Part shown: positions 1 to 64,000 of the stretch, in pieces
Layout of the letters: the number at the start of each line of letters is the position of its first letter
Numbering within the stretch: position 1 is the stretch's first letter
NCBI GenBank assembly: GCA_030038995.1
Contig: JASHQS010000178.1
Coordinates: forward strand, 1-64,000
DNA: 64,000 nucleotides
Origin: Xanthobacteraceae bacterium
GTDB lineage: Bacteria > Pseudomonadota > Alphaproteobacteria > Rhizobiales > Xanthobacteraceae
Direction: 5' to 3'
Notes under the pieces: generated by a model
The model's input: the letters and a program-made list of their open reading frames with translations, nothing else
The model's database searches: none
Told to the model about the DNA's origin: nothing
Translations under genes and position numbers: made by a program

Positions 1-1062
1 ACGCCGCCCGGCGTCGAGGAGCCGATGGGCGGACCGCGCGAAGGCGGCGACTTTCAGAATCTGCACCGCAACAAGCGCAGCATGACGCTGAACCTGAAGG
101 TCCCCGAGGGTTTGGCGGCGTTCAAGCGCATGGTCGAAAAAGCCGATGTGGTGGTGGAGAATTTCCGCCCCGACGTGAAGAAGCGCCTCGGCGTCGATTA
201 CAAAGCGCTTGCCAAGATCAATCCGCGCCTGGTCTATGCCAGCATCTCCGGCTTCGGCCAGGACGGCCCCTACGCCAGCCGGCCGGGTTTTGATCAGATC
301 GCCCAAGGCATGGGCGGGTTGATGTCGGTCACCGGCCTGCCGGGCCAGGGGCCCGTACGGGTCGGCATTCCGGTCGCCGATCTGAGCGCCGGGCTGTTGG
401 CGGCGCACGGCATTTTGGTCGCGCTTTTGGAACGCGAGAAATCGAAAAAAGGCCAGCAAGTCGCGACCTCGCTGTTGCAGGCGCAGATTTTCATGCTCGA
501 CTTCCAGGCCGCGCGCTATCTGGTGCAAGGCGAAGTGCCCGGACAGGCCGGCAACAATCACCCGACCAGTATTCCGACCGGCGTGTTCAAGACCAAGGAC
601 GGCCACATCAACATCGCCTCGGCCGGACAGACCATTTGGAAGCGGTTTTGCCAGGCGATCGGCGCCAAGGCGCTGTTGGACCATCCCGACTATGCGACCG
701 GCGCGGCCCGCTCGAAAAACCGCGACGCGCTCAATCCCGAGATCGAGCGTTATCTCGCCGACCGCGGCAGCGCCGAATGGGTCGAGATTTTGAACAAGGC
801 CGGCGTGCCGTGCGGGCCGATCAACAGGATCGATCAGGTGTTCGCCGATCCGCAGGTGCAGCATCTCGGCATCGCGCAGGCGGTGACCAAGAAGGACAAG
901 AGCAAGATGCGCCTGGTCGGCCAGGGCGTCACGCTGTCGCGCACGCCCTCGCGCCTCGTCGCGCGGCCGCCGGAGCTCGGCGAGCATACCGACGCGGTGC
1001 TCAGGGAATTCGGCTTTTCGGCGCGCGACATCAAAAAGTTGCATGAGGCGAAAGCAGTCTGA
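1..1062 (+). CDS. CaiB/BaiF family CoA-transferase (5' end outside window)
   Basis: Frame is open from position 1 (TPPGVEEPMGGPREGGDFQNLHRNKRSMTLNLK); family motifs LVYASISGFGQDGPYASRPGFDQIAQGMGG. Confidence 0.9.
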   Translation, partial: TPPGVEEPMGGPREGGDFQNLHRNKRSMTLNLKVPEGLAAFKRMVEKADVVVENFRPDVKKRLGVDYKALAKINPRLVYASISGFGQDGPYASRPGFDQIAQGMGGLMSVTGLPGQGPVRVGIPVADLSAGLLAAHGILVALLEREKSKKGQQVATSLLQAQIFMLDFQAARYLVQGEVPGQAGNNHPTSIPTGVFKTKDGHINIASAGQTIWKRFCQAIGAKALLDHPDYATGAARSKNRDALNPEIERYLADRGSAEWVEILNKAGVPCGPINRIDQVFADPQVQHLGIAQAVTKKDKSKMRLVGQGVTLSRTPSRLVARPPELGEHTDAVLREFGFSARDIKKLHEAKAV

Positions 1063-1213
1063 TGAGGCGTTTCCCGGGCGCAGCGCAGCACGAAGTGGTG
1101 CGCTGCAGACCCGGGATCGTTACGAGCTCCGAGTCTGTGAAGGTCCCGGATCAGCGGTGCACCGCTATCGCGCTGCACCGCATCCGGGACACCAAAGTTT
1201 TTAGGAGAGCGAT

Positions 1214-2008
1214 ATGACTGCCGCAACCGACAAGATGCTGGCGCGCAAGGACGGCGGCGTCGGCACCGTGATTTTCAACAATCCGGAACGGCACAACGCG
1301 GTGTCGCTCGACATGTGGGAAGCGACCAAGCGCATCCTCGACGATTTTTCTGCCGATACCGACATTCGCGTCGTGGTGCTGACCGGCGCCGGCGGCAAGG
1401 CGTTCGTCTCCGGCGCCGATATTTCGCGGTTCGAAAAGGAACGCGCCGATCTCGAAGCGGCGCGCGCCTACGGCGCCAAGTCGGAGGCGGCGTATGCCAG
1501 CATCTATGAGTTCCCCAAGCCGACCATCGCCATGATCCGCGGCTATTGCATCGGCGGCGGGCTCGGGCTCGCCACCTGCTGCGACCTGCGCATCGCTTCG
1601 GACAATTCGCGCTTCGCGGTGCCGGCCGCCAAGCTCGGCATCGGTTACGGCTATCCGGGGTTGAAGCGGCTCGTCGATATCGTCGGACCGTCGTTCGCCA
1701 AGGAAATTTTTTACACCGCGCGCCAGTTCGACGCCGAGGAGGCGCTGGCCATGGGCCTGATCAACCGCGTGGTGCCGTCCGCCGAGTTGGAAAGCGCGGT
1801 GAAAGCCATCACCGACATGATCTGCGCCAATGCGCCGCTGACCATCAAGGCGGTCAAATACACGGTCGGCGAAATTCTCAAGGATGAAGGCAAGCGCAAT
1901 CTCGCGCGCACCACCGAACTGGTCGAGGCCTGCTTCACAAGCCGCGACTACAACGAAGGCCGCGCCGCCTTCATGGCAAAGCGCAAGCCGGCGTTTACCG
2001 GCACCTGA
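1214..2008 (+). CDS. Enoyl-CoA hydratase/isomerase family protein
   Basis: Crotonase motifs: GKAFVSGADISRFE, IRGYCIGGGLGLATCCDLRIAS. Confidence 0.9.
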   Translation: MTAATDKMLARKDGGVGTVIFNNPERHNAVSLDMWEATKRILDDFSADTDIRVVVLTGAGGKAFVSGADISRFEKERADLEAARAYGAKSEAAYASIYEFPKPTIAMIRGYCIGGGLGLATCCDLRIASDNSRFAVPAAKLGIGYGYPGLKRLVDIVGPSFAKEIFYTARQFDAEEALAMGLINRVVPSAELESAVKAITDMICANAPLTIKAVKYTVGEILKDEGKRNLARTTELVEACFTSRDYNEGRAAFMAKRKPAFTGT

Positions 2009-2289
2009 CGAAGAAAGGGCGGGATTCCGCGCGATCCGGATCGGCGCTTATCCTGCTTCGGCGTGGTTCACTAAGATCGCTCGCTCGGAAGGCCGGGCCC
2101 GGTGATTCAGATTTTATGGGAGATGCTCGCCAGTTATCGCGCCACTTTAGACGTCATGCTGCCGACGACGATCACCGGCTCGCTGCCGCGGCCGAGCCTG
2201 CAGCCCGAACGCGCGCGGCGATATCCGGGAACGGTCGATCCGCGTGAATGTCGCTTTCCGGATTCGCTGCGCTCATCCAGGCCGCCGCA

Positions 2290-3501
2290 TCACGGAATCC
2301 GCTTCACGACCTTCGTATCCAGCCCGAACACGCGCGCGGCGTTGGCGCCCAGAATGTTGCGTTTGGCCTTTTCGCCCAGGAACGGCAGGTCGTAGATCAC
2401 GCCGGGCAGGTCGAAGTCCCAGTGCGGGTAGTCGGACGACCAGAGGAGCTGCGTCTCGGCGTTGATCATCTTGAAGGTGGCTTCGAGGATCGACGGATCG
2501 TCCGGCTTCTCCATCGGCTGCGACGAAAAATACATCTCGCGCATGTATTCGCTCGGCTTGCGCTTGAGCGACGGGCAGTCCGAGGTGCGCATCATGTAGG
2601 AGTGGTCGAGCCGCTGCATCAGCGCATAGGCCCAGGTCAGCCCGCTCTCGATCCACAGCACCTTCAGCCTCGGGAAGCGCTCCGGCAGGCCGTTCACCAC
2701 CCAGTTGGTCATGTGGATCATGTTGAACCACATGAAGCCGAGCGAATGCACCGAGATGAAGCGGTTGGTCATCTGCAGCGCGCGGTCCTCCCACGAATAG
2801 GCGGCGTGGAACGAGATCGGCTTGCCCATCTCTTCAAGGAGCGCATAGGTCTTCATGTAGGCATTGTCGTGCACCGGCCGGTAGCGCGGCGACGTCACCA
2901 TGAAGCCGACGACGCCCTTGCAGTCGCCGAAATCCTTCACGGTCTTGTACGCGGCGTCCGGATCGTTGAACGGAATGTAGAGCATGGAGACGAGCCGCGG
3001 CTCGACGGCGAGAATGCGCTCGCACAGCCAGCGGTTATAGGCGCGGCACAGCGCGACCTCGATCTCGACCTGCGGATGCAGTCCGAGAAACAGCATCGGC
3101 GTCGGGAACATGCAGGCATAATCGACGCCCATCGCGTCCATCCATTCCAAGGTCATGGCGATGTCGCGATGGCGGCCGTCGGCCGGCACCTTTTGCAGCC
3201 GGCGCAGGTTGGCGCGGGTGATGCGGCCGCCGAGATTCTGGTTGCCGACCGACGAATTGAGCAAAGCCGAGCGGCCGGGGCGCTGCGAGGAATCGATCAC
3301 GTCGTGGCGGATCACCGGACTCTCGATGTAGGCAAAGACTTCCTTGTAGGATTCGTTCTCGTAGTGATGCGCGTCGACGTCGACGATCAAAAAGCCTTGA
3401 AAGTTTCTGGCGCGCGCCTGCGCGGCGGCGTGCTCGAGATGCTTCGCCGTGGAGTAATCCTCGAAATTGAGCTTGCGGACCTCGCTCGGCACCGTATCCA
3501 T
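2290..3501 (-). CDS. Amidohydrolase family (ACMSD-like metal-dependent hydrolase)
   Basis: IVDVDAHHYE, SFHAAYSW, LWSSDYPHWDFD; ATG at 3501. Confidence 0.85.
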   Translation of the reverse strand: MDTVPSEVRKLNFEDYSTAKHLEHAAAQARARNFQGFLIVDVDAHHYENESYKEVFAYIESPVIRHDVIDSSQRPGRSALLNSSVGNQNLGGRITRANLRRLQKVPADGRHRDIAMTLEWMDAMGVDYACMFPTPMLFLGLHPQVEIEVALCRAYNRWLCERILAVEPRLVSMLYIPFNDPDAAYKTVKDFGDCKGVVGFMVTSPRYRPVHDNAYMKTYALLEEMGKPISFHAAYSWEDRALQMTNRFISVHSLGFMWFNMIHMTNWVVNGLPERFPRLKVLWIESGLTWAYALMQRLDHSYMMRTSDCPSLKRKPSEYMREMYFSSQPMEKPDDPSILEATFKMINAETQLLWSSDYPHWDFDLPGVIYDLPFLGEKAKRNILGANAARVFGLDTKVVKRIP

Positions 3502-3515
3502 GGCGCTCTCCTCCT

Positions 3516-3878
3516 TCAGGTCACGACGTAGACGTCGTCGCCGCGGCGCACCACCTGGTATTTCTTCAGCTTCAGCCGCCGGTCGCCGACGCAGCGGCCG
3601 GTCGCCAGCTCGTACTCGTAGCCGTGCCAGGGGCAGACAAAATGCACCTCGTCGGAAAACGTTTGGCCCTGATAGGTGCGGTCGGCGGCGATCAGATCGA
3701 CGACCTTGTTGATCAGAATGCCCTCGCAGGCCGGGCCGCCGGTATGGACGCAATAATTGCTGTAGGCGTAATAGGCGCCGCCGTGATGGAATACGCCGAT
3801 CTCGTCCTTGCCGGCAACGACGATGCGCCGGTCGCCGTCCGGCAATTCGGCCGCCTTGGCCACGAACCATTCCGCCAT
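3516..3878 (-). CDS. Rieske 2Fe-2S domain protein
   Basis: CVHTGGP...CPWHGYEYE Rieske cluster motif; ATG at 3878. Confidence 0.88.
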   Translation of the reverse strand: MAEWFVAKAAELPDGDRRIVVAGKDEIGVFHHGGAYYAYSNYCVHTGGPACEGILINKVVDLIAADRTYQGQTFSDEVHFVCPWHGYEYELATGRCVGDRRLKLKKYQVVRRGDDVYVVT

Positions 3879-4103
3879 GCCGTTCCTGCTCCTTAAAAGC
3901 GCTGCATTCGCCGAGGCTTGCTGCGCGCAGTATAGGCGGGCCCCGACGGCGACAACAAGGGCGGTACGGGCGTGAGCCGCATCCGGCGGCCGCAGCGAGG
4001 TCCGCACCGCTGCGCGATCCGGCTTGAGCTTGCAGCAATTTTGCTGGCATCCTGGGGTTCGTAACCAGGGCGGCAACACAGCGGCAGGACAACCGGGGGC
4101 ACG

Positions 4104-4574
4104 ATGACCGGCACGACACCGGAGCAGGGCGGCGCAGCCGAACCACGGCTCGTCATTGCGGCCTTGGCGCCATTTTACAACTTCGCTCGCCAAATATCCT
4201 ATCCGCTGATCCGCGTGACGGTCGGCGGCACGCTTTTGGTCCACGGCATCAACAGGGCGACGATCCCTCTCTCACGCGCCGCGGAGGAGATGGCCAAGTC
4301 AGGGCACGAACCGGCCATGGCGTTCGCCATCCTCGCCCTGATCAACGAAACCGTTGGCGCCGTCTGCATCATTTCGGGCTTGCTCACGCGCTTCTTCGCA
4401 GCCTCGATCGCCATCGAATTTGCGATCATCAGCATCCAATTTTTCCCTAACGGCTACGCCTGGGCCCGCCACGGTTGGGAATACGTCTTCCTTTGGGGAC
4501 TTATCTTCTTCGCCATTGCGCTGCGCGGCGGCGGCCCCTACTCGCTCGACCGCAAGATCGGCTGGGAACTGTAG
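4104..4574 (+). CDS. DoxX family membrane protein
   Basis: DoxX-like pattern: LIRVTVGGTLLVHGINR, TRFFAASIAIEFAIISIQFFPNG. Confidence 0.75.
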   Translation: MTGTTPEQGGAAEPRLVIAALAPFYNFARQISYPLIRVTVGGTLLVHGINRATIPLSRAAEEMAKSGHEPAMAFAILALINETVGAVCIISGLLTRFFAASIAIEFAIISIQFFPNGYAWARHGWEYVFLWGLIFFAIALRGGGPYSLDRKIGWEL

Positions 4575-4719
4575 CGGCCGTGGCGGCGGCGGGCGCGGCT
4601 GCCGTCAGCGTGGCTGCCGTCAGCGCCAACGCGCGGCGGCCGCACGCGCCCTTGTTTAGCGGCGATGCGGCCGCTAAATACCAGCCCGCGACGGCTCGCC
4701 GCCCAAAGATTTTCGCTCC

Positions 4720-4809
4720 GGAGAGGTGGCAGAGTGGTTGAATGCACCGCACTCGAAATGCGGCATACGGGCAACCGTATCGGGGGTTCGAATCCCTCCC
4801 TCTCCGCCA
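4720..4809 (+). tRNA. tRNA-Ser (anticodon CGA), CCA encoded
   Basis: ggagagg acceptor paired with cctctcc, long variable arm, ctCGAaa anticodon loop, ggttcgaatcc T-loop, terminal gcca. Confidence 0.93.
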
Positions 4810-4946
4810 CATCATCATAAGATACTGAGGTTGCAAAATAATTTCCATGACGGAAATACTCTGCCCTAGCGACAGCCCTAGCATGGAATTGCGCGTCCTT
4901 GGAGAAATCTTCGGCTTTCGGTGAGCTTTTAAGTCAAGTGTGTCGG

Positions 4947-5727
4947 TCACCAGCCCGCAGGTTTGCGAATTGTTGTACCGGGAATTGCAGCGGGGAACTG
5001 CGAAGCCGCGGGCATCGATTTTCGAATATGCCGTTGGTAGGTTGCTACGTTCGCCAATCCTTGGGCCATCGACCAGCGTTCAGGACATACCACGAAGACC
5101 GGCTTCGCCCTTTCGACCGCAACCATTCTGATCGGCTCAATAAGGTCGGTATCATTGGAAAAGACAACAGCGGCTTCAAATGACCCTTTCCATGCATCGT
5201 TCAGCAAGTGTGCGGCCAAATTAACGTCGGAACCCTTTTCCTCCATGGTGTGCACCTCGGCAATCAATGCGTCGGGTAATGGCCGAGAAGCAGCAGCGCC
5301 TCGCTGTGCTCCTTTGGGTGGGTAAATTTGAACGGCCAGTGTAGCTGGCGTGTTCAGCGAGCCGCCATCTACGACGTGATTTCCAGCAGGAAGGCTCACC
5401 GCAGCAGGCGAATGAATTTGCGCGCCGGCTACCGGGAAATTTGTGATCGGCCGCCAGATCGTTTTCGCCAAAAAACGGCCAAAATGGATTTTCCACCTCG
5501 GGCAAAGTTTGCAGGGCCGAGAGGTAGGCATATTGACGGCGTGGAGCGTCAGGATCGGCGGCGCCCGATACGTGGGCAGTAAAATATTTAAGACGTTCAA
5601 CAGCGTTTTTAGCAGGCAGCACCTGAGCCGCGAGCGCAACTGGATTCAACCATTTGAATGACGTGCCCTTGACCGCGCCGTAATAGAGATTGAAGCCATC
5701 AACGTACACCCAAGTACGCACCCGCAT
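4947..5727 (-). pseudogene. NYN (LabA/DUF88-like) domain protein split by a frameshift
   Basis: N-terminal frame MRVRTWVYVDGFNLYYGAVKGT...LQTLPEV (ATG 5727); the homologous continuation HFGRFLAKTIWRPITN...MEEKGSDVNLAAHLLNDAW...VVFSNDTDLIEPIRM lies in another frame. Confidence 0.75.
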
Positions 5728-5898
5728 TCTCCCTAAAGCAAAGGCCACTCCGAAGAGTGGCCCTTGAGCCGACAGCACGCTGCCGACGGGTAGTTGACCA
5801 AAAGATATGGCGCGGCGGGCGTCTTGTCCACACAAGGCGCGCTCGCGCCGTCGGCCAAACCCGCTCGCCGCGCGGGGACTAGCCGCAACGCATTGGTG

Positions 5899-7470
5899 CT
5901 AGTTGAGCTGGCCGCCGGTCGCTGGCGTGCAAACCGCGCCGGGGAAGGTGATGCCGCCACGATTCAAGAGTCCGAGCAGCGAAATGCTGCACATATTCGT
6001 CACCGTTCCGTTGTTCGTAATGGTGGGGGCACCCGTCACGACGATTGAACCAAGCTCTGTCGGCTCGGCAAATGTCCCCACCGTCACGCCGAAATCGATC
6101 GTAATGTTGCTGTTGATGGTGAGATTTGCGCTCTCATAGACGAGAGCAAAAATGGCGACCGAACTCCCGGCCGTGACAGGGCCGACGATGTTCACGGTGC
6201 CGAGCTGGAAGGCTTGAATGTCGATCCCGCCTGAATCGCCGTTCAAGATGACCGTGTCCAAATCAATCGCTGAGAATTGCGAGGCGCTAATGGCGCTGTA
6301 CGCCGCAGTCTGTGCCGTAAGTGTCAAGCCCTCCAGAGTGACAATTGAGTGGTCGCGCGCCTGTACAGCGTAATTATTAGCGCAATTAATGATGTAGCTC
6401 GAAGGTGAAGAAAGACTGCCGAGGATATAGACATTCTCCACGCCGACGATCGGCCCAACCCAGAAAATACATTCATTATAGGTGCCGCTCGCGAGATTGA
6501 TCGTCGCGACGTTACTCCCACCGGAAAAATCTATGTTATCTTGGACGATGTTGAGCGCATTGCCGATTGTTGCGCAGGGAGAAGCGCTGCTCAGACAGTC
6601 GTTGTTGTCGCTGCCGGAAGGGCTGGCGAAAAGCTGCACGCCGCCCAAGGAAGGCGGCTTCCATCGCCCCGGCGCGGCGATGACGATCCAGGCACCGCTG
6701 GCAATGCCGACCGTGACGCTCTGATTCGGCCAGAGACACGCGCCGCCGCATCTGGTCGGCAAGGAGGACGGAAAATTGGAAAGCGCTTGCGCGCGCGTCG
6801 AGCTGCCGTTGACGATGCGAACCGGGCAAGAAGACGGAAATCCGGTCAGCGACGATGGCAGCGTGATCGTCTGGAATGCGCCGGTCTCGACTACCGTACC
6901 GTTGCAATCCGATGCCGCAATCGTGTAGTTCGCGCTCTGGACATTCGGCGCGTTAAATAGCCCGTTGAGCGATTTGTTGATCCCTGAATCGGCTAGGCAC
7001 GGCGATCCGTTGCAGGCATTCGACGGCGAGGCCACCAACAGATCGCCAGGCGCAACTCCATTGGTCCCCGTCGATCCCGCTGTGACGGTTTCGATATCAA
7101 GCGCGTTTGGCGAGATGAAAATCTGCGCCGATCCGGACAGCGGGATCATCGCGTCGTTGTTCGTTGACGCGATAATCTGTGTAATCGTCACGCTGTTCGC
7201 GCCGGCCGAATAAGTGCCGCGGCCGGTCAAGCTTTGCACCGGCGAGCCGCCCGCATCGAAGATGCCGATCGAGACCGTAGCGCCATCCGGCACGCCGGCC
7301 TGCGAAAAACTGCGGAAGCCCGGCACCGCAACGCCGAGCGACACAACGTAGTTGGCGCCAGTCGTCGGCGTCGTCATTCGGACGAGATCGTAGAGTGTGC
7401 CGGCGAAGGCAGCACAAACGCTGGCAACTAGAACGGCGCAGGCGAAGATGTGTAAAAGAATGCGCTTCAT
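5899..7470 (-). CDS. Secreted phage-tail-fibre/tailspike-like protein with predicted beta-helix C-terminal half
   Basis: Signal peptide; tail-protein-like head domain (LYDLVRMTTPTTGANYVVSLGVAVPGFRSFSQAGVPDGATVSIGIFD...GRGTYSAGANSVTIT); Ser/Thr/Gly/Asn-rich repetitive C-terminus. Confidence 0.55.
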   Translation of the reverse strand: MKRILLHIFACAVLVASVCAAFAGTLYDLVRMTTPTTGANYVVSLGVAVPGFRSFSQAGVPDGATVSIGIFDAGGSPVQSLTGRGTYSAGANSVTITQIIASTNNDAMIPLSGSAQIFISPNALDIETVTAGSTGTNGVAPGDLLVASPSNACNGSPCLADSGINKSLNGLFNAPNVQSANYTIAASDCNGTVVETGAFQTITLPSSLTGFPSSCPVRIVNGSSTRAQALSNFPSSLPTRCGGACLWPNQSVTVGIASGAWIVIAAPGRWKPPSLGGVQLFASPSGSDNNDCLSSASPCATIGNALNIVQDNIDFSGGSNVATINLASGTYNECIFWVGPIVGVENVYILGSLSSPSSYIINCANNYAVQARDHSIVTLEGLTLTAQTAAYSAISASQFSAIDLDTVILNGDSGGIDIQAFQLGTVNIVGPVTAGSSVAIFALVYESANLTINSNITIDFGVTVGTFAEPTELGSIVVTGAPTITNNGTVTNMCSISLLGLLNRGGITFPGAVCTPATGGQLN

Positions 7471-9124
7471 CGCTGCTGCTTCTCCTCCTCCTCCTCAGAA
7501 CTTGCCGAAAGCGGCACGAGCAACAGGGGCGTCACCGCCGTTGGAAAGGGGTCGATGAGAGTTGACACGTGCCTGGCACCCGCGGAAGCCTCGACGCGCA
7601 GTTTCGTACCGCGCACAGACTCGCCCTTGATCGAGTATCTTACACGCCATCGGGTGCCGAAGGGCACCCGCGTATTCTCGGGGGCAGGTTGAAAGGAACA
7701 AGCGTGCGGGTCACCAAACCAAAATGTGCCACGCGCGCCCAGGGCTGATCACCACGAAAGCTTGTCTCAAGATCGCCGTCGCCGCTTGCGCCGCTACCAT
7801 GATCAAAATCGACCGTCATCCCAAATTCGGTCGGGACGACGGGCCGGCCGTCCGGATAGCGAGCCTCAAACACGGGTGAGTAGGCCGCAACAGGAAGATC
7901 ATCCGAGATTGCGACGTCGAGAAGCGTTGTCGTGTCCATTTTCAAGAACCTCTCAAAATTCGTTGCCGTGATGGCGCAGTCCATCTTTGCTCATAAGGAT
8001 GGCTCCGTGCGCTTAGTTGCGCGCGTATACAATGACCAAACCCAGGCGTTGTCGCTATTTGTCGCCGACCGCTATTTGTCGGGGATCGAATTTCGACAGC
8101 ACTTCGTCGCGGGCTTTGCGGCAGGTGTCGCGACTGGCGTTATATTCCTGCTCCATTGCGACTTCCTTCATATCTTTGAACTGGGCCATGGTCAGCATCC
8201 CGGCACGAAGGTCAGCGATCATCGCATTTTTCACGCGAGACCGCACTATTGGTTGAGGTCTATCATGAACTTCACCAAGTCGGCCGGTCGCGAGCATATC
8301 AATCTGGCAACCTCACGGGCGGCCAGCGACGTTTCCAAGAAAGCCGCTGTAATCCCCGCAGTTGCACCGGGCGCCGATCGCCACAGTGACAGCAATATCG
8401 AAGTCGGAGAGTCTGCTTCGGTAGCGCCACCGGCGCAAACATCACGGAGAGGGCTTCTCATGAACACCATCGTGTCTACAGCGTCAATCACGGCCGCCAC
8501 TGCTCTTGCGCCAGCGGCAAGCGCCGCGTTGCTCGAAATCGACCCGTCGGGCAATGACTCCAAATTGCTGTCCCTTGGCGCTCAGCTTGATAGCGTGGAG
8601 GAAGAATGGCTAGCATTGCGTGCGGAGGGGACGAGCAAACGGCGCTCTTTGAAGAGCGGGTGTTCGCGGCTACCGGCGTTCTCTTTCGCGACGCCCCGCC
8701 CGTGACCCAGGAGGATTACGAAGACAAGAGCGCAGACGGCTATTGGGCAATTCGCCATCAAATGAGCAAAGAGGTAGATAGCCCTGATCCCGATCTCACA
8801 AGGTGGAGCGCGAACACCAATCGGCTTTTCTGCTCGCTGATAAGATTCTGGCGCAGCAAGCTACGACGCTCGCCGGGCTGAAAGTTCAAGTGCGGACCAT
8901 GGCGTTGATCAATCAGGAACTGTTTGACGACAGCGATGAATATGATCCTGATCCAACCAATCGCTTACGCGTGTTTCTCAGGATGCAGTGCTCTTTCCTC
9001 AAGATCGCACCGGCTCCCATGCAGGCCGCACTGCTGCGGGCCGGCGTCGATGTGAATACGTTCAGATCAACGTCAGTTCTCCGCCTGATCGAGCCGCTCC
9101 AGCGCCAGAGTGGACCGGAAGGTG

Positions 9125-9289
9125 TTATTTCAGCGCGCTTGAGATGCTGCTGAAAGTCGAATTCAGCTGCGATCCAAGACCCTGCACGACGGCGATGATC
9201 GCCACCGAGATGCCGGCCGCGATCAAGCCATATTCGATGGCCGTCGCCCCAGATTGATCTTGCAAAAAGTTCGCGAAAACTCGGTACAT
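9125..9289 (-). CDS. Flp/Fap pilin component
   Basis: MYRVFANFLQDQSGATAIEYGLIAAGISVAIIAVVQGLG: class IVb pilin GATAIEYGL motif; ATG at 9289. Confidence 0.9.
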   Translation of the reverse strand: MYRVFANFLQDQSGATAIEYGLIAAGISVAIIAVVQGLGSQLNSTFSSISSALK

Positions 9290-9586
9290 GACTGAGCCTC
9301 TGATCGTGGTTGCGCCCGAGGGTTTTTGGTCGATGCCGGGTTGCAGCCACGCTAAGACATTCAACCGCAATTTAAGAAGCTTCAATGGGTCGGCGAAATT
9401 CGACGTTCTCCAACATAAGCACGATGCACAGTGCAATGCTGACATCGGCCACGTCGGCGCCGGGCGCCGCCTTGTCCAACTCTCCGGCGCCAGTTATCGC
9501 GACCATGCGGCCTCTTTGCACGGTGTTGATGTTGGAGAAAATGCCGTGCGCGATGACGCCGTGCGCACGTTTGAGGGTTCTCCTGC

Positions 9587-9829
9587 TCAGGCGTGAACCG
9601 GCGTTTTAGGCTTCTTCTTCTCTTCCAAACGGCTTTCAGCCGTCTTGTCCGATATCGCAGGCGCTGCGCTTGCCAGGGCGCGCGCCCGACTCTCTTTGGC
9701 GATATCGCGGCTCTGGTGCTCTCCCCACGCCAGCACCCCAGCGAGCCCTACGAAGGCGGCGATGAACATTGCAAGAAGAAGAATATCAGTGATCGGCATG
9801 GCCTGCTCCATTATCGGATTGCCAATCAA
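9587..9829 (-). CDS. Small single-TM hypothetical protein
   Basis: 80 aa with one hydrophobic segment (ITDILLLAMFIAAFVGLAGVLAWG). Confidence 0.4.
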   Translation of the reverse strand: MIGNPIMEQAMPITDILLLAMFIAAFVGLAGVLAWGEHQSRDIAKESRARALASAAPAISDKTAESRLEEKKKPKTPVHA

Positions 9830-10516
9830 TGAGACCGTATCCCCGGTGCTGCTTTGATCTGCGTCAAGGGCGGCGGAAGCGCCTTGTCGTATCGACGCAT
9901 AATTGCGGGTGAACGGTGCGCTGCGGTTAGCTGCACCTGCAATGGGCGGGCTTTTTATGATGAGGGACCGCTGAAATGCGCTGGGTCACGGAGTATCTCC
10001 GCTGTGAACAAGCGTGCCGCGACTTGGCCAGCAAACTGAGCAAGCCGGATGACAAGCGCGCGCTCGAACTGATGGCAGCCGGTTGGGCTGCGCGAGCTGC
10101 CGAACGAAAGCGCAAAATCGCCGAGGAAATTAGCTCGGTGGCGCGGTAAGCGATGATCGGCAGAGTGCATCGGCGCGCGCAAAGAGATTATCGAGGGCAG
10201 GCCCGCTCCCAAGTACATCAGCACGTCGTTTGCCGAACGGTCGAATTTGAACGTGCGGATGCACACGCGCCGGTTTACCTGGCTCACTAACGCGGCGGAA
10301 GAAAACTGCCAGCGAACAGCAATACCCGAACTCACTGGCGCGCTCTCTGGAAGACTACGCCACAATCAAAGTAGCCCACTACCCGGTCTTGGTGCCCAAG
10401 CTGACCAATCTGCATATGAACGAGCTTGGCTACAGCGTCAATGAATTGCAAAGCGTGCTTTGCATGTCGCGCCGGACATTGTGAAGATGTACGACTTGGA
10501 CTTGCCCAAGCCAGGC

Positions 10517-10696
10517 TTAAGGGTTGTGTCGTGACTTTCGCCAGCGGGCCTCTATAGCCTTCTTTGCTGCCGCACGCCGCTGCTCAGGCGTCATCTTTGC
10601 GGCGCGGGCTTTGCCGCCCTTAAGGCCGCCGCGACGGCCCAAAGCTGCCGCGGCGGATTCCTTGGCTTCCTCGATATCCCCCGTCGCGATTCGCAT
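10517..10696 (-). CDS. Small basic protein with GGxKGGxARA...RRAAAKKAIEARW motif
   Basis: AALGRRGGLKGGKARAAKMTPEQRRAAAKKAIEARWRK; ATG at 10696. Confidence 0.5.
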   Translation of the reverse strand: MRIATGDIEEAKESAAAALGRRGGLKGGKARAAKMTPEQRRAAAKKAIEARWRKSRHNP

Positions 10697-10752
10697 GACA
10701 TGGACCGCGTTGCCGATGACGGTCGGTGGGGCGCTTCTCGCCTTTAGGGCCT

Positions 10753-10980
10753 CTAGGCATACGGCGGCACCTCTACCAGTGTTCCGATCAACCGCAATAA
10801 TGCCTGTTGCTCTGGCCCATTTGCACTGCGCAGAAACTCGCCGAGTTCGATGTGAGACAATCGCGCTCCCGTTGGCGAATTGGGCTGGTAAATGACGAAA
10901 GCCCGGCCGCTGGTCGGCTCGCGGCCAAGAAACCAGGAATCGCCGTTTGGGCTGCGATAGAGTTCCCGCCGCTCGGACAT
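10753..10980 (-). CDS. Conserved small hypothetical protein
   Basis: MSERRELYRSPNGDSWFLGREPTSGRAFVIYQPN...GPEQQALLRLIGTLVE; coherent 75-aa protein of a type common in rhizobial accessory DNA. Confidence 0.55.
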   Translation of the reverse strand: MSERRELYRSPNGDSWFLGREPTSGRAFVIYQPNSPTGARLSHIELGEFLRSANGPEQQALLRLIGTLVEVPPYA

Positions 10981-11231
10981 GGGCCTCCTTTTTCCCCAGC
11001 ATATAGGAACCCAGACCCACGCGCGAGAGCGGTCAATCCCCCACTAAATTCAAACTGAGACACTACCCGCGAACCTCCCCAAAGGGCGACACGCGGAAGG
11101 GTTCACCCTCACTTGCCGAGCCGCCATGGCGTAGCCCTAGCCGGCGCGCGTATCGGCGACAGCGGGCAGGGGAACCGGGCGGCGGTCAGGCGGGCGAATG
11201 CCGCAAAAGGCCACCGCCGCCGTTGGCCGTC

Positions 11232-12011
11232 TCAGGTGGCCGCTTTCCTGCGAAACGCCACGATCTTGCCCGCCTTCGGCGCGACGCAATAGACCGCCCA
11301 TGCCTCCATCAGCTTGCGACGCTTCTCAAACAGGTCGCCGCGTCGGTAGGCCGCCTCCGCCTCATCCTCGATCACATGGGCCAGGGCCGCTTCGCAGACC
11401 TCGTTGGTGAAGTTCGTGCATTCCGACGCCCAATCCCCGAAGCTGGATCGGAAGCCGTGGACGGTCGCGTGCTCGATCTTCATGCGCCGAAGCATCATTT
11501 CGAGCGCCATCGCCGAGAGCGGCCTCCCGGCCTTCTGACCAGGAAACAGGAAATCGCCCTCGGGATAGTCGGCCATCGCCTGCTTGACGATCTTGAGCGC
11601 CCGGCGGGACAGTGGGACGCGGTGCTCGCGCCAGGCCTTCATACGCTCCGGCGGCACCACCCATACGGCGCGGTCGAGATCGAATTCCTTTCTCTTGGCC
11701 AGCAACGTCTCACCCGATCGAACTGCCGTCAGAATCGTGAATACCAGGGCCGCGGCTGCGATAGCCTGGCGCTTTTGGAGATCGGCTATAAACCCTGGCA
11801 CTTCCGAATAAGCCATGGCCGCATGGTGCCCACGCGTGAGGCGTTGCCGTTTCGGTAGCAATTGGTCGAGATGGCCCCGCCACTGCGCCGGATTTTCTCC
11901 GCTGCGCAAGCCTTCAGCCTTGGCCGCATCGAGCACGCGCTCGATCCGGCCGCGCAGGCGCGATGCCGTTTCGTGTTTCTTGCTCATAGCGGCTTCAACA
12001 CTGCGAGCACT
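11232..12011 (-). pseudogene. Tyrosine-type (P4-like) integrase, N-terminally truncated
   Basis: Catalytic domain retained (ETASRLRGRIERVLD, LTAVRSGE, VHGFRSSFGDWASE, ALAHVIEDEAEAAYRRGDLFEKRRKLMEAWA) but the N-terminal arm-binding region is absent; homology ends next to the repeat at 12012. Confidence 0.8.
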
Positions 12012-12075
12012 TTTTAGGTTGTCCGCCGGTTTCGCCACCCGCGGGTCCCCCGAAAAGCCGCGACTCCGGCTTGCA
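12012..12075. repeat. Left copy of diverged ~65-bp direct repeat (partner 54707-54772)
   Basis: ttttaggttgtccgccggtttcgccacccgcgggtcccccgaaaagccgcgactccggcttgca; shares cccccgaaaagccgcgactccggcttgca exactly with the right copy. Confidence 0.85.
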
Positions 12076-12124
12076 GGAGCAAACCGATGGCGAAGCGTGT
12101 ATGCTTCCAGCAGGCGACGCGCCT

Positions 12125-13042
12125 TCACTTCGCTTCGAGCTTCTGGCGCACCTGGTCACTCGCGGCCAAGTCCAGCGCGGTCTTTCCCTGCTTGTCCTTG
12201 CGAGCGCGGTCGGCGCCGTGCGAAATGAGGAATTCGACCACGGCAGGATCGCCCACTTCGGCCGCGACCATCAGCGCTATACGGCCGCGATTGTCCGCGG
12301 CATCAATTGGTGCGCCGTGGGCGAGAAGGACATCCATGGTACGCTCGGCGGCGGCCGAATCCACGCTTTCTCCGTGGCCGGCGGCCCACATCAAGGCGGT
12401 AAGATCATTGCCGTAGCGTTCTCGGGCGTCGATCCCGGCGTCGAGCAAACGGCGCACGACGGCGTCGAAGCCGCGCGCGGCCGCATAGGTCATCGCGGAT
12501 TTGTCGGTACGGTCGCGCGCGTTCGGGTCGGCGCGGTGCGCCAGGAGGTCGGCAACGATGCGGTCATTGCCCTTGTACGCAGCAGCCATCAGCGGCGTGA
12601 CGCCAGATCGTGCCGCGAGATTCGGATCGGCGCCTTTGGCGAGCAGCAATGCCACGACGGCGCGCCTGTTGCGCTGTGTCGCAGCCAAGAGCGCGGTACC
12701 GCCGTCGACATTTCGCGCATTGATCTCGGCGCCATCGGCGAGAAATAATTGCACCAGAGCGGTTCGGCCGGCGCGCGCGGCGTGGGCGAGCGGCATGGCG
12801 CCGCGCGAGTCGCGCGCCTGCAGCGATGCGCCGGCGGCGATCAGCGAGCGCGCGAGCGGGTCGCAGCCGCTGTCGGCCGCCGCGAACAGAGCCATGTTGG
12901 TCTGAACCGACACCGCATCGGCCTTGACCTCGTCGTAACTGCGTTCGATGTCGCCGCAACTCGTCAGGCTCTGCGCTATGGCGGGCGTGGTCAGCACCGC
13001 GCAGAGCAGCGTCGCGCCGCCAATAAATCCCTTGAGCATCAT
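12125..13042 (-). CDS. Secreted ankyrin-repeat protein
   Basis: Signal peptide plus multiple ankyrin units (GVTPLMAAAYKGNDRIVADLLAHRADPNARD etc.). Confidence 0.85.
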   Translation of the reverse strand: MMLKGFIGGATLLCAVLTTPAIAQSLTSCGDIERSYDEVKADAVSVQTNMALFAAADSGCDPLARSLIAAGASLQARDSRGAMPLAHAARAGRTALVQLFLADGAEINARNVDGGTALLAATQRNRRAVVALLLAKGADPNLAARSGVTPLMAAAYKGNDRIVADLLAHRADPNARDRTDKSAMTYAAARGFDAVVRRLLDAGIDARERYGNDLTALMWAAGHGESVDSAAAERTMDVLLAHGAPIDAADNRGRIALMVAAEVGDPAVVEFLISHGADRARKDKQGKTALDLAASDQVRQKLEAK

Positions 13043-13517
13043 TGGGAAATGTTAGCGCAATGCCGCGCTGGCCGCTAACGGATTCGGCCACGTCAGCTTT
13101 GGCGCAACCACCCCATGGCAATTCGATGCCGAAGACCGGGCGCCGTCCACAGCACCATCATCAGCAGCGTCGTGCTCGCCGCGGTAATCGCCATCGCTAC
13201 GCCGGCTTCGGCGCGGCGCGCCAGCAGGCGAAGGCGACGATGAGGCCAAAAAGTCGCAGGTCCTCTCCCTCACGCACTCATCAGTAAACGGGTTTACCTC
13301 CAATCAATCGGAAGTAAACGGGCCAATCAAGGCGCGGATAGACGGAAATCAGCAAGGAAGCTTCCGAATTAGGACGGATGATTGATTCCGTGTCCTGATT
13401 TCATTTCCACCGAATCGCTGAGTGCCGCAAGACTTTTGCATTATGAGCGATGGCGGCTGCGGAGTGCAGTCGCCAGCGTTTCGATCAAGATCATACCGCG
13501 TGGTACGCCAATAGGCT

Positions 13518-14288
13518 TCATCGACCCGGCGTTATCGCCAGCCCCTTTGCGCCATGGAGCGTGGCACCGGTAAAACTGGCCCCGATTGTCGTCGCGCCGG
13601 TGAAATTTGCGTCGGTCAAATCAGCCCCTGTGAAATCGACGTCTTTCAGATCTGCTCCGGAGAAATCGGTATTTGAAAGCTTGGCGAACTCGAAGTTGGC
13701 GTGTTCGAGCGAGGCTCCTTCGAAGTTGGCATTCACCAGATTCGCCTGCGAGAAATCGGCGCGTATCAAACCCATGGACTGGTTGCGCATGTCCGCCGAC
13801 GCACGCAGGTGGGAAAGATCCGCTCCGCGCATATTGTCGAGACTGAATCTCGCCATGACCTTGGCGCCAGAGAGATTGGCGCCGACAAAGGTGGCCGCCT
13901 CTTGCGGCTTTGTCTCCATTCCGGCCGAGACGACAAGTGTTTCCAGATCCGCATTTGAAAGATCAGCGTGCGAGAAGTCGGCGCGTATGATCCACGCGAG
14001 ATTGAGCTTCGCCCTCGTCAGCTTGGCGCCAGCAAGCTTGGCCGCAACCAGCTTGGCGCCGCGCAGATCGGCGTCCGAGAGATTCGCACCCGACAGATCG
14101 GCATTGGTGAAATCCAAGTCGTGAAGGTCGAGCCCAACAAGGGACCGCCCGGAGAAATTTGCCCGCTGGCCGGCTGGCGCGGACGCCAGCGCCGACTGCA
14201 CGTCAGCGCGCGTGAGTTCGGCAGCGAAGGCGCCGGATGCGGCCAACATGAGGCAGGCCATCCACACGATGCGTGACGACAGATGCAT
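13518..14288 (-). CDS. Secreted pentapeptide-repeat protein
   Basis: A(D/N)LxxANL-type repeats: LSGANLSDADLRGAKLVAAKLAGAKLTRAKL, LKDVDFTGADLTDANFTGA. Confidence 0.88.
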   Translation of the reverse strand: MHLSSRIVWMACLMLAASGAFAAELTRADVQSALASAPAGQRANFSGRSLVGLDLHDLDFTNADLSGANLSDADLRGAKLVAAKLAGAKLTRAKLNLAWIIRADFSHADLSNADLETLVVSAGMETKPQEAATFVGANLSGAKVMARFSLDNMRGADLSHLRASADMRNQSMGLIRADFSQANLVNANFEGASLEHANFEFAKLSNTDFSGADLKDVDFTGADLTDANFTGATTIGASFTGATLHGAKGLAITPGR

Positions 14289-14422
14289 TGCGGCTCCTCC
14301 CGTTGATCACTGTCTCGAAATTGATCAGTGGTAACGCCGCCTGCGATCAAAGATCAATTGGCAAGGACGGTGAAGTTCGGACAATGGGCCTTTTCCGCCG
14401 GTGCGAAGATGACGCGCGCCGA

Positions 14423-15436
14423 TCACGACGCGAGCCCGGCAAGTGCGGCTGCGGGGGCGCAGTGACAGACCCCAATTCTTGCCTCAGGTGCAACGTCAAA
14501 AAGCTCGTGGAAGCTGGTGCAGGCGCAGCGCAGGCGCCGCGCCGCCTCGGCGATGACGGTGAGCCCGATCCCGGCCGCGACAACAGGCGCCGGCGCCATT
14601 GCGCAAGCCGACATGACCAGCATGGCCGCGTCCGTGACAGCGCGGGTCTGCGCTTCGGCGAACCAAGCCGCCAGCCGGCGCCAGGTCGTATCGTCCGCAT
14701 CGCCGGCGTCACAACCCACCATGCGTGCGAGACGCGCGCACGACGCCGCTATGGTCTTTTCGCGTCCGTCGGCAGTGACCATCAGGTCGACGCCCGCGGG
14801 CAATGTGCCGAGAATGCGGTGGACGTCGGCCATCGTGGCGAAATTCTCGTTAATCAACGGCAGCCACGAACCGCGCAGCGGCGCACGCTCCGCCGTCGCC
14901 ATGACGAAGCCGCGAACCAGCCCGGTATAGACCAGTTCTCCGGCAGCCAGCCGCTCCGCGTCGGTATAGCCGCGCGCCGCCACCGCGCCCCGCGCGATGG
15001 GGATGATATCGGTCGTCGTCGATCCAAGATCTATAAGCAGGGCATTGCTTAAGCGTTTGCCGACCAGCGTGGCGGCAGCGTGCCAGTTGGCCGACGCGAT
15101 TTCCGTGCAATGCGAGCGCGCATCTTCGGGGCGCACGTAGCCTCGTGGTCCCGCATAGATCGACACGCTGCCGAGCGCGCGCGCCGCAAGCATGGCGAGC
15201 TGCTCGACGCCGTCGGCACGCGATTGGAAAGTGTCGGCCAGCTCGCCCGTCATGGTGACGACGTTGCGGTCGGCGCGGCCCATCTCGTCGCCGGCTTGGG
15301 CGAAGGCCTCAAGGAGCCGCCCGGTTCCAGCGCGCAGCGGCGAGGCATATTGCGCCGCCTTGACGATGCGACCGTCTTCGGCCCGCACCGCCTTCAGGTG
15401 AACGCCGCCAATATCCCAGCCGACGACAACGCTCAT
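14423..15436 (-). CDS. Hydantoinase/oxoprolinase-like ASKHA protein, MfnF-like (methylofuran/H4MPT-linked)
   Basis: MSVVVGWDIGGVHLKAV, LLIDLGSTTTDIIPI; ATG at 15436; C1-gene context. Confidence 0.75.
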   Translation of the reverse strand: MSVVVGWDIGGVHLKAVRAEDGRIVKAAQYASPLRAGTGRLLEAFAQAGDEMGRADRNVVTMTGELADTFQSRADGVEQLAMLAARALGSVSIYAGPRGYVRPEDARSHCTEIASANWHAAATLVGKRLSNALLIDLGSTTTDIIPIARGAVAARGYTDAERLAAGELVYTGLVRGFVMATAERAPLRGSWLPLINENFATMADVHRILGTLPAGVDLMVTADGREKTIAASCARLARMVGCDAGDADDTTWRRLAAWFAEAQTRAVTDAAMLVMSACAMAPAPVVAAGIGLTVIAEAARRLRCACTSFHELFDVAPEARIGVCHCAPAAALAGLAS

Positions 15437-15503
15437 ATCGCCTCGCGATAAATATTTCAGCGGTGTATACAACGAACTTCCGGTTCGCTCATCCAGCATC
15501 ACT

Positions 15504-16196
15504 ATGGAAGTTATACCCGTTCTCGATCTCAAAGGCGGTGTCGTCGTGCATGCGCGCATGGGCATGCGCAGCGAATATCGTCCTATCGACACTCCGCTCT
15601 CGCCGAGCAGCAGACCGACAGATGTCGCTCGCGGCCTCTTGTCGATCCACCCGTTCACATCGTTTTACATCGCCGATCTCGACGCCATCGAGCGCCGGGG
15701 CGACAATAACGCCGCTCTGATGGAATTGAAAAAAACCTTTCCCAATCTGGTATTCTGGGTGGACAACGGCGTGGCCGATCTCGGCAGCGCCATGCGATGG
15801 CTCGACGCCGGGATCGGATGTTTGGTCATCGGCAGCGAGACGCAGAGGAACGGCGGATTGATCCGTCATTTCCGGGGCGACGAACGCGTCGTGCTTTCAC
15901 TGGATTTTCGCGGCGACGCGTTCATGGGCCCTGCCGCGCTGCTCGGCGACGCAGATGCATGGCCGGCAGACATTATCGTCATGACGTTGGCGCGCGTCGG
16001 CAGCGCCGTCGGCCCCGACATGGCGCGGCTCGCCGTCATCAAGGCGAAAGGTCCCGGCAAGCGCGTCTACGCCGCCGGAGGCGTTCGCGGCGCGCATGAC
16101 CTCGCCGCTCTGGCAGCGGCCGGAATTTCCGGCGCGCTCGTCGCGACGTGTCTGCACAATGGGGCGCTCACAGGCGCGCAGATCGCCCGCCTGTGA
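15504..16196 (+). CDS. HisA/HisF-related TIM-barrel protein of the H4MPT-linked C1 cluster
   Basis: MEVIPVLDLKGGVVVHARMGMRSEYRPI, FYIADLDAIERRG; HisA-like but located among C1 genes, not his genes. Confidence 0.75.
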   Translation: MEVIPVLDLKGGVVVHARMGMRSEYRPIDTPLSPSSRPTDVARGLLSIHPFTSFYIADLDAIERRGDNNAALMELKKTFPNLVFWVDNGVADLGSAMRWLDAGIGCLVIGSETQRNGGLIRHFRGDERVVLSLDFRGDAFMGPAALLGDADAWPADIIVMTLARVGSAVGPDMARLAVIKAKGPGKRVYAAGGVRGAHDLAALAAAGISGALVATCLHNGALTGAQIARL

Positions 16197-16227
16197 GCCG
16201 ACGTTATCCGTCCTGAGCCGATGCGCG

Positions 16228-16743
16228 CTACGCCGCGGCGAACGGATGTTTGACCACGTTGCGTTTTGCAACGACCTCGGCAGCCTTCGGCTCGCCGCTC
16301 ACAGCGCGTGCAATGGATTCCTTGACCGCACGATAATTGAACTCCTGAATCTTTTTATTGTCGGCCGCGTCCCAGTGGATGAAGACGCCGACACAGATAA
16401 AGAGATTGTCAGCCTCGTCCTGGGGGATTACGCCTTCGGCGACGCTGTCGGCAACCGCCTTGGCAACGGCGTGCTGGGCCGGTCCAAACATTTGTACGGC
16501 TTGCTTGGCGCCCTTGATCGTCACCTTGTTGAACATCACGGTGGCGGGCTTGGCCAACAGGTTTGGTCCCACCACCGCAAGCAACGACGTAAAGCCGTCC
16601 TTATTGTTGGTCAGGCAGTTCGCGAACGCCATTTCGGCCGCACTGCCGCGCGGCCCCATGATCAGATCGATATGGGCAACTTCGTTGCCGTCACCGACGA
16701 GCGATTCACCGACGCAGAGTCCATTGATCTTTGCCATCGCCAT
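16228..16743 (-). CDS. fae: Formaldehyde-activating enzyme
   Basis: [58 protein letters not shown]; start inferred at 16743. Confidence 0.95.
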
Positions 16744-16879
16744 CTCCTCCCAAGGAAACTGCAAAACGCGCAGGCGGATTTGCCTGCCTGATAACACCTA
16801 TCCTTGTTGTCAGCGCCCGGCATGGGTGAGCCGGACCGGTTAGCCAGATAGCGGCGGAACGAAGCCCCGCAGGCCAAAG

Positions 16880-17749
16880 TCAACCACTGTTCGGCAGCGG
16901 CGGCAAGACGGTCCGTAGTCGATATGCAAAAAGCGTCGCCACGGTAAGGTCGGCGCTTGTGCCGGGATTGATTCCCTCTGCCTTGAGGACGGCGTCCCAA
17001 GCCAGCAATGCGGGCAGTATCTCAGCCGGCTGTTCCGCGGCGCCCAACGCCGCCTGGAATTTCTTTGCTTCGCGCTGAACTTCGGCGGCCTTTTCCGCGC
17101 CGAGCTTGCGCGCGATATGACTGTCTGGGAAGGCCGCCAAAAAGCCCAGGAAAACCGCCAGCGTCGCCCATTTTCGCTCCGCCTGACCGTTCCGCGCCGC
17201 TTCGAACAACGGTAATCCCAACCCGAATACGTCGGCAAAATCCGTCGTGTACTGCCGCGCCAGGCGGTCGCGGTCCGCCGCCTCCGCCATCGCCTGCAAC
17301 AGGCTGACCGCTGCCGGGGCGAACACGTCGTGACGGGTACTGTGACCAAGCCCAGCGGGCGCTGCCTTGACGATCGCGCGAAACGCCAAGCTCGCGTCTT
17401 CGATGTCGAGACCGCGCAGGACCTGGCCAAGCGCGACGCGCAATTGCGGTCCCTCGACGTCCATCTCCGCCGCCGCCGCCAGCGGCGCGCAGAGCAGAAT
17501 GATGCCGAGATTGGTGTTGGCGCCGACCGCCGCAGAGGTTGCCTCGACCGCGGCCAGGATGCGCGCACCGATACCAGCACCCGCCGCCGACAAGGGAACC
17601 GCGGCGGCATCGGCGCTGCGGACAAAATCGTCGATCGTCATGCGATGGCCGCCAGCGAAGGCATGCACGTTGCCCGGCTTCGGCGCGTCAAGCTCGGCAA
17701 GGCAGGCCCACAAGAACGCCGCCGCGACGCTTTGCGCCCGCGAGCTCAC
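16880..17749 (-). CDS. Triphosphoribosyl-dephospho-CoA synthase-like protein of the methylotrophy cluster (Orf7-like)
   Basis: LDAPKPGNVHAF, GANTNLGIILLCAPLA; GTG start at 17749 overlaps upstream stop (GTGA). Confidence 0.8.
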   Translation of the reverse strand: MSSRAQSVAAAFLWACLAELDAPKPGNVHAFAGGHRMTIDDFVRSADAAAVPLSAAGAGIGARILAAVEATSAAVGANTNLGIILLCAPLAAAAEMDVEGPQLRVALGQVLRGLDIEDASLAFRAIVKAAPAGLGHSTRHDVFAPAAVSLLQAMAEAADRDRLARQYTTDFADVFGLGLPLFEAARNGQAERKWATLAVFLGFLAAFPDSHIARKLGAEKAAEVQREAKKFQAALGAAEQPAEILPALLAWDAVLKAEGINPGTSADLTVATLFAYRLRTVLPPLPNSG

Positions 17750-18666
17750 GCAGTGGCGCCCTGCGTGTTGCGGATGCCGACACCTTCCAGGAAACAATCG
17801 GCGAAGACGGAAGCGATGTTGACGGCAGTGACTTTTTGCAAGCCGGACCATGCCGGCATGCTGTTGACTTCGAGCACAGCCGGCCGCATGTCCGCGCCAT
17901 AAATGATATCGACACCAACGAATGCGGCGCCGACGGCCTTCGCCGCGCGCAACGCCAGCGCCTTCAGCTCATCGTTGACAGCGACCGCAACCGGCCGCCC
18001 GCCCCGCTTGATATTGGTGATCCAGTGCGAGGAGTGCCGCTGCATCGCCGCGACGATGCGGCCCTGCACCACGAGCACGCGAAAATCGTGATAGCCGCCG
18101 CGCTCAGCGCCAATGAAGCGCTGCAGATAAAACACCCGGCCGGCCGCCTGCTCGGTCTGCGGCAAATCTTCCGGCCTGCGGATCAGCATGAGGCCACGTC
18201 CCTGCGATCCGAACAAAGGCTTGAGCACCAGCGGCCCATCCGCCGCCGCGCGCTGCACGATAGCTCGCGCTTCCTCATATGATTCCGTCGCCCAGGTCGC
18301 AGGTGTCGCAATACCCGCGCGGGACAAAAGAAAGCTCGTCATCGATTTGTCGACACAACGTTCGATGGCGCGCGCATCGTTCCATACCGGGACGCCGAGT
18401 TCGCGCAATGCATGCAGGACGCCGAGCCGCAAAGTGACCGCCTCAAACGTGCCGCCCGACATGGTGCGGACAATGACGGCGTCCGGAAGGGTGTCGTTGA
18501 AGCCGTCGATGTGCAGACCGCTGGCGGTTTGCGTCGCAAACCCGCATCTGGGCAACCGAACCGGAACGGTCTCGATGCCGCGCACCCGAAGCGCCGCCAT
18601 CAGTTCGCGGGCATGCCAATCGATGCGGTCGACGACCAGGCCGACGCGCTCAAGCAAAGGAGGCAT
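17746..18666 (-). CDS. RimK-like ATP-grasp ligase of the H4MPT cluster (Orf5/MptN-like)
   Basis: VLKPLFGSQGRGLMLI, GRIVAAMQRHSSHWITNIKRGGRP, AVLEVNSMPAWSGLQKV. Confidence 0.85.
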   Translation of the reverse strand: MPPLLERVGLVVDRIDWHARELMAALRVRGIETVPVRLPRCGFATQTASGLHIDGFNDTLPDAVIVRTMSGGTFEAVTLRLGVLHALRELGVPVWNDARAIERCVDKSMTSFLLSRAGIATPATWATESYEEARAIVQRAAADGPLVLKPLFGSQGRGLMLIRRPEDLPQTEQAAGRVFYLQRFIGAERGGYHDFRVLVVQGRIVAAMQRHSSHWITNIKRGGRPVAVAVNDELKALALRAAKAVGAAFVGVDIIYGADMRPAVLEVNSMPAWSGLQKVTAVNIASVFADCFLEGVGIRNTQGATA

Positions 18667-19621
18667 CGAGCAGGTCCAAATCCATCTCGCCGGCGTGAAA
18701 GCTGTCGCCGGTTGCGAGCGCCGTCACCGTGACTTTCGCCGGACTGAACAGCATCGGGTCGATCGCATAAAAATCCCCTTTGACCTCCTTGAAAATCTGC
18801 GCGAACGGCCGGCCATAGTCGCGCGACGCTTTGCTGGGCAGCTTGCTGGCCAGCGCCCGCGCGTCGTCGGCCGGCCCGGTCACGTAGAGCTGGACGCGCC
18901 CGGCAAAGATGATGGCATCGTTGGTGCGTCCCATGGCGGTGACGAAGTCGGGGTGCGGCGGGCACAGCGGCGCCGCGCCGAGGCCGTCGACGACGCGCTC
19001 GAGCGGGTATCCCAGCTCGTGAGCCTTGTGCAACGCGACTTCGAGCGCGCGGGCGACGATTTGCGTGCTGCCGACCAGGCTTTGGGTCGGCGCAAAGATG
19101 ATCGTCAAATCGTTCGGGCTGACGCGGCAATCCGCCGCGACCTTGGCGACGACGCTTGCCGGCGGTGGGCCGCCGCTCTCGATCACCAAAGTGGCATGAG
19201 CGGCACTGTCGGCGTAGTTCAAATGCTCGAACAGCGGTTCGCGCCGCGCCAGCGCGCGCGCCGGTCCCGAGCCCAGTGCAAAGAACGATTTGCCGGCGCG
19301 ATCGCCGGTGAGTCGCCAGCCGGCGTATTGGCTTGCCAGGCATGCAATCACGGGATTTGAGGAGCGCACGACCAGCGTCCACGGCCAGCGCGGCGTCGCT
19401 GAGGAGGGCGCCAACGTCGCATCGCCAAGTCCGCCCATGCAGATTGCCGCGATGCGCAGACCCGCAGCGATGCCGCCAAGGCTTCGGCTGCCGGAATCGA
19501 TCAGCGTCTCACCGAGTTCGCCGCGTGAAATGCCGAGCCTCAGCTGCGCCGCGTCCGCCATGAGTTGCGCAACCAGTTTGGCCGCGCGTTCATTCACGCT
19601 GACTGCTGGCACCGTTGTCAT
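18650..19621 (-). CDS. mch: Methenyltetrahydromethanopterin cyclohydrolase
   Basis: SVNERAAKLVAQLMADA, NPVIACLASQYAGWRL, FFALGSGPARALA; start inferred at 19621. Confidence 0.95.
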   Translation of the reverse strand: MTTVPAVSVNERAAKLVAQLMADAAQLRLGISRGELGETLIDSGSRSLGGIAAGLRIAAICMGGLGDATLAPSSATPRWPWTLVVRSSNPVIACLASQYAGWRLTGDRAGKSFFALGSGPARALARREPLFEHLNYADSAAHATLVIESGGPPPASVVAKVAADCRVSPNDLTIIFAPTQSLVGSTQIVARALEVALHKAHELGYPLERVVDGLGAAPLCPPHPDFVTAMGRTNDAIIFAGRVQLYVTGPADDARALASKLPSKASRDYGRPFAQIFKEVKGDFYAIDPMLFSPAKVTVTALATGDSFHAGEMDLDLLDASFA

Positions 19622-20732
19622 TGTCGCCCTGCGTGGCCCAAGCGAGAACCTGCCTGCGCCGTTCCTCTGTTCGAACTCTTGCCCGCGTCGCGTTCGCGCC
19701 GCAAGCATAGACGGTGCACAGCGGCTCGCCAGCTTTTATCGCAATTCCCTGCTGCGGGCGGTCGGCGGTCCAGTGCGGCCAATTCAGCGCTGGAAATGAC
19801 GGAATGTCGCTCTCGGCATAGACGAGTGCGGCCGCTTTGGCTCGGCCAGTATAGCATGGAGCCGGCGGCAGTTGCCCGGCGCACGCCGCCATGTGCAGGG
19901 AAAAGAGCGAGCCTTGCGCCGGTTCGAAAATGTCCAGCGTGGCGCCTGGGCGTGGATTGATTTCCAACAGCCAAAACCGCTCGTCATCGACGATAAAATC
20001 CGCGCTGTTGAGGCCGACAAGCGCCGCCGCACCGCCGAGCCGGTGGATGGCGGCAGTGAGCTGGGCGGCGATGTGGGCCGGCAGAGTCGCCGGCTGCGCC
20101 GCCCCACCGTACCGGTAGGGCTTATCGGCTGCGGGCAAATGCCATTGGCTGCTGAAACCGAGCACGGTGGCGCTCACCCCGTCGGCCAGAAAAAGAGCCG
20201 ATATCGGAACGCCCGGCATTTTGCGCTGATAATAGACGCGGCCGTGGATCGCTTGCTCCGCCGGCTTGATGTGGCCGCCGCCCGCGCCGCCTCTGCGCTT
20301 GGCGAGCCAATCGGCGGTGCGCTGTGGCTTTTCCGAGCAGAAATCCGGCACCGGAATCGCGGCTTCGCAGCAGATCACCGAAAGCGCCGCGGGATCCTTG
20401 ACCTTGGCGACGATAGCGGCGCCGTTGCCAAACAGCCGCCAGCTTTTGGCGATACGTTCGAGCAATTGGGGTCTGTCTTCAAATCCGCTGCCGCAGACTA
20501 TTCCCAGCGGCTGGTGGCGCGCGCTGAGCGCGTTCAGGGCGTTGAACAGCGCATCCTGCTCGATGCCGCGCGCGAGCGCGCCGGGAAACCGCACGTGCTC
20601 CTTGGCTGCCTGGAGTGTGTCCTGATCACCAAAAAAATCGGCGACAAGCACTTGGTAGCCGCCGCGCTGTGCCGATTGTGCCAGGGCGCGGCCGGAAATC
20701 GCCGCGACCAGGATGGGCTTGCCTTCAGCCAT
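19590..20732 (-). CDS. ATP-grasp protein of the H4MPT/methylofuran cluster (Orf17/MfnD-like)
   Basis: KRRGGAGGGHIKPA, GLNSADFIVDDERFWLLEINPRPGATLDIFE; overlaps mtdB stop and mch start. Confidence 0.8.
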   Translation of the reverse strand: MAEGKPILVAAISGRALAQSAQRGGYQVLVADFFGDQDTLQAAKEHVRFPGALARGIEQDALFNALNALSARHQPLGIVCGSGFEDRPQLLERIAKSWRLFGNGAAIVAKVKDPAALSVICCEAAIPVPDFCSEKPQRTADWLAKRRGGAGGGHIKPAEQAIHGRVYYQRKMPGVPISALFLADGVSATVLGFSSQWHLPAADKPYRYGGAAQPATLPAHIAAQLTAAIHRLGGAAALVGLNSADFIVDDERFWLLEINPRPGATLDIFEPAQGSLFSLHMAACAGQLPPAPCYTGRAKAAALVYAESDIPSFPALNWPHWTADRPQQGIAIKAGEPLCTVYACGANATRARVRTEERRRQVLAWATQGDNDNGASSQRE

Positions 20733-21621
20733 TGATCTCGCGGCTCAGCGCGAAGGCGTCGCGAAAATCGAGTTGCATTGGTTTTGCCGCCGCGATCATT
20801 TTCTGAAACAGACCGAATTCCGATCGATATTTGACGTTGCCGATCGTCAACGGACCCAATCCCAACGTGCCGAAGGACGTGATTTCCTGGCCGTTCGCCT
20901 GCATGTCCAATCCTTCGACGCCGGACGGCGGAACCACGTTGACGTCGGCGGCGATCAAGAGCTGCTTCGCCGCAGCAAGCTGGGCTTTCGAGAGGATCGT
21001 GACGCCGGCGCGGCCGGCGCAGAACGCCGCTTCGGATTCGGCGAGAATGGCCGCCTTCTTGCCGTCGTCGCTGCCGTCCGCAGCGCGCACGTCCGCGCTG
21101 AAGCGGCGCTTGATCTCCTGGGCGGCGTCGCTCACGCGTCTGATGCCGTCATAGCCGACAAGCGTGACGGCGCTGCCGTGCAGCGCGGCTATCACCGCCG
21201 ATGCAAATCCGACCACGCCGGTGGCGCCGAACACGGCGACCTTGAGCCCGTCGAGATTGCGCTGTTTCTTGTCCTTCAGAATCTTCTCGACGCACGCCAC
21301 CATTGCCGCCGCCGTGGTAAACGAGCCGGCGGGATCGGCAAACAGCGAAATGGCGAAGGGGGGCACCAGCGCCTTTTTGGCTCGGGCCAGCATGTCGAGC
21401 GCGACGCTGGCGTTTTTGCCGCCGAAGAACATCGCCGTGCGGACACCAAGTTTCGGGGGCCGCGAGAAGATTGCGTCTTGAACCAGCCCCGTTACCTCCT
21501 CGAGAGTTACGTTCGTGTATGTGAGAGCCGCGTCGTAGCCGGCGTCGAGCGCCATGTTCACATCGAATGGACTGACCTGCTTGGTCGGCGTGACCATGTG
21601 AATGATGTTCTTGTCCGCCAC
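20725..21621 (-). CDS. mtdB: NAD(P)-dependent methylene-tetrahydromethanopterin dehydrogenase
   Basis: KNIIHMVTPTKQVSPFDVNMALDAGYD, FFGGKNASVALDML, VAVFGATGVVGFASAVIAALHG; GTG start at 21621. Confidence 0.93.
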   Translation of the reverse strand: MADKNIIHMVTPTKQVSPFDVNMALDAGYDAALTYTNVTLEEVTGLVQDAIFSRPPKLGVRTAMFFGGKNASVALDMLARAKKALVPPFAISLFADPAGSFTTAAAMVACVEKILKDKKQRNLDGLKVAVFGATGVVGFASAVIAALHGSAVTLVGYDGIRRVSDAAQEIKRRFSADVRAADGSDDGKKAAILAESEAAFCAGRAGVTILSKAQLAAAKQLLIAADVNVVPPSGVEGLDMQANGQEITSFGTLGLGPLTIGNVKYRSEFGLFQKMIAAAKPMQLDFRDAFALSREING

Positions 21622-21635
21622 GGTCTGCTCCCGGT

Positions 21636-22631
21636 CTATTTGTTCTGGACGGAGGCCTGTGCATGCGCGACGATCTCCGCGCCATGATTGAATCCGCTGC
21701 AAATGCGGATGTCCAGGCCTTCGCTGTGCGTGCACTGGCGGGCAAGCGCGGCGAGACGGCCGGCTTCTTCGGCCGACGCGGCAAACGCAAAAGCGGTCGG
21801 TCCCCAGGAGCTTTGACCAATGCCGTGGGCACCGGCGGCCTCCAGCGTCGCCAGCACTGCGGCAACGGCCCGGCTGGTGAAAGGCGAGCCGCCCTGCGCC
21901 GGAGCGAAATAGCAGCCGAGCCGCCGCTGCAATTGGCGGATCGCCGCGCCGAAGCTCGGCAAGTCCTGTTCCGCCAGCGCCGGCAGCGCCTTGATGAGGA
22001 CCAGTCGGCAAAGCTGGGCGGCCTCGGCGTCCGACATCGGCGCCAGCCGGGCAAAAGCCGCCACCTCTTCCGCTCCATGCAGACCGCGCTGCGCCGGATC
22101 AAGGACGATCAGAATTCGCCAATCGTCGGGAAACGTCATGTGGCTGACGATCGGTGCCGCCGCTGCTGCGGCGCCATGACCGCCGTCGACAACAAAGCCG
22201 CCGCGGCGGAACAGTCCAATGCCAATTCCCGAGCGAGCGCCGCGCCCGAGTTTCAATGCGTCGGTTTCAATATCCAGCGGCAGATTGTGCAAGCGACGCA
22301 GGCCGACCGCTACGGCAAGCGCGAGCTGAGTCCCGGAGCCAAGGCCGACATGCGCGGGCACGGTCTGCGCAACACTCACCGCATGGGCCTCGTCAAGAGC
22401 GAGCGAGCGCTGCATGATCTCCAGATATCGCCGCACCCGATCGTTTTCCGGACCGGAAACTTCGGGGCACTTCGCTCGCCGGATTGTGAGGCTGGTTTTC
22501 AGATCGCTGACGGCAAGCCCGACGCTGCCGAACCGCCGGCCTAGTCCGCCGTTGAGATCGAGAAAACCCAGATGCAGCCGCGCGGGAACGGTGACGGTAA
22601 TCCGGTCTGGCTGGGGGACGCCGGTGTGCAA
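21636..22631 (-). CDS. Beta-ribofuranosylaminobenzene 5'-phosphate synthase (Orf4-like)
   Basis: GHMP-type motif VPAHVGLGSGTQLALAVAVGLRRLH, RSGIGIGLFRRGGFVVDGG; adjacent to mtdB. Confidence 0.9.
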   Translation of the reverse strand: MHTGVPQPDRITVTVPARLHLGFLDLNGGLGRRFGSVGLAVSDLKTSLTIRRAKCPEVSGPENDRVRRYLEIMQRSLALDEAHAVSVAQTVPAHVGLGSGTQLALAVAVGLRRLHNLPLDIETDALKLGRGARSGIGIGLFRRGGFVVDGGHGAAAAAAPIVSHMTFPDDWRILIVLDPAQRGLHGAEEVAAFARLAPMSDAEAAQLCRLVLIKALPALAEQDLPSFGAAIRQLQRRLGCYFAPAQGGSPFTSRAVAAVLATLEAAGAHGIGQSSWGPTAFAFAASAEEAGRLAALARQCTHSEGLDIRICSGFNHGAEIVAHAQASVQNK

Positions 22632-22750
22632 GCGCAGCCTCCCGAAATTGGCGTTCGCCGGGGTTTTACCGACAGCAATACCGGACTAAACTGCGTCATC
22701 CCGTTTCGGTTTGCAATCTGGACCCAACCAACACCTGCAAGGGCGAGGCC

Positions 22751-23131
22751 ATGACCGAAAGCTCCAAAGAGCGAACTTATACCGATGAAGAAATTCAGGA
22801 GCGTCTGAAGCGTGAGCTGCCGCATTGGTATCTCGAGAACGGTTGGATACGCCGCCGATATCGCACCCACAGTTGGAAGGGCACACTGATGGTCATCAAC
22901 ACGGTCGGCCATCTCGCCGAGGCGGCGTGGCATCATCCGGACATCACCGCGTCCTATGCCTGGGTCGAGGTGCGGCTGCAAAATCATGCCGCCAAAGGCA
23001 TCACCGACAAGGATTTCGAGCTGGCCAAAAAAATCGAGGACACCGTGCACTGGCAGCCCGCCAAGGCGGGCGGCGCGCTGGAAGGTACTCCGGAAAAGGA
23101 TCAGCGTTTCGCCTACATCAAATATGACTGA
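22751..23131 (+). CDS. Pterin-4a-carbinolamine dehydratase-like protein
   Basis: WYLENGWIRRRYRTHSWKGTLMVINTVGHLAEAAWHHPDITASYAWVEVRLQNHAAKGITDKDFELA. Confidence 0.9.
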   Translation: MTESSKERTYTDEEIQERLKRELPHWYLENGWIRRRYRTHSWKGTLMVINTVGHLAEAAWHHPDITASYAWVEVRLQNHAAKGITDKDFELAKKIEDTVHWQPAKAGGALEGTPEKDQRFAYIKYD

Positions 23132-23172
23132 GGCCGCGGACTTTTCGATCCGCTTGAGGTCCGGGAGTGGGG

Positions 23173-24276
23173 ATGGAGCGCGCGTGGGTTGCGGGTGAGC
23201 CGGTGCAGCTCGACGCCGCGATTGCCGAGGCGGCCAAGCTCGTTGCTGCGAGTCGTCAGCCGCTCATTGCGGGGCTGGGCGCCGACGTCGCGGGCGTCCG
23301 CGCCGCAATATCGCTGGCGCAACGCAGCGGCGGCGTCATCGACCATATGCACGCCGAAAGCCTGCTGCGGAATCTCGACGTCGCGCGCTCCTCCGGCGTC
23401 ATGTTGACGACGCCGACCGAGGCTGAGGTGCATGCCGACACGCTGCTCGTGGCGGGGCCGGTTCGGCAGACCACGCTATTTCAGCAACTCGTTTCGGGAT
23501 CTTCTCGGCGAACCACAGGCGCGAAGGTGCGTCGCATTTTTTGGCTCTGCCCAGAGAGCGGCACCGCAACAGCGGTCGCCGGCCGCGACAGCGTTAACGT
23601 TGTCGGAAGGGCGCTGCGCGATCTGCCGGCGGTGCTCGCCGCGCTGCGAGCGTGCATTGTCGGCCGACCCATCGCCAAGACCGCGATATCGGTCAGAACA
23701 CTGGAGCAGCTTTCGCGCGACCTCAAAGCTTCGCGATTTGGCGTGGCGATCTGGACCGTCGCTCATGTCGATGCGCTGGCAATCGAGATGTTGTGCGGTC
23801 TGGTGGATGACCTCAATGCAAAAACCCGCTTCTCCACATTGCCGCTGCCCCCGGCGGACAACGCGCTCGGCGCTCTGCACGCCTGCGGCTGGATGACCGG
23901 CCTGCCGATGCGCACCGGCTTCGGCCGCGGCCATGCGCACCACGACCCATGGCTGTTCGACAGCCGGCGCCTGATCGGCGGCGGCGAAACCGACTGCGTC
24001 ATCTGGATTTCGGCCTATCACGCCGAAGCGCCGCCGTGGCGCGAAGCGCCGCCGACCATCGCCCTGACGGCTGATGGCGCCGCCTTTCGGGTACCGCCGC
24101 GCGTACATATCGCCGTCGGCGTCCCGGCCATCGATCATCCTGCCATCCACTATTTGCCGTCGACCGGCACGCTGTCGGCGGTCGCCGCGTCGCAGCCGAG
24201 CACGCGGATTTCCGTCGCTGATGCAATCTCGCGCATTGCCGCCTCGTTGCCGGACGATGGAGCGCGTCGATGCTGA
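23173..24276 (+). CDS. fhcB: Formyltransferase/hydrolase complex subunit B
   Basis: Formylmethanofuran dehydrogenase subunit B-like; first gene of a four-gene overlapping operon; start codon approximate (an alternative lies at 23167). Confidence 0.88.
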   Translation: MERAWVAGEPVQLDAAIAEAAKLVAASRQPLIAGLGADVAGVRAAISLAQRSGGVIDHMHAESLLRNLDVARSSGVMLTTPTEAEVHADTLLVAGPVRQTTLFQQLVSGSSRRTTGAKVRRIFWLCPESGTATAVAGRDSVNVVGRALRDLPAVLAALRACIVGRPIAKTAISVRTLEQLSRDLKASRFGVAIWTVAHVDALAIEMLCGLVDDLNAKTRFSTLPLPPADNALGALHACGWMTGLPMRTGFGRGHAHHDPWLFDSRRLIGGGETDCVIWISAYHAEAPPWREAPPTIALTADGAAFRVPPRVHIAVGVPAIDHPAIHYLPSTGTLSAVAASQPSTRISVADAISRIAASLPDDGARRC

Positions 24277-25907
24277 CGCTCCTTGCCGGCGGACGCGTCA
24301 TTGATCCGGTCAACGGCCGCGACGAGGCGGGCGACGTGTGGATGCGCGACGGACGCATCGTCGACGCGCCGAGGGAGACGCGGCCCGACGCGACCTACGA
24401 CGCGACGGGCAAGATCGTGATGGCCGGCGCCATCGACATTCACTCGCATATCGCCGGTTGGAACGTGAACACCGCGCGTCTCTTGCTGCCGGAATATCAT
24501 CGCGCCGCCATGGCGCGTCCGGCCACGACGCCGCTGTCATATGCCGGATGGTCGACCTTCGAGACCGGCGGCCGCTACGCCACGATGGGTTTTACCACCG
24601 TCGTCGAGCCGGCGGTATCGCCGCATTACGCGCTACACGCTCACCTTGAACTGGCCGACACCCCGATCATCGACAAGGCGACGCTCGCCATGCTCGGCAA
24701 CGATGATTATCTGCTCAGCTTGCTGCGCGCCAAGGAGAGCGAATCGGCGATCGAGGATTACGTCGCCTGGGTTCTCGAAATGTCGCGCTCGATCGGCATC
24801 AAGGTCGTCAACCCCGGCGGCGCCGCGGCATTCAAGGAAAACGTGCGCGCGTTCTCGCTTGACGACGTCGTCCCGCATTACGGAATCTCGTCGCGGCAAA
24901 TCGTGAAGGCCTTGCAGCGCGCCGTGAACAAACTCGGCGTGCCGCATCCGCTTCACGTGCATTGCAATAATCTCGGGCTTGCCGGAAATGTCGAGACCGC
25001 GCTCGAAACCATAGAAGCGGCCGAGGGCTTGCCGTTGCACCTCGCCCATTTGCAATTCTACAGCTATGGCAGCGACGGCGAGCGAGGCTTTTCTTCCGCC
25101 GCGGCGCGGCTCGCGGAAGCCGTGAACGCAGCGGCGGCGGCGGTGACGGTCGATGTCGGCCAGGTCATGTTCGGGCCCACGGTAACGAGTTCGGCGGACG
25201 TGTTGCGCCAATTCAACGCTCGCCACAGGGCGCGACCGAAAAAGTGGTTGATCCTCGACGGCGATGCCAACGGCGCCGGCATCGTACCCTACGAGTATCG
25301 CCGCAGCGATTTCTACAATGCCGTCCAGTGGGCCGTCGGCCTCGAATTGTTTTTGCTGATCGACGATCCCGAACGCGTTTTCTTCACCACCGATCATCCG
25401 AACGGCGCGCCCTTTACCAGTTATCCCGAGATTTTCGCGCTGCTCATGAGCCGCGATCTGCGCGCGAAATGGATCGCCGATCTGCCAAGCGCGGCGATGG
25501 CGGTGACGACGCTGCCGTCAATCAGGCGCGAATATACGCTGCCGGAGATCGCGGTCATGACCCGCGCGGCGCCGGCGCGTCTTTTCGGCCTGACCGACCG
25601 CGGTCATCTCGGTGCCGGCGCAGTGGCGGACGTGGCCGTGTACGAAGACGATGCCGACCGCGCCAAAATGTTTCGTGCCGCCGCGCTCGTGTTCAAAGAC
25701 GGCGAGCTTGTCGTGCGCGACGGCGGGGTCTTGCGCCACACCTGGGGCCGCGCCCTCACTGTCGCCCCGCAACGCGACCGGGCGGTCGATCGGCGCATGA
25801 AAGATTATTACGAAGAGCGCTACGGCCTGGCGGACGATTTATTCAAAGTTCCAGCCGACGCGCTGGGTCGACCTGAACCATTCGAGGTCGTGCCATGCCG
25901 GCCGTGA
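24270..25907 (+). CDS. fhcA: Formyltransferase/hydrolase complex subunit A
   Basis: Amidohydrolase-type FmdA: GAIDIHSHIAGWNVNTARLLLPEYHR, LHVHCNNLGLAGN, FTTDHPNGAPFTSYP. Confidence 0.95.
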   Translation: MLTLLAGGRVIDPVNGRDEAGDVWMRDGRIVDAPRETRPDATYDATGKIVMAGAIDIHSHIAGWNVNTARLLLPEYHRAAMARPATTPLSYAGWSTFETGGRYATMGFTTVVEPAVSPHYALHAHLELADTPIIDKATLAMLGNDDYLLSLLRAKESESAIEDYVAWVLEMSRSIGIKVVNPGGAAAFKENVRAFSLDDVVPHYGISSRQIVKALQRAVNKLGVPHPLHVHCNNLGLAGNVETALETIEAAEGLPLHLAHLQFYSYGSDGERGFSSAAARLAEAVNAAAAAVTVDVGQVMFGPTVTSSADVLRQFNARHRARPKKWLILDGDANGAGIVPYEYRRSDFYNAVQWAVGLELFLLIDDPERVFFTTDHPNGAPFTSYPEIFALLMSRDLRAKWIADLPSAAMAVTTLPSIRREYTLPEIAVMTRAAPARLFGLTDRGHLGAGAVADVAVYEDDADRAKMFRAAALVFKDGELVVRDGGVLRHTWGRALTVAPQRDRAVDRRMKDYYEERYGLADDLFKVPADALGRPEPFEVVPCRP

Positions 25908-26803
25908 CCGTCAAAGGCATGCGCATCGACGACACCTTTGCCGAGGCCTTCGGCATGCGGGCAACTGCGCTGATCATCACCGCCGACAGCGCGAGGTGGG
26001 CACGACAAGCCGCAATCATCATGACCGGCATGGCCACTTCGGTAATCGGTTGCGGCTGCGAGGCCGGCATTGATCGCGAACTGACCAGCAAACAGACCCC
26101 GGACGGACGGCCAGGGATTAGGGTTTTGCTGTTTGCCGTGTCGACCGCCGAGTTGCAGAAACAGGTGCAGACCCGCGTCGGCCAATGCGTGCTGACGAGC
26201 CCGAGCTCGGCCTGCTATTCCGGCCTCGAAGGTGAAGAATCGCTTCGACTCGGCGATGGGTTGCGCTATTTCGGCGACGGCTGGCAGATTTCCAAGCGCG
26301 TCGGCGCAAAACATTTCTGGCGCATCCCGGTCATGGACGGAGAGTTTGTGTGCGAGGCGAGCGCCGGTTTGACCAAAAAAGCGGTCGGCGGCGGCAACCT
26401 TCTCGTTATCGGCCGCACGGCGCAGACGACGCGGGCTGCGGCCGAGGCGGCTGCCGCGGCAATCGCCAAGGTGCCGGACGTAATCGCGCCATTTCCGGGC
26501 GGAATCGTCCGCTCCGGCTCGAAGGTCGGCTCGAAATACAAGGGCGTTTCCGCTTCCACCAACGACGCCTATTGTCCGACGCTGCGCGGCGCCGTGAAGA
26601 CGGCGCTCGACCACGACGCGGGCTCGGTGCTTGAGATCGTCATCGACGGGCTCACGTCCGATGCCGTCGCTGCCGCCATGCGAGCCGGCATCGCCGCGAT
26701 CGTCAAGCTTGGTCCCAAACGCGGCGCCACGCGGATCAGCGCCGGCAATTACGGCGGCAAGCTCGGCCCGCATCACTATTACTTGCGGAAATTGCTGCCG
26801 TGA
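25895..26803 (+). CDS. fhcD: Formylmethanofuran--tetrahydromethanopterin formyltransferase
   Basis: IDDTFAEAFGMRATALIITADS, TSPSSACYSGLEG, KVGSKYKGVSASTNDAYCPTLR. Confidence 0.95.
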   Translation: MPAVTVKGMRIDDTFAEAFGMRATALIITADSARWARQAAIIMTGMATSVIGCGCEAGIDRELTSKQTPDGRPGIRVLLFAVSTAELQKQVQTRVGQCVLTSPSSACYSGLEGEESLRLGDGLRYFGDGWQISKRVGAKHFWRIPVMDGEFVCEASAGLTKKAVGGGNLLVIGRTAQTTRAAAEAAAAAIAKVPDVIAPFPGGIVRSGSKVGSKYKGVSASTNDAYCPTLRGAVKTALDHDAGSVLEIVIDGLTSDAVAAAMRAGIAAIVKLGPKRGATRISAGNYGGKLGPHHYYLRKLLP

Positions 26804-27621
26804 CGCGGCTCACCCTCACGCTCCGCCAACGCCCGAGCCAGCGGCTCGATCTGTCGCCATTGGTGCCGCATCTCTTAGCCGGCAAGTCGGCCCGCCAGAT
26901 CGAACGCATCGAATTGCAGACGACGCGGCATCGTGCCGCAGTCGGCGAGGTGTTTCGGCTGCGCATGGGCGACGCCGAGCAAATCTGCATCGAGGGTAGT
27001 TGCGAGCGTTTGGATTACGTCGGCCGGGAGATGGCGGGTGGCGAGCTTCTGGTTGACGGCGATGTCGGCATCCAAGCCGGTCGGCTCATGACCGGAGGTC
27101 GGCTCACGGTGCTGGGCAATGCTGGACCGTGGGCTGCGTCCGGGATGAAATCCGGCGTGCTTCAGATTGCGGGCACGGCGGGCGACCGGCTCGCCGGCCC
27201 GCTGCCGGGAGAGATCAGCGGAATGCGCGGCGGCATCGCCGTCGTTCGCGGCAACGCGGGCGAACGCGCCGGCGACCGCATGCGGCGCGGCACGATCATC
27301 ATCGAAGGCGCCGCCGGGCCGTATGCCGGCGCCAGAATGATTGCCGGCACGCTGATCGTCTCAGGCGGGGCCGGGCCGCTGCCCGGGTTTCTCCTCAAGC
27401 GCGGCACCATCGTTCTCGGCAGCGGCTGCGGCGCGCTCTCGCCGACATTCGTCGATTGCGGCGTACACCAGCTCCTCGCCAATCGATACATGGCCGCGAT
27501 GATCGAGCACTACAGCAAGTCTGCGGCCAGGCTCATGCGCCGGCCGCTAAGGCGGCTTGCGGGCGATATGGCGGTGCTGGGCAAAGGCGAGATCTTTCTC
27601 GGAAACGGCACGGATGTTTAG
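26800..27621 (+). CDS. fhcC: Formyltransferase/hydrolase complex subunit C
   Basis: GltB-type repeat protein: MAGGELLVDGDVGIQAGRLMTGGRLTVLGNAG...MRRGTIIIEGAAGPYAGARMIAGTLIV. Confidence 0.93.
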   Translation: MTRLTLTLRQRPSQRLDLSPLVPHLLAGKSARQIERIELQTTRHRAAVGEVFRLRMGDAEQICIEGSCERLDYVGREMAGGELLVDGDVGIQAGRLMTGGRLTVLGNAGPWAASGMKSGVLQIAGTAGDRLAGPLPGEISGMRGGIAVVRGNAGERAGDRMRRGTIIIEGAAGPYAGARMIAGTLIVSGGAGPLPGFLLKRGTIVLGSGCGALSPTFVDCGVHQLLANRYMAAMIEHYSKSAARLMRRPLRRLAGDMAVLGKGEIFLGNGTDV

Positions 27622-27689
27622 CGACAAGCCTTCGTAATCGCATGGAAGTTGCGTAAGATAACTATGGCTAACGCGGCCGGAGCCACGTC

Positions 27690-27926
27690 ATGGACATCAT
27701 AGCTATCGTGTTCACCGTTTGCGCGCTGGCGCACCCCAATCAGTGCGAGGAGCAGCGGATCGAATATTTCTGGAACGGCTCGCTGCGCGACTGCATCCAG
27801 GGCGCTCAGCCTTATCTCGCGCAGTGGATCGGCGAGCACCCGAATTGGACCGTCAAACGATATCACTGCGAATTCCCCCGAAAGAAAGATAGAGCCGATG
27901 CGCGTGGAGCAGCGCGCCCGACGTGA
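27690..27926 (+). CDS. Conserved small hypothetical protein
   Basis: MDIIAIVFTVCALAHPNQCEEQRIEYFWNGSLRDCIQGAQPYLAQWIGEHPNWTVKRYHCE; three conserved-looking Cys residues. Confidence 0.55.
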   Translation: MDIIAIVFTVCALAHPNQCEEQRIEYFWNGSLRDCIQGAQPYLAQWIGEHPNWTVKRYHCEFPRKKDRADARGAARPT

Positions 27927-28755
27927 CGCGTTCCTTGAAAAAATCGGAAGCCGTCCGCTGGTCATGGGAATTCTCAACTTGACGCCGGATTCATTTTCCG
28001 ACGGCGGCCGCTTCGTTGTCCCGGAAGCTGCGTTGGCGCACGCCGCCGCGATGGCAGAAGCGGGCTGCGACATCATTGACGTCGGCGGCGAGTCGACGCG
28101 GCCCGGAGCCGTCGCGATCAGTGAGGCCGAAGAGCTTTCGCGCGTCGAGGCGACATTGGCGGGGCTGGTCGGGAGGCTGGAAATTCCGCTGTCAATCGAT
28201 ACTTACAAGGCCAACGTCGCCGCGCGTGCCATCGCAGTGGGCGCCGTCCTGGTGAACGACGTATGGGGCTTGCAGAAAGATCCGACGATGGCCGGCACGG
28301 TCGCCTCGGGCGAAGCCGCGGTCGTGATCATGCACAATCGCGCCGACAAGGACGCCGCGCTCGACATCCTTGCCGAGATCAGGCGATTTTTTGCTCGTTC
28401 GCTTGAACTGGCGGAAATCGCCGGAATCCCGCGCTCGCGCATCATTCTCGATCCCGGAATTGCCTTCGGCAAGACCGCGCGTCAGAACGTTGAAGTGATC
28501 GCCAGGCTCGGCGAGCTGGCTGACTTCGGCTGTCCGATCATGGTCGGGCTTTCGCGCAAGACCTTTTTGGGATCGCTGGTCGAGGGCGGCATCGATGGAC
28601 AGCTCGTCGGTACCGTCACGGCCAATCTCGTGGCGGCGATGCACGGCGCGTCGATCTTCAGAGTCCATGACGTCGCCGAGCATGTCAGCGCGTTCAAAGT
28701 GCGGGACGCGATCTGCGAGGGCGCCAGCCCGGGACCGATTCGCCGACAGCCATGA
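27898..28755 (+). CDS. folP: Dihydropteroate synthase
   Basis: VMGILNLTPDSFSDGGRF, DIIDVGGESTRPGA, IILDPGIAFGKT, VGLSRKTFLGSL. Confidence 0.93.
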   Translation: MRVEQRARRDAFLEKIGSRPLVMGILNLTPDSFSDGGRFVVPEAALAHAAAMAEAGCDIIDVGGESTRPGAVAISEAEELSRVEATLAGLVGRLEIPLSIDTYKANVAARAIAVGAVLVNDVWGLQKDPTMAGTVASGEAAVVIMHNRADKDAALDILAEIRRFFARSLELAEIAGIPRSRIILDPGIAFGKTARQNVEVIARLGELADFGCPIMVGLSRKTFLGSLVEGGIDGQLVGTVTANLVAAMHGASIFRVHDVAEHVSAFKVRDAICEGASPGPIRRQP

Positions 28756-28809
28756 CGGAGAGCTGTCGGCGGGGCGGGCCGCTCCACGATAGGAGCTACA
28801 ACAAGGAAG

Positions 28810-29175
28810 GTGGTCATGACTCGCATTATCCTATCGGTCGGCCTCGGCGCCATGCTGCTGTTCGCTTGCGGCGCAAATTCAAAGGTGAAAGCCGTCGAGA
28901 TCAACGATTATCCAACATCGGCGCGCGTCGACTACGTCTTTGGCTGCATGAAAGCCAACGGCGAAACGCAGGTTTCGCTGCAGAAATGCTCCTGTTCGAT
29001 CGACGTCATCGCCTCGCTATTGCCTTACGACCGCTATGTCGCGGCGGAGACCGTGCTGAGCATGGCTCAGGTCCCCGGAAATCTCGGCGGCGAATTTCGT
29101 TCGACGGAAACCGCTCGCACCGCCCTCCAGGATTTGCGCCGGGCGCAGGCGGAGGCGGAAGTCCGCTGTTTCTGA
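28810..29175 (+). CDS. Small lipoprotein-like/periplasmic protein of the XoxF neighbourhood
   Basis: N-terminal hydrophobic segment followed by Cys; [48 protein letters not shown]. Confidence 0.6.
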
Positions 29176-29184
29176 CGGCGCCGT

Positions 29185-30024
29185 TCACATCGCTTCGACG
29201 GGCCACTCGGCTTTGAAGACCTGGCCCTCGGTATCCTGAGCTTCGACGCGAAACGTGCTCGCGCCGTTCGGCACATAGGAAAACCGGATATTGGGATTTT
29301 CCGATATCGGTATGCCGCCGTCCATCTCCAGGAGCAGCCGGTCGCCTTGCCACTGCCGTCGAGGACCGGGATGTGACGCACGAAGACCAGATCTCCGGCG
29401 AACAGCGTGCCGCTCGCGGCATCGAGCACGGTGAGATCGCTGTCGCTGTGCGACGGGCGCCAGGCTTGCAGCACGAGCGGACGACGGCCGAGGTCGAGCT
29501 TCACCTGATCGGCGACGGTCAGCGCCGGCGGCACGATCTTCACGTCATCGAGCAGGCCGCCCATGCTGGCGCGAAAGGATTTGAGATAATACGAGCCGCG
29601 CTCCGCCAATGCGCGCGGCAGATTATGGTGACCGACGACGATGGCCGGCGGCGAAAGCGCCGCATTGCCGAATACATGATCGGGGTGGCCGTGCGTGTTT
29701 ATGACGTAGCGGATCGGTTTATCGGTAATGTGACGGACAGCGGCGCGAAGCCGTCGCCCCTCGCGCACGCTGGCCGCCGGTGTCGACGACGGCCACGCCG
29801 TCGTCGCCGACGATAAAGCCAACGTTGGCGATCGCCCCTTCGTTGGCGGCGTTCATCAGGGCGATGGCGCCAGCATGCACATAGACGCCAGGCGCCGCTT
29901 CATTGACTGCGAGCGCCTCTATCCGATCCTGCGAATAGATCAGCGTCACCGACCTGCCGAAAAGAACCGTAAGCAAGGCAGTCCCCAGGCCAATCCTGAC
30001 GATGCTGTCGCGTGCGCCCATCAT
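29185..30024 (-). pseudogene. Quinoprotein-relay-type zinc metallohydrolase with +1 frameshift, its C-terminus replaced by the 3' end of a SoxYZ-like carrier gene
   Basis: [18 protein letters not shown] | (frameshift) [36 protein letters not shown]...[19 protein letters not shown] | (junction) [53 protein letters not shown]. Confidence 0.75.
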
Positions 30025-30384
30025 GCGGGATCCTGCCTCCGCGTCTCACGGCGTTTTCCGAGCTCCTGCCCACTTCACATAGCGACGAGTTTTCGGCTCA
30101 ATGTTGGGAGACGTCCCGAGTAGTAATTTCTATTGCGCGCCAACCGATATGGGCATAGTATCGCATAAGTTTCCGGCTTCAAGGACGCCAACTTTTCAGG
30201 GAGGGTTGGCGTTTCTTCGAAGGCGTGCGTAGGCTCTGAGAGAAGAAGATTCTCGGGCTGCGCTGATGCCGTGACACGCTGCCGGAGATGCTTCCCGAGG
30301 CACGGGTTTGCGTCGCGAGGCCAAGCTCGCTTTGGGCTTGTTCACGTCGGTGCGCCCCCGTGAAACACGCAGGGAGGACGCACG

Positions 30385-32187
30385 ATGCGTTGTTTCTCAC
30401 TTACGGTCGGTATTTGCATGGGACTGGTCGCAACGCTTACCGCGGCCACTGTCTATGCTGATAGCGATGAGGAAAAAGCAGCGGCAAACCCGGCCAATTG
30501 GGCAATGCCGCGGCTGAACAACAGCCTAACCGCCTATTCAACGCTGAAGCAGATCAACACCGGCAATGTCGGCAAGCTGCAGGTCGCATGGACGTTCTCC
30601 ACCGGCGTGCTGCGTGGCCACGAAGGAGCACCGCTCGTCATCGGCGATGTGATGTACTTAGTCACCCCGTTTCCGAACATCGTGTATGCGCTCGATCTCA
30701 ATCACGATGGGAAGATTATTTGGAAGTACGAGCCAAAGCAGGATCCCAATGTCATCCCGGTGATGTGCTGCGATACCGTCAATCGTGGCTTGTCGTTTGG
30801 TGACGGGAAGATTTTCCTGCACCAAGCCGACACTACGCTGGTCGCGCTCGACGCCAAGACCGGGAAGGTAGTGTGGTCGGTGAAGGATGGCGACCCGACG
30901 AAAGGCGAAACCGGCACGTCGGCGCCGTTCGTTTACAAGGACAAGGTCCTGGTCGGAGATTCCGGCGGAGAATTCGGCGTTCAGTGTCACATGACCGCCT
31001 ACAACATCAAGGACGGCAAGCGGGTGTGGCGTGGCTACTCTGAAGGCCCCGACGATCAAATTCTCGTCGACCCCGAAAAGACAACTTCGCTCGGCAAGCC
31101 GATCGGAAAGGATTCCAGCCTAAAAACTTGGCAGGGCGATCAATGGAAGATCGGCGGCGGCTGCACTTGGGGCTGGCCGTCCTACGATCCGCAGCTCAAT
31201 CTGATCTACTGGGGTTCAGGCAATCCGTCGACGTGGAACCCGAGCCAACGCCCGGGCGACAATAAATGGTCGATGACCATCTGGGCCCGCAACCTTGATA
31301 CCGGCGTGGCCAAGTGGGTCTATCAGATGACGCCCCACGACCAGTGGGACTATGACGGCGTCAACGAGATGGTCCTGACCGATCAGCGCATCAATGGTCG
31401 CGAACGCAAGCTCTTGACCCACTTCGATCGCAACGGTCTCGGCTACACGCTTGACCGCGTGACCGGCGAGCTTCTCGTCGCCCAGAAGTACGATCCGGCG
31501 GTAAACTGGACCAGCGGAGTCGACATGAACAAAAACTCCGCGAACTATGGCCGGCCCACGGTCGTCGAGAAATATTCGACGGAGACGCCGAATGTAAACC
31601 ATACCGGCATCTGTCCCGCGGCACTTGGAACCAAGGACGAGCAGCCGTCCGCCTATTCGCCGGAGACGCAGCTGTTCTACGTGCCGACGAACCACGTCTG
31701 CATGGACTACGAGCCGTTCAAGGTCAGCTACACGGCGGGTCAGCCTTATGTCGGGGCGACGCTCTCGATGTACCCGGCCCCTGGCGGCAACAACATGGGC
31801 AACTTCATCGCCTGGGACGGCAAGACGGGAAAGATCGTCTGGTCCGACCCCGAGCTGTTCTCGGTGTGGTCCGGCGCGCTGGCGACCGCCGGCGGCGTGG
31901 TGTTCTACGGCACGCTGGAAGGTTATCTGAAGGCGGTGGACGCCAAGACGGGTAAGCTGCTTTACAAGTTTAAAACCCCGTCCGGCATCATCGGCAACGT
32001 CATGACGTACGAGCACGGCGGCAAGCAATATGTGGCGGTGCTGTCTGGCGTCGGCGGCTGGGCGGGAATCGGCCTGGCGGCCGGCCTTACCGATCCGCAC
32101 GCCGGCTTGGGCGCAGTGGGCGGCTATGCCGCACTGAGCAACTACACTGCGCTGGGCGGACAGCTCACGGTCTTTACGCTGCCTTGA
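30385..32187 (+). CDS. xoxF: Lanthanide-type PQQ-dependent methanol dehydrogenase
   Basis: PQQ beta-propeller, vicinal disulfide MCCDTVNRG, and Asp in [13 protein letters not shown] (XoxF signature; MxaF has Ala at this site). Confidence 0.95.
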
Positions 32188-32283
32188 GGGATCGCGAAGC
32201 GAACCTGAAATTTCTCCGGCGCGTCGTCACGGGCGCGCCGGAGCTAGCTTTTGTCTCTCCGCTATCGTCGTAAGGACTCTGTC

Positions 32284-32811
32284 GTGAAATTACGTGCTGG
32301 CGCAGCGGCCGTGTGTGCGCTTACCCTCCTGGCATTATGGACTGGCGTTGCGGTGGCGGATGGGTCGGGAGACCCCGCCGCCGTCAAGAACCAGGACGGC
32401 AAATACTACGACAAGCAAGGTAATCCTACCTACAGCATCAAACCGGACGGCACCGTCGACTGGTACACCTATTCCGGCTTCATCCGCTACAGTTCCGAGT
32501 GTTTGCGCTGCCATGGACCCGACGGCCTTGGTTCATCCTACGCGCCGGCGCTGGTGGATTCTCTAAAGACCTTAAGTTACCCCGATTTCCTGGGAGTGGT
32601 CGCCGGCGGCAAAAAAGCCGTAAATACCGCACAGGATCTTGTGATGCCGTCGTTCGGCACAGACAAGAACGTGATGTGCGTGGTCGACGATATCTATGTC
32701 TATCTGCGCGCACGTTCCAACGGGGCGATCGGGCGCGGTCGTCCGGACAAGCACGAAGCAATACCGGCAGCCGCCAAGAAATGGCAGGACACCTGCTTCG
32801 GCACGAGTTGA
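32284..32811 (+). CDS. xoxG: Cytochrome c, XoxG-like
   Basis: Signal peptide, single CLRCHGPDG haem motif, directly downstream of xoxF; GTG start. Confidence 0.85.
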   Translation: MKLRAGAAAVCALTLLALWTGVAVADGSGDPAAVKNQDGKYYDKQGNPTYSIKPDGTVDWYTYSGFIRYSSECLRCHGPDGLGSSYAPALVDSLKTLSYPDFLGVVAGGKKAVNTAQDLVMPSFGTDKNVMCVVDDIYVYLRARSNGAIGRGRPDKHEAIPAAAKKWQDTCFGTS

Positions 32812-32842
32812 AAACGCAAGCCGAGCCTGACGGCCCGACCGC

Positions 32843-33730
32843 ATGAAGGGCGCAGCTATGACGAACCGGCTGGCTTATGCAGCCCTCTGCTGTGCATCGT
32901 TTGCCGTCAGCATGCCGGCGCCATCATTCGGGCAAGGCAATAGCGTTCTGCAGGGTGGGCTTGAACTGATCGATCCCAAGGTCCTGCGGGTCTGCGCCGA
33001 CCCCAACAGTCTGCCGCTGTCGAACGACAAGGGCGAAGGCTTCGAAAACAAACTTGCAGAACTCTTCGCCGCCAAGCTCGGCAAGAGCCTCTCTTACACC
33101 TATTACCCTGAATCCACCGGATTCGTGCGGAACACGCTCGGATCGTACCGTTGCGACGTCATCATGGGTTTTCCCCAGGGCGATGATCTCGTGCTGAGCA
33201 CCAACCCTTATTATCGGACCGGATACGCGTTCGTAGCCAAATCCGACAGCCCGCTCATCGATGTGGAAACGCTCAGCGACCCACGGCTAAAGGACAAGCG
33301 GCTCGGCATCGTGGCCGGCACGCCTCCGGCAACGTACCTGGTCACGGACGGATTGATGCAGAAGGCGAAGTCCTATCCGCTCGTGGTCGACACGCGCTAC
33401 GATTCGTCGCCCCTCGCAATGATCAATGACATCAAGTCAGGGGTGATCGACGCCGGTATCTTGTGGGGGCCGCTCGCCGGATACTACTCTTCGCGCGCCA
33501 ACCCGCCGATGCATACGACGCTGCTCCTGAAGGAGAAAGGCGGGCCGGGTCTTGTTTACCGGATCGTCATGGGCGTTCGACCGTCGGACTCGAATTGGCG
33601 AAGGCGGCTGAACCAGTTGATTGCCGAGAACCAGCCCGCCATCAACAAGCTGCTGCTCGATTACGGCGTGCCAATTCTCAACGAGCAGGATCAGCGCATC
33701 ACCGCCGACACTCTCACGCAAAAGCCGTGA
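32843..33730 (+). CDS. xoxJ: Periplasmic substrate-binding-like protein, XoxJ-like
   Basis: DPKVLRVCADPNSLPLSNDKGEGFENKLAELFAAKLGK; follows xoxFG. Confidence 0.87.
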   Translation: MKGAAMTNRLAYAALCCASFAVSMPAPSFGQGNSVLQGGLELIDPKVLRVCADPNSLPLSNDKGEGFENKLAELFAAKLGKSLSYTYYPESTGFVRNTLGSYRCDVIMGFPQGDDLVLSTNPYYRTGYAFVAKSDSPLIDVETLSDPRLKDKRLGIVAGTPPATYLVTDGLMQKAKSYPLVVDTRYDSSPLAMINDIKSGVIDAGILWGPLAGYYSSRANPPMHTTLLLKEKGGPGLVYRIVMGVRPSDSNWRRRLNQLIAENQPAINKLLLDYGVPILNEQDQRITADTLTQKP

Positions 33731-33737
33731 TGCAGCC

Positions 33738-34303
33738 ATGGGGCGCACTGTCGTCGCGGCGACGTTATAGGTCTCTGCGCCCTCGCCGGTGCCGTTGCAT
33801 GGGCTCAGCAGCCGCCGCAGGAACCGTCGAGCTACCGCATGAACGACTACCGCGGGCCGACGCCAGCGACGCTTGCCGGCGCCCGCGTCGTCACGACTGC
33901 GGCGGCTGCCGAACTGTGGAAGGCAGGCGCCGCGTTCGTCGACGTCCTGCCGCACGCCCCGCGCCCAGCCAATTTGCCGCCGGGCACGATCTGGCGCGAC
34001 CAACCAAGGATGGACATTCCCGGCAGCATCTGGCTGCCCGATACCGGCTATGGCGCGCTTGCCGCGGTCACCGAAAAATACTTGCGTGACGGCCTCGCCA
34101 GGGTTACCGGCGGCGATCGGACGCGCTGGCTGGTCTTCTACTGCATGAAGAATTGCTGGATGTCCTGGAACGCGGCCAAACGCGCATTGAGCATTGGCTA
34201 TAAGAATGTGGCCTGGTACCCGGCGGACGGCACCGATGGCTGGCAGGCAGCCACGCTGCCGCTGCGGGAAGCGCGGCCCGCAGCGGCGGCGGCGCCGGAA
34301 TAG
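33738..34303 (+). pseudogene. PQQ-dependent catabolism-associated CxxxCW-motif rhodanese-like protein, signal peptide apparently frameshifted
   Basis: Body EPSSYRMNDYRGPTPATLAG...VFYCMKNCWMSWNAAKRAL intact; signal sequence ...GLCALAGAVAWAQ has no in-frame start, while ATG 33738 (MGRTVVAATL*) lies in another frame. Confidence 0.65.
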
Positions 34304-34310
34304 CCGCCGC

Positions 34311-34928
34311 TCAGTTGAGCGTCTGCTTGATCGCGCGCGCCAGCCCGAAAATGCGCTGCTCGATCGTGGTCGGCACATCGCAAACGTACCGGATCGTCTT
34401 GCGGCGATCCTCGAAGATTCGCGTGCTCCACTCGACTTCGCTGGCAAGCGTCTTGATCTTTGCTTGATCCGCGTTCGGCTTGTCCTCGAGCGCGTGCAGA
34501 TTGTTGACGTCGGCTTCGATCTTGGTGGCCAAATCCATCTCTTTGCGGGACACGCGCTCGAGGCCGTCCATGACTTCGCTGCGCTGCGCGCTCAGTGTAT
34601 CAAACACTCCGGCGAAGACCTCCTTCGCCTTCTGCTGCTTTTCGTCGGCAGTGCCGGTAATGAACTCGGCAATCGCCTTTTGCGCCGCGTCCATGGGCGT
34701 CCGCCGCGCCGCGATCAGCTCGACGAGATCCTTGACCTTGGGATCGTTCTGCCAGCCGTCCCCGACGGCGGCGATCGAGGGGCCGTCCCACATCGACGCG
34801 GTCGACAATTCCGGCACTTTCGGCTGAACGCATGGCCAGTCCGGATAGCGCGTGTCGGCCGCGCGCACCGGCGCGATGAGCGCGCTCCCGATCACGAATA
34901 GGATGAAGAAAAATCCAGCGCGTTTCAT
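34311..34928 (-). CDS. Periplasmic hypothetical protein of the PQQ/XoxF cluster
   Basis: Signal peptide; YPDWPCVQPKVPELSTASMWDGP; helical body. Confidence 0.65.
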   Translation of the reverse strand: MKRAGFFFILFVIGSALIAPVRAADTRYPDWPCVQPKVPELSTASMWDGPSIAAVGDGWQNDPKVKDLVELIAARRTPMDAAQKAIAEFITGTADEKQQKAKEVFAGVFDTLSAQRSEVMDGLERVSRKEMDLATKIEADVNNLHALEDKPNADQAKIKTLASEVEWSTRIFEDRRKTIRYVCDVPTTIEQRIFGLARAIKQTLN

Positions 34929-34962
34929 CCGAATTCCTCCGCCAACCGTTTATAATCGCGGC

Positions 34963-35931
34963 TCAATGGTCGGACATCGCAATGCCCCACGGCAACTCGC
35001 CGACCTGAACCGTATTGACAACTTTGAGGGCGGCAACGTCGATCACCGATACGTCGTTCGATACGCCGTTGGCCGCCAGCAAATATTTGCCGTCCGGCGT
35101 AAACGCCATGTGCCAAACCCGCTGGCCGACCAAAAGATATTTGATGACCTTATGGCTCTTCACGTCGACCACGGCCACGTGATTGGCCGGCCCAAGCGCG
35201 ATAAAGGCCAATTTACCATCGCTCGTAATATTGATCCCGACCGGCTGAATCGGGTCCGAGCGCATCCCGGCGATCGCAAATTCGATTTTGTCTTTGACGA
35301 CGCGCTTGACCGGATCGATGACGCTGACCGTGCCGCCGACCTCCGATGACACCCAAAGCTCCGATCCATCGGGAGTGAACGCTGCGAAACGCGGCCGCTG
35401 GTCGACCAGAACACTGGCCAAGACTTCGCGCTTCGCCGGATCGATGAAGTGGGCCATGTTGGTGGTTTCCGACGTGTTGATGAGAATCTTGCCATCAGGG
35501 CTCATGGCCATCCCCTCGGGCTCAACACCAACCTGCACCGCGCCGACCTGCTCCCGTCGCGCAATGTCGATGATCGTGACCGTGTTGTCGTTCTCGTTGG
35601 CGACGTAGAGAAACTTGCCATCGGGGCTCGCGGTGAAAAACTCCGGATCCGGGCCGGAAGGCAGCGTGTCGGCGACCGCGTTGGTGCCGGTATCGATCAT
35701 CTGGATCGTGTCGTCGTCGCCGCAGGCGACCAGAACATATTTTTGATCCTTGGTATAAGCGATGCCGCGCGGCCGCTGCCCGACCTTGATCGTTTTCACG
35801 ACCTTCCAGGCGTCGGTATCGATCAGAGAAACCGTGTTGCTCCTCTCGTTGGAAACGTACGCACGATAGGCGCTGGCCTGGCCGTCAAGCGTCAGCACAA
35901 GAGCGATGCCGAGAATGAACCGGAGCCACAT
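34963..35931 (-). CDS. YVTN-type beta-propeller protein, PQQ-dependent-catabolism-associated (LutB-like candidate)
   Basis: YVSNERSNTVSLIDTDAWKVVKTIKVGQRPRGIAYTKD repeats; signal peptide. Confidence 0.85.
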   Translation of the reverse strand: MWLRFILGIALVLTLDGQASAYRAYVSNERSNTVSLIDTDAWKVVKTIKVGQRPRGIAYTKDQKYVLVACGDDDTIQMIDTGTNAVADTLPSGPDPEFFTASPDGKFLYVANENDNTVTIIDIARREQVGAVQVGVEPEGMAMSPDGKILINTSETTNMAHFIDPAKREVLASVLVDQRPRFAAFTPDGSELWVSSEVGGTVSVIDPVKRVVKDKIEFAIAGMRSDPIQPVGINITSDGKLAFIALGPANHVAVVDVKSHKVIKYLLVGQRVWHMAFTPDGKYLLAANGVSNDVSVIDVAALKVVNTVQVGELPWGIAMSDH

Positions 35932-35946
35932 TGGTCTGATCTCCGA

Positions 35947-37131
35947 CTACTTGAGCTTACACTTGGTTTCCGGACGATCGATGCCCAACGTATCGAGTTC
36001 CGAATATTGATGCAAAAAGCCCTGTTGCGGCGATACCGATACCACCGTGCGACCGTCGGCAAGAAGGATGGGCTGGCGCAGCTGAAGATCCCAATCGCGC
36101 ACCGTAAGCTTACGCCCCTTGAACGCCGCCAAAGCGAAGTCTGGCCCCTCTGTATACCTGAGGATGGCTTTGGGGTCGTCGGAATTTACATGCGAAACCG
36201 CCTCGCCAACCATCCGTACCGCCATCCACGCCTGCATGTCGAGCGCCGTCATCCATCGCGAAAATTTCTTTTCGAAGCGGCTTTGCAGTTGGATCGCGCC
36301 CCACTGATCGAACGCGGGATCCCAGGTCGTCGGTTCGAGGCCCGCCGATCCGGCGACCGGCCGCGGCTGGCTGGTGCGGTACGGCATATAATCGGCGAAC
36401 ACCTGGCTCTCGTCGGCCGCCACCAGCACGTCGTAGTCCGGCGCCGATTGAGTGAAGAGCGGAATCTGACTTTGGATCTGAACCAAGCCGCTGTCGGTGC
36501 GCCGGGCACCGCCGGTGTCCTTGAATTCCCGCTCCTGCACAATCTGGGCGCCGAAACGTTGCGCCGATCGCCGCAGCGCATTCGCGAACAGCTTGTCCGG
36601 CGCATGAGAGCCCACCACGAGCAGCCAACGTGTCCAATGTTTCCAGACCAGATATTGCGCCAGCCCGTCGGCCAGCATGGCGCGGCTCGGCGCGGTATGA
36701 ATCACGTTGGCCCGGCAATCCTCCTGGCGCAGCCGATCGTCGGTCGCTCCCGCGTTGAAGAAGAAAAGTCCGCGCTGGCGTCCGGCATCGGCAGCCTTGA
36801 GCAGCATGGCCGCCGGCAGGTCGGTGACGATCAGCGAGATGCCGTTGTCGGCGAGTTTCTGCACCGCGGCAGCGGGATCGTCCTGGTCCTTCAGCAAAAG
36901 TTCCTGCAGCGAGAACGATTGGTTGAGGAACTTGCCGGTCGTGTTGTTGTCATCGATGGCGAGTTCCGCGCCGGCGACACCGTCGTTTGCGGCCGGCATC
37001 TCGATCAGCGAAATCGTTTCCGTCTTGTCGGCGCGGCCAAGATAGCCGATCTTGACGTTGAGCCCATTGGCCGCCGGCGCTGCCGATATTGCCATCAGCA
37101 GGAAGGCGGCAATACAGAATCCACGCAGCAC
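35947..37131 (-). CDS. Periplasmic branched-chain-type substrate-binding protein of the PQQ-alcohol-dehydrogenase system (LutA-like candidate)
   Basis: KIGYLGRADKTETISL...LAIDDNNTTGKFLNQSFSLQELLLKDQDDPAAAVQKLADNGISLIVTDLP. Confidence 0.8.
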   Translation of the reverse strand: MLRGFCIAAFLLMAISAAPAANGLNVKIGYLGRADKTETISLIEMPAANDGVAGAELAIDDNNTTGKFLNQSFSLQELLLKDQDDPAAAVQKLADNGISLIVTDLPAAMLLKAADAGRQRGLFFFNAGATDDRLRQEDCRANVIHTAPSRAMLADGLAQYLVWKHWTRWLLVVGSHAPDKLFANALRRSAQRFGAQIVQEREFKDTGGARRTDSGLVQIQSQIPLFTQSAPDYDVLVAADESQVFADYMPYRTSQPRPVAGSAGLEPTTWDPAFDQWGAIQLQSRFEKKFSRWMTALDMQAWMAVRMVGEAVSHVNSDDPKAILRYTEGPDFALAAFKGRKLTVRDWDLQLRQPILLADGRTVVSVSPQQGFLHQYSELDTLGIDRPETKCKLK

Positions 37132-37256
37132 GCCTTTGACTCCTCGGGTCGGTTCGCCCCCGCTAACCCATTACGATACTTGGAATTATGGTCCCCTTCA
37201 TGTACTCTGCGCAAGCTCGCTGAACGGCTCGCCGACGCGTCACAGACGAGAGTGTC

Positions 37257-37772
37257 ATGCATGGCTGTTGGAAAATCGCCACCGCTGTGCCGTTTGCCGC
37301 TTTGCTCGCCGGCAGCGCCGCGGCATCGGGACCGAAAGTTGCAGTCTTCAACTTCGAACTCGTCGATACAAGCCTCGAAGGAGCGTCGTACGGGCCGCGG
37401 CCTGACCAACAGGAACGCCTCGCGCGCGGCGGAAATCAATTGCGCGATCGTTTGGCGAAATCGGGGCGGGTCGAAGTGGTCGATATTGTCGCAGTCGCCG
37501 CGCCGACCGCCGCGACCGGCTTGCCGACCTGCGACGGCTGCGGCGCGAAGTTTGCCCGCGAGCTGGGCGCGGATTATTCAATCGTCGGCTGGGTCCAGAA
37601 AGTTTCAAATCTGATCCTCAACATGAACATTGCGGTGCGGGACGCCAGAAGCGGCCAGCTCCTCGCTGTCAAGAGTGTGGACATGCGCGGCAATACCGAC
37701 GAGAGCTGGTCGCGCGCCCTCGATTGGTTGGTTCGCTATGAGCTCTTGGCGCCGAAGGGAGTCCTCCGATGA
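37257..37772 (+). CDS. Secreted DUF2380/DUF3280-like protein
   Basis: KVAVFNFELVDTSLEGA, CDGCGAKFARELGADYSIVGWVQKVSNLILNMNIAVRD. Confidence 0.7.
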   Translation: MHGCWKIATAVPFAALLAGSAAASGPKVAVFNFELVDTSLEGASYGPRPDQQERLARGGNQLRDRLAKSGRVEVVDIVAVAAPTAATGLPTCDGCGAKFARELGADYSIVGWVQKVSNLILNMNIAVRDARSGQLLAVKSVDMRGNTDESWSRALDWLVRYELLAPKGVLR

Positions 37773-38956
37773 CGCTCTTGCTCGCCAGCATCACAGATGC
37801 GCAGGAGGCTGAAATCGCACTGCGTCACGGCGCCGATATCATCGACGTCAAGGATGTCCGCAGCGGATTTGGCGCGGCCGACCCCGCTGTGGTTGCCGCG
37901 ACCGTTGATGCAGTGTCCGGGCGGCGGCCGGTCAGTGCGGTGACCGGGAACGGCAATATGGAACCCGAAGCCGTGCTGCGTGAGGCGGGAGCACTCGCCA
38001 ATGCGGGCCTCGACTATATCAAGATTGGCCTGTATCCCCACCCAAAGCGCCGCGACTGCATACGCGCGCTCTCCGCCTTGGCCGCTAGGGCGCGCCTCAT
38101 CGGGGTGATGTTTGCCGACCATGGAGCCGACGAAGCACTCGTTGCCGTCATGGCAGAGAGCGGCTTCTGCGGGATCATGATCGACACGTTCCAAAAGGAT
38201 CGCGGGCGCCTGCTCGACCATATGGATATTGCCGCGCTCGGGCATCTCACCGATGAGGCACACGGCCGCGGCCTGATGGCCGGACTGGCAGGTTCGCTGG
38301 AAGCGCCGGACATTCCGCGGCTGCTGCTGGTGACGCCTGATGTTCTTGGCTTCCGGCGGGCGCTGTGTGCGGGCAAACAGAGAGCCACGCCGCTGAGCGC
38401 CGAGGCGATCGATATCGTGCGGGGACTGATCCCAAAGGACTCGCGCCGGATCGATGCCGCCAGCCCGCCTTCGGCCAAACTCGACTATCGACTGCTGGCG
38501 GCGCGCGGTTATTCACTCGAGCCGAACAACGACGAGAATGGCGGCGACCGCATATTCTTACGCGATTTCATATTACCGGTGCGCATCGGAGCCTACGCTC
38601 ATGAGCGCGGCAAAACGCAAAACGTCCGGTTCAACGTCGAGGCCAGGGTGCGTCGCGCCGACCGCTTGGCCGAGGACATGCGCGACGTCGTCTCCTACGA
38701 TCTGATAGCCGATTCGATCCACATTATTGCCGCGCAAGAACATATTGCGTTGGTCGAAACCTTCGCGGAACGCATTGCCGCGCTTGTCTTGACTCACCCG
38801 CGGGTGACGAGCGTGACGGTTCGGGTGGAGAAGCTCGAAGTGGGACCGGGAGCGGCCGGCGTCGAGATCGTGCGCCATCGGCCCACCGAAGTTGCCAAGG
38901 TGCATCATCTCTATCCCACCGCGGCCACGGTTGCCGATCCGAAAGTCGCGACCTAA
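37769..38956 (+). CDS. Fusion of MfnB-like (5-formylfuran-3-yl)methyl phosphate synthase and FolB-like dihydroneopterin aldolase
   Basis: N-terminal MTLLLASITDAQEAEIALRHGADIIDVKDV...GLAGSLEAPDIPRLLLVTPDVLGFRRALC; C-terminal RIFLRDFILPVRIGAYAHERGKTQNVRFNVEARV...VETFAERIAALVLTHPRVTSVTVRVEKLE. Confidence 0.88.
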   Translation: MTLLLASITDAQEAEIALRHGADIIDVKDVRSGFGAADPAVVAATVDAVSGRRPVSAVTGNGNMEPEAVLREAGALANAGLDYIKIGLYPHPKRRDCIRALSALAARARLIGVMFADHGADEALVAVMAESGFCGIMIDTFQKDRGRLLDHMDIAALGHLTDEAHGRGLMAGLAGSLEAPDIPRLLLVTPDVLGFRRALCAGKQRATPLSAEAIDIVRGLIPKDSRRIDAASPPSAKLDYRLLAARGYSLEPNNDENGGDRIFLRDFILPVRIGAYAHERGKTQNVRFNVEARVRRADRLAEDMRDVVSYDLIADSIHIIAAQEHIALVETFAERIAALVLTHPRVTSVTVRVEKLEVGPGAAGVEIVRHRPTEVAKVHHLYPTAATVADPKVAT

Positions 38957-39579
38957 TGGGCGAAGCCGAGGCTCCCGTCGTCGTCAAGCTCGGCGGCAGT
39001 TTGGCCTTTTCGCACAATTTGCAACAATGGATCGCGGCCTGTGCGACCTGCGCAGGTCGCGTCGTCATTGTGCCGGGCGGCGGGCCTTTCGCCGACACGG
39101 TGCGATCCGCACAGGCGCGGATGCAATTCGATGATCAGGCCGCGCACCGGATGGCGGTGCTGGCGATGGAGCAATACGGCCATGCGCTCGCCAGTCGCAA
39201 TGCCTTACTGGCGCTTGCCGATACTGCCGACGCGATCCGGCATTGTCTTGCCAGCCAGCAGGTTCCGGTGTGGTTGCCGGCACGCATGGTATTCGATGCC
39301 CGCGACATCGCTCCGTCGTGGGACGTGACCTCTGACAGCCTGGCCGCATGGCTGAGCGGCGGCATCGGCGCCGCTCGCCTCTTCGTTGTCAAAAGCGCCG
39401 AGCTGGCGTCCCGCCGCGAACGCTGCGAAAGCCTGGTCGCGACCGGCATCCTCGACAAGGCGTTTCCGCGATATTTGCGGTCAGGCGCGGTTCCCTGTTC
39501 GATTCTCGGTCCGGCGGATCATGCCGCGGCAATGGCCGCCATCCGCGACGGCACACCGGTCGGACTTTCCATCGAATAG
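38956..39579 (+). CDS. Amino-acid-kinase-fold protein of the methylofuran pathway (MfnE-like)
   Basis: VVVKLGGSLAFS, VVIVPGGGPFADTVR, VTSDSLAAWLSGGIGAARLFVVKSA. Confidence 0.8.
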   Translation: MGEAEAPVVVKLGGSLAFSHNLQQWIAACATCAGRVVIVPGGGPFADTVRSAQARMQFDDQAAHRMAVLAMEQYGHALASRNALLALADTADAIRHCLASQQVPVWLPARMVFDARDIAPSWDVTSDSLAAWLSGGIGAARLFVVKSAELASRRERCESLVATGILDKAFPRYLRSGAVPCSILGPADHAAAMAAIRDGTPVGLSIE

Positions 39580-39611
39580 TGCGGGCATGGGCTGATGGAG
39601 TAGAATGCGCC

Positions 39612-40157
39612 ATGGCTAAGGTCAAGGCGCCGCGCTGGGGCTGGGCTCTCACTGGATCTGGGCATTTCTTCAAGGAATGCCTGCGCATGGTCGGCGACCT
39701 TGGCGAGGTGGATCTCTTTGTCAGCAATGCCGCAAGCGAAGTCGTGCGCATGTATCGACAGGACCTCAAATTGCCGAAGACGGCCCGGGTGCTTCGCGAT
39801 AAGACGGCCAGCGCTGCACCCGTCGGCCTGTTCTACTATGGCATCTATCATACTCTGATCCTGGCGCCGGCAACGTCCAATACCGTCGCCAAATGCGTTT
39901 TCGGGATCTCGGATACGTTGGTGACGAACGCCTTCGCGCAGGCGGGAAAGTGCCGGGTGCCGACGATTGTGTTTGCCTGCGATACCGCGCCCGAGCTCGA
40001 GACCGAGGCCCCCAAAGGCATGGTCAAAGTCTATCCGCGCGCCATCGATCTGAAAAATACAGAACGGCTGAAGTCGTTCGATGGCACAATCGTCGTCGAA
40101 TCGCTGGAGGAGCTCGAGAGGGCCTTGACGCGACGCAAGTGCGAACTGCATGTCTGA
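39612..40157 (+). CDS. Flavoprotein, DmrB/archaeoflavoprotein-like (dihydromethanopterin reductase candidate)
   Basis: WALTGSGHFFKECLRM, LAPATSNTVAKCVFGISDTLVTNAFAQAGK. Confidence 0.8.
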   Translation: MAKVKAPRWGWALTGSGHFFKECLRMVGDLGEVDLFVSNAASEVVRMYRQDLKLPKTARVLRDKTASAAPVGLFYYGIYHTLILAPATSNTVAKCVFGISDTLVTNAFAQAGKCRVPTIVFACDTAPELETEAPKGMVKVYPRAIDLKNTERLKSFDGTIVVESLEELERALTRRKCELHV

Positions 40158-41541
40158 TCGCACGCTCTTTCTTACGGGACATCTGGCGCGCATGCGGCTG
40201 GAGAAAGTTCTCCGCGAGACCGACGACCTGGGCTTTGCGTGGTCGGTGTTCGACGTCGGCGTGAAGGTAGCCGCGCTGATGACCGAATCGATCATCTTGC
40301 GCCGGTTGCCGCGTCCGATCGATGCGGCCATGATAATGGTGCCCGGCCGCTGCCGGGCCAATCTTGAATATCTCAGCGCCGAATTCGGCGTCCCCTTCGT
40401 GCGCGGACCCGACGAATTGAAGGATTTGCCGGCCCATTTTGGCAAGCGGGACCGCGGCCATGATCTGTCGCAACACGACATGCGAATTTTTGCGGAAATC
40501 GTCGATGCCTCGGCGCTGAGCGTCGACGCAATCGTCGCGCGCGCGGCAGCGATGCGAACGGCGGGTGCCGACGTGATCGATCTCGGCTGTCTTCCCGACA
40601 CGCCGTTTCCGCACCTGGAAGACGCGGTGAAGGCGTTACGGTCGAGCGGCCACACGGTCAGCGTCGATTCGGCCGATAACGAGGAGCTACGTCGCGGCGC
40701 CGCGGCGGGCGCGCAATTCCTGCTGAGCCTGACGGAGGGCACGCTTGCCTTGGCGCGCGAAACCGGGGCGACGCCGATCCTCATTCCTAGCCCGCACGGC
40801 GACCTGTCCTCGTTATTGCGGGCAGCGGAGGCCGCCGACAAGCAGGGTATTGGCGCCATACTCGATCCGATTCTCGATCCCATCCATTTCGGATTCATGG
40901 AATCGCTTGGCCGCTATGCGGAGCTGCGCCGGCGCCTCGCCGCGGCCGAAATCCTGATGGGCACCGGAAATCTCACGGAACTGACGGACGCGGATTCCGG
41001 CGGCGTAACGGCAACGCTGCTCGGCATATGTTCCGAACTCTTCATCCGCAACTTGCTTGTCGTCCAAGTGAGCCCGCATACGCGGCGGACGATCCAGGAA
41101 CATGACGCGACGCGGCGCATGATGTTCGCGGCCCGCCAGGATGAAAGCCTGCCCAAGGATTACAGCAGCGCGCTGCTTTCGCTGCATGACCGCAAGCCGT
41201 TTCCCAACACGTCCGGCGAAGTCGCCGAGCTCGCTGCCGAGGTGAAAGATTCGAATTTTCGCATCGAAACGGCGGAGGACGGCATTCACGTCTATAATCG
41301 CGACGGTCATCACGTAGCGCACGATGCCATGTCGTTATTTACCAGGCTCGGCGTGGAAAGGGACGGGGCGCACGCCTTTTATCTTGGCAGCGAATTGATG
41401 AAGGCGGAGATCGCGTGGCGGCTCGGCAAGCGTTACGCCCAAGATTCTCCGCTCGACTGGGGATGCGCTGTCGATCGTTCGCCTGAAGATCTGACGCGCC
41501 CGGCCGAGGTCGGCCATACCCTGCGCGCCGCAAAGAGATGA
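40150..41541 (+). CDS. Dihydropteroate-synthase-related protein of the H4MPT cluster (DUF6513/OrfY-like)
   Basis: ADVIDLGCLPDTPFPHLEDAVKALR, MGTGNLTELTDADSGGVTATLLGICSEL. Confidence 0.82.
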   Translation: MSDRTLFLTGHLARMRLEKVLRETDDLGFAWSVFDVGVKVAALMTESIILRRLPRPIDAAMIMVPGRCRANLEYLSAEFGVPFVRGPDELKDLPAHFGKRDRGHDLSQHDMRIFAEIVDASALSVDAIVARAAAMRTAGADVIDLGCLPDTPFPHLEDAVKALRSSGHTVSVDSADNEELRRGAAAGAQFLLSLTEGTLALARETGATPILIPSPHGDLSSLLRAAEAADKQGIGAILDPILDPIHFGFMESLGRYAELRRRLAAAEILMGTGNLTELTDADSGGVTATLLGICSELFIRNLLVVQVSPHTRRTIQEHDATRRMMFAARQDESLPKDYSSALLSLHDRKPFPNTSGEVAELAAEVKDSNFRIETAEDGIHVYNRDGHHVAHDAMSLFTRLGVERDGAHAFYLGSELMKAEIAWRLGKRYAQDSPLDWGCAVDRSPEDLTRPAEVGHTLRAAKR

Positions 41542-41545
41542 CTTC

Positions 41546-42139
41546 ATGCCGATGATCCGGGAAACGATTGTTTCCACGGCGGACGACGCCGGACGAGTTC
41601 ATCTTGCGCCGATAGGCATCATTGCTGATGACGGCGGCTGGATCATTGCGCCGTTTCGCCCCTCCACTACGCTCGACAATCTGCGCGCCGTGCCGTTCGC
41701 GGCCGCCAATTTTACCGATGACGTTCGCATCTTTGCCGGCTGCCTGACCGGGCGTAGCCAATGGCCGACTACGCCGTGCACGGATATTCCGGTTCGGCGT
41801 CTTGCGGACTCGCTCGCGCACGTGGAACTGGCCGTCACCCGCATCACCGAGGATGAATTGAGGCCGCGATTTCACTGCCGCGTGTTGCGCACCGTCGCGC
41901 ACGCGCCCTTTAAGGGTTTCAACCGCGCCCAAGCGGCGGTCATCGAGGCGGCAATCCTGGTCAGTCGGCTCGGAATGCTGCCGCGCGACAAAGTCGAACG
42001 TGAGATGGCGTATCTGGAGATTGCGGTGACGAAGACCGCGTCCGCCACCGAGGAGGAGGCATGGAGCCGGCTGAAACAAGCGATAGCGGCATTCTACGCT
42101 GAGACAGAAGCAAACAAAACGCCGCTGGCCAACTCATGA
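41546..42139 (+). CDS. DUF447-like H4MPT-linked protein
   Basis: RVHLAPIGIIADDGGWIIAPFRPSTTLDNLRAVPFAAANFTDDVRIFAGCLTG. Confidence 0.78.
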   Translation: MPMIRETIVSTADDAGRVHLAPIGIIADDGGWIIAPFRPSTTLDNLRAVPFAAANFTDDVRIFAGCLTGRSQWPTTPCTDIPVRRLADSLAHVELAVTRITEDELRPRFHCRVLRTVAHAPFKGFNRAQAAVIEAAILVSRLGMLPRDKVEREMAYLEIAVTKTASATEEEAWSRLKQAIAAFYAETEANKTPLANS

Positions 42140-42425
42140 GCGCTGGCCGCAGACGCCGACGAGGTCCGCCGGAGCGAGGAGTAGTTGTCCGCAAGCCGCA
42201 GTTTGCGTGATTTTGCATGGTAGATCGTATGTGCGCGCCAAGGTGCCAACCAGGCAGCGAAGCCGAGAAGTTCGGCGCTATCGATTTGAGCCGGTGCGGG
42301 AAGCGCTCAAAAGATAGCTTGGGAGAATACGCGGCCGGTCTTAGTGAGCTACACTGTTGGAAGCAGGCGAATGCGAGCCCGCGCGCGGGAGGCTGGCGCG
42401 CGGTCCGCTGGCCGGGGGAGGAACC

Positions 42426-43889
42426 ATGATGAGCAACCGATCTGCCGCCGCGGCTGCGCCGTTGCCGGCGGCAGTACTGAGCCCGGTTCGGCGTGCGCTT
42501 TGGCATAACCGTTCAGTTCGCGTTCAGCTCTTGCTAGCCTTCGCCTTGATCGACCTCGTGACCGCGCTCGTCGCCGGCAGTCTGGCGATTTTGCGGGCGC
42601 GCGCACAGGTACGCGTCGAGATCGCGGCTTCGATGCGCCTTGCCAAGCTTCTCGTCGGCGACGCCGCCAATTTTGTCCACCAAGAAATCTCCGCCGAGCA
42701 ATTCCTCGCCGCCCTGCCGAAGCAATTGCTGTCGCTGCGGCACGTCCGGATCGAGGTGAAAAACAAATCCGGCGTCGCGGTCGCGCCGCCGCCCAACTTG
42801 GCCGCGGGGGACCAGGCCCACGCTCCGGCCTGGTTCACAGCACTCGTCGCGCCGCCCATCCGGTCGGACGTGGTGCCGGTGATCGTCGCCGGCCGAAACG
42901 TCGGACAGGTCGAGATCATCGGCGAACCTGCCGACGAAATCGCCGAGATTTGGCAGAACCTGGTGGCAACGGCAGGCGTGGCCGCAGTGCTCAACCTCGG
43001 CATGATCGGCATTCTTTACATCCTGTTCGGTCGAGTTCTCGACCCGTTGACCGCACTGGCCGCCGGCCTCTCCGATCTCGAGCAGCAGAGTGACGGCGTA
43101 CGGCTGCCGCGGCCGCTGGCGCGCGAGCTCGCCAGCATCACCGACCAATTCAACGCGCTCGCGCGCGCGCTCGAGACCGCGCGCATTGAGAATCGACAGC
43201 TCAACCGACGCTTGATTACGGCGCAAGACGACGAGCGGCGACGCACCGCGCTTGACCTGCATGACGAGGTCGGGCCGTGCCTCTTCGGGCTCAAAGCCTA
43301 CGCGTCCTCGATTGTCAACGCAGCGGGCGAACTGCCGGACCACGCGCGGCAGACCCTGCTGCAAAGCTCGCGCGAGATTCTGGCGATAATCGAGCGCCTG
43401 CAATCCATCAACCGGAGCATGCTCGAGCGCCTTCGACCGATGGCCTTGAGCCACGTGCCGCTGACGGACATTCTGGCGCAGCTCGTGCACGAGCGCGCTC
43501 ACCAGCACCCGCAGATTGATTTCGATTTCAAGGCCGGGCCGCTTGCGCGCAGCTACGGCGACTCGATCGATCTCACGATCTATCGCTGCGTTCAGGAAAG
43601 TCTGACCAATGCGGCACGGCACGCGCAGGCGCGGCACGTGACCGTCGAGCTTTGCCACGATGCCGGCGCGGCGTTGCTCACGATCCGCGATGACGGGCGC
43701 GGTATCGCCGCCGGCACACCGCCGGGATTCGGTATCCGCGGCATGCGCGAGCGCGTCGAAGGTTTGGGCGGTCATTACCGCATCGCGGGCGACCCCAACC
43801 GCGGCACCTGCGTGCACATCACCATTCCCACAGGCCAGCCGCAAACCGGCGAAGCGGGCGCCGCCTGGGCGGGCGAGGCGCTGGCATGA
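42426..43889 (+). CDS. Membrane histidine kinase, NarX/HisKA_3 type with HAMP-like linker
   Basis: Two TM segments; DDERRRTALDLHDEVGPCLFGLKAYASSI; ATPase ESLTNAARHAQARHV, DDGRGI, GFGIRGMRERVEGLGG. Confidence 0.9.
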   Translation: MMSNRSAAAAAPLPAAVLSPVRRALWHNRSVRVQLLLAFALIDLVTALVAGSLAILRARAQVRVEIAASMRLAKLLVGDAANFVHQEISAEQFLAALPKQLLSLRHVRIEVKNKSGVAVAPPPNLAAGDQAHAPAWFTALVAPPIRSDVVPVIVAGRNVGQVEIIGEPADEIAEIWQNLVATAGVAAVLNLGMIGILYILFGRVLDPLTALAAGLSDLEQQSDGVRLPRPLARELASITDQFNALARALETARIENRQLNRRLITAQDDERRRTALDLHDEVGPCLFGLKAYASSIVNAAGELPDHARQTLLQSSREILAIIERLQSINRSMLERLRPMALSHVPLTDILAQLVHERAHQHPQIDFDFKAGPLARSYGDSIDLTIYRCVQESLTNAARHAQARHVTVELCHDAGAALLTIRDDGRGIAAGTPPGFGIRGMRERVEGLGGHYRIAGDPNRGTCVHITIPTGQPQTGEAGAAWAGEALA

Positions 43890-44521
43890 CCCGCGTCCTG
43901 ATCGTGGACGATCATCCAATCGTGCTGCAGGGCTGCCGTCGCATGCTGCAGGATGCCGGGGTCGCCGAAGTGATCGAGGCACGCGACGTGGTCTCGGGCT
44001 ATCGGCTCTACCGCCGCAATTGCCCCGAGGTGATGATCGTCGATCTTGGCATGCAAGATAAGGGACTCGGCGGTCTGGCCCTTATCCGCCGCATCAACGC
44101 GCACAATCCGCGCGCTCGCATTCTCGTCTTCAGCATGCACAGCGATCCGGTCATCGTGGCCCGGGCGTTGCAAGCAGGCGCGATCGGTTACGTCGTCAAG
44201 GACGCGTCGGCAGAGAATTTCATGAAGGCATTCGAAAACGTCAGAGTTGGCTTGCCTTATCTCAGCAATGACCTTGCCACGCAGGTCGCGCTGGCCAATA
44301 TGCCGGCACGGCAGAATCCGCTGGCCGACCTGACGCCGCGCGAGTTGCAGACCTTGTCGCTGCTGGCCGAAGGCAAGCCCTACAGCCGTATCGCCGAGGA
44401 ACTCAACGTCAGCTACAAAACCGTCGCCAACGTGAGTGCCCAGCTCAAGCAGAAGCTCGATGCCCGCAATCTGCCCGAACTCATTCGTGCTGCGGTGCGG
44501 TTGGTGTCGATTGCCACCTGA
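43886..44521 (+). CDS. LuxR/NarL-family response regulator
   Basis: VLIVDDHPIVLQGCRRML, VDLGMQDKGLGGL, LTPRELQTLSLLAEGKPYSRIAEELNVSYKTVANVSAQLKQKL; start overlaps kinase stop. Confidence 0.92.
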   Translation: MTRVLIVDDHPIVLQGCRRMLQDAGVAEVIEARDVVSGYRLYRRNCPEVMIVDLGMQDKGLGGLALIRRINAHNPRARILVFSMHSDPVIVARALQAGAIGYVVKDASAENFMKAFENVRVGLPYLSNDLATQVALANMPARQNPLADLTPRELQTLSLLAEGKPYSRIAEELNVSYKTVANVSAQLKQKLDARNLPELIRAAVRLVSIAT

Positions 44522-44625
44522 CCGCCGCCGGATGGCCGGCCTTCGAGTCCGGAAGCTGGCCGATTGGCAAAAGTTCCCGGCCGATTTGCTAAAATCCCCA
44601 TGACACAGCCGTGCTTCGCCTATTG

Positions 44626-44775
44626 CAAAAGGCAAGGCGTATAGCCAGCGCTGGAGACCTCAACGGCAGCTATAGGACGGTTGCGAACGTCAGTTCGCAA
44701 CTCAAAAAAAGCCTAACGCCGGCACTTTGCCGGCATTAGCCCGTGCCTCAATGCAGTTGGCTCGCAGCCGATGAT
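44626..44775 (+). pseudogene. Degenerate tandem copy of the 3' end of the adjacent response-regulator gene
   Basis: GKAYSQ..(frameshift)..LNGSYRTVANVSSQLKKSL..(frameshift)..LPALARASMQLARSR* against GKPYSRIAEELNVSYKTVANVSAQLKQKLDARNLPELIRAAVRLVS. Confidence 0.75.
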
Positions 44776-45174
44776 GGGGCCGGCGCCCATACGGGATGCC
44801 GAGAGGCGATTGCCAAAAATTCCCGGCCAAAATTGGAAAACATCCAGCTTACTGCTGCGGCCAGATTGTGCCAGGATTTGCCTTGGTTGGGGATGCGTCG
44901 CATGCGGGGGCGTAAAATCTAACGACGGAAGCAAATCGGCCGACGGGGTCGTTCACCGGCTCTTTGTGGCCATTTGTCGATTGCGACAACCACAGCTTTC
45001 GTCGCGACCTTCATTCTACCGCAATCCCGCGACCGGATTAAGAGGCGGGTCTTCCTGCTCGTCCTCGGGTGAACCGTAGAACGCCGCTGTCGTGCGCGAA
45101 GTGAGTAGCGTGGCCGATGATGACGTAAGCCAAAAAGAAAGCGATGGCGTGCATGTGGCGTAAGGGAGAGTCAC

Positions 45175-45891
45175 GTGAGGAGAAAGTTCATCGTCGCCGC
45201 AGCAATGGCGGTGCTGGCTGGTACCACAGATGCACTTGCCGCTGATCTTCCAACGCCAAGTCCTGCTGTCCCATTGCCTGCTGCCGCCTACAACTGGACC
45301 GGGTTCTACATCGGCATCAATGGCGGCTATGGCACGGGTAACAGCAATTGGTCGGACGGCGCTGTGGGGACGACCGGCAGCTTCCCCACGTCCGGCTTTC
45401 TCGTTGGTGGTACAGTCGGCGTCAACTACCAGATAGGGCAATACGTATTCGGCATCGAGGGCGACGGCGACTGGACCAATCTGCAGGGTAATACCGGCCC
45501 CACCTGCGGCGCCATTTCTGCGCTGGTGCCGCCCCCCGATAGTTGTCAAACCCAGAGCGAATGGCTGGCCACGGTGCGCGGCCGCGTCGGTTATGCCTTT
45601 GACCGTATGCTCTTCTACGGCACCGCCGGTGCAGCTTTCGGCAATATCCAAACCGGACTGAATCCACCGTCGACTTTCGACAGCAGCGTCGAGGCGGGCT
45701 GGACTGCCGGCGCCGGGCTTGAATTCGCTCTCACGCAAAATTGGAGCGCCAAAGTCGAATATCTCTTCGTTGATTTGCCGAACGCCGCATGCACCAGTGT
45801 GGCGAACTGCGGCGGCGCCGCGGGCTCTATTGTGAGCTTCAATGAAGGCGTCGTACGCGCCGGCGTCAATTTCAAATTCGGTTCGTGGTGA
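45175..45891 (+). CDS. Omp25/Omp31-type 8-strand outer-membrane beta-barrel protein
   Basis: NWTGFYIGINGGYGTG...SEWLATVRGRVGYAFDRMLFYGTAGAAFGN...NWSAKVEYLFVDL...VRAGVNFKF. Confidence 0.92.
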   Translation: MRRKFIVAAAMAVLAGTTDALAADLPTPSPAVPLPAAAYNWTGFYIGINGGYGTGNSNWSDGAVGTTGSFPTSGFLVGGTVGVNYQIGQYVFGIEGDGDWTNLQGNTGPTCGAISALVPPPDSCQTQSEWLATVRGRVGYAFDRMLFYGTAGAAFGNIQTGLNPPSTFDSSVEAGWTAGAGLEFALTQNWSAKVEYLFVDLPNAACTSVANCGGAAGSIVSFNEGVVRAGVNFKFGSW

Positions 45892-45899
45892 GGGGGCAC

Positions 45900-48800
45900 A
45901 TGGGCAACGTTGCAGGTCTGGCTGGCCGAACAAGGACGTCGGTCGGGGAGGCGGCGCTTCGCGGACTGCTTCGGGCACTCCCAGTGGTGTTGGCAATTGC
46001 ACCAAGAACCGTTGCGGCGCAGGAAGCTTCGGGCTCGAGTGGGAGTTCAAGCGCGGTAACGCTTCCCGAGATCCACGTGATCGCGACCACCCCGGTTCCG
46101 CAGACAGCCCGCCCGCGGCGCGCTGCTCGAGCTGCAGGTCCGGCGTCCCGGGCTCCCGCGGCTGCGGCTCCTGCGCCCGCGGAGGCGCCCGCAACGCAAT
46201 CCATACCTGGCGCCGTCGACCAGGACAAAATCCCATCCAATGTCCAGGTGGTTGGATCTTCCGCTTTCGAGTCCACGAAGTCGCCCGACCTTTTGCAGTC
46301 AATGTTCCAGGCACTGCCCGGCGTTTCCTTGGGCGACCAGACCGGCAATCAATTCCAGCTTGACCTCAATTACCGCGGCTTTACCGCTTCCCCGGTCATT
46401 GGCACGCCGCAGGGACTGGCTGTCTATCAGAACGGGGTGCGCATCAACGAGGTTTTTGGTGACATCGTCAATTGGGACTTCATCCCGCAGAAAGCCATTA
46501 ATAGCCTGACCCTGTACCCGAGCAATCCGGTCTTCGGACTGAACGCGACCGGCGGCGCGCTGTCGTTCGATATGAAAAATGGCTTCACCTATCATGGTGT
46601 CGAAACCGAATTAAGCGGTGGATCATATGGACGGGTCGGCACGTCGGTACAGGCCGGCGGCCAAGTCGGAAACTTCTCCGGCTACATCGCGGCCGATGCC
46701 ATCGACGATGCCGGCTGGCGTCTGGACTCTGCATCCTCAGTGCGCCGCATTTACACCGATCTTGGCGCCCTCGGTGACAACAATACCGAATTCCACATCA
46801 CTTTCACCGGCGCCGATAACACCTTCGGTGCTGCCGCCGCCACTCCAGTGCAGTTGCTGAGCCAGAATTGGGCGAGCATCTATACGGTTCCCCAAACAAC
46901 GCATAATCAACTTGCGTTCCTGACCGCCAGTGCAAGCTGGAAGCCGACCGACACCTGGACCTATCAGGCTGTCGCCTACTATCGCCATTTTGATCAAGCC
47001 CATGTCGACGGCAATGGCACGAACGCCGACAACACGCCAGGATGCTTGACCGGGAGCCCTACGGATCCGATCTGCTTTGATAACCCCAACGGCACGACTT
47101 CTCCCCTCGTCACAACGACGGGACAGAATGTCCCGAACTCCGGTGCTCTGGGCTTTCCGAATGTCTTGGGCGAAATCGACCGAACCTGGACGACGACCGA
47201 CAGCTTCGGCGGCTCGGTCCAGGCGGCGTCTTCGGAGCGAGTATTCGGTCACAACAACAACTTCACGGTGGGCCTAAGCGTCGATCGCGGGCTGGTGCAG
47301 TTCTCGACCACGAGCGAGCTGGGAACGGTCAACCCCGATACGTATCCGTTCGTCATCGGCAGCGGCCTCTTCATCGACCAGCCTTCGTCCGCTGGCATAG
47401 GGGGCGTCGCGCCGGTCGGCCTGGGTGCAACGACGCTCTATACCGGCCTCTACGCGACCGACACGTTCGATCTCACCCCGCGTCTATCGCTCACCGCAGG
47501 GGCTCGTTACAACATCGCCCAAATCAATTTGACGGACGAATTGGGCAATGACTCCGAACTTAATGGCAACGACACCTTCGCTCATTTCAATCCCATGATC
47601 GGCGCAACCTATAAGATCACACCGAACCTCACGCTCTATGGCGATTATGCGATTGCAAATCGCGCGCCAACACCCTTGGAATTGGAGTGTTCCGACCCGT
47701 CGCGGCCATGCCTGATCGATAACGCTCTTGTTGGCGATCCCCCTCTGCAACAAGTGGTGACATACACCTATGAAGCCGGCTTGCGCGGCCAATTCGACAT
47801 CGCCAGCGGGCATGCGAATTGGAGCGTGGGCGCTTACCACGCGCTCAATACCAACGACATCATAGACATACTAACCCCGCAATCGGTGGCCATAGGACGC
47901 GAGTTTTTTCAGAACGCCGGCGATACGCTGCGGCAGGGCATCGAAGCCAACGCGTCGTACAAATGGGATCGCTTTAACATCTATGCCAACTACACCTACG
48001 TCGACGCCACATTCTTGAGCGCCTTGCTTCTGCCCTCGACGGTGAACGCAAGCGGCACCCAGAACGTGGTTCCCGGCGATCATCTGACCGGCATTCCCGA
48101 CTTCCGCTTCAAGCTTGGCGGGGAATACCAGATCACCGCTCCATGGAAACTCGGCGCCGATCTTAACGTAGTCGGCAGCCAGTGGCTGGTTGGCGATGAG
48201 TCGAACCAGCTCCCCCAAGTGCCGGCTTATTGGGTGGTGAACTTGCACTCGTCCTATAAGATTTCGGATAACATCGAGGTGTTCGGGCTGATACGCAATT
48301 TATTCAATCAACGCTACTACACGTACGGGCTATTAACGGATGTCACCGAGTTTGGTTATCTGAATCTGACCGACGACCGCACCTTCCTCCCCGGCATGCC
48401 GTTTGCCGCCTATGTGGGAGTGAAGGGGACGCTCCCCTCTGGAGGACCGGCATTCGCCGCCTTTGGTTCGCGGCCGACAATTACAAAAGCGCCGCCTGCC
48501 GGCGTGACGTCGCCCTTCGTTGATTGGACCGGGGTCTACCTTGGCGTCAACGCCGGCTATAGCTTCGGGGGCAGCGATTGGTCGGATAGCGTGACCGGCA
48601 GCTCGAGCGGCAGCTTCGGCACCTCCGGTTTTGCTTTCGGCGGGACGCTTGGCGCCAATTACCAGACCGGCTGGCTGGTGTTCGGCGTCGAGGCCGATGG
48701 CGATTGGACCGACGCCAGCGGTTTCGGCACCTTCACCAGCGCCAGCCTCTGCGCCGGAGGTTGCCTGACCGGCAATAGCTGGCTCGCCACCGTGCGTGGC

Positions 48801-49121
48801 CGCGCCGGCTATGCTTTCGACCGCTTTCTCGTCTACGGCACCGGCGGCGCCGCTTTCGGCAATGTCCAGGCGAGCTTCTCGAACGACCCGGTGAGCAGCG
48901 CGACTGAGGCAGGCTGGACCGCAGGTGCCGGCGTCGAGGTCGCTTTAGATCGCAATTGGAGCGCCAAGGCCGAATATCTCTTCGTCGACCTTGCCAACGG
49001 GTCCTGCACCGCGGATTGCGCCATCGCAAACGCCAACGGACCGCCGTTAATTCCTAACGTCGCCGTAAAATTCGACGAGAGCATCGTGCGCGGAGGCGTC
49101 AATTACAGATTTACGTTTTAG
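45900..49121 (+). CDS. TonB-dependent receptor fused to a C-terminal Omp25/31-type beta-barrel (LutH-like candidate by context)
   Basis: TBDR plug/barrel (FQALPGVSLGDQTGNQFQLDLNYRGF...IRNLFNQRYYTYG...TFLPGMPFAAYVGVKGTL), then DWTGVYLGVNAGYSFGG...NSWLATVRGRAGYAFDRFLVYGTGGAAFGN...VRGGVNYRFTF with no intervening stop; alternative GTG start at 45885. Confidence 0.92.
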   Translation: MGNVAGLAGRTRTSVGEAALRGLLRALPVVLAIAPRTVAAQEASGSSGSSSAVTLPEIHVIATTPVPQTARPRRAARAAGPASRAPAAAAPAPAEAPATQSIPGAVDQDKIPSNVQVVGSSAFESTKSPDLLQSMFQALPGVSLGDQTGNQFQLDLNYRGFTASPVIGTPQGLAVYQNGVRINEVFGDIVNWDFIPQKAINSLTLYPSNPVFGLNATGGALSFDMKNGFTYHGVETELSGGSYGRVGTSVQAGGQVGNFSGYIAADAIDDAGWRLDSASSVRRIYTDLGALGDNNTEFHITFTGADNTFGAAAATPVQLLSQNWASIYTVPQTTHNQLAFLTASASWKPTDTWTYQAVAYYRHFDQAHVDGNGTNADNTPGCLTGSPTDPICFDNPNGTTSPLVTTTGQNVPNSGALGFPNVLGEIDRTWTTTDSFGGSVQAASSERVFGHNNNFTVGLSVDRGLVQFSTTSELGTVNPDTYPFVIGSGLFIDQPSSAGIGGVAPVGLGATTLYTGLYATDTFDLTPRLSLTAGARYNIAQINLTDELGNDSELNGNDTFAHFNPMIGATYKITPNLTLYGDYAIANRAPTPLELECSDPSRPCLIDNALVGDPPLQQVVTYTYEAGLRGQFDIASGHANWSVGAYHALNTNDIIDILTPQSVAIGREFFQNAGDTLRQGIEANASYKWDRFNIYANYTYVDATFLSALLLPSTVNASGTQNVVPGDHLTGIPDFRFKLGGEYQITAPWKLGADLNVVGSQWLVGDESNQLPQVPAYWVVNLHSSYKISDNIEVFGLIRNLFNQRYYTYGLLTDVTEFGYLNLTDDRTFLPGMPFAAYVGVKGTLPSGGPAFAAFGSRPTITKAPPAGVTSPFVDWTGVYLGVNAGYSFGGSDWSDSVTGSSSGSFGTSGFAFGGTLGANYQTGWLVFGVEADGDWTDASGFGTFTSASLCAGGCLTGNSWLATVRGRAGYAFDRFLVYGTGGAAFGNVQASFSNDPVSSATEAGWTAGAGVEVALDRNWSAKAEYLFVDLANGSCTADCAIANANGPPLIPNVAVKFDESIVRGGVNYRFTF

Positions 49122-49146
49122 CTCGATGTGACGCACCGTTAGGAAA

Positions 49147-49503
49147 TTGGTGACAGCCGTGTTCCGCATCATCCTCGCAATCGTCGGCTTCACGCTCATG
49201 GCGAGCCAAGCCTCGGCCCAGGGTAAGCCGACACGGTTCTGGAATCTGACCCGCAACACCATTTCGGAATTTTACTTGGCGCCGGCCGGCACCACGGATT
49301 GGGGCCCAAACCAGTGCAAAAACGACAAGGACGGCACCGTCGACTCGGACGAGCGGCTCCGCATCACCGGTGTTTCATCAGGTATTTACGATGCCAGACT
49401 GGTCGATAATACAGGCCGCACGTGTATTGCTCGCAATGTGAAAGTGGAGGCGGGCGGCATTTTCGCGATTGACGAAAAAGACCTTACATCATGCACTCAC
49501 TGA
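49147..49503 (+). CDS. Small secreted protein with EF-hand-like acidic loop
   Basis: Signal peptide; FWNLTRNTISEFYLAPAGTTDWGPNQCKNDKDGTVDSDERLRITGVSSGIYDARLVDNTGRTC. Confidence 0.65.
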   Translation: MVTAVFRIILAIVGFTLMASQASAQGKPTRFWNLTRNTISEFYLAPAGTTDWGPNQCKNDKDGTVDSDERLRITGVSSGIYDARLVDNTGRTCIARNVKVEAGGIFAIDEKDLTSCTH

Positions 49504-49591
49504 GTGACAACGGATCTCCAGCACGATCGGCGTAGCTACCAGCGTCTGCGGCGGGCGCGCCACGCCACAGGCCCGAATGCCGGCGATTGCA

Positions 49592-50335
49592 TCACTGCGG
49601 TCCGGTCATCGCCAAGAATGCCTCTTCGATCGTGTGCGCGCCGGCATCGGCGACAAGCCTGGCCGGCGTCGTGTCGGCCAGCACTTTGCCGTGATGCAGC
49701 ACGATCACGCGGTCGGCGCCGGATACTTCATTGCACAAATGCGTCGCCCACAGCACCGCCACTGAGCGTTCCGTGCGCATGCTTAAGATCAGCTTGAGCA
49801 GGTCGCTGCGGCTCGCCGGGTCGAGTCCCACGGTGGGCTCGTCCATGAGCAGCACCCGCGGCTCGTGCAGCAGTGCGCGGGCAAGTTCGACGCGCCGCCG
49901 GTTGCCGCCGCTGAGTTGCGCCGTCCTGTCATGGGCCCGTTTGGCGAGTCCGAGCCGCGCCAGATCGGCCTCGATGCGGCTCATTGCGACCGACCGCGGC
50001 ATCCCGTGCAAGCCGGCGTGAAACAGAAGGTTCCCGGTCACGGTGAGCTCGAGATCGAGCGTCGGCTGCTGAAACACGATGCCCAGCTTGGCCAGCGCCG
50101 GCACTGGATTGCGCCGCATGTCCTGGCCCATGATTTCGATGCGGCCGGAGTCCGGCACGAACAATCCGGCCAACAGCTGGAACAACGTCGTCTTGCCGGC
50201 GCCATTCGGGCCGAGCAGGGCGATGAACGCGCCGGACGCTGCGCTGAAGCTGACGCCATCGACCGCCCGGATCGAGCCGTAGGTCTTGACGACGTTGTCG
50301 AGCAGCAGCGCCGGCGCATCGCGTTCGGATGTCAT
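49592..50335 (-). CDS. ABC transporter ATP-binding protein, PQQ-alcohol-dehydrogenase system (LutE-like candidate)
   Basis: Walker A LLGPNGAGKTT, signature LSGGNRRRVELARALLHEP, Walker B VLLMDEP. Confidence 0.88.
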   Translation of the reverse strand: MTSERDAPALLLDNVVKTYGSIRAVDGVSFSAASGAFIALLGPNGAGKTTLFQLLAGLFVPDSGRIEIMGQDMRRNPVPALAKLGIVFQQPTLDLELTVTGNLLFHAGLHGMPRSVAMSRIEADLARLGLAKRAHDRTAQLSGGNRRRVELARALLHEPRVLLMDEPTVGLDPASRSDLLKLILSMRTERSVAVLWATHLCNEVSGADRVIVLHHGKVLADTTPARLVADAGAHTIEEAFLAMTGPQ

Positions 50336-50437
50336 TTGACCCAGCTCTCACCCATGGGCTTGCTCGCCGGTCTCGTTGAGACGTAGGCTGGCTGCTGCGC
50401 CGATCGGTACCAATGCCGGAAAATGCAAAGAGCGTCC

Positions 50438-51253
50438 ATGCCGCTGATCCATGTCTTTCGTGCCCTGCGCGCCGTCACCACGCGGGAGGTGCTGAAATTC
50501 GTCCAGCAGCGCGGCCGGCTGCTGTCCGCCCTGGTACGCCCGCTGATGTGGCTCGCGGTATTCGCCGCCGGCTTCTACAACGTGTTCGGCGTATCGATCA
50601 TCCCGCCGTACAAGGTGTACATCACCTATCAGGAGTACATCGTGCCCGGCCTTCTGGGCATCATCCTGCTGTTCCATGGCATGCAATCCTCGCTGTCGAT
50701 GGTCTACGACCGCGAAATGGGAGTGATGCGGCTCCTGCTGACGGCGCCACTGCCGCGATGGGTGTTGTTGGCCTGCAAGCTCGTCGCCGGCACCGCGCTG
50801 TCGGTCATCACCTGTTATGTGTTTATCGCCGTCTGCATTCCATTCGGTGTGACGTTCGATCCGATAGCCTGGCTCGAAGTGCTGCCGGCCTTGATCATTT
50901 CCGGCTTGATGCTGGGCGCCCTGTGGCTGTTCATCTCAGTATACATCCGGCAAGTCGAGAACTTCGCAGGGGCGATGAATTTCGTGATGTTTCCCATGTT
51001 CTTTTTCTCGTCGGCGCTCTATCCGCTGTGGAAATTGCAGCAGAGCGGTTCGCAGTGGGTGTACTATGTGGCGCTTGCCAATCCGTTCACCTACGCGGTG
51101 GAGCTGATCCGATTTGCGCTCTACGGCCAATTCGAAGCGACCTCGGCCGCGGTCGTGGCCGGCTCGACCGCATTGTTTTTCCTCCTTGCCGTCATCGGCT
51201 ACAACCCGCAGCGCGGCATGATCCGCCGGACCGCACAAGCACAGCCGGCGTAG
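50438..51253 (+). CDS. ABC-2 type transporter permease, PQQ-alcohol-dehydrogenase system (LutF-like candidate)
   Basis: RPLMWLAVFAAGF, YIVPGLLGIILLFHGMQSSLSMVYDREMGVMRLLLTAPLPRW; start inferred. Confidence 0.87.
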   Translation: MPLIHVFRALRAVTTREVLKFVQQRGRLLSALVRPLMWLAVFAAGFYNVFGVSIIPPYKVYITYQEYIVPGLLGIILLFHGMQSSLSMVYDREMGVMRLLLTAPLPRWVLLACKLVAGTALSVITCYVFIAVCIPFGVTFDPIAWLEVLPALIISGLMLGALWLFISVYIRQVENFAGAMNFVMFPMFFFSSALYPLWKLQQSGSQWVYYVALANPFTYAVELIRFALYGQFEATSAAVVAGSTALFFLLAVIGYNPQRGMIRRTAQAQPA

Positions 51254-51269
51254 GACAAAAAGACTCGGC

Positions 51270-51998
51270 CTAGCCACTCACCGCAGCGACCCGCAGCTTA
51301 TCACGAATGACGGCAAGTTCGGCGGCAGAGCGCGGACTGCGCGGGCGCTCGATAGGGACTTCTGCGATCACGCGCGCCGGCGACGGCGAGAGCAGGAAGA
51401 CCCGGTCGGCGAGGCCAATCGCCTCCTCGATGCTGTGCGTGACCAAGAGCGTGGTGGTCGGCCGGCGCGATATCAGCTCGATGAGTTCCGCGCGCAATCT
51501 TTCGACCAGCGCGGCATCGAGCGAGACGAACGGTTCGTCGAGCGCCAGCAGCTCGGGTTCGAACGCAAACGCGCGCGCCAAGGCGACGCGGCGGGCGAGG
51601 CCGAGCGACAATTCGCCGGGATAATGGCGCCGGTGAGCGCTGAGACCGAGCGTCGCGAACAGCGTACTCAGCGTCGCCTCGCCAGCTTGCGGCGCGGCCA
51701 GACGGACATTTTCTTCGACCGTGCGCCAGGGCAACAGCCGCGGTTCCTGGAATACGATACCGAGCCTGCCGTGCGCCGGCAGCAGGACGCTGCCGTCGAA
51801 GTCTCGGTCGAGGCCGACGATGATCCGCAGCAGCGTCGTCTTGCCGCATCCCGATGGACCGACGACAGCGGCGACCTCGCCATTCGCCAGCGAGAATGAA
51901 ATCTCGCCGAGCACGTGCAGACGCCCGCCGGAAGCGACGCGATAGGACTTGTGCCTGATATGAAGTTCAAGCTGGCCTGATTCGCCAGCGGGAGACAT
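51270..51998 (-). CDS. ABC transporter ATP-binding protein, nitrate/sulfonate/taurine type
   Basis: VVGPSGCGKTTLLRIIVGL, LSLGLARRVALARAFAFEPELLALDEPFVSLD; start inferred. Confidence 0.85.
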   Translation of the reverse strand: MSPAGESGQLELHIRHKSYRVASGGRLHVLGEISFSLANGEVAAVVGPSGCGKTTLLRIIVGLDRDFDGSVLLPAHGRLGIVFQEPRLLPWRTVEENVRLAAPQAGEATLSTLFATLGLSAHRRHYPGELSLGLARRVALARAFAFEPELLALDEPFVSLDAALVERLRAELIELISRRPTTTLLVTHSIEEAIGLADRVFLLSPSPARVIAEVPIERPRSPRSAAELAVIRDKLRVAAVSG

Positions 51999-52713
51999 GT
52001 CGTTCAAACGGCTGCACCAGGAATGTTTCAATCGCGAGCATGACCACGACGAAGGTCAATGCATAGGCCAAGATTCGAGTCACGTCGAATAATTGGAACG
52101 CAACTCCGATTTCGAAACCGACCCCGTTGGGCCGTCCGAGCAGCTCGACGATCAGCACGATCTTCCAAACCAGCGACAGGCCGGAACGAGTCGCCGCGGC
52201 CAGGTAGGGAGCGAGCTGCGGCATCGTCACGTGGCGCAGCCGCGTCCAGCCGCTCATGCGAAACACCGTCGCCATTTCATCGAGCGAAGGATCGAGCGCC
52301 CGCGCACCTTCCCGGACCGTGACGATGGCAATCGGCAGTTTGTTCAAGGCGACGGCAATAAGTGCCGCACTTTCCGTCAATCCGGCCCAGACATAAGCGA
52401 GCACGATGATCACCAGTGCGGGCAGGTTGAGCAACACGACGAGCCAAGGGTCGGCAAGTCGATCGATAACGGGCATTCGGCCCATGGCGAGGCCGATCAC
52501 GGTGCCGAACGCCATGGCAATCGTGAACGACGCGGCAACGCGCAGCAGCGTCACGCCGAGATTGAACGCGAGCGCGCCGGAACGCGCTTCATTGATGATA
52601 GCGAGCGCGACCGTTTGCGGCGCGGGTAGCAGCCGCGAGCCGACCAGGTGCGAACCGACAAGCCATGCCGCGACCAATAGCGCGACGGAGCCAAGGCGCA
52701 GCGCCGGATTCAT
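51967..52713 (-). CDS. ABC transporter permease, nitrate/sulfonate/taurine type
   Basis: BPD-type permease; TMs and ATRSGLSLVWKIVLIVELLGRPNGVGFEIG. Confidence 0.87.
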   Translation of the reverse strand: MNPALRLGSVALLVAAWLVGSHLVGSRLLPAPQTVALAIINEARSGALAFNLGVTLLRVAASFTIAMAFGTVIGLAMGRMPVIDRLADPWLVVLLNLPALVIIVLAYVWAGLTESAALIAVALNKLPIAIVTVREGARALDPSLDEMATVFRMSGWTRLRHVTMPQLAPYLAAATRSGLSLVWKIVLIVELLGRPNGVGFEIGVAFQLFDVTRILAYALTFVVVMLAIETFLVQPFERHVSRWRIRPA

Positions 52714-53744
52714 TCGCCGGGGTCCGCGCTATAAAAAGTGCCGGGAGCGAGCGCTTGTGCAGGGCCGACGAGCTCGGATCCGCCGATGTGTGCCAGCACG
52801 CGATAGAGCGCTTGCGCGTCGGCGACCTCGTCGGCGAGCGGCCGGTTGGGAATTCCCTCGGCATAGCGCCGGCGGTAGATGTCGAGTGCGGCGTTGTCGG
52901 TGACCCCGATGCGGGCAGCGAGCCGCTGCCATTCGGCCGGCGAACCGGCGAGGATCTTCTTTGCTTTTTCGGTCAGGGAAAAGAAGCGGTCAAGCAACGC
53001 GCGGTGACGTTCCGCCCAGCGGCCGTGAAACACGTAGCCGATCATCGGCACCGGCCCGGCCGCCCCGAGCCGCTTCATGACGTCCGCCATGGTGATGGCG
53101 CGCCGCATGCCCCGGGCTTCGAGGCCCGCGCAAAAATTCCAGAACGTCAGGGTCGCGTCGGTTTTGCCTTGCAACAGCATCGCTGAGAGGAGAGGCGGTG
53201 CGGCATAGGAAATCGCAGCCTGCCTCTTGAGATCGACGCCCGATTGCTGCGCCAATGCTTGCAGCAACAGCCAGCTTTTATCGAGCGGGCCGCCAGCGAC
53301 GCCGAGCCTCTTGCCTTTCAGATCGCCAATGTCCTTGATCGGCGAGCCGTCGGGCACCATGACGGCGCCGAGCGTGCTCGAATAAGGAGAGAACACAAGG
53401 TCATCACCGAGCCCGCGCTCACGCGCGACCCACAGCCAGTCCGACAAGATCAGGTCGGCCGAGCCGCCTTCGAGCGCGATTTGCCCGGCCTCCGTGCTGG
53501 CAAGCTCGGTGGTCTCGATGTTCAAATCGGCTTGCCGGTCGAGCCCATGGGCACGAATGATCGCCAGTTCCCACGCCAGCGTGCCGGTTTTCTGCGCGGC
53601 AATGCGAATAGTGTCGGCGGCCTGCGCGCGCGCTGACCCGGCCACGCCGAACGACCCGGTGAGCAAGATCGACAAAGCCAAGATCTGCCTGCGCCGCAAT
53701 TGCATGCGCTGGGAACTCTCGCAAATTCGCGCTAGCGCGCTCAT
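52710..53744 (-). CDS. ABC transporter substrate-binding protein, NMT1/SsuA-like
   Basis: Signal peptide; TGTLAWELAIIRAHGLDRQADLNIETTELASTEAGQIALEGGSADLILSDWLWVARERG; start inferred. Confidence 0.85.
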   Translation of the reverse strand: MSALARICESSQRMQLRRRQILALSILLTGSFGVAGSARAQAADTIRIAAQKTGTLAWELAIIRAHGLDRQADLNIETTELASTEAGQIALEGGSADLILSDWLWVARERGLGDDLVFSPYSSTLGAVMVPDGSPIKDIGDLKGKRLGVAGGPLDKSWLLLQALAQQSGVDLKRQAAISYAAPPLLSAMLLQGKTDATLTFWNFCAGLEARGMRRAITMADVMKRLGAAGPVPMIGYVFHGRWAERHRALLDRFFSLTEKAKKILAGSPAEWQRLAARIGVTDNAALDIYRRRYAEGIPNRPLADEVADAQALYRVLAHIGGSELVGPAQALAPGTFYSADPGE

Positions 53745-54148
53745 CGCATTCTCCCCGCCGCTGCGCCGAGAATGATCGCGTCCAAACAAGCCATTCGAGC
53801 CCCAGCGGTGCGAGCCCGGATACTCAGAATTCGGGCGACAAATAGCCGTTAATGTCGAGCCCGATGCATGTTTCGATGAGGGCCGGCGCTGTCCAAGCTA
53901 CGGTTTCCTCCCATGCTCTGCGGCTTTGCCAGAACTGAGGCGGAGCATACAAGTAAATCGCCGCAGCGTCCGAAGACAAGGGCCTTCTCAAGCCAAGCGT
54001 CGCGTGTTTGGCCTTCCGCCGGCGGGGGAGTTCCCTTTCCGCCGCGAGCTGTTGTAGTATCGCGTCGGGGTACGGCGCGCACAGCCAGATGGATTCTGAT
54101 GCGGTTATCGCCCGTGCGAACGCTCAACGGGGGAACGATAACGGGGAA

Positions 54149-54547
54149 ATGATGATAATGTACAAAATGTTGACCATCGTGGGTGCAATCTTGGCCACCT
54201 CCGTTACGGCCACTTTCGCGCAGGATCCGCAGAAGGGCGAAATCGTCTTCCATATCTGCCTGGCCTGCCATTCCATCGGCCCGGGCGCAGAAAATAAAGT
54301 CGGCCCCGAACTTAATGGCCTGGACGGCCGCCATTCGGGCAGCGCTCCGAACTATGACTACTCAGATGCCAACAAAAAGTCGGGCATCGTCTGGAATGAA
54401 GCGAATTTCAAAAGATATATCCATGACCCTCAGGCAATGGTGCCGGGCACCAAAATGCTTTTCCCCGGCATCAAGGACGACCAACAAGTCAATGACCTGT
54501 GGGCTTACGTTTCACAGTTCAATGCAGATGGCAGCAAGAAGAAATAG
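54149..54547 (+). CDS. Class I c-type cytochrome (c2/c550-like)
   Basis: Signal peptide; CLACHSIGPGAENKVGPELNGL; distal MVPGTKMLFPGIKD with Met ligand candidate. Confidence 0.9.
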   Translation: MMIMYKMLTIVGAILATSVTATFAQDPQKGEIVFHICLACHSIGPGAENKVGPELNGLDGRHSGSAPNYDYSDANKKSGIVWNEANFKRYIHDPQAMVPGTKMLFPGIKDDQQVNDLWAYVSQFNADGSKKK

Positions 54548-54690
54548 GTTCGGACAGGCGGGTGCCCGTTCCTTATTCCGCCGCTAGACTACCTGAGGTA
54601 GTCCGCGGCGTATGCCGCCGTGGAGACCACCACCCGGCCGGGCGCCGCGTTTCAGGAAAACCAGCGGATCGGAATTACGGCGCGGAAAGT

Positions 54691-54705
54691 CCTCCCTCTC
54701 CGCCA
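54691..54705 (+). repeat. Exact 15-bp duplicate of the tRNA-Ser 3' end (candidate attR)
   Basis: cctccctctccgcca at 54691-54705 is identical to 4795-4809. Confidence 0.85.
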
Positions 54706-54706
54706 G

Positions 54707-54772
54707 TTTTAGGTCCGCTCCGCCAATTTCGCCGCCCGCGAGCCCCCCGAAAAGCCGCGACTCCGGCTTGCA
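54707..54772. repeat. Right copy of diverged ~65-bp direct repeat (partner 12012-12075)
   Basis: ttttaggtccgctccgccaatttcgccgcccgcgagccccccgaaaagccgcgactccggcttgca. Confidence 0.85.
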
Positions 54773-54901
54773 ATCGCCGGCAAAACAGCGCACCGGCCGC
54801 GCCGCTGGCGCTGGATTGCCGCCGAGGTCCGGTATATGCAGGCGCCGCGCCCGGCCGCAATCGTGGTCCGCGGCAAACGAACTGAACGACAAGGTACTGG
54901 T

Positions 54902-56458
54902 ATGCAGGCCCCCCAACCGAGCATTTCCGGCACCCGCGACTATGCGGGCGACGACGCCGTCGCCTTGCAGGCGGCGCGCGACGCCATCGGCGCGACGCTG
55001 CGGCGTTATGCCTATGCGGCGATCGACCCGCCGATCCTGGAAAGCGCGTTGCCGTTTCTCAATCGCTCCGGCGAGGATATTCGCCGCCAGATGTACATCT
55101 TCCCGGACCCGGCCGGGCAGGAACTGTGCCTGCGGCCCGAACTGACGATACCGGTTTGCCGCGCCTATTTGCGCCAGCTACAGGCGAAGGACGCGCTGCG
55201 CAACGCGCCGGCGCGCGAGGCGCGGCTGAGCTATTTCGGTCCGGCTTTCACTTACGAAGCGGCGAGCGAAGGTCGCTATAGACAGTTCTATCAGGCCGGC
55301 GCGGAATACATCGGCGCGCCGGCGCGCGAAGCCGCCGATGCCGAAATCCTCGCCGCCGCGCTCGACTGTTTGCAGGCCGCAGGCCTCGAGCAGACGTGGA
55401 TCGAAATCGGCGACGTTGAAATTCGCAATGCGTTCATCGACCAACTGCCGATCAGCGACAAATCGAAAACCCGCATACGCCGCATCGTCTTGCGTAACCC
55501 GAAGAGCGCTGCCTTGGCCGCGGCCGCCGACAAGGCCGCCGCCGTCGCCGATGAACCCGGTCAGTTCGACGAACTCGCCTCGCTCCTTGCCGCCGCCGAG
55601 CCGGGCAAGGCCGAATTGTTGATCCGCGAGGTATTCGCACTCGCCGACGTCCGGCACGTCGGCGGCCGGACGCCGGAGGAGATCGTCGAGCGGCTGACCA
55701 GCCGCACCGCGCAGCAGGCGGAGCCGATTTCCGCCGAACTGATCGCGGCGGTCGTTGCGCTTCTGAACATTCGCGCCGAACCCGATGCGGCGTTCAAGGC
55801 GATCCGCGAGCATTTTCGCAGGTTTCGCATCGCCGCGGTCGAGCCGGTACTGGAACGCTGCGACAAGCGGCTGCGCTATGTCGAAGCCTATCGCGGCGGC
55901 CCGCTTGCGGCGCAGTTCAACGTCGGGCTGCGGCGCGGCCTGGAATATTACACCGGCTGCCTGTTCGAGATTTACGCCGGGGATGCACGACAGCTCGGCC
56001 ACGTCTGCGGCGGCGGCCGCTACGACAATCTGCTCGAAGGGCTGGGCGCCAACGCGCCGATCCCCGCGGTCGGCTTCGGCATCGGGCTCGACCGCTTGCT
56101 CCTGGCGCTGCAAAAATCCGACGTGCGCCGCGCGGACGACATGCCGGTACCGGAAGCGGTCGTCGTCGCCGCCGCAAAGACCCGGCATGAGCCATGTATC
56201 CGCGCCGCCGCGGCGTTGCGCGCCGCCGGCTGGTCGGTCGAGCTCGATTTATCAGGCCGCGACGAAGAGAACGCGTTGCGCTATGCGGCCAAGCGCAACA
56301 TCCCGCGCGTGGTGTTCGTGAGCGAGGGCGACATGAAAAAGAGCAACATCCGCATCCGCCGCTTGGCCGACCGCGACGACCGCATCGTGGCGCTGTCGTC
56401 GATTGCGGATGATGCCAAGTGCGGTGGTGCGGGCGAGCCGGCCGGCAGAAAAAAATGA
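54902..56458 (+). CDS. hisZ: ATP phosphoribosyltransferase regulatory subunit
   Basis: HisRS-like motifs RPELTIPVCRAYL, SYFGPAFTYE, GLRRGLEYYTGCLFEIY, GGRYDNLLEGLG; overlaps hisG. Confidence 0.9.
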   Translation: MQAPQPSISGTRDYAGDDAVALQAARDAIGATLRRYAYAAIDPPILESALPFLNRSGEDIRRQMYIFPDPAGQELCLRPELTIPVCRAYLRQLQAKDALRNAPAREARLSYFGPAFTYEAASEGRYRQFYQAGAEYIGAPAREAADAEILAAALDCLQAAGLEQTWIEIGDVEIRNAFIDQLPISDKSKTRIRRIVLRNPKSAALAAAADKAAAVADEPGQFDELASLLAAAEPGKAELLIREVFALADVRHVGGRTPEEIVERLTSRTAQQAEPISAELIAAVVALLNIRAEPDAAFKAIREHFRRFRIAAVEPVLERCDKRLRYVEAYRGGPLAAQFNVGLRRGLEYYTGCLFEIYAGDARQLGHVCGGGRYDNLLEGLGANAPIPAVGFGIGLDRLLLALQKSDVRRADDMPVPEAVVVAAAKTRHEPCIRAAAALRAAGWSVELDLSGRDEENALRYAAKRNIPRVVFVSEGDMKKSNIRIRRLADRDDRIVALSSIADDAKCGGAGEPAGRKK

Positions 56459-57501
56459 ACGCAGCCGCGCAAAAGCTCGTGCTCGCCCTGCCCAGCAAGG
56501 GGCGGCTGCAGGAGCAATCGATCGCCTTTCTCAACGGCTGCGGTTTCGACGTGCGCCGCGTCGGCAACGGCCGCGAATATGTTTGCGCGCTGGTCGGCAT
56601 CGATGACGTCGAGGTGATCTATTTGCGCCCCGAAGAGATTCCGACCCGCGTCGAGCAGGGCGACGCCCATGCCGGCATCACCGGCGAGGATCTGTATCGC
56701 GAATACGGCGAGGGCGAGCCGGCTTCGGCGCTGATCATGCCCAAGCTCGGCTTTGGCGGCGCGCGCCTTGTTGTCGCCGTCCCGCAATCGTGGGTCGACG
56801 TGTCGACCTTGAGCGATCTCGACGAGGCCGCCATGCTGTTTCACCAGCGGCACGGTCGAAGCCTAAGGGTCGCCACCAAATTTTCCCGCTTGACGCGCGC
56901 CTTCTTCGCCGAAAGCGGAATCGTCGAGTATTCGCTGGTTGGATCATCGGGCGCCACCGAAGGAGCGCCGGCCGCCGGCGTCGCCGACTTCGTCGTCGAC
57001 CTCACCTCGACCGGCACGACGCTGGCCGAGAATCATCTCAAGGAAATCGCCGGCGGCACGGTACTGGAGACGGAAGCCTGCCTGATCGCCTCGCTGCGCC
57101 CGGCGCCGTGGAACGAGCGGGTATTGGCTGCGTTGGAGCAATTCGTGGCGCAGATCGAAGCCCGCATCCGTGCCACCTCGCAACTGGTGCTGCGCTTTTC
57201 GATTCCGGCAAAATCCGCGGCGAAGCCGAAACAGCAATTGGCCGAAAAATACGGCTGCGTGGTCAGCTCCTGGAACGAAGCGCCGGGCGCGCCGGATGCG
57301 GGCCGCGCTTTCGTGATCGCCTATTGTCAGCGCGCCAAGCTCTACAGCGTCGTCAAATTCCTCAAATCATGCGGCGGCGCCAGCATTCTCGTCGACCGCG
57401 GCGAATTCATCTTCGAAGGCGCCTCGCCGGCGTTCGAGACCTTCCGGAAAATGCTCAAGCTCCGGCGCGGCACGGAACCAAAAATCGCGCGTGACTATTA
57501 G
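56455..57501 (+). CDS. hisG: ATP phosphoribosyltransferase
   Basis: LVLALPSKGRLQEQSIAFLNGCGF, AGITGEDLYREYG, VVDLTSTGTTLAENHLKEI; ATGA overlap with hisZ. Confidence 0.93.
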   Translation: MNAAAQKLVLALPSKGRLQEQSIAFLNGCGFDVRRVGNGREYVCALVGIDDVEVIYLRPEEIPTRVEQGDAHAGITGEDLYREYGEGEPASALIMPKLGFGGARLVVAVPQSWVDVSTLSDLDEAAMLFHQRHGRSLRVATKFSRLTRAFFAESGIVEYSLVGSSGATEGAPAAGVADFVVDLTSTGTTLAENHLKEIAGGTVLETEACLIASLRPAPWNERVLAALEQFVAQIEARIRATSQLVLRFSIPAKSAAKPKQQLAEKYGCVVSSWNEAPGAPDAGRAFVIAYCQRAKLYSVVKFLKSCGGASILVDRGEFIFEGASPAFETFRKMLKLRRGTEPKIARDY

Positions 57502-57922
57502 GGGCTGGCGCAGACTGTTTCTGGTCGTTTGCTCGTCGATCACGGAAAGCCGTTGCTCGCAATGGCGCGACGCGACGCGCCGGCATCCGAGTCAATCATT
57601 CGGAGTCCATATGATATGATACTCGATCCCGCGGGATCTGATCCGCCCGTTGCCGCAATCTGAGCCATCCTTCGACTTGACATGACGCGCCGATCGGGCG
57701 CGGGCGCCTGGAACGCGCGCTGCCAGTCGTGCGTTAACGGTTGCGCACGGGCGGAGGCTCTTTGGAGCTTGCCGTGAGCAGTGCCCACGCTTGTTCGTTG
57801 CCGGTTCGCTTGCCGGCCTGGCGCTGTTTTTCAGCGAATAATGCTGGCGAAGCAGCCGATGTCCGCCAATGCGGCGGTATCGACCTTCGGCGCGATGCGG
57901 CGCTCCCGGCCGGAGGTGTGCG

Positions 57923-58132
57923 ATGCGTTGCATCATCGTGAACGGAGCAAAACTCAAGGCCGAGGCGTTCTGCGCCCATTGCGGCCAGGCCATTGCCGAC
58001 AGCTACATCCGCGAAATCGGCAGCCGGCTCATCTATTGCGGTTTCCATTGCTACAGCGTGGCGCTGGAGACCTCGATCGTGACGCGCGGCTATGCGCCGC
58101 CGGCGCTCGGCGCATGGACGCGCCGGTCGTGA
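57923..58132 (+). CDS. Small CxxC zinc-binding-like protein
   Basis: MRCIIVNGAKLKAEAFCAHCGQAIADSYIREIGSRLIYCGFHCYSVALE. Confidence 0.6.
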   Translation: MRCIIVNGAKLKAEAFCAHCGQAIADSYIREIGSRLIYCGFHCYSVALETSIVTRGYAPPALGAWTRRS

Positions 58133-58368
58133 CGACGCGCTGCGACCATTGCCGGCGGCGGCTCGGTCCAGCCGTGCGCCGCTACTGGCACATGCGGTTC
58201 TGCTCGGCCGGCTGCCGCGAGGCCTATCGGCGGCGGCTGCAGCACGACACCAGAGAAAAAATAGCAAAAATCCGCCGGCTCGCTTGCGCCGCGCGTGGAG
58301 CGCCGCACTTGCCGGAACGCCCCTCCGGAGCGCGTCCCCGGCCGCAGACACGCCGCCTGGCCGGATGA
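58114..58368 (+). CDS. Small CxxC/FCSxxC zinc-binding-like protein
   Basis: TTRCDHCRRRLGPAVRRYWHMRFCSAGCREAYRRRLQ. Confidence 0.5.
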   Translation: MDAPVVTTRCDHCRRRLGPAVRRYWHMRFCSAGCREAYRRRLQHDTREKIAKIRRLACAARGAPHLPERPSGARPRPQTRRLAG

Positions 58369-58461
58369 TCTTCAGCTCCAGAACGCCCTGAGTGGCGGTG
58401 GAGCCAAATTGCGGTTCGGACGTTGAATCCGACACGGCTCGGGGTCCCATAGCATAGCGCC

Positions 58462-60792
58462 ATGACATCACCCCGCCACGAACCGTGCGGCGCCGCCGCG
58501 CCGGCGAAGCGTGCCGTCCGCGGGCGAATCGGCTTTTTGCTGGTGCCGTTTCTGCTCGGCGTTCCCGCCGTGGCTCTGGCCGCGCAAACTGCGCCGCCGG
58601 AAAGTTCGCTCGCGGTGTTCATCGCCGAGCTCGGCGTGCTGCTTCTGGTCGGCCGCATCATGGGCGAGGCGGCACAGCGCATTGGCCAGCCGCCGGTGAT
58701 GGGCCAGTTGATCGGCGGCTTGCTGCTCGGGCCGTCCGTGCTCGGTGCGCTGTGGCCGCATGCCGAGCACGCGTTGTTTCCCAGCGCCGATGTGCAAAAA
58801 AACCTGCTTCAGGGCGTCGCCCAGCTCGGCGTTCTGATGCTGCTCCTGCTCACCGGCATGGAGACCGATTTGCCGCTGGTACGGCGCGTCGGCCGCACCG
58901 CCGTAACGGTGGCGATCGCCGGGGTCGCTATTCCGTTCGCCTGCGGCGTCGCGCTCGGCGAGACGCTGCCCGATTCGCTGTTGCCGAAACCGGAAGCGCG
59001 TCTGGTCACCGCGCTGTTCATCGGTACCGCGCTGTCCATCTCCTCGGTGAAGATCGTCGCCATGGTCATCCGCGAGATGAACTTCATGCGCCGCGATATC
59101 GGTCAGATCATCGTCGCCTCGGCAATTCTGGAGGACACGATCGGCTGGGTCATCATCGCCATCGCTTTCGGATTGGCGTCGGCCGGCCGCGTCGACGCCT
59201 GGTCGGTGGGACGCGCGCTGGTCGGCACCGCAGTGTTTCTGGCCGCGAGCCTCACCGTCGGACGGCGCATCGTGTTCGAGTTGATCCGCTGGGCCAACGA
59301 CAGCTTTCAGAGCGAATTTCCCGTCATCACCACCATCCTGGTGATCATGGCGGCGATGGCGTTGATCACGCAGTCGATCGGCGTCAACATGGTGCTGGGC
59401 GCGTTCGTCGCCGGCATTCTGGCCGGCGAATCGCCGATCCGCACCCGCCACATCGACGAGCAGTTGCGCGGCCTGATCGTCGCCTTGTTCATGCCGGTGT
59501 TCTTCGGCCTGTCCGGGCTGAGCGCGGACCTGACGGTCCTCAAAGACCCGCGTCTTGCCGCTCTGGCGGGCGGGCTCATCCTCATCGCCTGTGCGGGAAA
59601 ATTTCTCGGCGCGTTCATCGGCGGCAAGCTCGGCGGGCTCGTGCGCGGCGAAGCGCTGGCGCTCGCCTGCGCGATGAACGCGCGCGGCTCGACCGAGGTC
59701 ATCATCGCCTCGCTTGGCTTGTCGATGGGCATTCTCAGCCGGAATCTGTTCACGTTGATCGTCGGCATGGCGGTGCTGACCACGGTCTCGATGCCGCCGA
59801 TGTTGCGCTGGGCGCTCCAACGCCTGCCGATGCGCGATGCCGAGCGGATCAGGCTCAAGCGCGAAGAGATCGACGCCCGCGGCTTCGTGACCAATCTGGA
59901 GCGCTTGCTGGTGGTCGTCGACGACAGCCGAAACGGTAAATACGCCGCGCAGCTTGCCGGCATTATCGGCGGCTCCGGCGGCAAGCCGACCACGATTCTG
60001 GATTTGACCTCGGGCGAGCCGCCCAAAAAGGCCGCAGGGGCCGACAAGAAGCCGGCGGAAAATACCGCCGCCGCGAAGGCGCGCGTCGAGGATTCCGCGC
60101 GCGAAGTGAAGTCCGCCGCCGAGCGCGTGACCACGCTGGAGACACATCCCGAGGAGGAAAAGCCCGGCAACATCGACGTGACGGCCGTGCACCGGCACGC
60201 AGCCGGCCCCGAAGCGGTCGCCGAGGAAGCGCGAAAAGGTTACGACCTGCTCGTCATCGGCCTTGCCGACAGTCACAATCCCAAGGGCGGCTTCAGCCGC
60301 AGCGTCTCGCTCATTGCCAAGAATTTCGAGGGCGCTCTCGCGCTCCTCGACGCGCGCGACCGCAGGCTCGAACGGCTGTTTAGAAAGGGCGGCAAGATTC
60401 TTGTCCCGGTGAACGGCACCGAGGCGGCGCGGCGCGCCGCCGAGATCGCCTTCACGGCAGCGCGCGCCAGCGACGCGGAAGTCACGGTGCTCTACGTCAC
60501 CCGCACCCGAACCGGCCCTGGCAAAGCCTCGGCGACACGCGGCAGCCGGCGCAACGACGCCGCGGTGCTGAAGGATATCGGAGCTTTGGCAGAGCGTTAC
60601 GGCGTCGATGTGCGCCGCAGCATACGCGGCGACGTGGCTCCCGACGAGGCGATCGTGCGCGAAGCCAGGCACGGCTTTGATCTGATCGTGCTGGGCGCGA
60701 ACCGGCGGCCGGGCGATACGTTGTTTTTCGGCAATACGGCCGCGGCGGTGCTCGATCGGGCGGAGACGGCGAAGCTGTTCGTTGCAAGCTGA
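58462..60792 (+). CDS. CPA2 cation:proton antiporter with C-terminal USP-like domains
   Basis: Na/H exchanger TMs (GQPPVMGQLIGGLLLGPSVLG, ARGSTEVIIASLGLSMG); USP-like FDLIVLGANRRPGDTLFFGNTAAAVLDRA. Confidence 0.9.
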   Translation: MTSPRHEPCGAAAPAKRAVRGRIGFLLVPFLLGVPAVALAAQTAPPESSLAVFIAELGVLLLVGRIMGEAAQRIGQPPVMGQLIGGLLLGPSVLGALWPHAEHALFPSADVQKNLLQGVAQLGVLMLLLLTGMETDLPLVRRVGRTAVTVAIAGVAIPFACGVALGETLPDSLLPKPEARLVTALFIGTALSISSVKIVAMVIREMNFMRRDIGQIIVASAILEDTIGWVIIAIAFGLASAGRVDAWSVGRALVGTAVFLAASLTVGRRIVFELIRWANDSFQSEFPVITTILVIMAAMALITQSIGVNMVLGAFVAGILAGESPIRTRHIDEQLRGLIVALFMPVFFGLSGLSADLTVLKDPRLAALAGGLILIACAGKFLGAFIGGKLGGLVRGEALALACAMNARGSTEVIIASLGLSMGILSRNLFTLIVGMAVLTTVSMPPMLRWALQRLPMRDAERIRLKREEIDARGFVTNLERLLVVVDDSRNGKYAAQLAGIIGGSGGKPTTILDLTSGEPPKKAAGADKKPAENTAAAKARVEDSAREVKSAAERVTTLETHPEEEKPGNIDVTAVHRHAAGPEAVAEEARKGYDLLVIGLADSHNPKGGFSRSVSLIAKNFEGALALLDARDRRLERLFRKGGKILVPVNGTEAARRAAEIAFTAARASDAEVTVLYVTRTRTGPGKASATRGSRRNDAAVLKDIGALAERYGVDVRRSIRGDVAPDEAIVREARHGFDLIVLGANRRPGDTLFFGNTAAAVLDRAETAKLFVAS

Positions 60793-60971
60793 AGTCGCGC
60801 CCACACCCGAGTTCGGCCATCCGCGACGCTATCGCCAACGCCCGCCTATCGCCAATAGGACTGGTAAAAAAGCCCGATCGGGCGCATATTTTCTTCGACG
60901 CCGGGCCGCAACGGCCATATGGCCGGCGCGCCGCCAAAACCGGCGATCGCTCCCCGGGTGGAAACGCGTCC

Positions 60972-61220
60972 ATGTCCATTGCCCCGCTGCTCGCCCAATC
61001 GGCCTTCGATCCCGAGTTCATCGAGACGCTGGTTGCGGCCTACGAGGACGCCTGGAGGAAAGTCGAGCAATCCGGCAGCACCTTTGCATCGCCGCGCTAC
61101 CGGCGTGCCGCGCAGGAGATCGTCGCCAAGCGCATCATCGAAATGGCGCAACGCGGCGAACGCGAGCCGACGCAGCTTGCCGAAGACGCCGCGACCTACC
61201 TGGCCCGCTCCTACGCGTAA
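60972..61220 (+). CDS. Conserved small hypothetical protein
   Basis: 82 aa coherent helical ORF: FIETLVAAYEDAWRKVEQSGSTFASPRYRRAAQEIVAKRIIEMAQRGER. Confidence 0.6.
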   Translation: MSIAPLLAQSAFDPEFIETLVAAYEDAWRKVEQSGSTFASPRYRRAAQEIVAKRIIEMAQRGEREPTQLAEDAATYLARSYA

Positions 61221-61271
61221 CGCGCAGGCCTCGCACTCGAGGCGAAGGCCGGATGCTCGTCGTCTGAAGGA

Positions 61272-61679
61272 CTATCTTGAGGGGCCGTAGCCGAGGGCCG
61301 CCGCGGGCTCTTCTGCATAGCCCAAAGCGAGCGGCGCGGCGCGGCGCTCGCGGTGCAGCGCCCAATATCTCGCCTGCGCCTCTCGGCGCAACGCCGGCCT
61401 GCGCTGCTCCGCAAATCTCATGTTTGCAAGCGCGGGCTTGCGGCGATATTCTGCCGCCACGCTTCTTTGTGGAATAGTTCGGACCTCTGCAGCGCCATGC
61501 GACCGCCGCGGCGCTGCCATCTTGAGTGGATCGGCCCGCGCCACCGTCATGATCTCGGACCGCCGATTGGTCGCGTGATCGTGCGAATGATAAAGTAATG
61601 CGTCGGCCGACATCAGGAAAAAGACGATGATCGCGGCGACCGCGCTCAGATAGGCGAAGATGGCTGCCAGCAGTCCCAT
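61272..61679 (-). CDS. Small membrane hypothetical protein
   Basis: N-terminal TM MGLLAAIFAYLSAVAAIIVFFLMSADALLYHSHDH, basic C-terminus. Confidence 0.5.
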   Translation of the reverse strand: MGLLAAIFAYLSAVAAIIVFFLMSADALLYHSHDHATNRRSEIMTVARADPLKMAAPRRSHGAAEVRTIPQRSVAAEYRRKPALANMRFAEQRRPALRREAQARYWALHRERRAAPLALGYAEEPAAALGYGPSR

Positions 61680-61844
61680 GAACGGCCGCGATATCCAGCC
61701 CGCCGTTCCGATAATGCGCGATCGCCCCCCTGCGTTCCTGCGTGGGGCGAACCGGCCGCCGGCCTTGCGGAACCCGGTGCATCCCTGAAAGGTTGATCGT
61801 CTTGGGCAGAGTTTACCTTAGCTGAGCGGGGCGGCGGAAAAGTC

Positions 61845-62999
61845 GTGGACCTCGTTTGTTCTTCTCTATGGCTGGCGGTCGTCATCTGGCTGATCCTGCG
61901 AGCGGTCGGTCAACGCGGATTATTGCCTCGGCTGTCCGTGGCCGCGGCGCAGCCCGCCGATGCGGCCCGGTACGTCACGATCGTCGTCCCGGCGCGCGAT
62001 GAGGCGGCGAATATCGGCCGCTGCCTGCAATCGTTGTTGGCGCAGGATCATCCGGCAAACCGTCTCAAGGTGCTGGTGATCGACGATCATTCCGCCGACG
62101 ACACTGCCGCCATCGTGCGCGCCATCGCCGCCCGCCACCCGCGGGTTTCGCTGTTGTCGAGCCCGTCGCTGCCGCCGCGCTGGACCGGCAAATCGCACGC
62201 CTGCTGGATCGGCGCCCGCGCGGCGCCGGCGCAAACCGAATGGCTGTGTTTCGTGGATGCCGACGTGTGGGGCGAGCCGGCGCTGTTGTCGAGCGCAATC
62301 CATGCCGCGTTGGCGCAAGATATCGACCTTCTCTCGCTGGCGCCGCGCCAGGAGCTGCACAGCTTTGCCGAGCGCCTGATGCTGCCGTGCGGGCTCATTC
62401 TTCTGTCATTCCTGCAGGACTTGCGTGCGACGCAGGGCCGCAACGGCTCGGCGGTGACCGCCACCGGCCAGTTCATGCTGATCCGGCGCGACGCCTACGA
62501 GGCGGTCGGCGGCCATGCCGCGGTGTCCAACGTCATCTGCGAGGATTTGGAATTCGCGCGCCTTCTCAAGCAATCGGGCCGGTCCGTGCTGCTGATGGGC
62601 GGCGACGACGTAATCGCGACCCGCATGTATACCGGTTGGCGGACGCTGTGGCCGGGCTTTGCCAAGAATCTGGTCGATACGCTCGGCGGCCGGCGCGGCA
62701 CGCTGAGCTTCACACCGCTTGCGGTAATCCTGGCCTGGGCGGCGGTGGCGATGCCGATCATCGATGCATTCGCCTGCTGGCAAGCAGAGCCGGGCGCCTG
62801 GACCGCCCTCGCGGTGGCGCTGCTCGGCTCGGCCGCCGCCTTCGGCCTGCACGTCGCGGCGACGTTCTACTTCCGCATCCCATTCTGGTACGGTCTTCTG
62901 TTCCCGCTCGGCTATACGGTGGGCGCAGCCATCGCGCTCGACAGCGTGCGCCGCCGCCTGACCGGGCAGGTGATCTGGAAAGGCCGAATCTATTCATGA
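61845..62999 (+). CDS. hpnB: Hopanoid-associated glycosyltransferase
   Basis: GT2 motifs TIVVPARDEAANIGRCLQSLLAQDHP, CFVDADVWGEP, AVSNVICEDLEFARLLK. Confidence 0.82.
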   Translation: MDLVCSSLWLAVVIWLILRAVGQRGLLPRLSVAAAQPADAARYVTIVVPARDEAANIGRCLQSLLAQDHPANRLKVLVIDDHSADDTAAIVRAIAARHPRVSLLSSPSLPPRWTGKSHACWIGARAAPAQTEWLCFVDADVWGEPALLSSAIHAALAQDIDLLSLAPRQELHSFAERLMLPCGLILLSFLQDLRATQGRNGSAVTATGQFMLIRRDAYEAVGGHAAVSNVICEDLEFARLLKQSGRSVLLMGGDDVIATRMYTGWRTLWPGFAKNLVDTLGGRRGTLSFTPLAVILAWAAVAMPIIDAFACWQAEPGAWTALAVALLGSAAAFGLHVAATFYFRIPFWYGLLFPLGYTVGAAIALDSVRRRLTGQVIWKGRIYS

Positions 63000-64000
63000 A
63001 GGCGGCCAGGAGGAAGGCCGAGGGCGAGCGCCCCGCTGGCGACCGGGACGCGCGGCGGCTCATCGATCTCGAGGAAGCCCGCGCCGTGATCATCGCGGCT
63101 GCGGCGCTTGCCATCTTTCTCTATTTCATCAAGCTGATCTTGCTGCCGTTTCTGCTGCCGGCCGTGCTTGCCTATCTGTGCACACCGCTGCTCGATCGGC
63201 TCGCCGCGCGCACGCGCTGGCCGCGCTGGCTGTTTGCGGTTCTGTTCTTCCTGATTTTCGTCGGCGTCGGCGCCCTGTTCGCGGTTTTCGCCGGCGGGCG
63301 ATTGGTCGTCGAGGCGCGCAGCCTGGCGGCCGACCTGCAGGGCACGCTGGAGCGATTGGCTGGCGACGCCATCGGCAATGAGCCGGTTCGCCTGCTCGGC
63401 TACTCGTTCGACGCGCATCGGCTCGTACAGGCGCTAATTGAGCGGCTGCGCGATTGGCTCGGACAATCGGACAAGCTCGCCCTGCTGGCCGGCTACAGCT
63501 TGGCGGCCGTCATGGGCGTATTCCTCATGGCTGTTCTGTTGTTCTATTTCCTGATCAGCGGTCGCCGCGTGGCCCGCGGCATCTTCTGGATGGTGCCGCC
63601 GCATCGCCGCGCGCTTGCCCAGCGCATCTGGGAGCGGCTCGACCCGGTATTGATCCGCTACTTCCTCGGCATGATCGTCGTCATGATGTATGCGACGGCG
63701 GCGTCCTATGTGGGCCTGAAATACTTTCTCGGCATCGACCACGCCGTCCTTCTGGCGCTGTTGACCGGCATCCTCGAAACCGTGCCGGTGATCGGGCCGA
63801 CGTCGGCCGCCGTTATCGCCGGCTTGGTCTCGCTTCGTACCGCGACCGGGTTCGTGAGCATCCTGGATTACGCCCTGTACGCGACAGCGTTACGCCTATC
63901 GATCGATCAGCTGGTCGGTCCTTTCGTGCTCGGCACCGCCGCCCAGGTGCATCCGGTCCTGATCATCTTCTGCTTTCTCGCCGGCGGCATCGTGTTCGGG
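62996..64000 (+). CDS. AI-2E family transporter (3' end outside window)
   Basis: Open frame from ATG 62996 to window end; FIKLILLPFLLPAVLAYLCTPLLDRL, LALLTGILETVPVIGPTSAAVIAGLV. Confidence 0.87.
   Translation, partial: MKAARRKAEGERPAGDRDARRLIDLEEARAVIIAAAALAIFLYFIKLILLPFLLPAVLAYLCTPLLDRLAARTRWPRWLFAVLFFLIFVGVGALFAVFAGGRLVVEARSLAADLQGTLERLAGDAIGNEPVRLLGYSFDAHRLVQALIERLRDWLGQSDKLALLAGYSLAAVMGVFLMAVLLFYFLISGRRVARGIFWMVPPHRRALAQRIWERLDPVLIRYFLGMIVVMMYATAASYVGLKYFLGIDHAVLLALLTGILETVPVIGPTSAAVIAGLVSLRTATGFVSILDYALYATALRLSIDQLVGPFVLGTAAQVHPVLIIFCFLAGGIVFG

Follow-up and report, generated by a model that had tools for sequence, protein, structure and literature searches.

Organization of the locus

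The window analyzed here is a 64,000-nucleotide stretch of DNA from a Xanthobacteraceae bacterium, and at positions 45900-49121 of its forward strand it encodes, in a single ORF, a TonB-dependent receptor (TBDR) fused to a small outer-membrane barrel. The frame is open without interruption from 45885 to 49121 (+), and the ATG at 45900 is the likely start of a protein of 1073 amino acids; residues of the fusion are numbered throughout from the codon at 45885. Directly upstream lies a free paralogous small barrel, barrel A (45175-45891, +; PF13505, E 1.5e-18), which ends 8 bp before the receptor ATG and is 52% identical to the fused barrel, barrel B. These genes are preceded by a histidine kinase (HisKA_3, LapD_MoxY_N; 42357-43889, +) and a LuxR-type response regulator (43886-44521, +), a pair that also precedes the unfused receptor of a sister genome, G008, and is found near the unfused receptor of G007. 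A secreted-looking protein of 118 amino acids with no Pfam match follows 25 bp after the fusion (49147-49503, +). An 84% identical copy follows the fusion in L013 (14022-14369), and no homologue turned up in the island of G008, where the receptor is unfused; the protein has an EF-hand-like stretch, DKDGTVDSDE.

The surrounding island encodes an XoxF-type PQQ methanol dehydrogenase (30385-32187, +; TIGR03075) with the sequence WDYDGVN, in which DYDG begins at residue 322 and the D-Y-D motif is of the lanthanide type. Further members, each above the cut-off of its family, are a XoxJ/MoxJ-like binding protein (32843-33730, +; TIGR03871), a PedA2-type beta-propeller (34963-35931, -; TIGR03866), a PedB/LutE-type ABC ATPase (49592-50335, -; TIGR03864) and a PedC/LutF-type ABC-2 permease (50423-51253, +; TIGR03861). 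At 37769-38956, 4-HFC-P synthase and FolB (dihydroneopterin aldolase) domains are joined in a single chain, likely an enzyme fusion of C1-cofactor (methanofuran/pterin) metabolism, with a full-length counterpart (64%) in G008.

Two predicted barrels in one chain

The initial annotation had read the ORF as a receptor, a linker and an Omp25/31-type barrel ending in GVNYRFTF, and this reading holds: a Pfam scan placed Plug, TonB_dep_Rec_b-barrel and OMP_b-brl above their cut-offs within the one open frame. The chain begins with a signal peptide (45900-46019, +), a hydrophobic segment with a mean hydropathy of up to 2.1 over 12 residues and a cleavage site placed by eye after ...RTVAA. A TonB-box-like stretch, LPEIHVIA (46062-46085, +), was likewise read by eye, and LPEI.V recurs in the unfused homologues L015, L016 and L020. 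The Plug domain (46221-46559, +; PF07715, E 2e-9, residues 113-225) and a barrel of about 22 strands that extends to residue 850 (46575-48434, +; PF00593, E 2e-42, Pfam match at residues 305-806) together make up a TonB-dependent receptor. This part ends ...PFAAYVGVKGTL at residue 850 and is followed by a Gly/Pro/Ala-rich linker of about 27 residues that holds no hydrophobic segment (48435-48515, +), and then by barrel B (48516-49118, +; PF13505, E 1e-20, residues 880-1076). Barrel B scores 75 bits against a profile cut-off of 28.7, has eight predicted strands and is thus a member of the OMP_b-brl family. Among the windows sampled ahead of it, the 12-residue mean hydropathy did not exceed 0.87, compared to 2.1 in the true signal, and an internal signal peptide was rejected. 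Lacking a signal peptide, barrel B can be exported only within the receptor chain.

In a first AlphaFold2 (AF2) model the TBDR was predicted with confidence, most blocks having a pLDDT of 80-97, and the last strand of the receptor was placed at model residues 737-746, which correspond to residues 841-850. The small barrel was left unfolded in this model because the aligner had put small-barrel rows under the receptor. When the relatives were correctly placed, a second model gave eight long strands at model residues 779-972, most blocks at a pLDDT of 66-90, after a linker predicted to be disordered (pLDDT about 30); this model is moderate overall, with a mean pLDDT of 59.6 and a pTM of 0.53. 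The prediction is of two strand sets rather than the single barrel that, by the initial annotation, would have refuted the architecture. Together with the usual topology of each family it suggests two separate barrels whose linker starts and ends in the periplasm. Laboratory duplication of OmpX reportedly yielded one larger pore, and the strands of the small barrel could by analogy merge with those of the receptor into one barrel of about 30 strands. We consider this exceedingly improbable, as the receptor already forms a complete barrel whose end coincides with the native C-terminus of homologous proteins, and the disordered linker parts the two strand sets in the model.

The fusion is genuine and young

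Homologues were collected from public genomes and, following the taxonomy of the window, at the levels of genus, family, order and class. About 30 unfused homologues from more than 20 genera have their C-terminus at residue 850 or within 16 residues of it; L016, unfused and 70% identical, ends ...PFAAYVGIKGTL at the same point. Unfused homologues thus terminate where the linker starts, which places the fusion point just behind the native C-terminus. Within the fusion, the final strand of the receptor part closes with Leu and not with an aromatic residue, a feature that probably predates the fusion, since unfused L016 and L020 also end ...TL. As a separate observation, the receptor homologue at L020 and L029 (G005) carries a large in-frame internal deletion that leaves 389 amino acids, with the plug joined to the last strands.

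Including the window copy, the fusion is found in four MAGs; it recurs with the frame kept in at least three others of the genus, at identities down to about 80-85%. Full copies are present in L013 (the G009 sequence) and L014 (the G023 sequence) at 93% identity, and in G012 the parts of the fusion lie on separate contigs, which share an identical 81-bp stretch at the junction. In G002, a contig end carries barrel A together with the first part of the receptor. The window copy of barrel B has a dN/dS of 0.148 against G009 and 0.229 against G023, and of 0.153 against G012 at a dS of 0.74; the MAGs with the fusion are drafts, some of them from a single project, and the dS values mark distinct lineages. 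The receptor part has a similar dN/dS, 0.125-0.166, and the linker, the least conserved part of the fusion, has 0.5-0.9 against G009 and G023. Barrel B is under purifying selection. The window genome is itself a draft of 316 contigs, and an assembly or sequencing artefact could in principle have joined two genes; however, the same junction occurs in separate MAGs both at 92-94% and at about 80-85% identity, with the frame kept and dN/dS low, so that an artefact is very unlikely, the chance being close to nil, and was rejected. The in-frame join is confirmed as real and young.

The order of TBDR and small barrel is confined to one genus among the roughly 300 genomes examined. Long frames with PF13505 in G126 and G144 proved to be open upstream frames and not fusions, and at L064 (G027:C57) two small barrels adjoin on one strand. 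The 99%-complete sister genome G008 has an unfused receptor within an island of unchanged gene order (propeller, C1-cofactor genes, kinase, regulator, receptor, PedB, PedC, second ABC operon), and neither barrel A nor barrel B was detected in its island. Read most simply, barrels A and B were both gained next to the receptor inside the genus. The tree of small barrels does not single out a donor for barrel B, and a descent of barrel B from barrel A is not evident.

Ligand of the receptor

In M. extorquens, LutH and the Lut ABC transporter have been shown to import lanthanides (PMC7391723), and in P. putida PedA1A2BC has been shown to be a lanthanide uptake system (PMC12997753). The fusion shares its Plug and TBDR barrel with LutH of Methylorubrum extorquens and differs from it by the additional C-terminal 8-strand barrel and the free barrel upstream. 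Its genomic location is that of LutH-like receptors, beside XoxF and PedA2/LutE/LutF-type ABC components, and an unfused relative (L017/G007) adjoins PQQ dehydrogenases. Furthermore, a 41%-identical receptor encoded on plasmid pMNOD02 of Methylobacterium nodulans is one gene removed from a lanmodulin whose score is above the NCBIfam cut-off (NF053806). The LutH-like role proposed in the initial annotation is supported by this context, through the motif of XoxF, the Ped-type families and the homologue near lanM. A lanthanide is the best supported ligand of the receptor, though this is not proven.

The cargo might instead be something other than a lanthanide complex, such as an iron siderophore, PQQ or a complex of PQQ with a metal. 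PqqU/YncD is the closest solved fold to the receptor part, ahead of further fold matches to FhuA and FecA, and also the closest sequence profile, and the NCBIfam models for PqqU, heme and siderophore receptors each match weakly. The signature of PqqU is an aromatic residue at Tyr99, together with Arg304 and Arg365 (PMC12124388). In the receptor Ile aligns to Tyr99, with Arg304 and Arg365 outside the aligned stretches, and the score against the NCBIfam PqqU equivalog is 82 bits compared to a cut-off of 1200; an identity with PqqU was rejected on these grounds. PqqE is moreover encoded in the genome, and the lanmodulin near a relative and the Ped/Lut-type neighbours speak for lanthanides. We therefore regard a non-lanthanide cargo as rather unlikely.

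Role of the small barrel

How a second barrel would serve such a receptor can be outlined as follows. The single chain would fold into two outer-membrane barrels that are independent of each other, connected through a flexible periplasmic linker of about 27 residues and both probably assembled by BAM. The larger, plugged barrel would act in TonB-dependent import, in the manner of LutH, and supply XoxF with a lanthanide or lanthanide-chelate, and barrel B, which derives from the Omp25/31-like barrel family that is abundant in the window genome (14 matches), would be delivered 1:1 beside the receptor because it is exported only as part of it. Eight-stranded barrels are usually non-conducting, and the second pore suggested in the initial annotation is thus unlikely for a barrel predicted to have eight strands. 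No acidic cluster suggesting metal capture was seen in the loops of barrel B. It would most likely act as a lateral tether or surface module. Taken as a whole, we lean slightly towards this proposal. Its more specific form, that a two-barrel TBDR is a functional architecture in which the tethered barrel tunes lanthanide uptake via clustering, surface capture or envelope anchoring, is a tentative idea that we hold to be doubtful.

There are two further ways in which the fusion could be understood. The small barrel may be a neutral or near-neutral passenger with no specific role in uptake: a barrel gene would have inserted downstream of the receptor and lost its signal peptide, along with the stop codon between the two, and the barrel would be kept only since one that cannot fold would jam BAM. 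Confinement of the fusion to one genus, the abundance of small barrels in the genome, a dN/dS resembling that of free barrel A (0.23) and the fact that most receptor homologues manage without a small barrel are all consistent with this. However, barrel B was kept over a dS of about 0.6-0.7 with no loss of frame, even though truncating the chain would be an easy way back to the ancestral receptor, and of barrel A only a 37-codon remnant is left in G012, where barrel B is still fused. As the purifying selection on barrel B could reflect foldability alone, a tether or surface module and a neutral passenger are not separable here, and we assign the passenger an appreciable chance, clearly short of even. 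A polyprotein, exported whole and then cut in the linker to release a normal receptor and a normal small barrel at 1:1, would fit the poor conservation and predicted disorder of the linker, as well as an A-F-A triplet that is kept in the linkers of G000, G009, G023 and G012. Yet in the windows sampled no hydrophobic stretch resembling a signal peptide comes before barrel B, and no protease was identified; this makes cleavage improbable. The tethered pair of barrels thus remains the reading that we prefer.

Precedent and implications

The architecture was initially called unusual, which stands for the combination of a TBDR with a small barrel and does not extend to two-barrel chains in general. 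Chains of OMP_b-brl and OprB are encoded in the window genome (L010 1495-3564), in another genus of the family (L094 989-2959) and in Methylobacterium fujisawaense (L105 257-2392), and judging from these domain matches appear to be a recurrent two-barrel chain in Alphaproteobacteria. Like the fusion, they have two outer-membrane barrels per chain, one of them PF13505; in contrast, their small barrel is N-terminal with an OprB porin as partner, whereas that of the fusion is C-terminal to a TBDR. Barrels A and B both belong to the Omp25/Omp31-like small barrels (PF13505), from which barrel B differs in having no signal peptide and being the tail of a receptor. At L095 1401-3209, OMP_b-brl is followed by about 300 residues resembling a second, unclassified barrel. 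In the literature searched, mainly freely available papers, no description of a small barrel joined to a TBDR was found. Two-barrel chains are already known, and what is new is the order of TBDR and small barrel, found in one genus of the survey.

The existence of the OMP_b-brl and OprB chains indicates that BAM evidently copes with two barrels per chain. The fusion is a natural test of how BAM deals with a chain of two complete barrels that differ greatly in size, for which the unfused sister genome with the same gene order is a control. It also marks a likely rare-earth uptake receptor in a lineage of the Xanthobacteraceae about which little is known.
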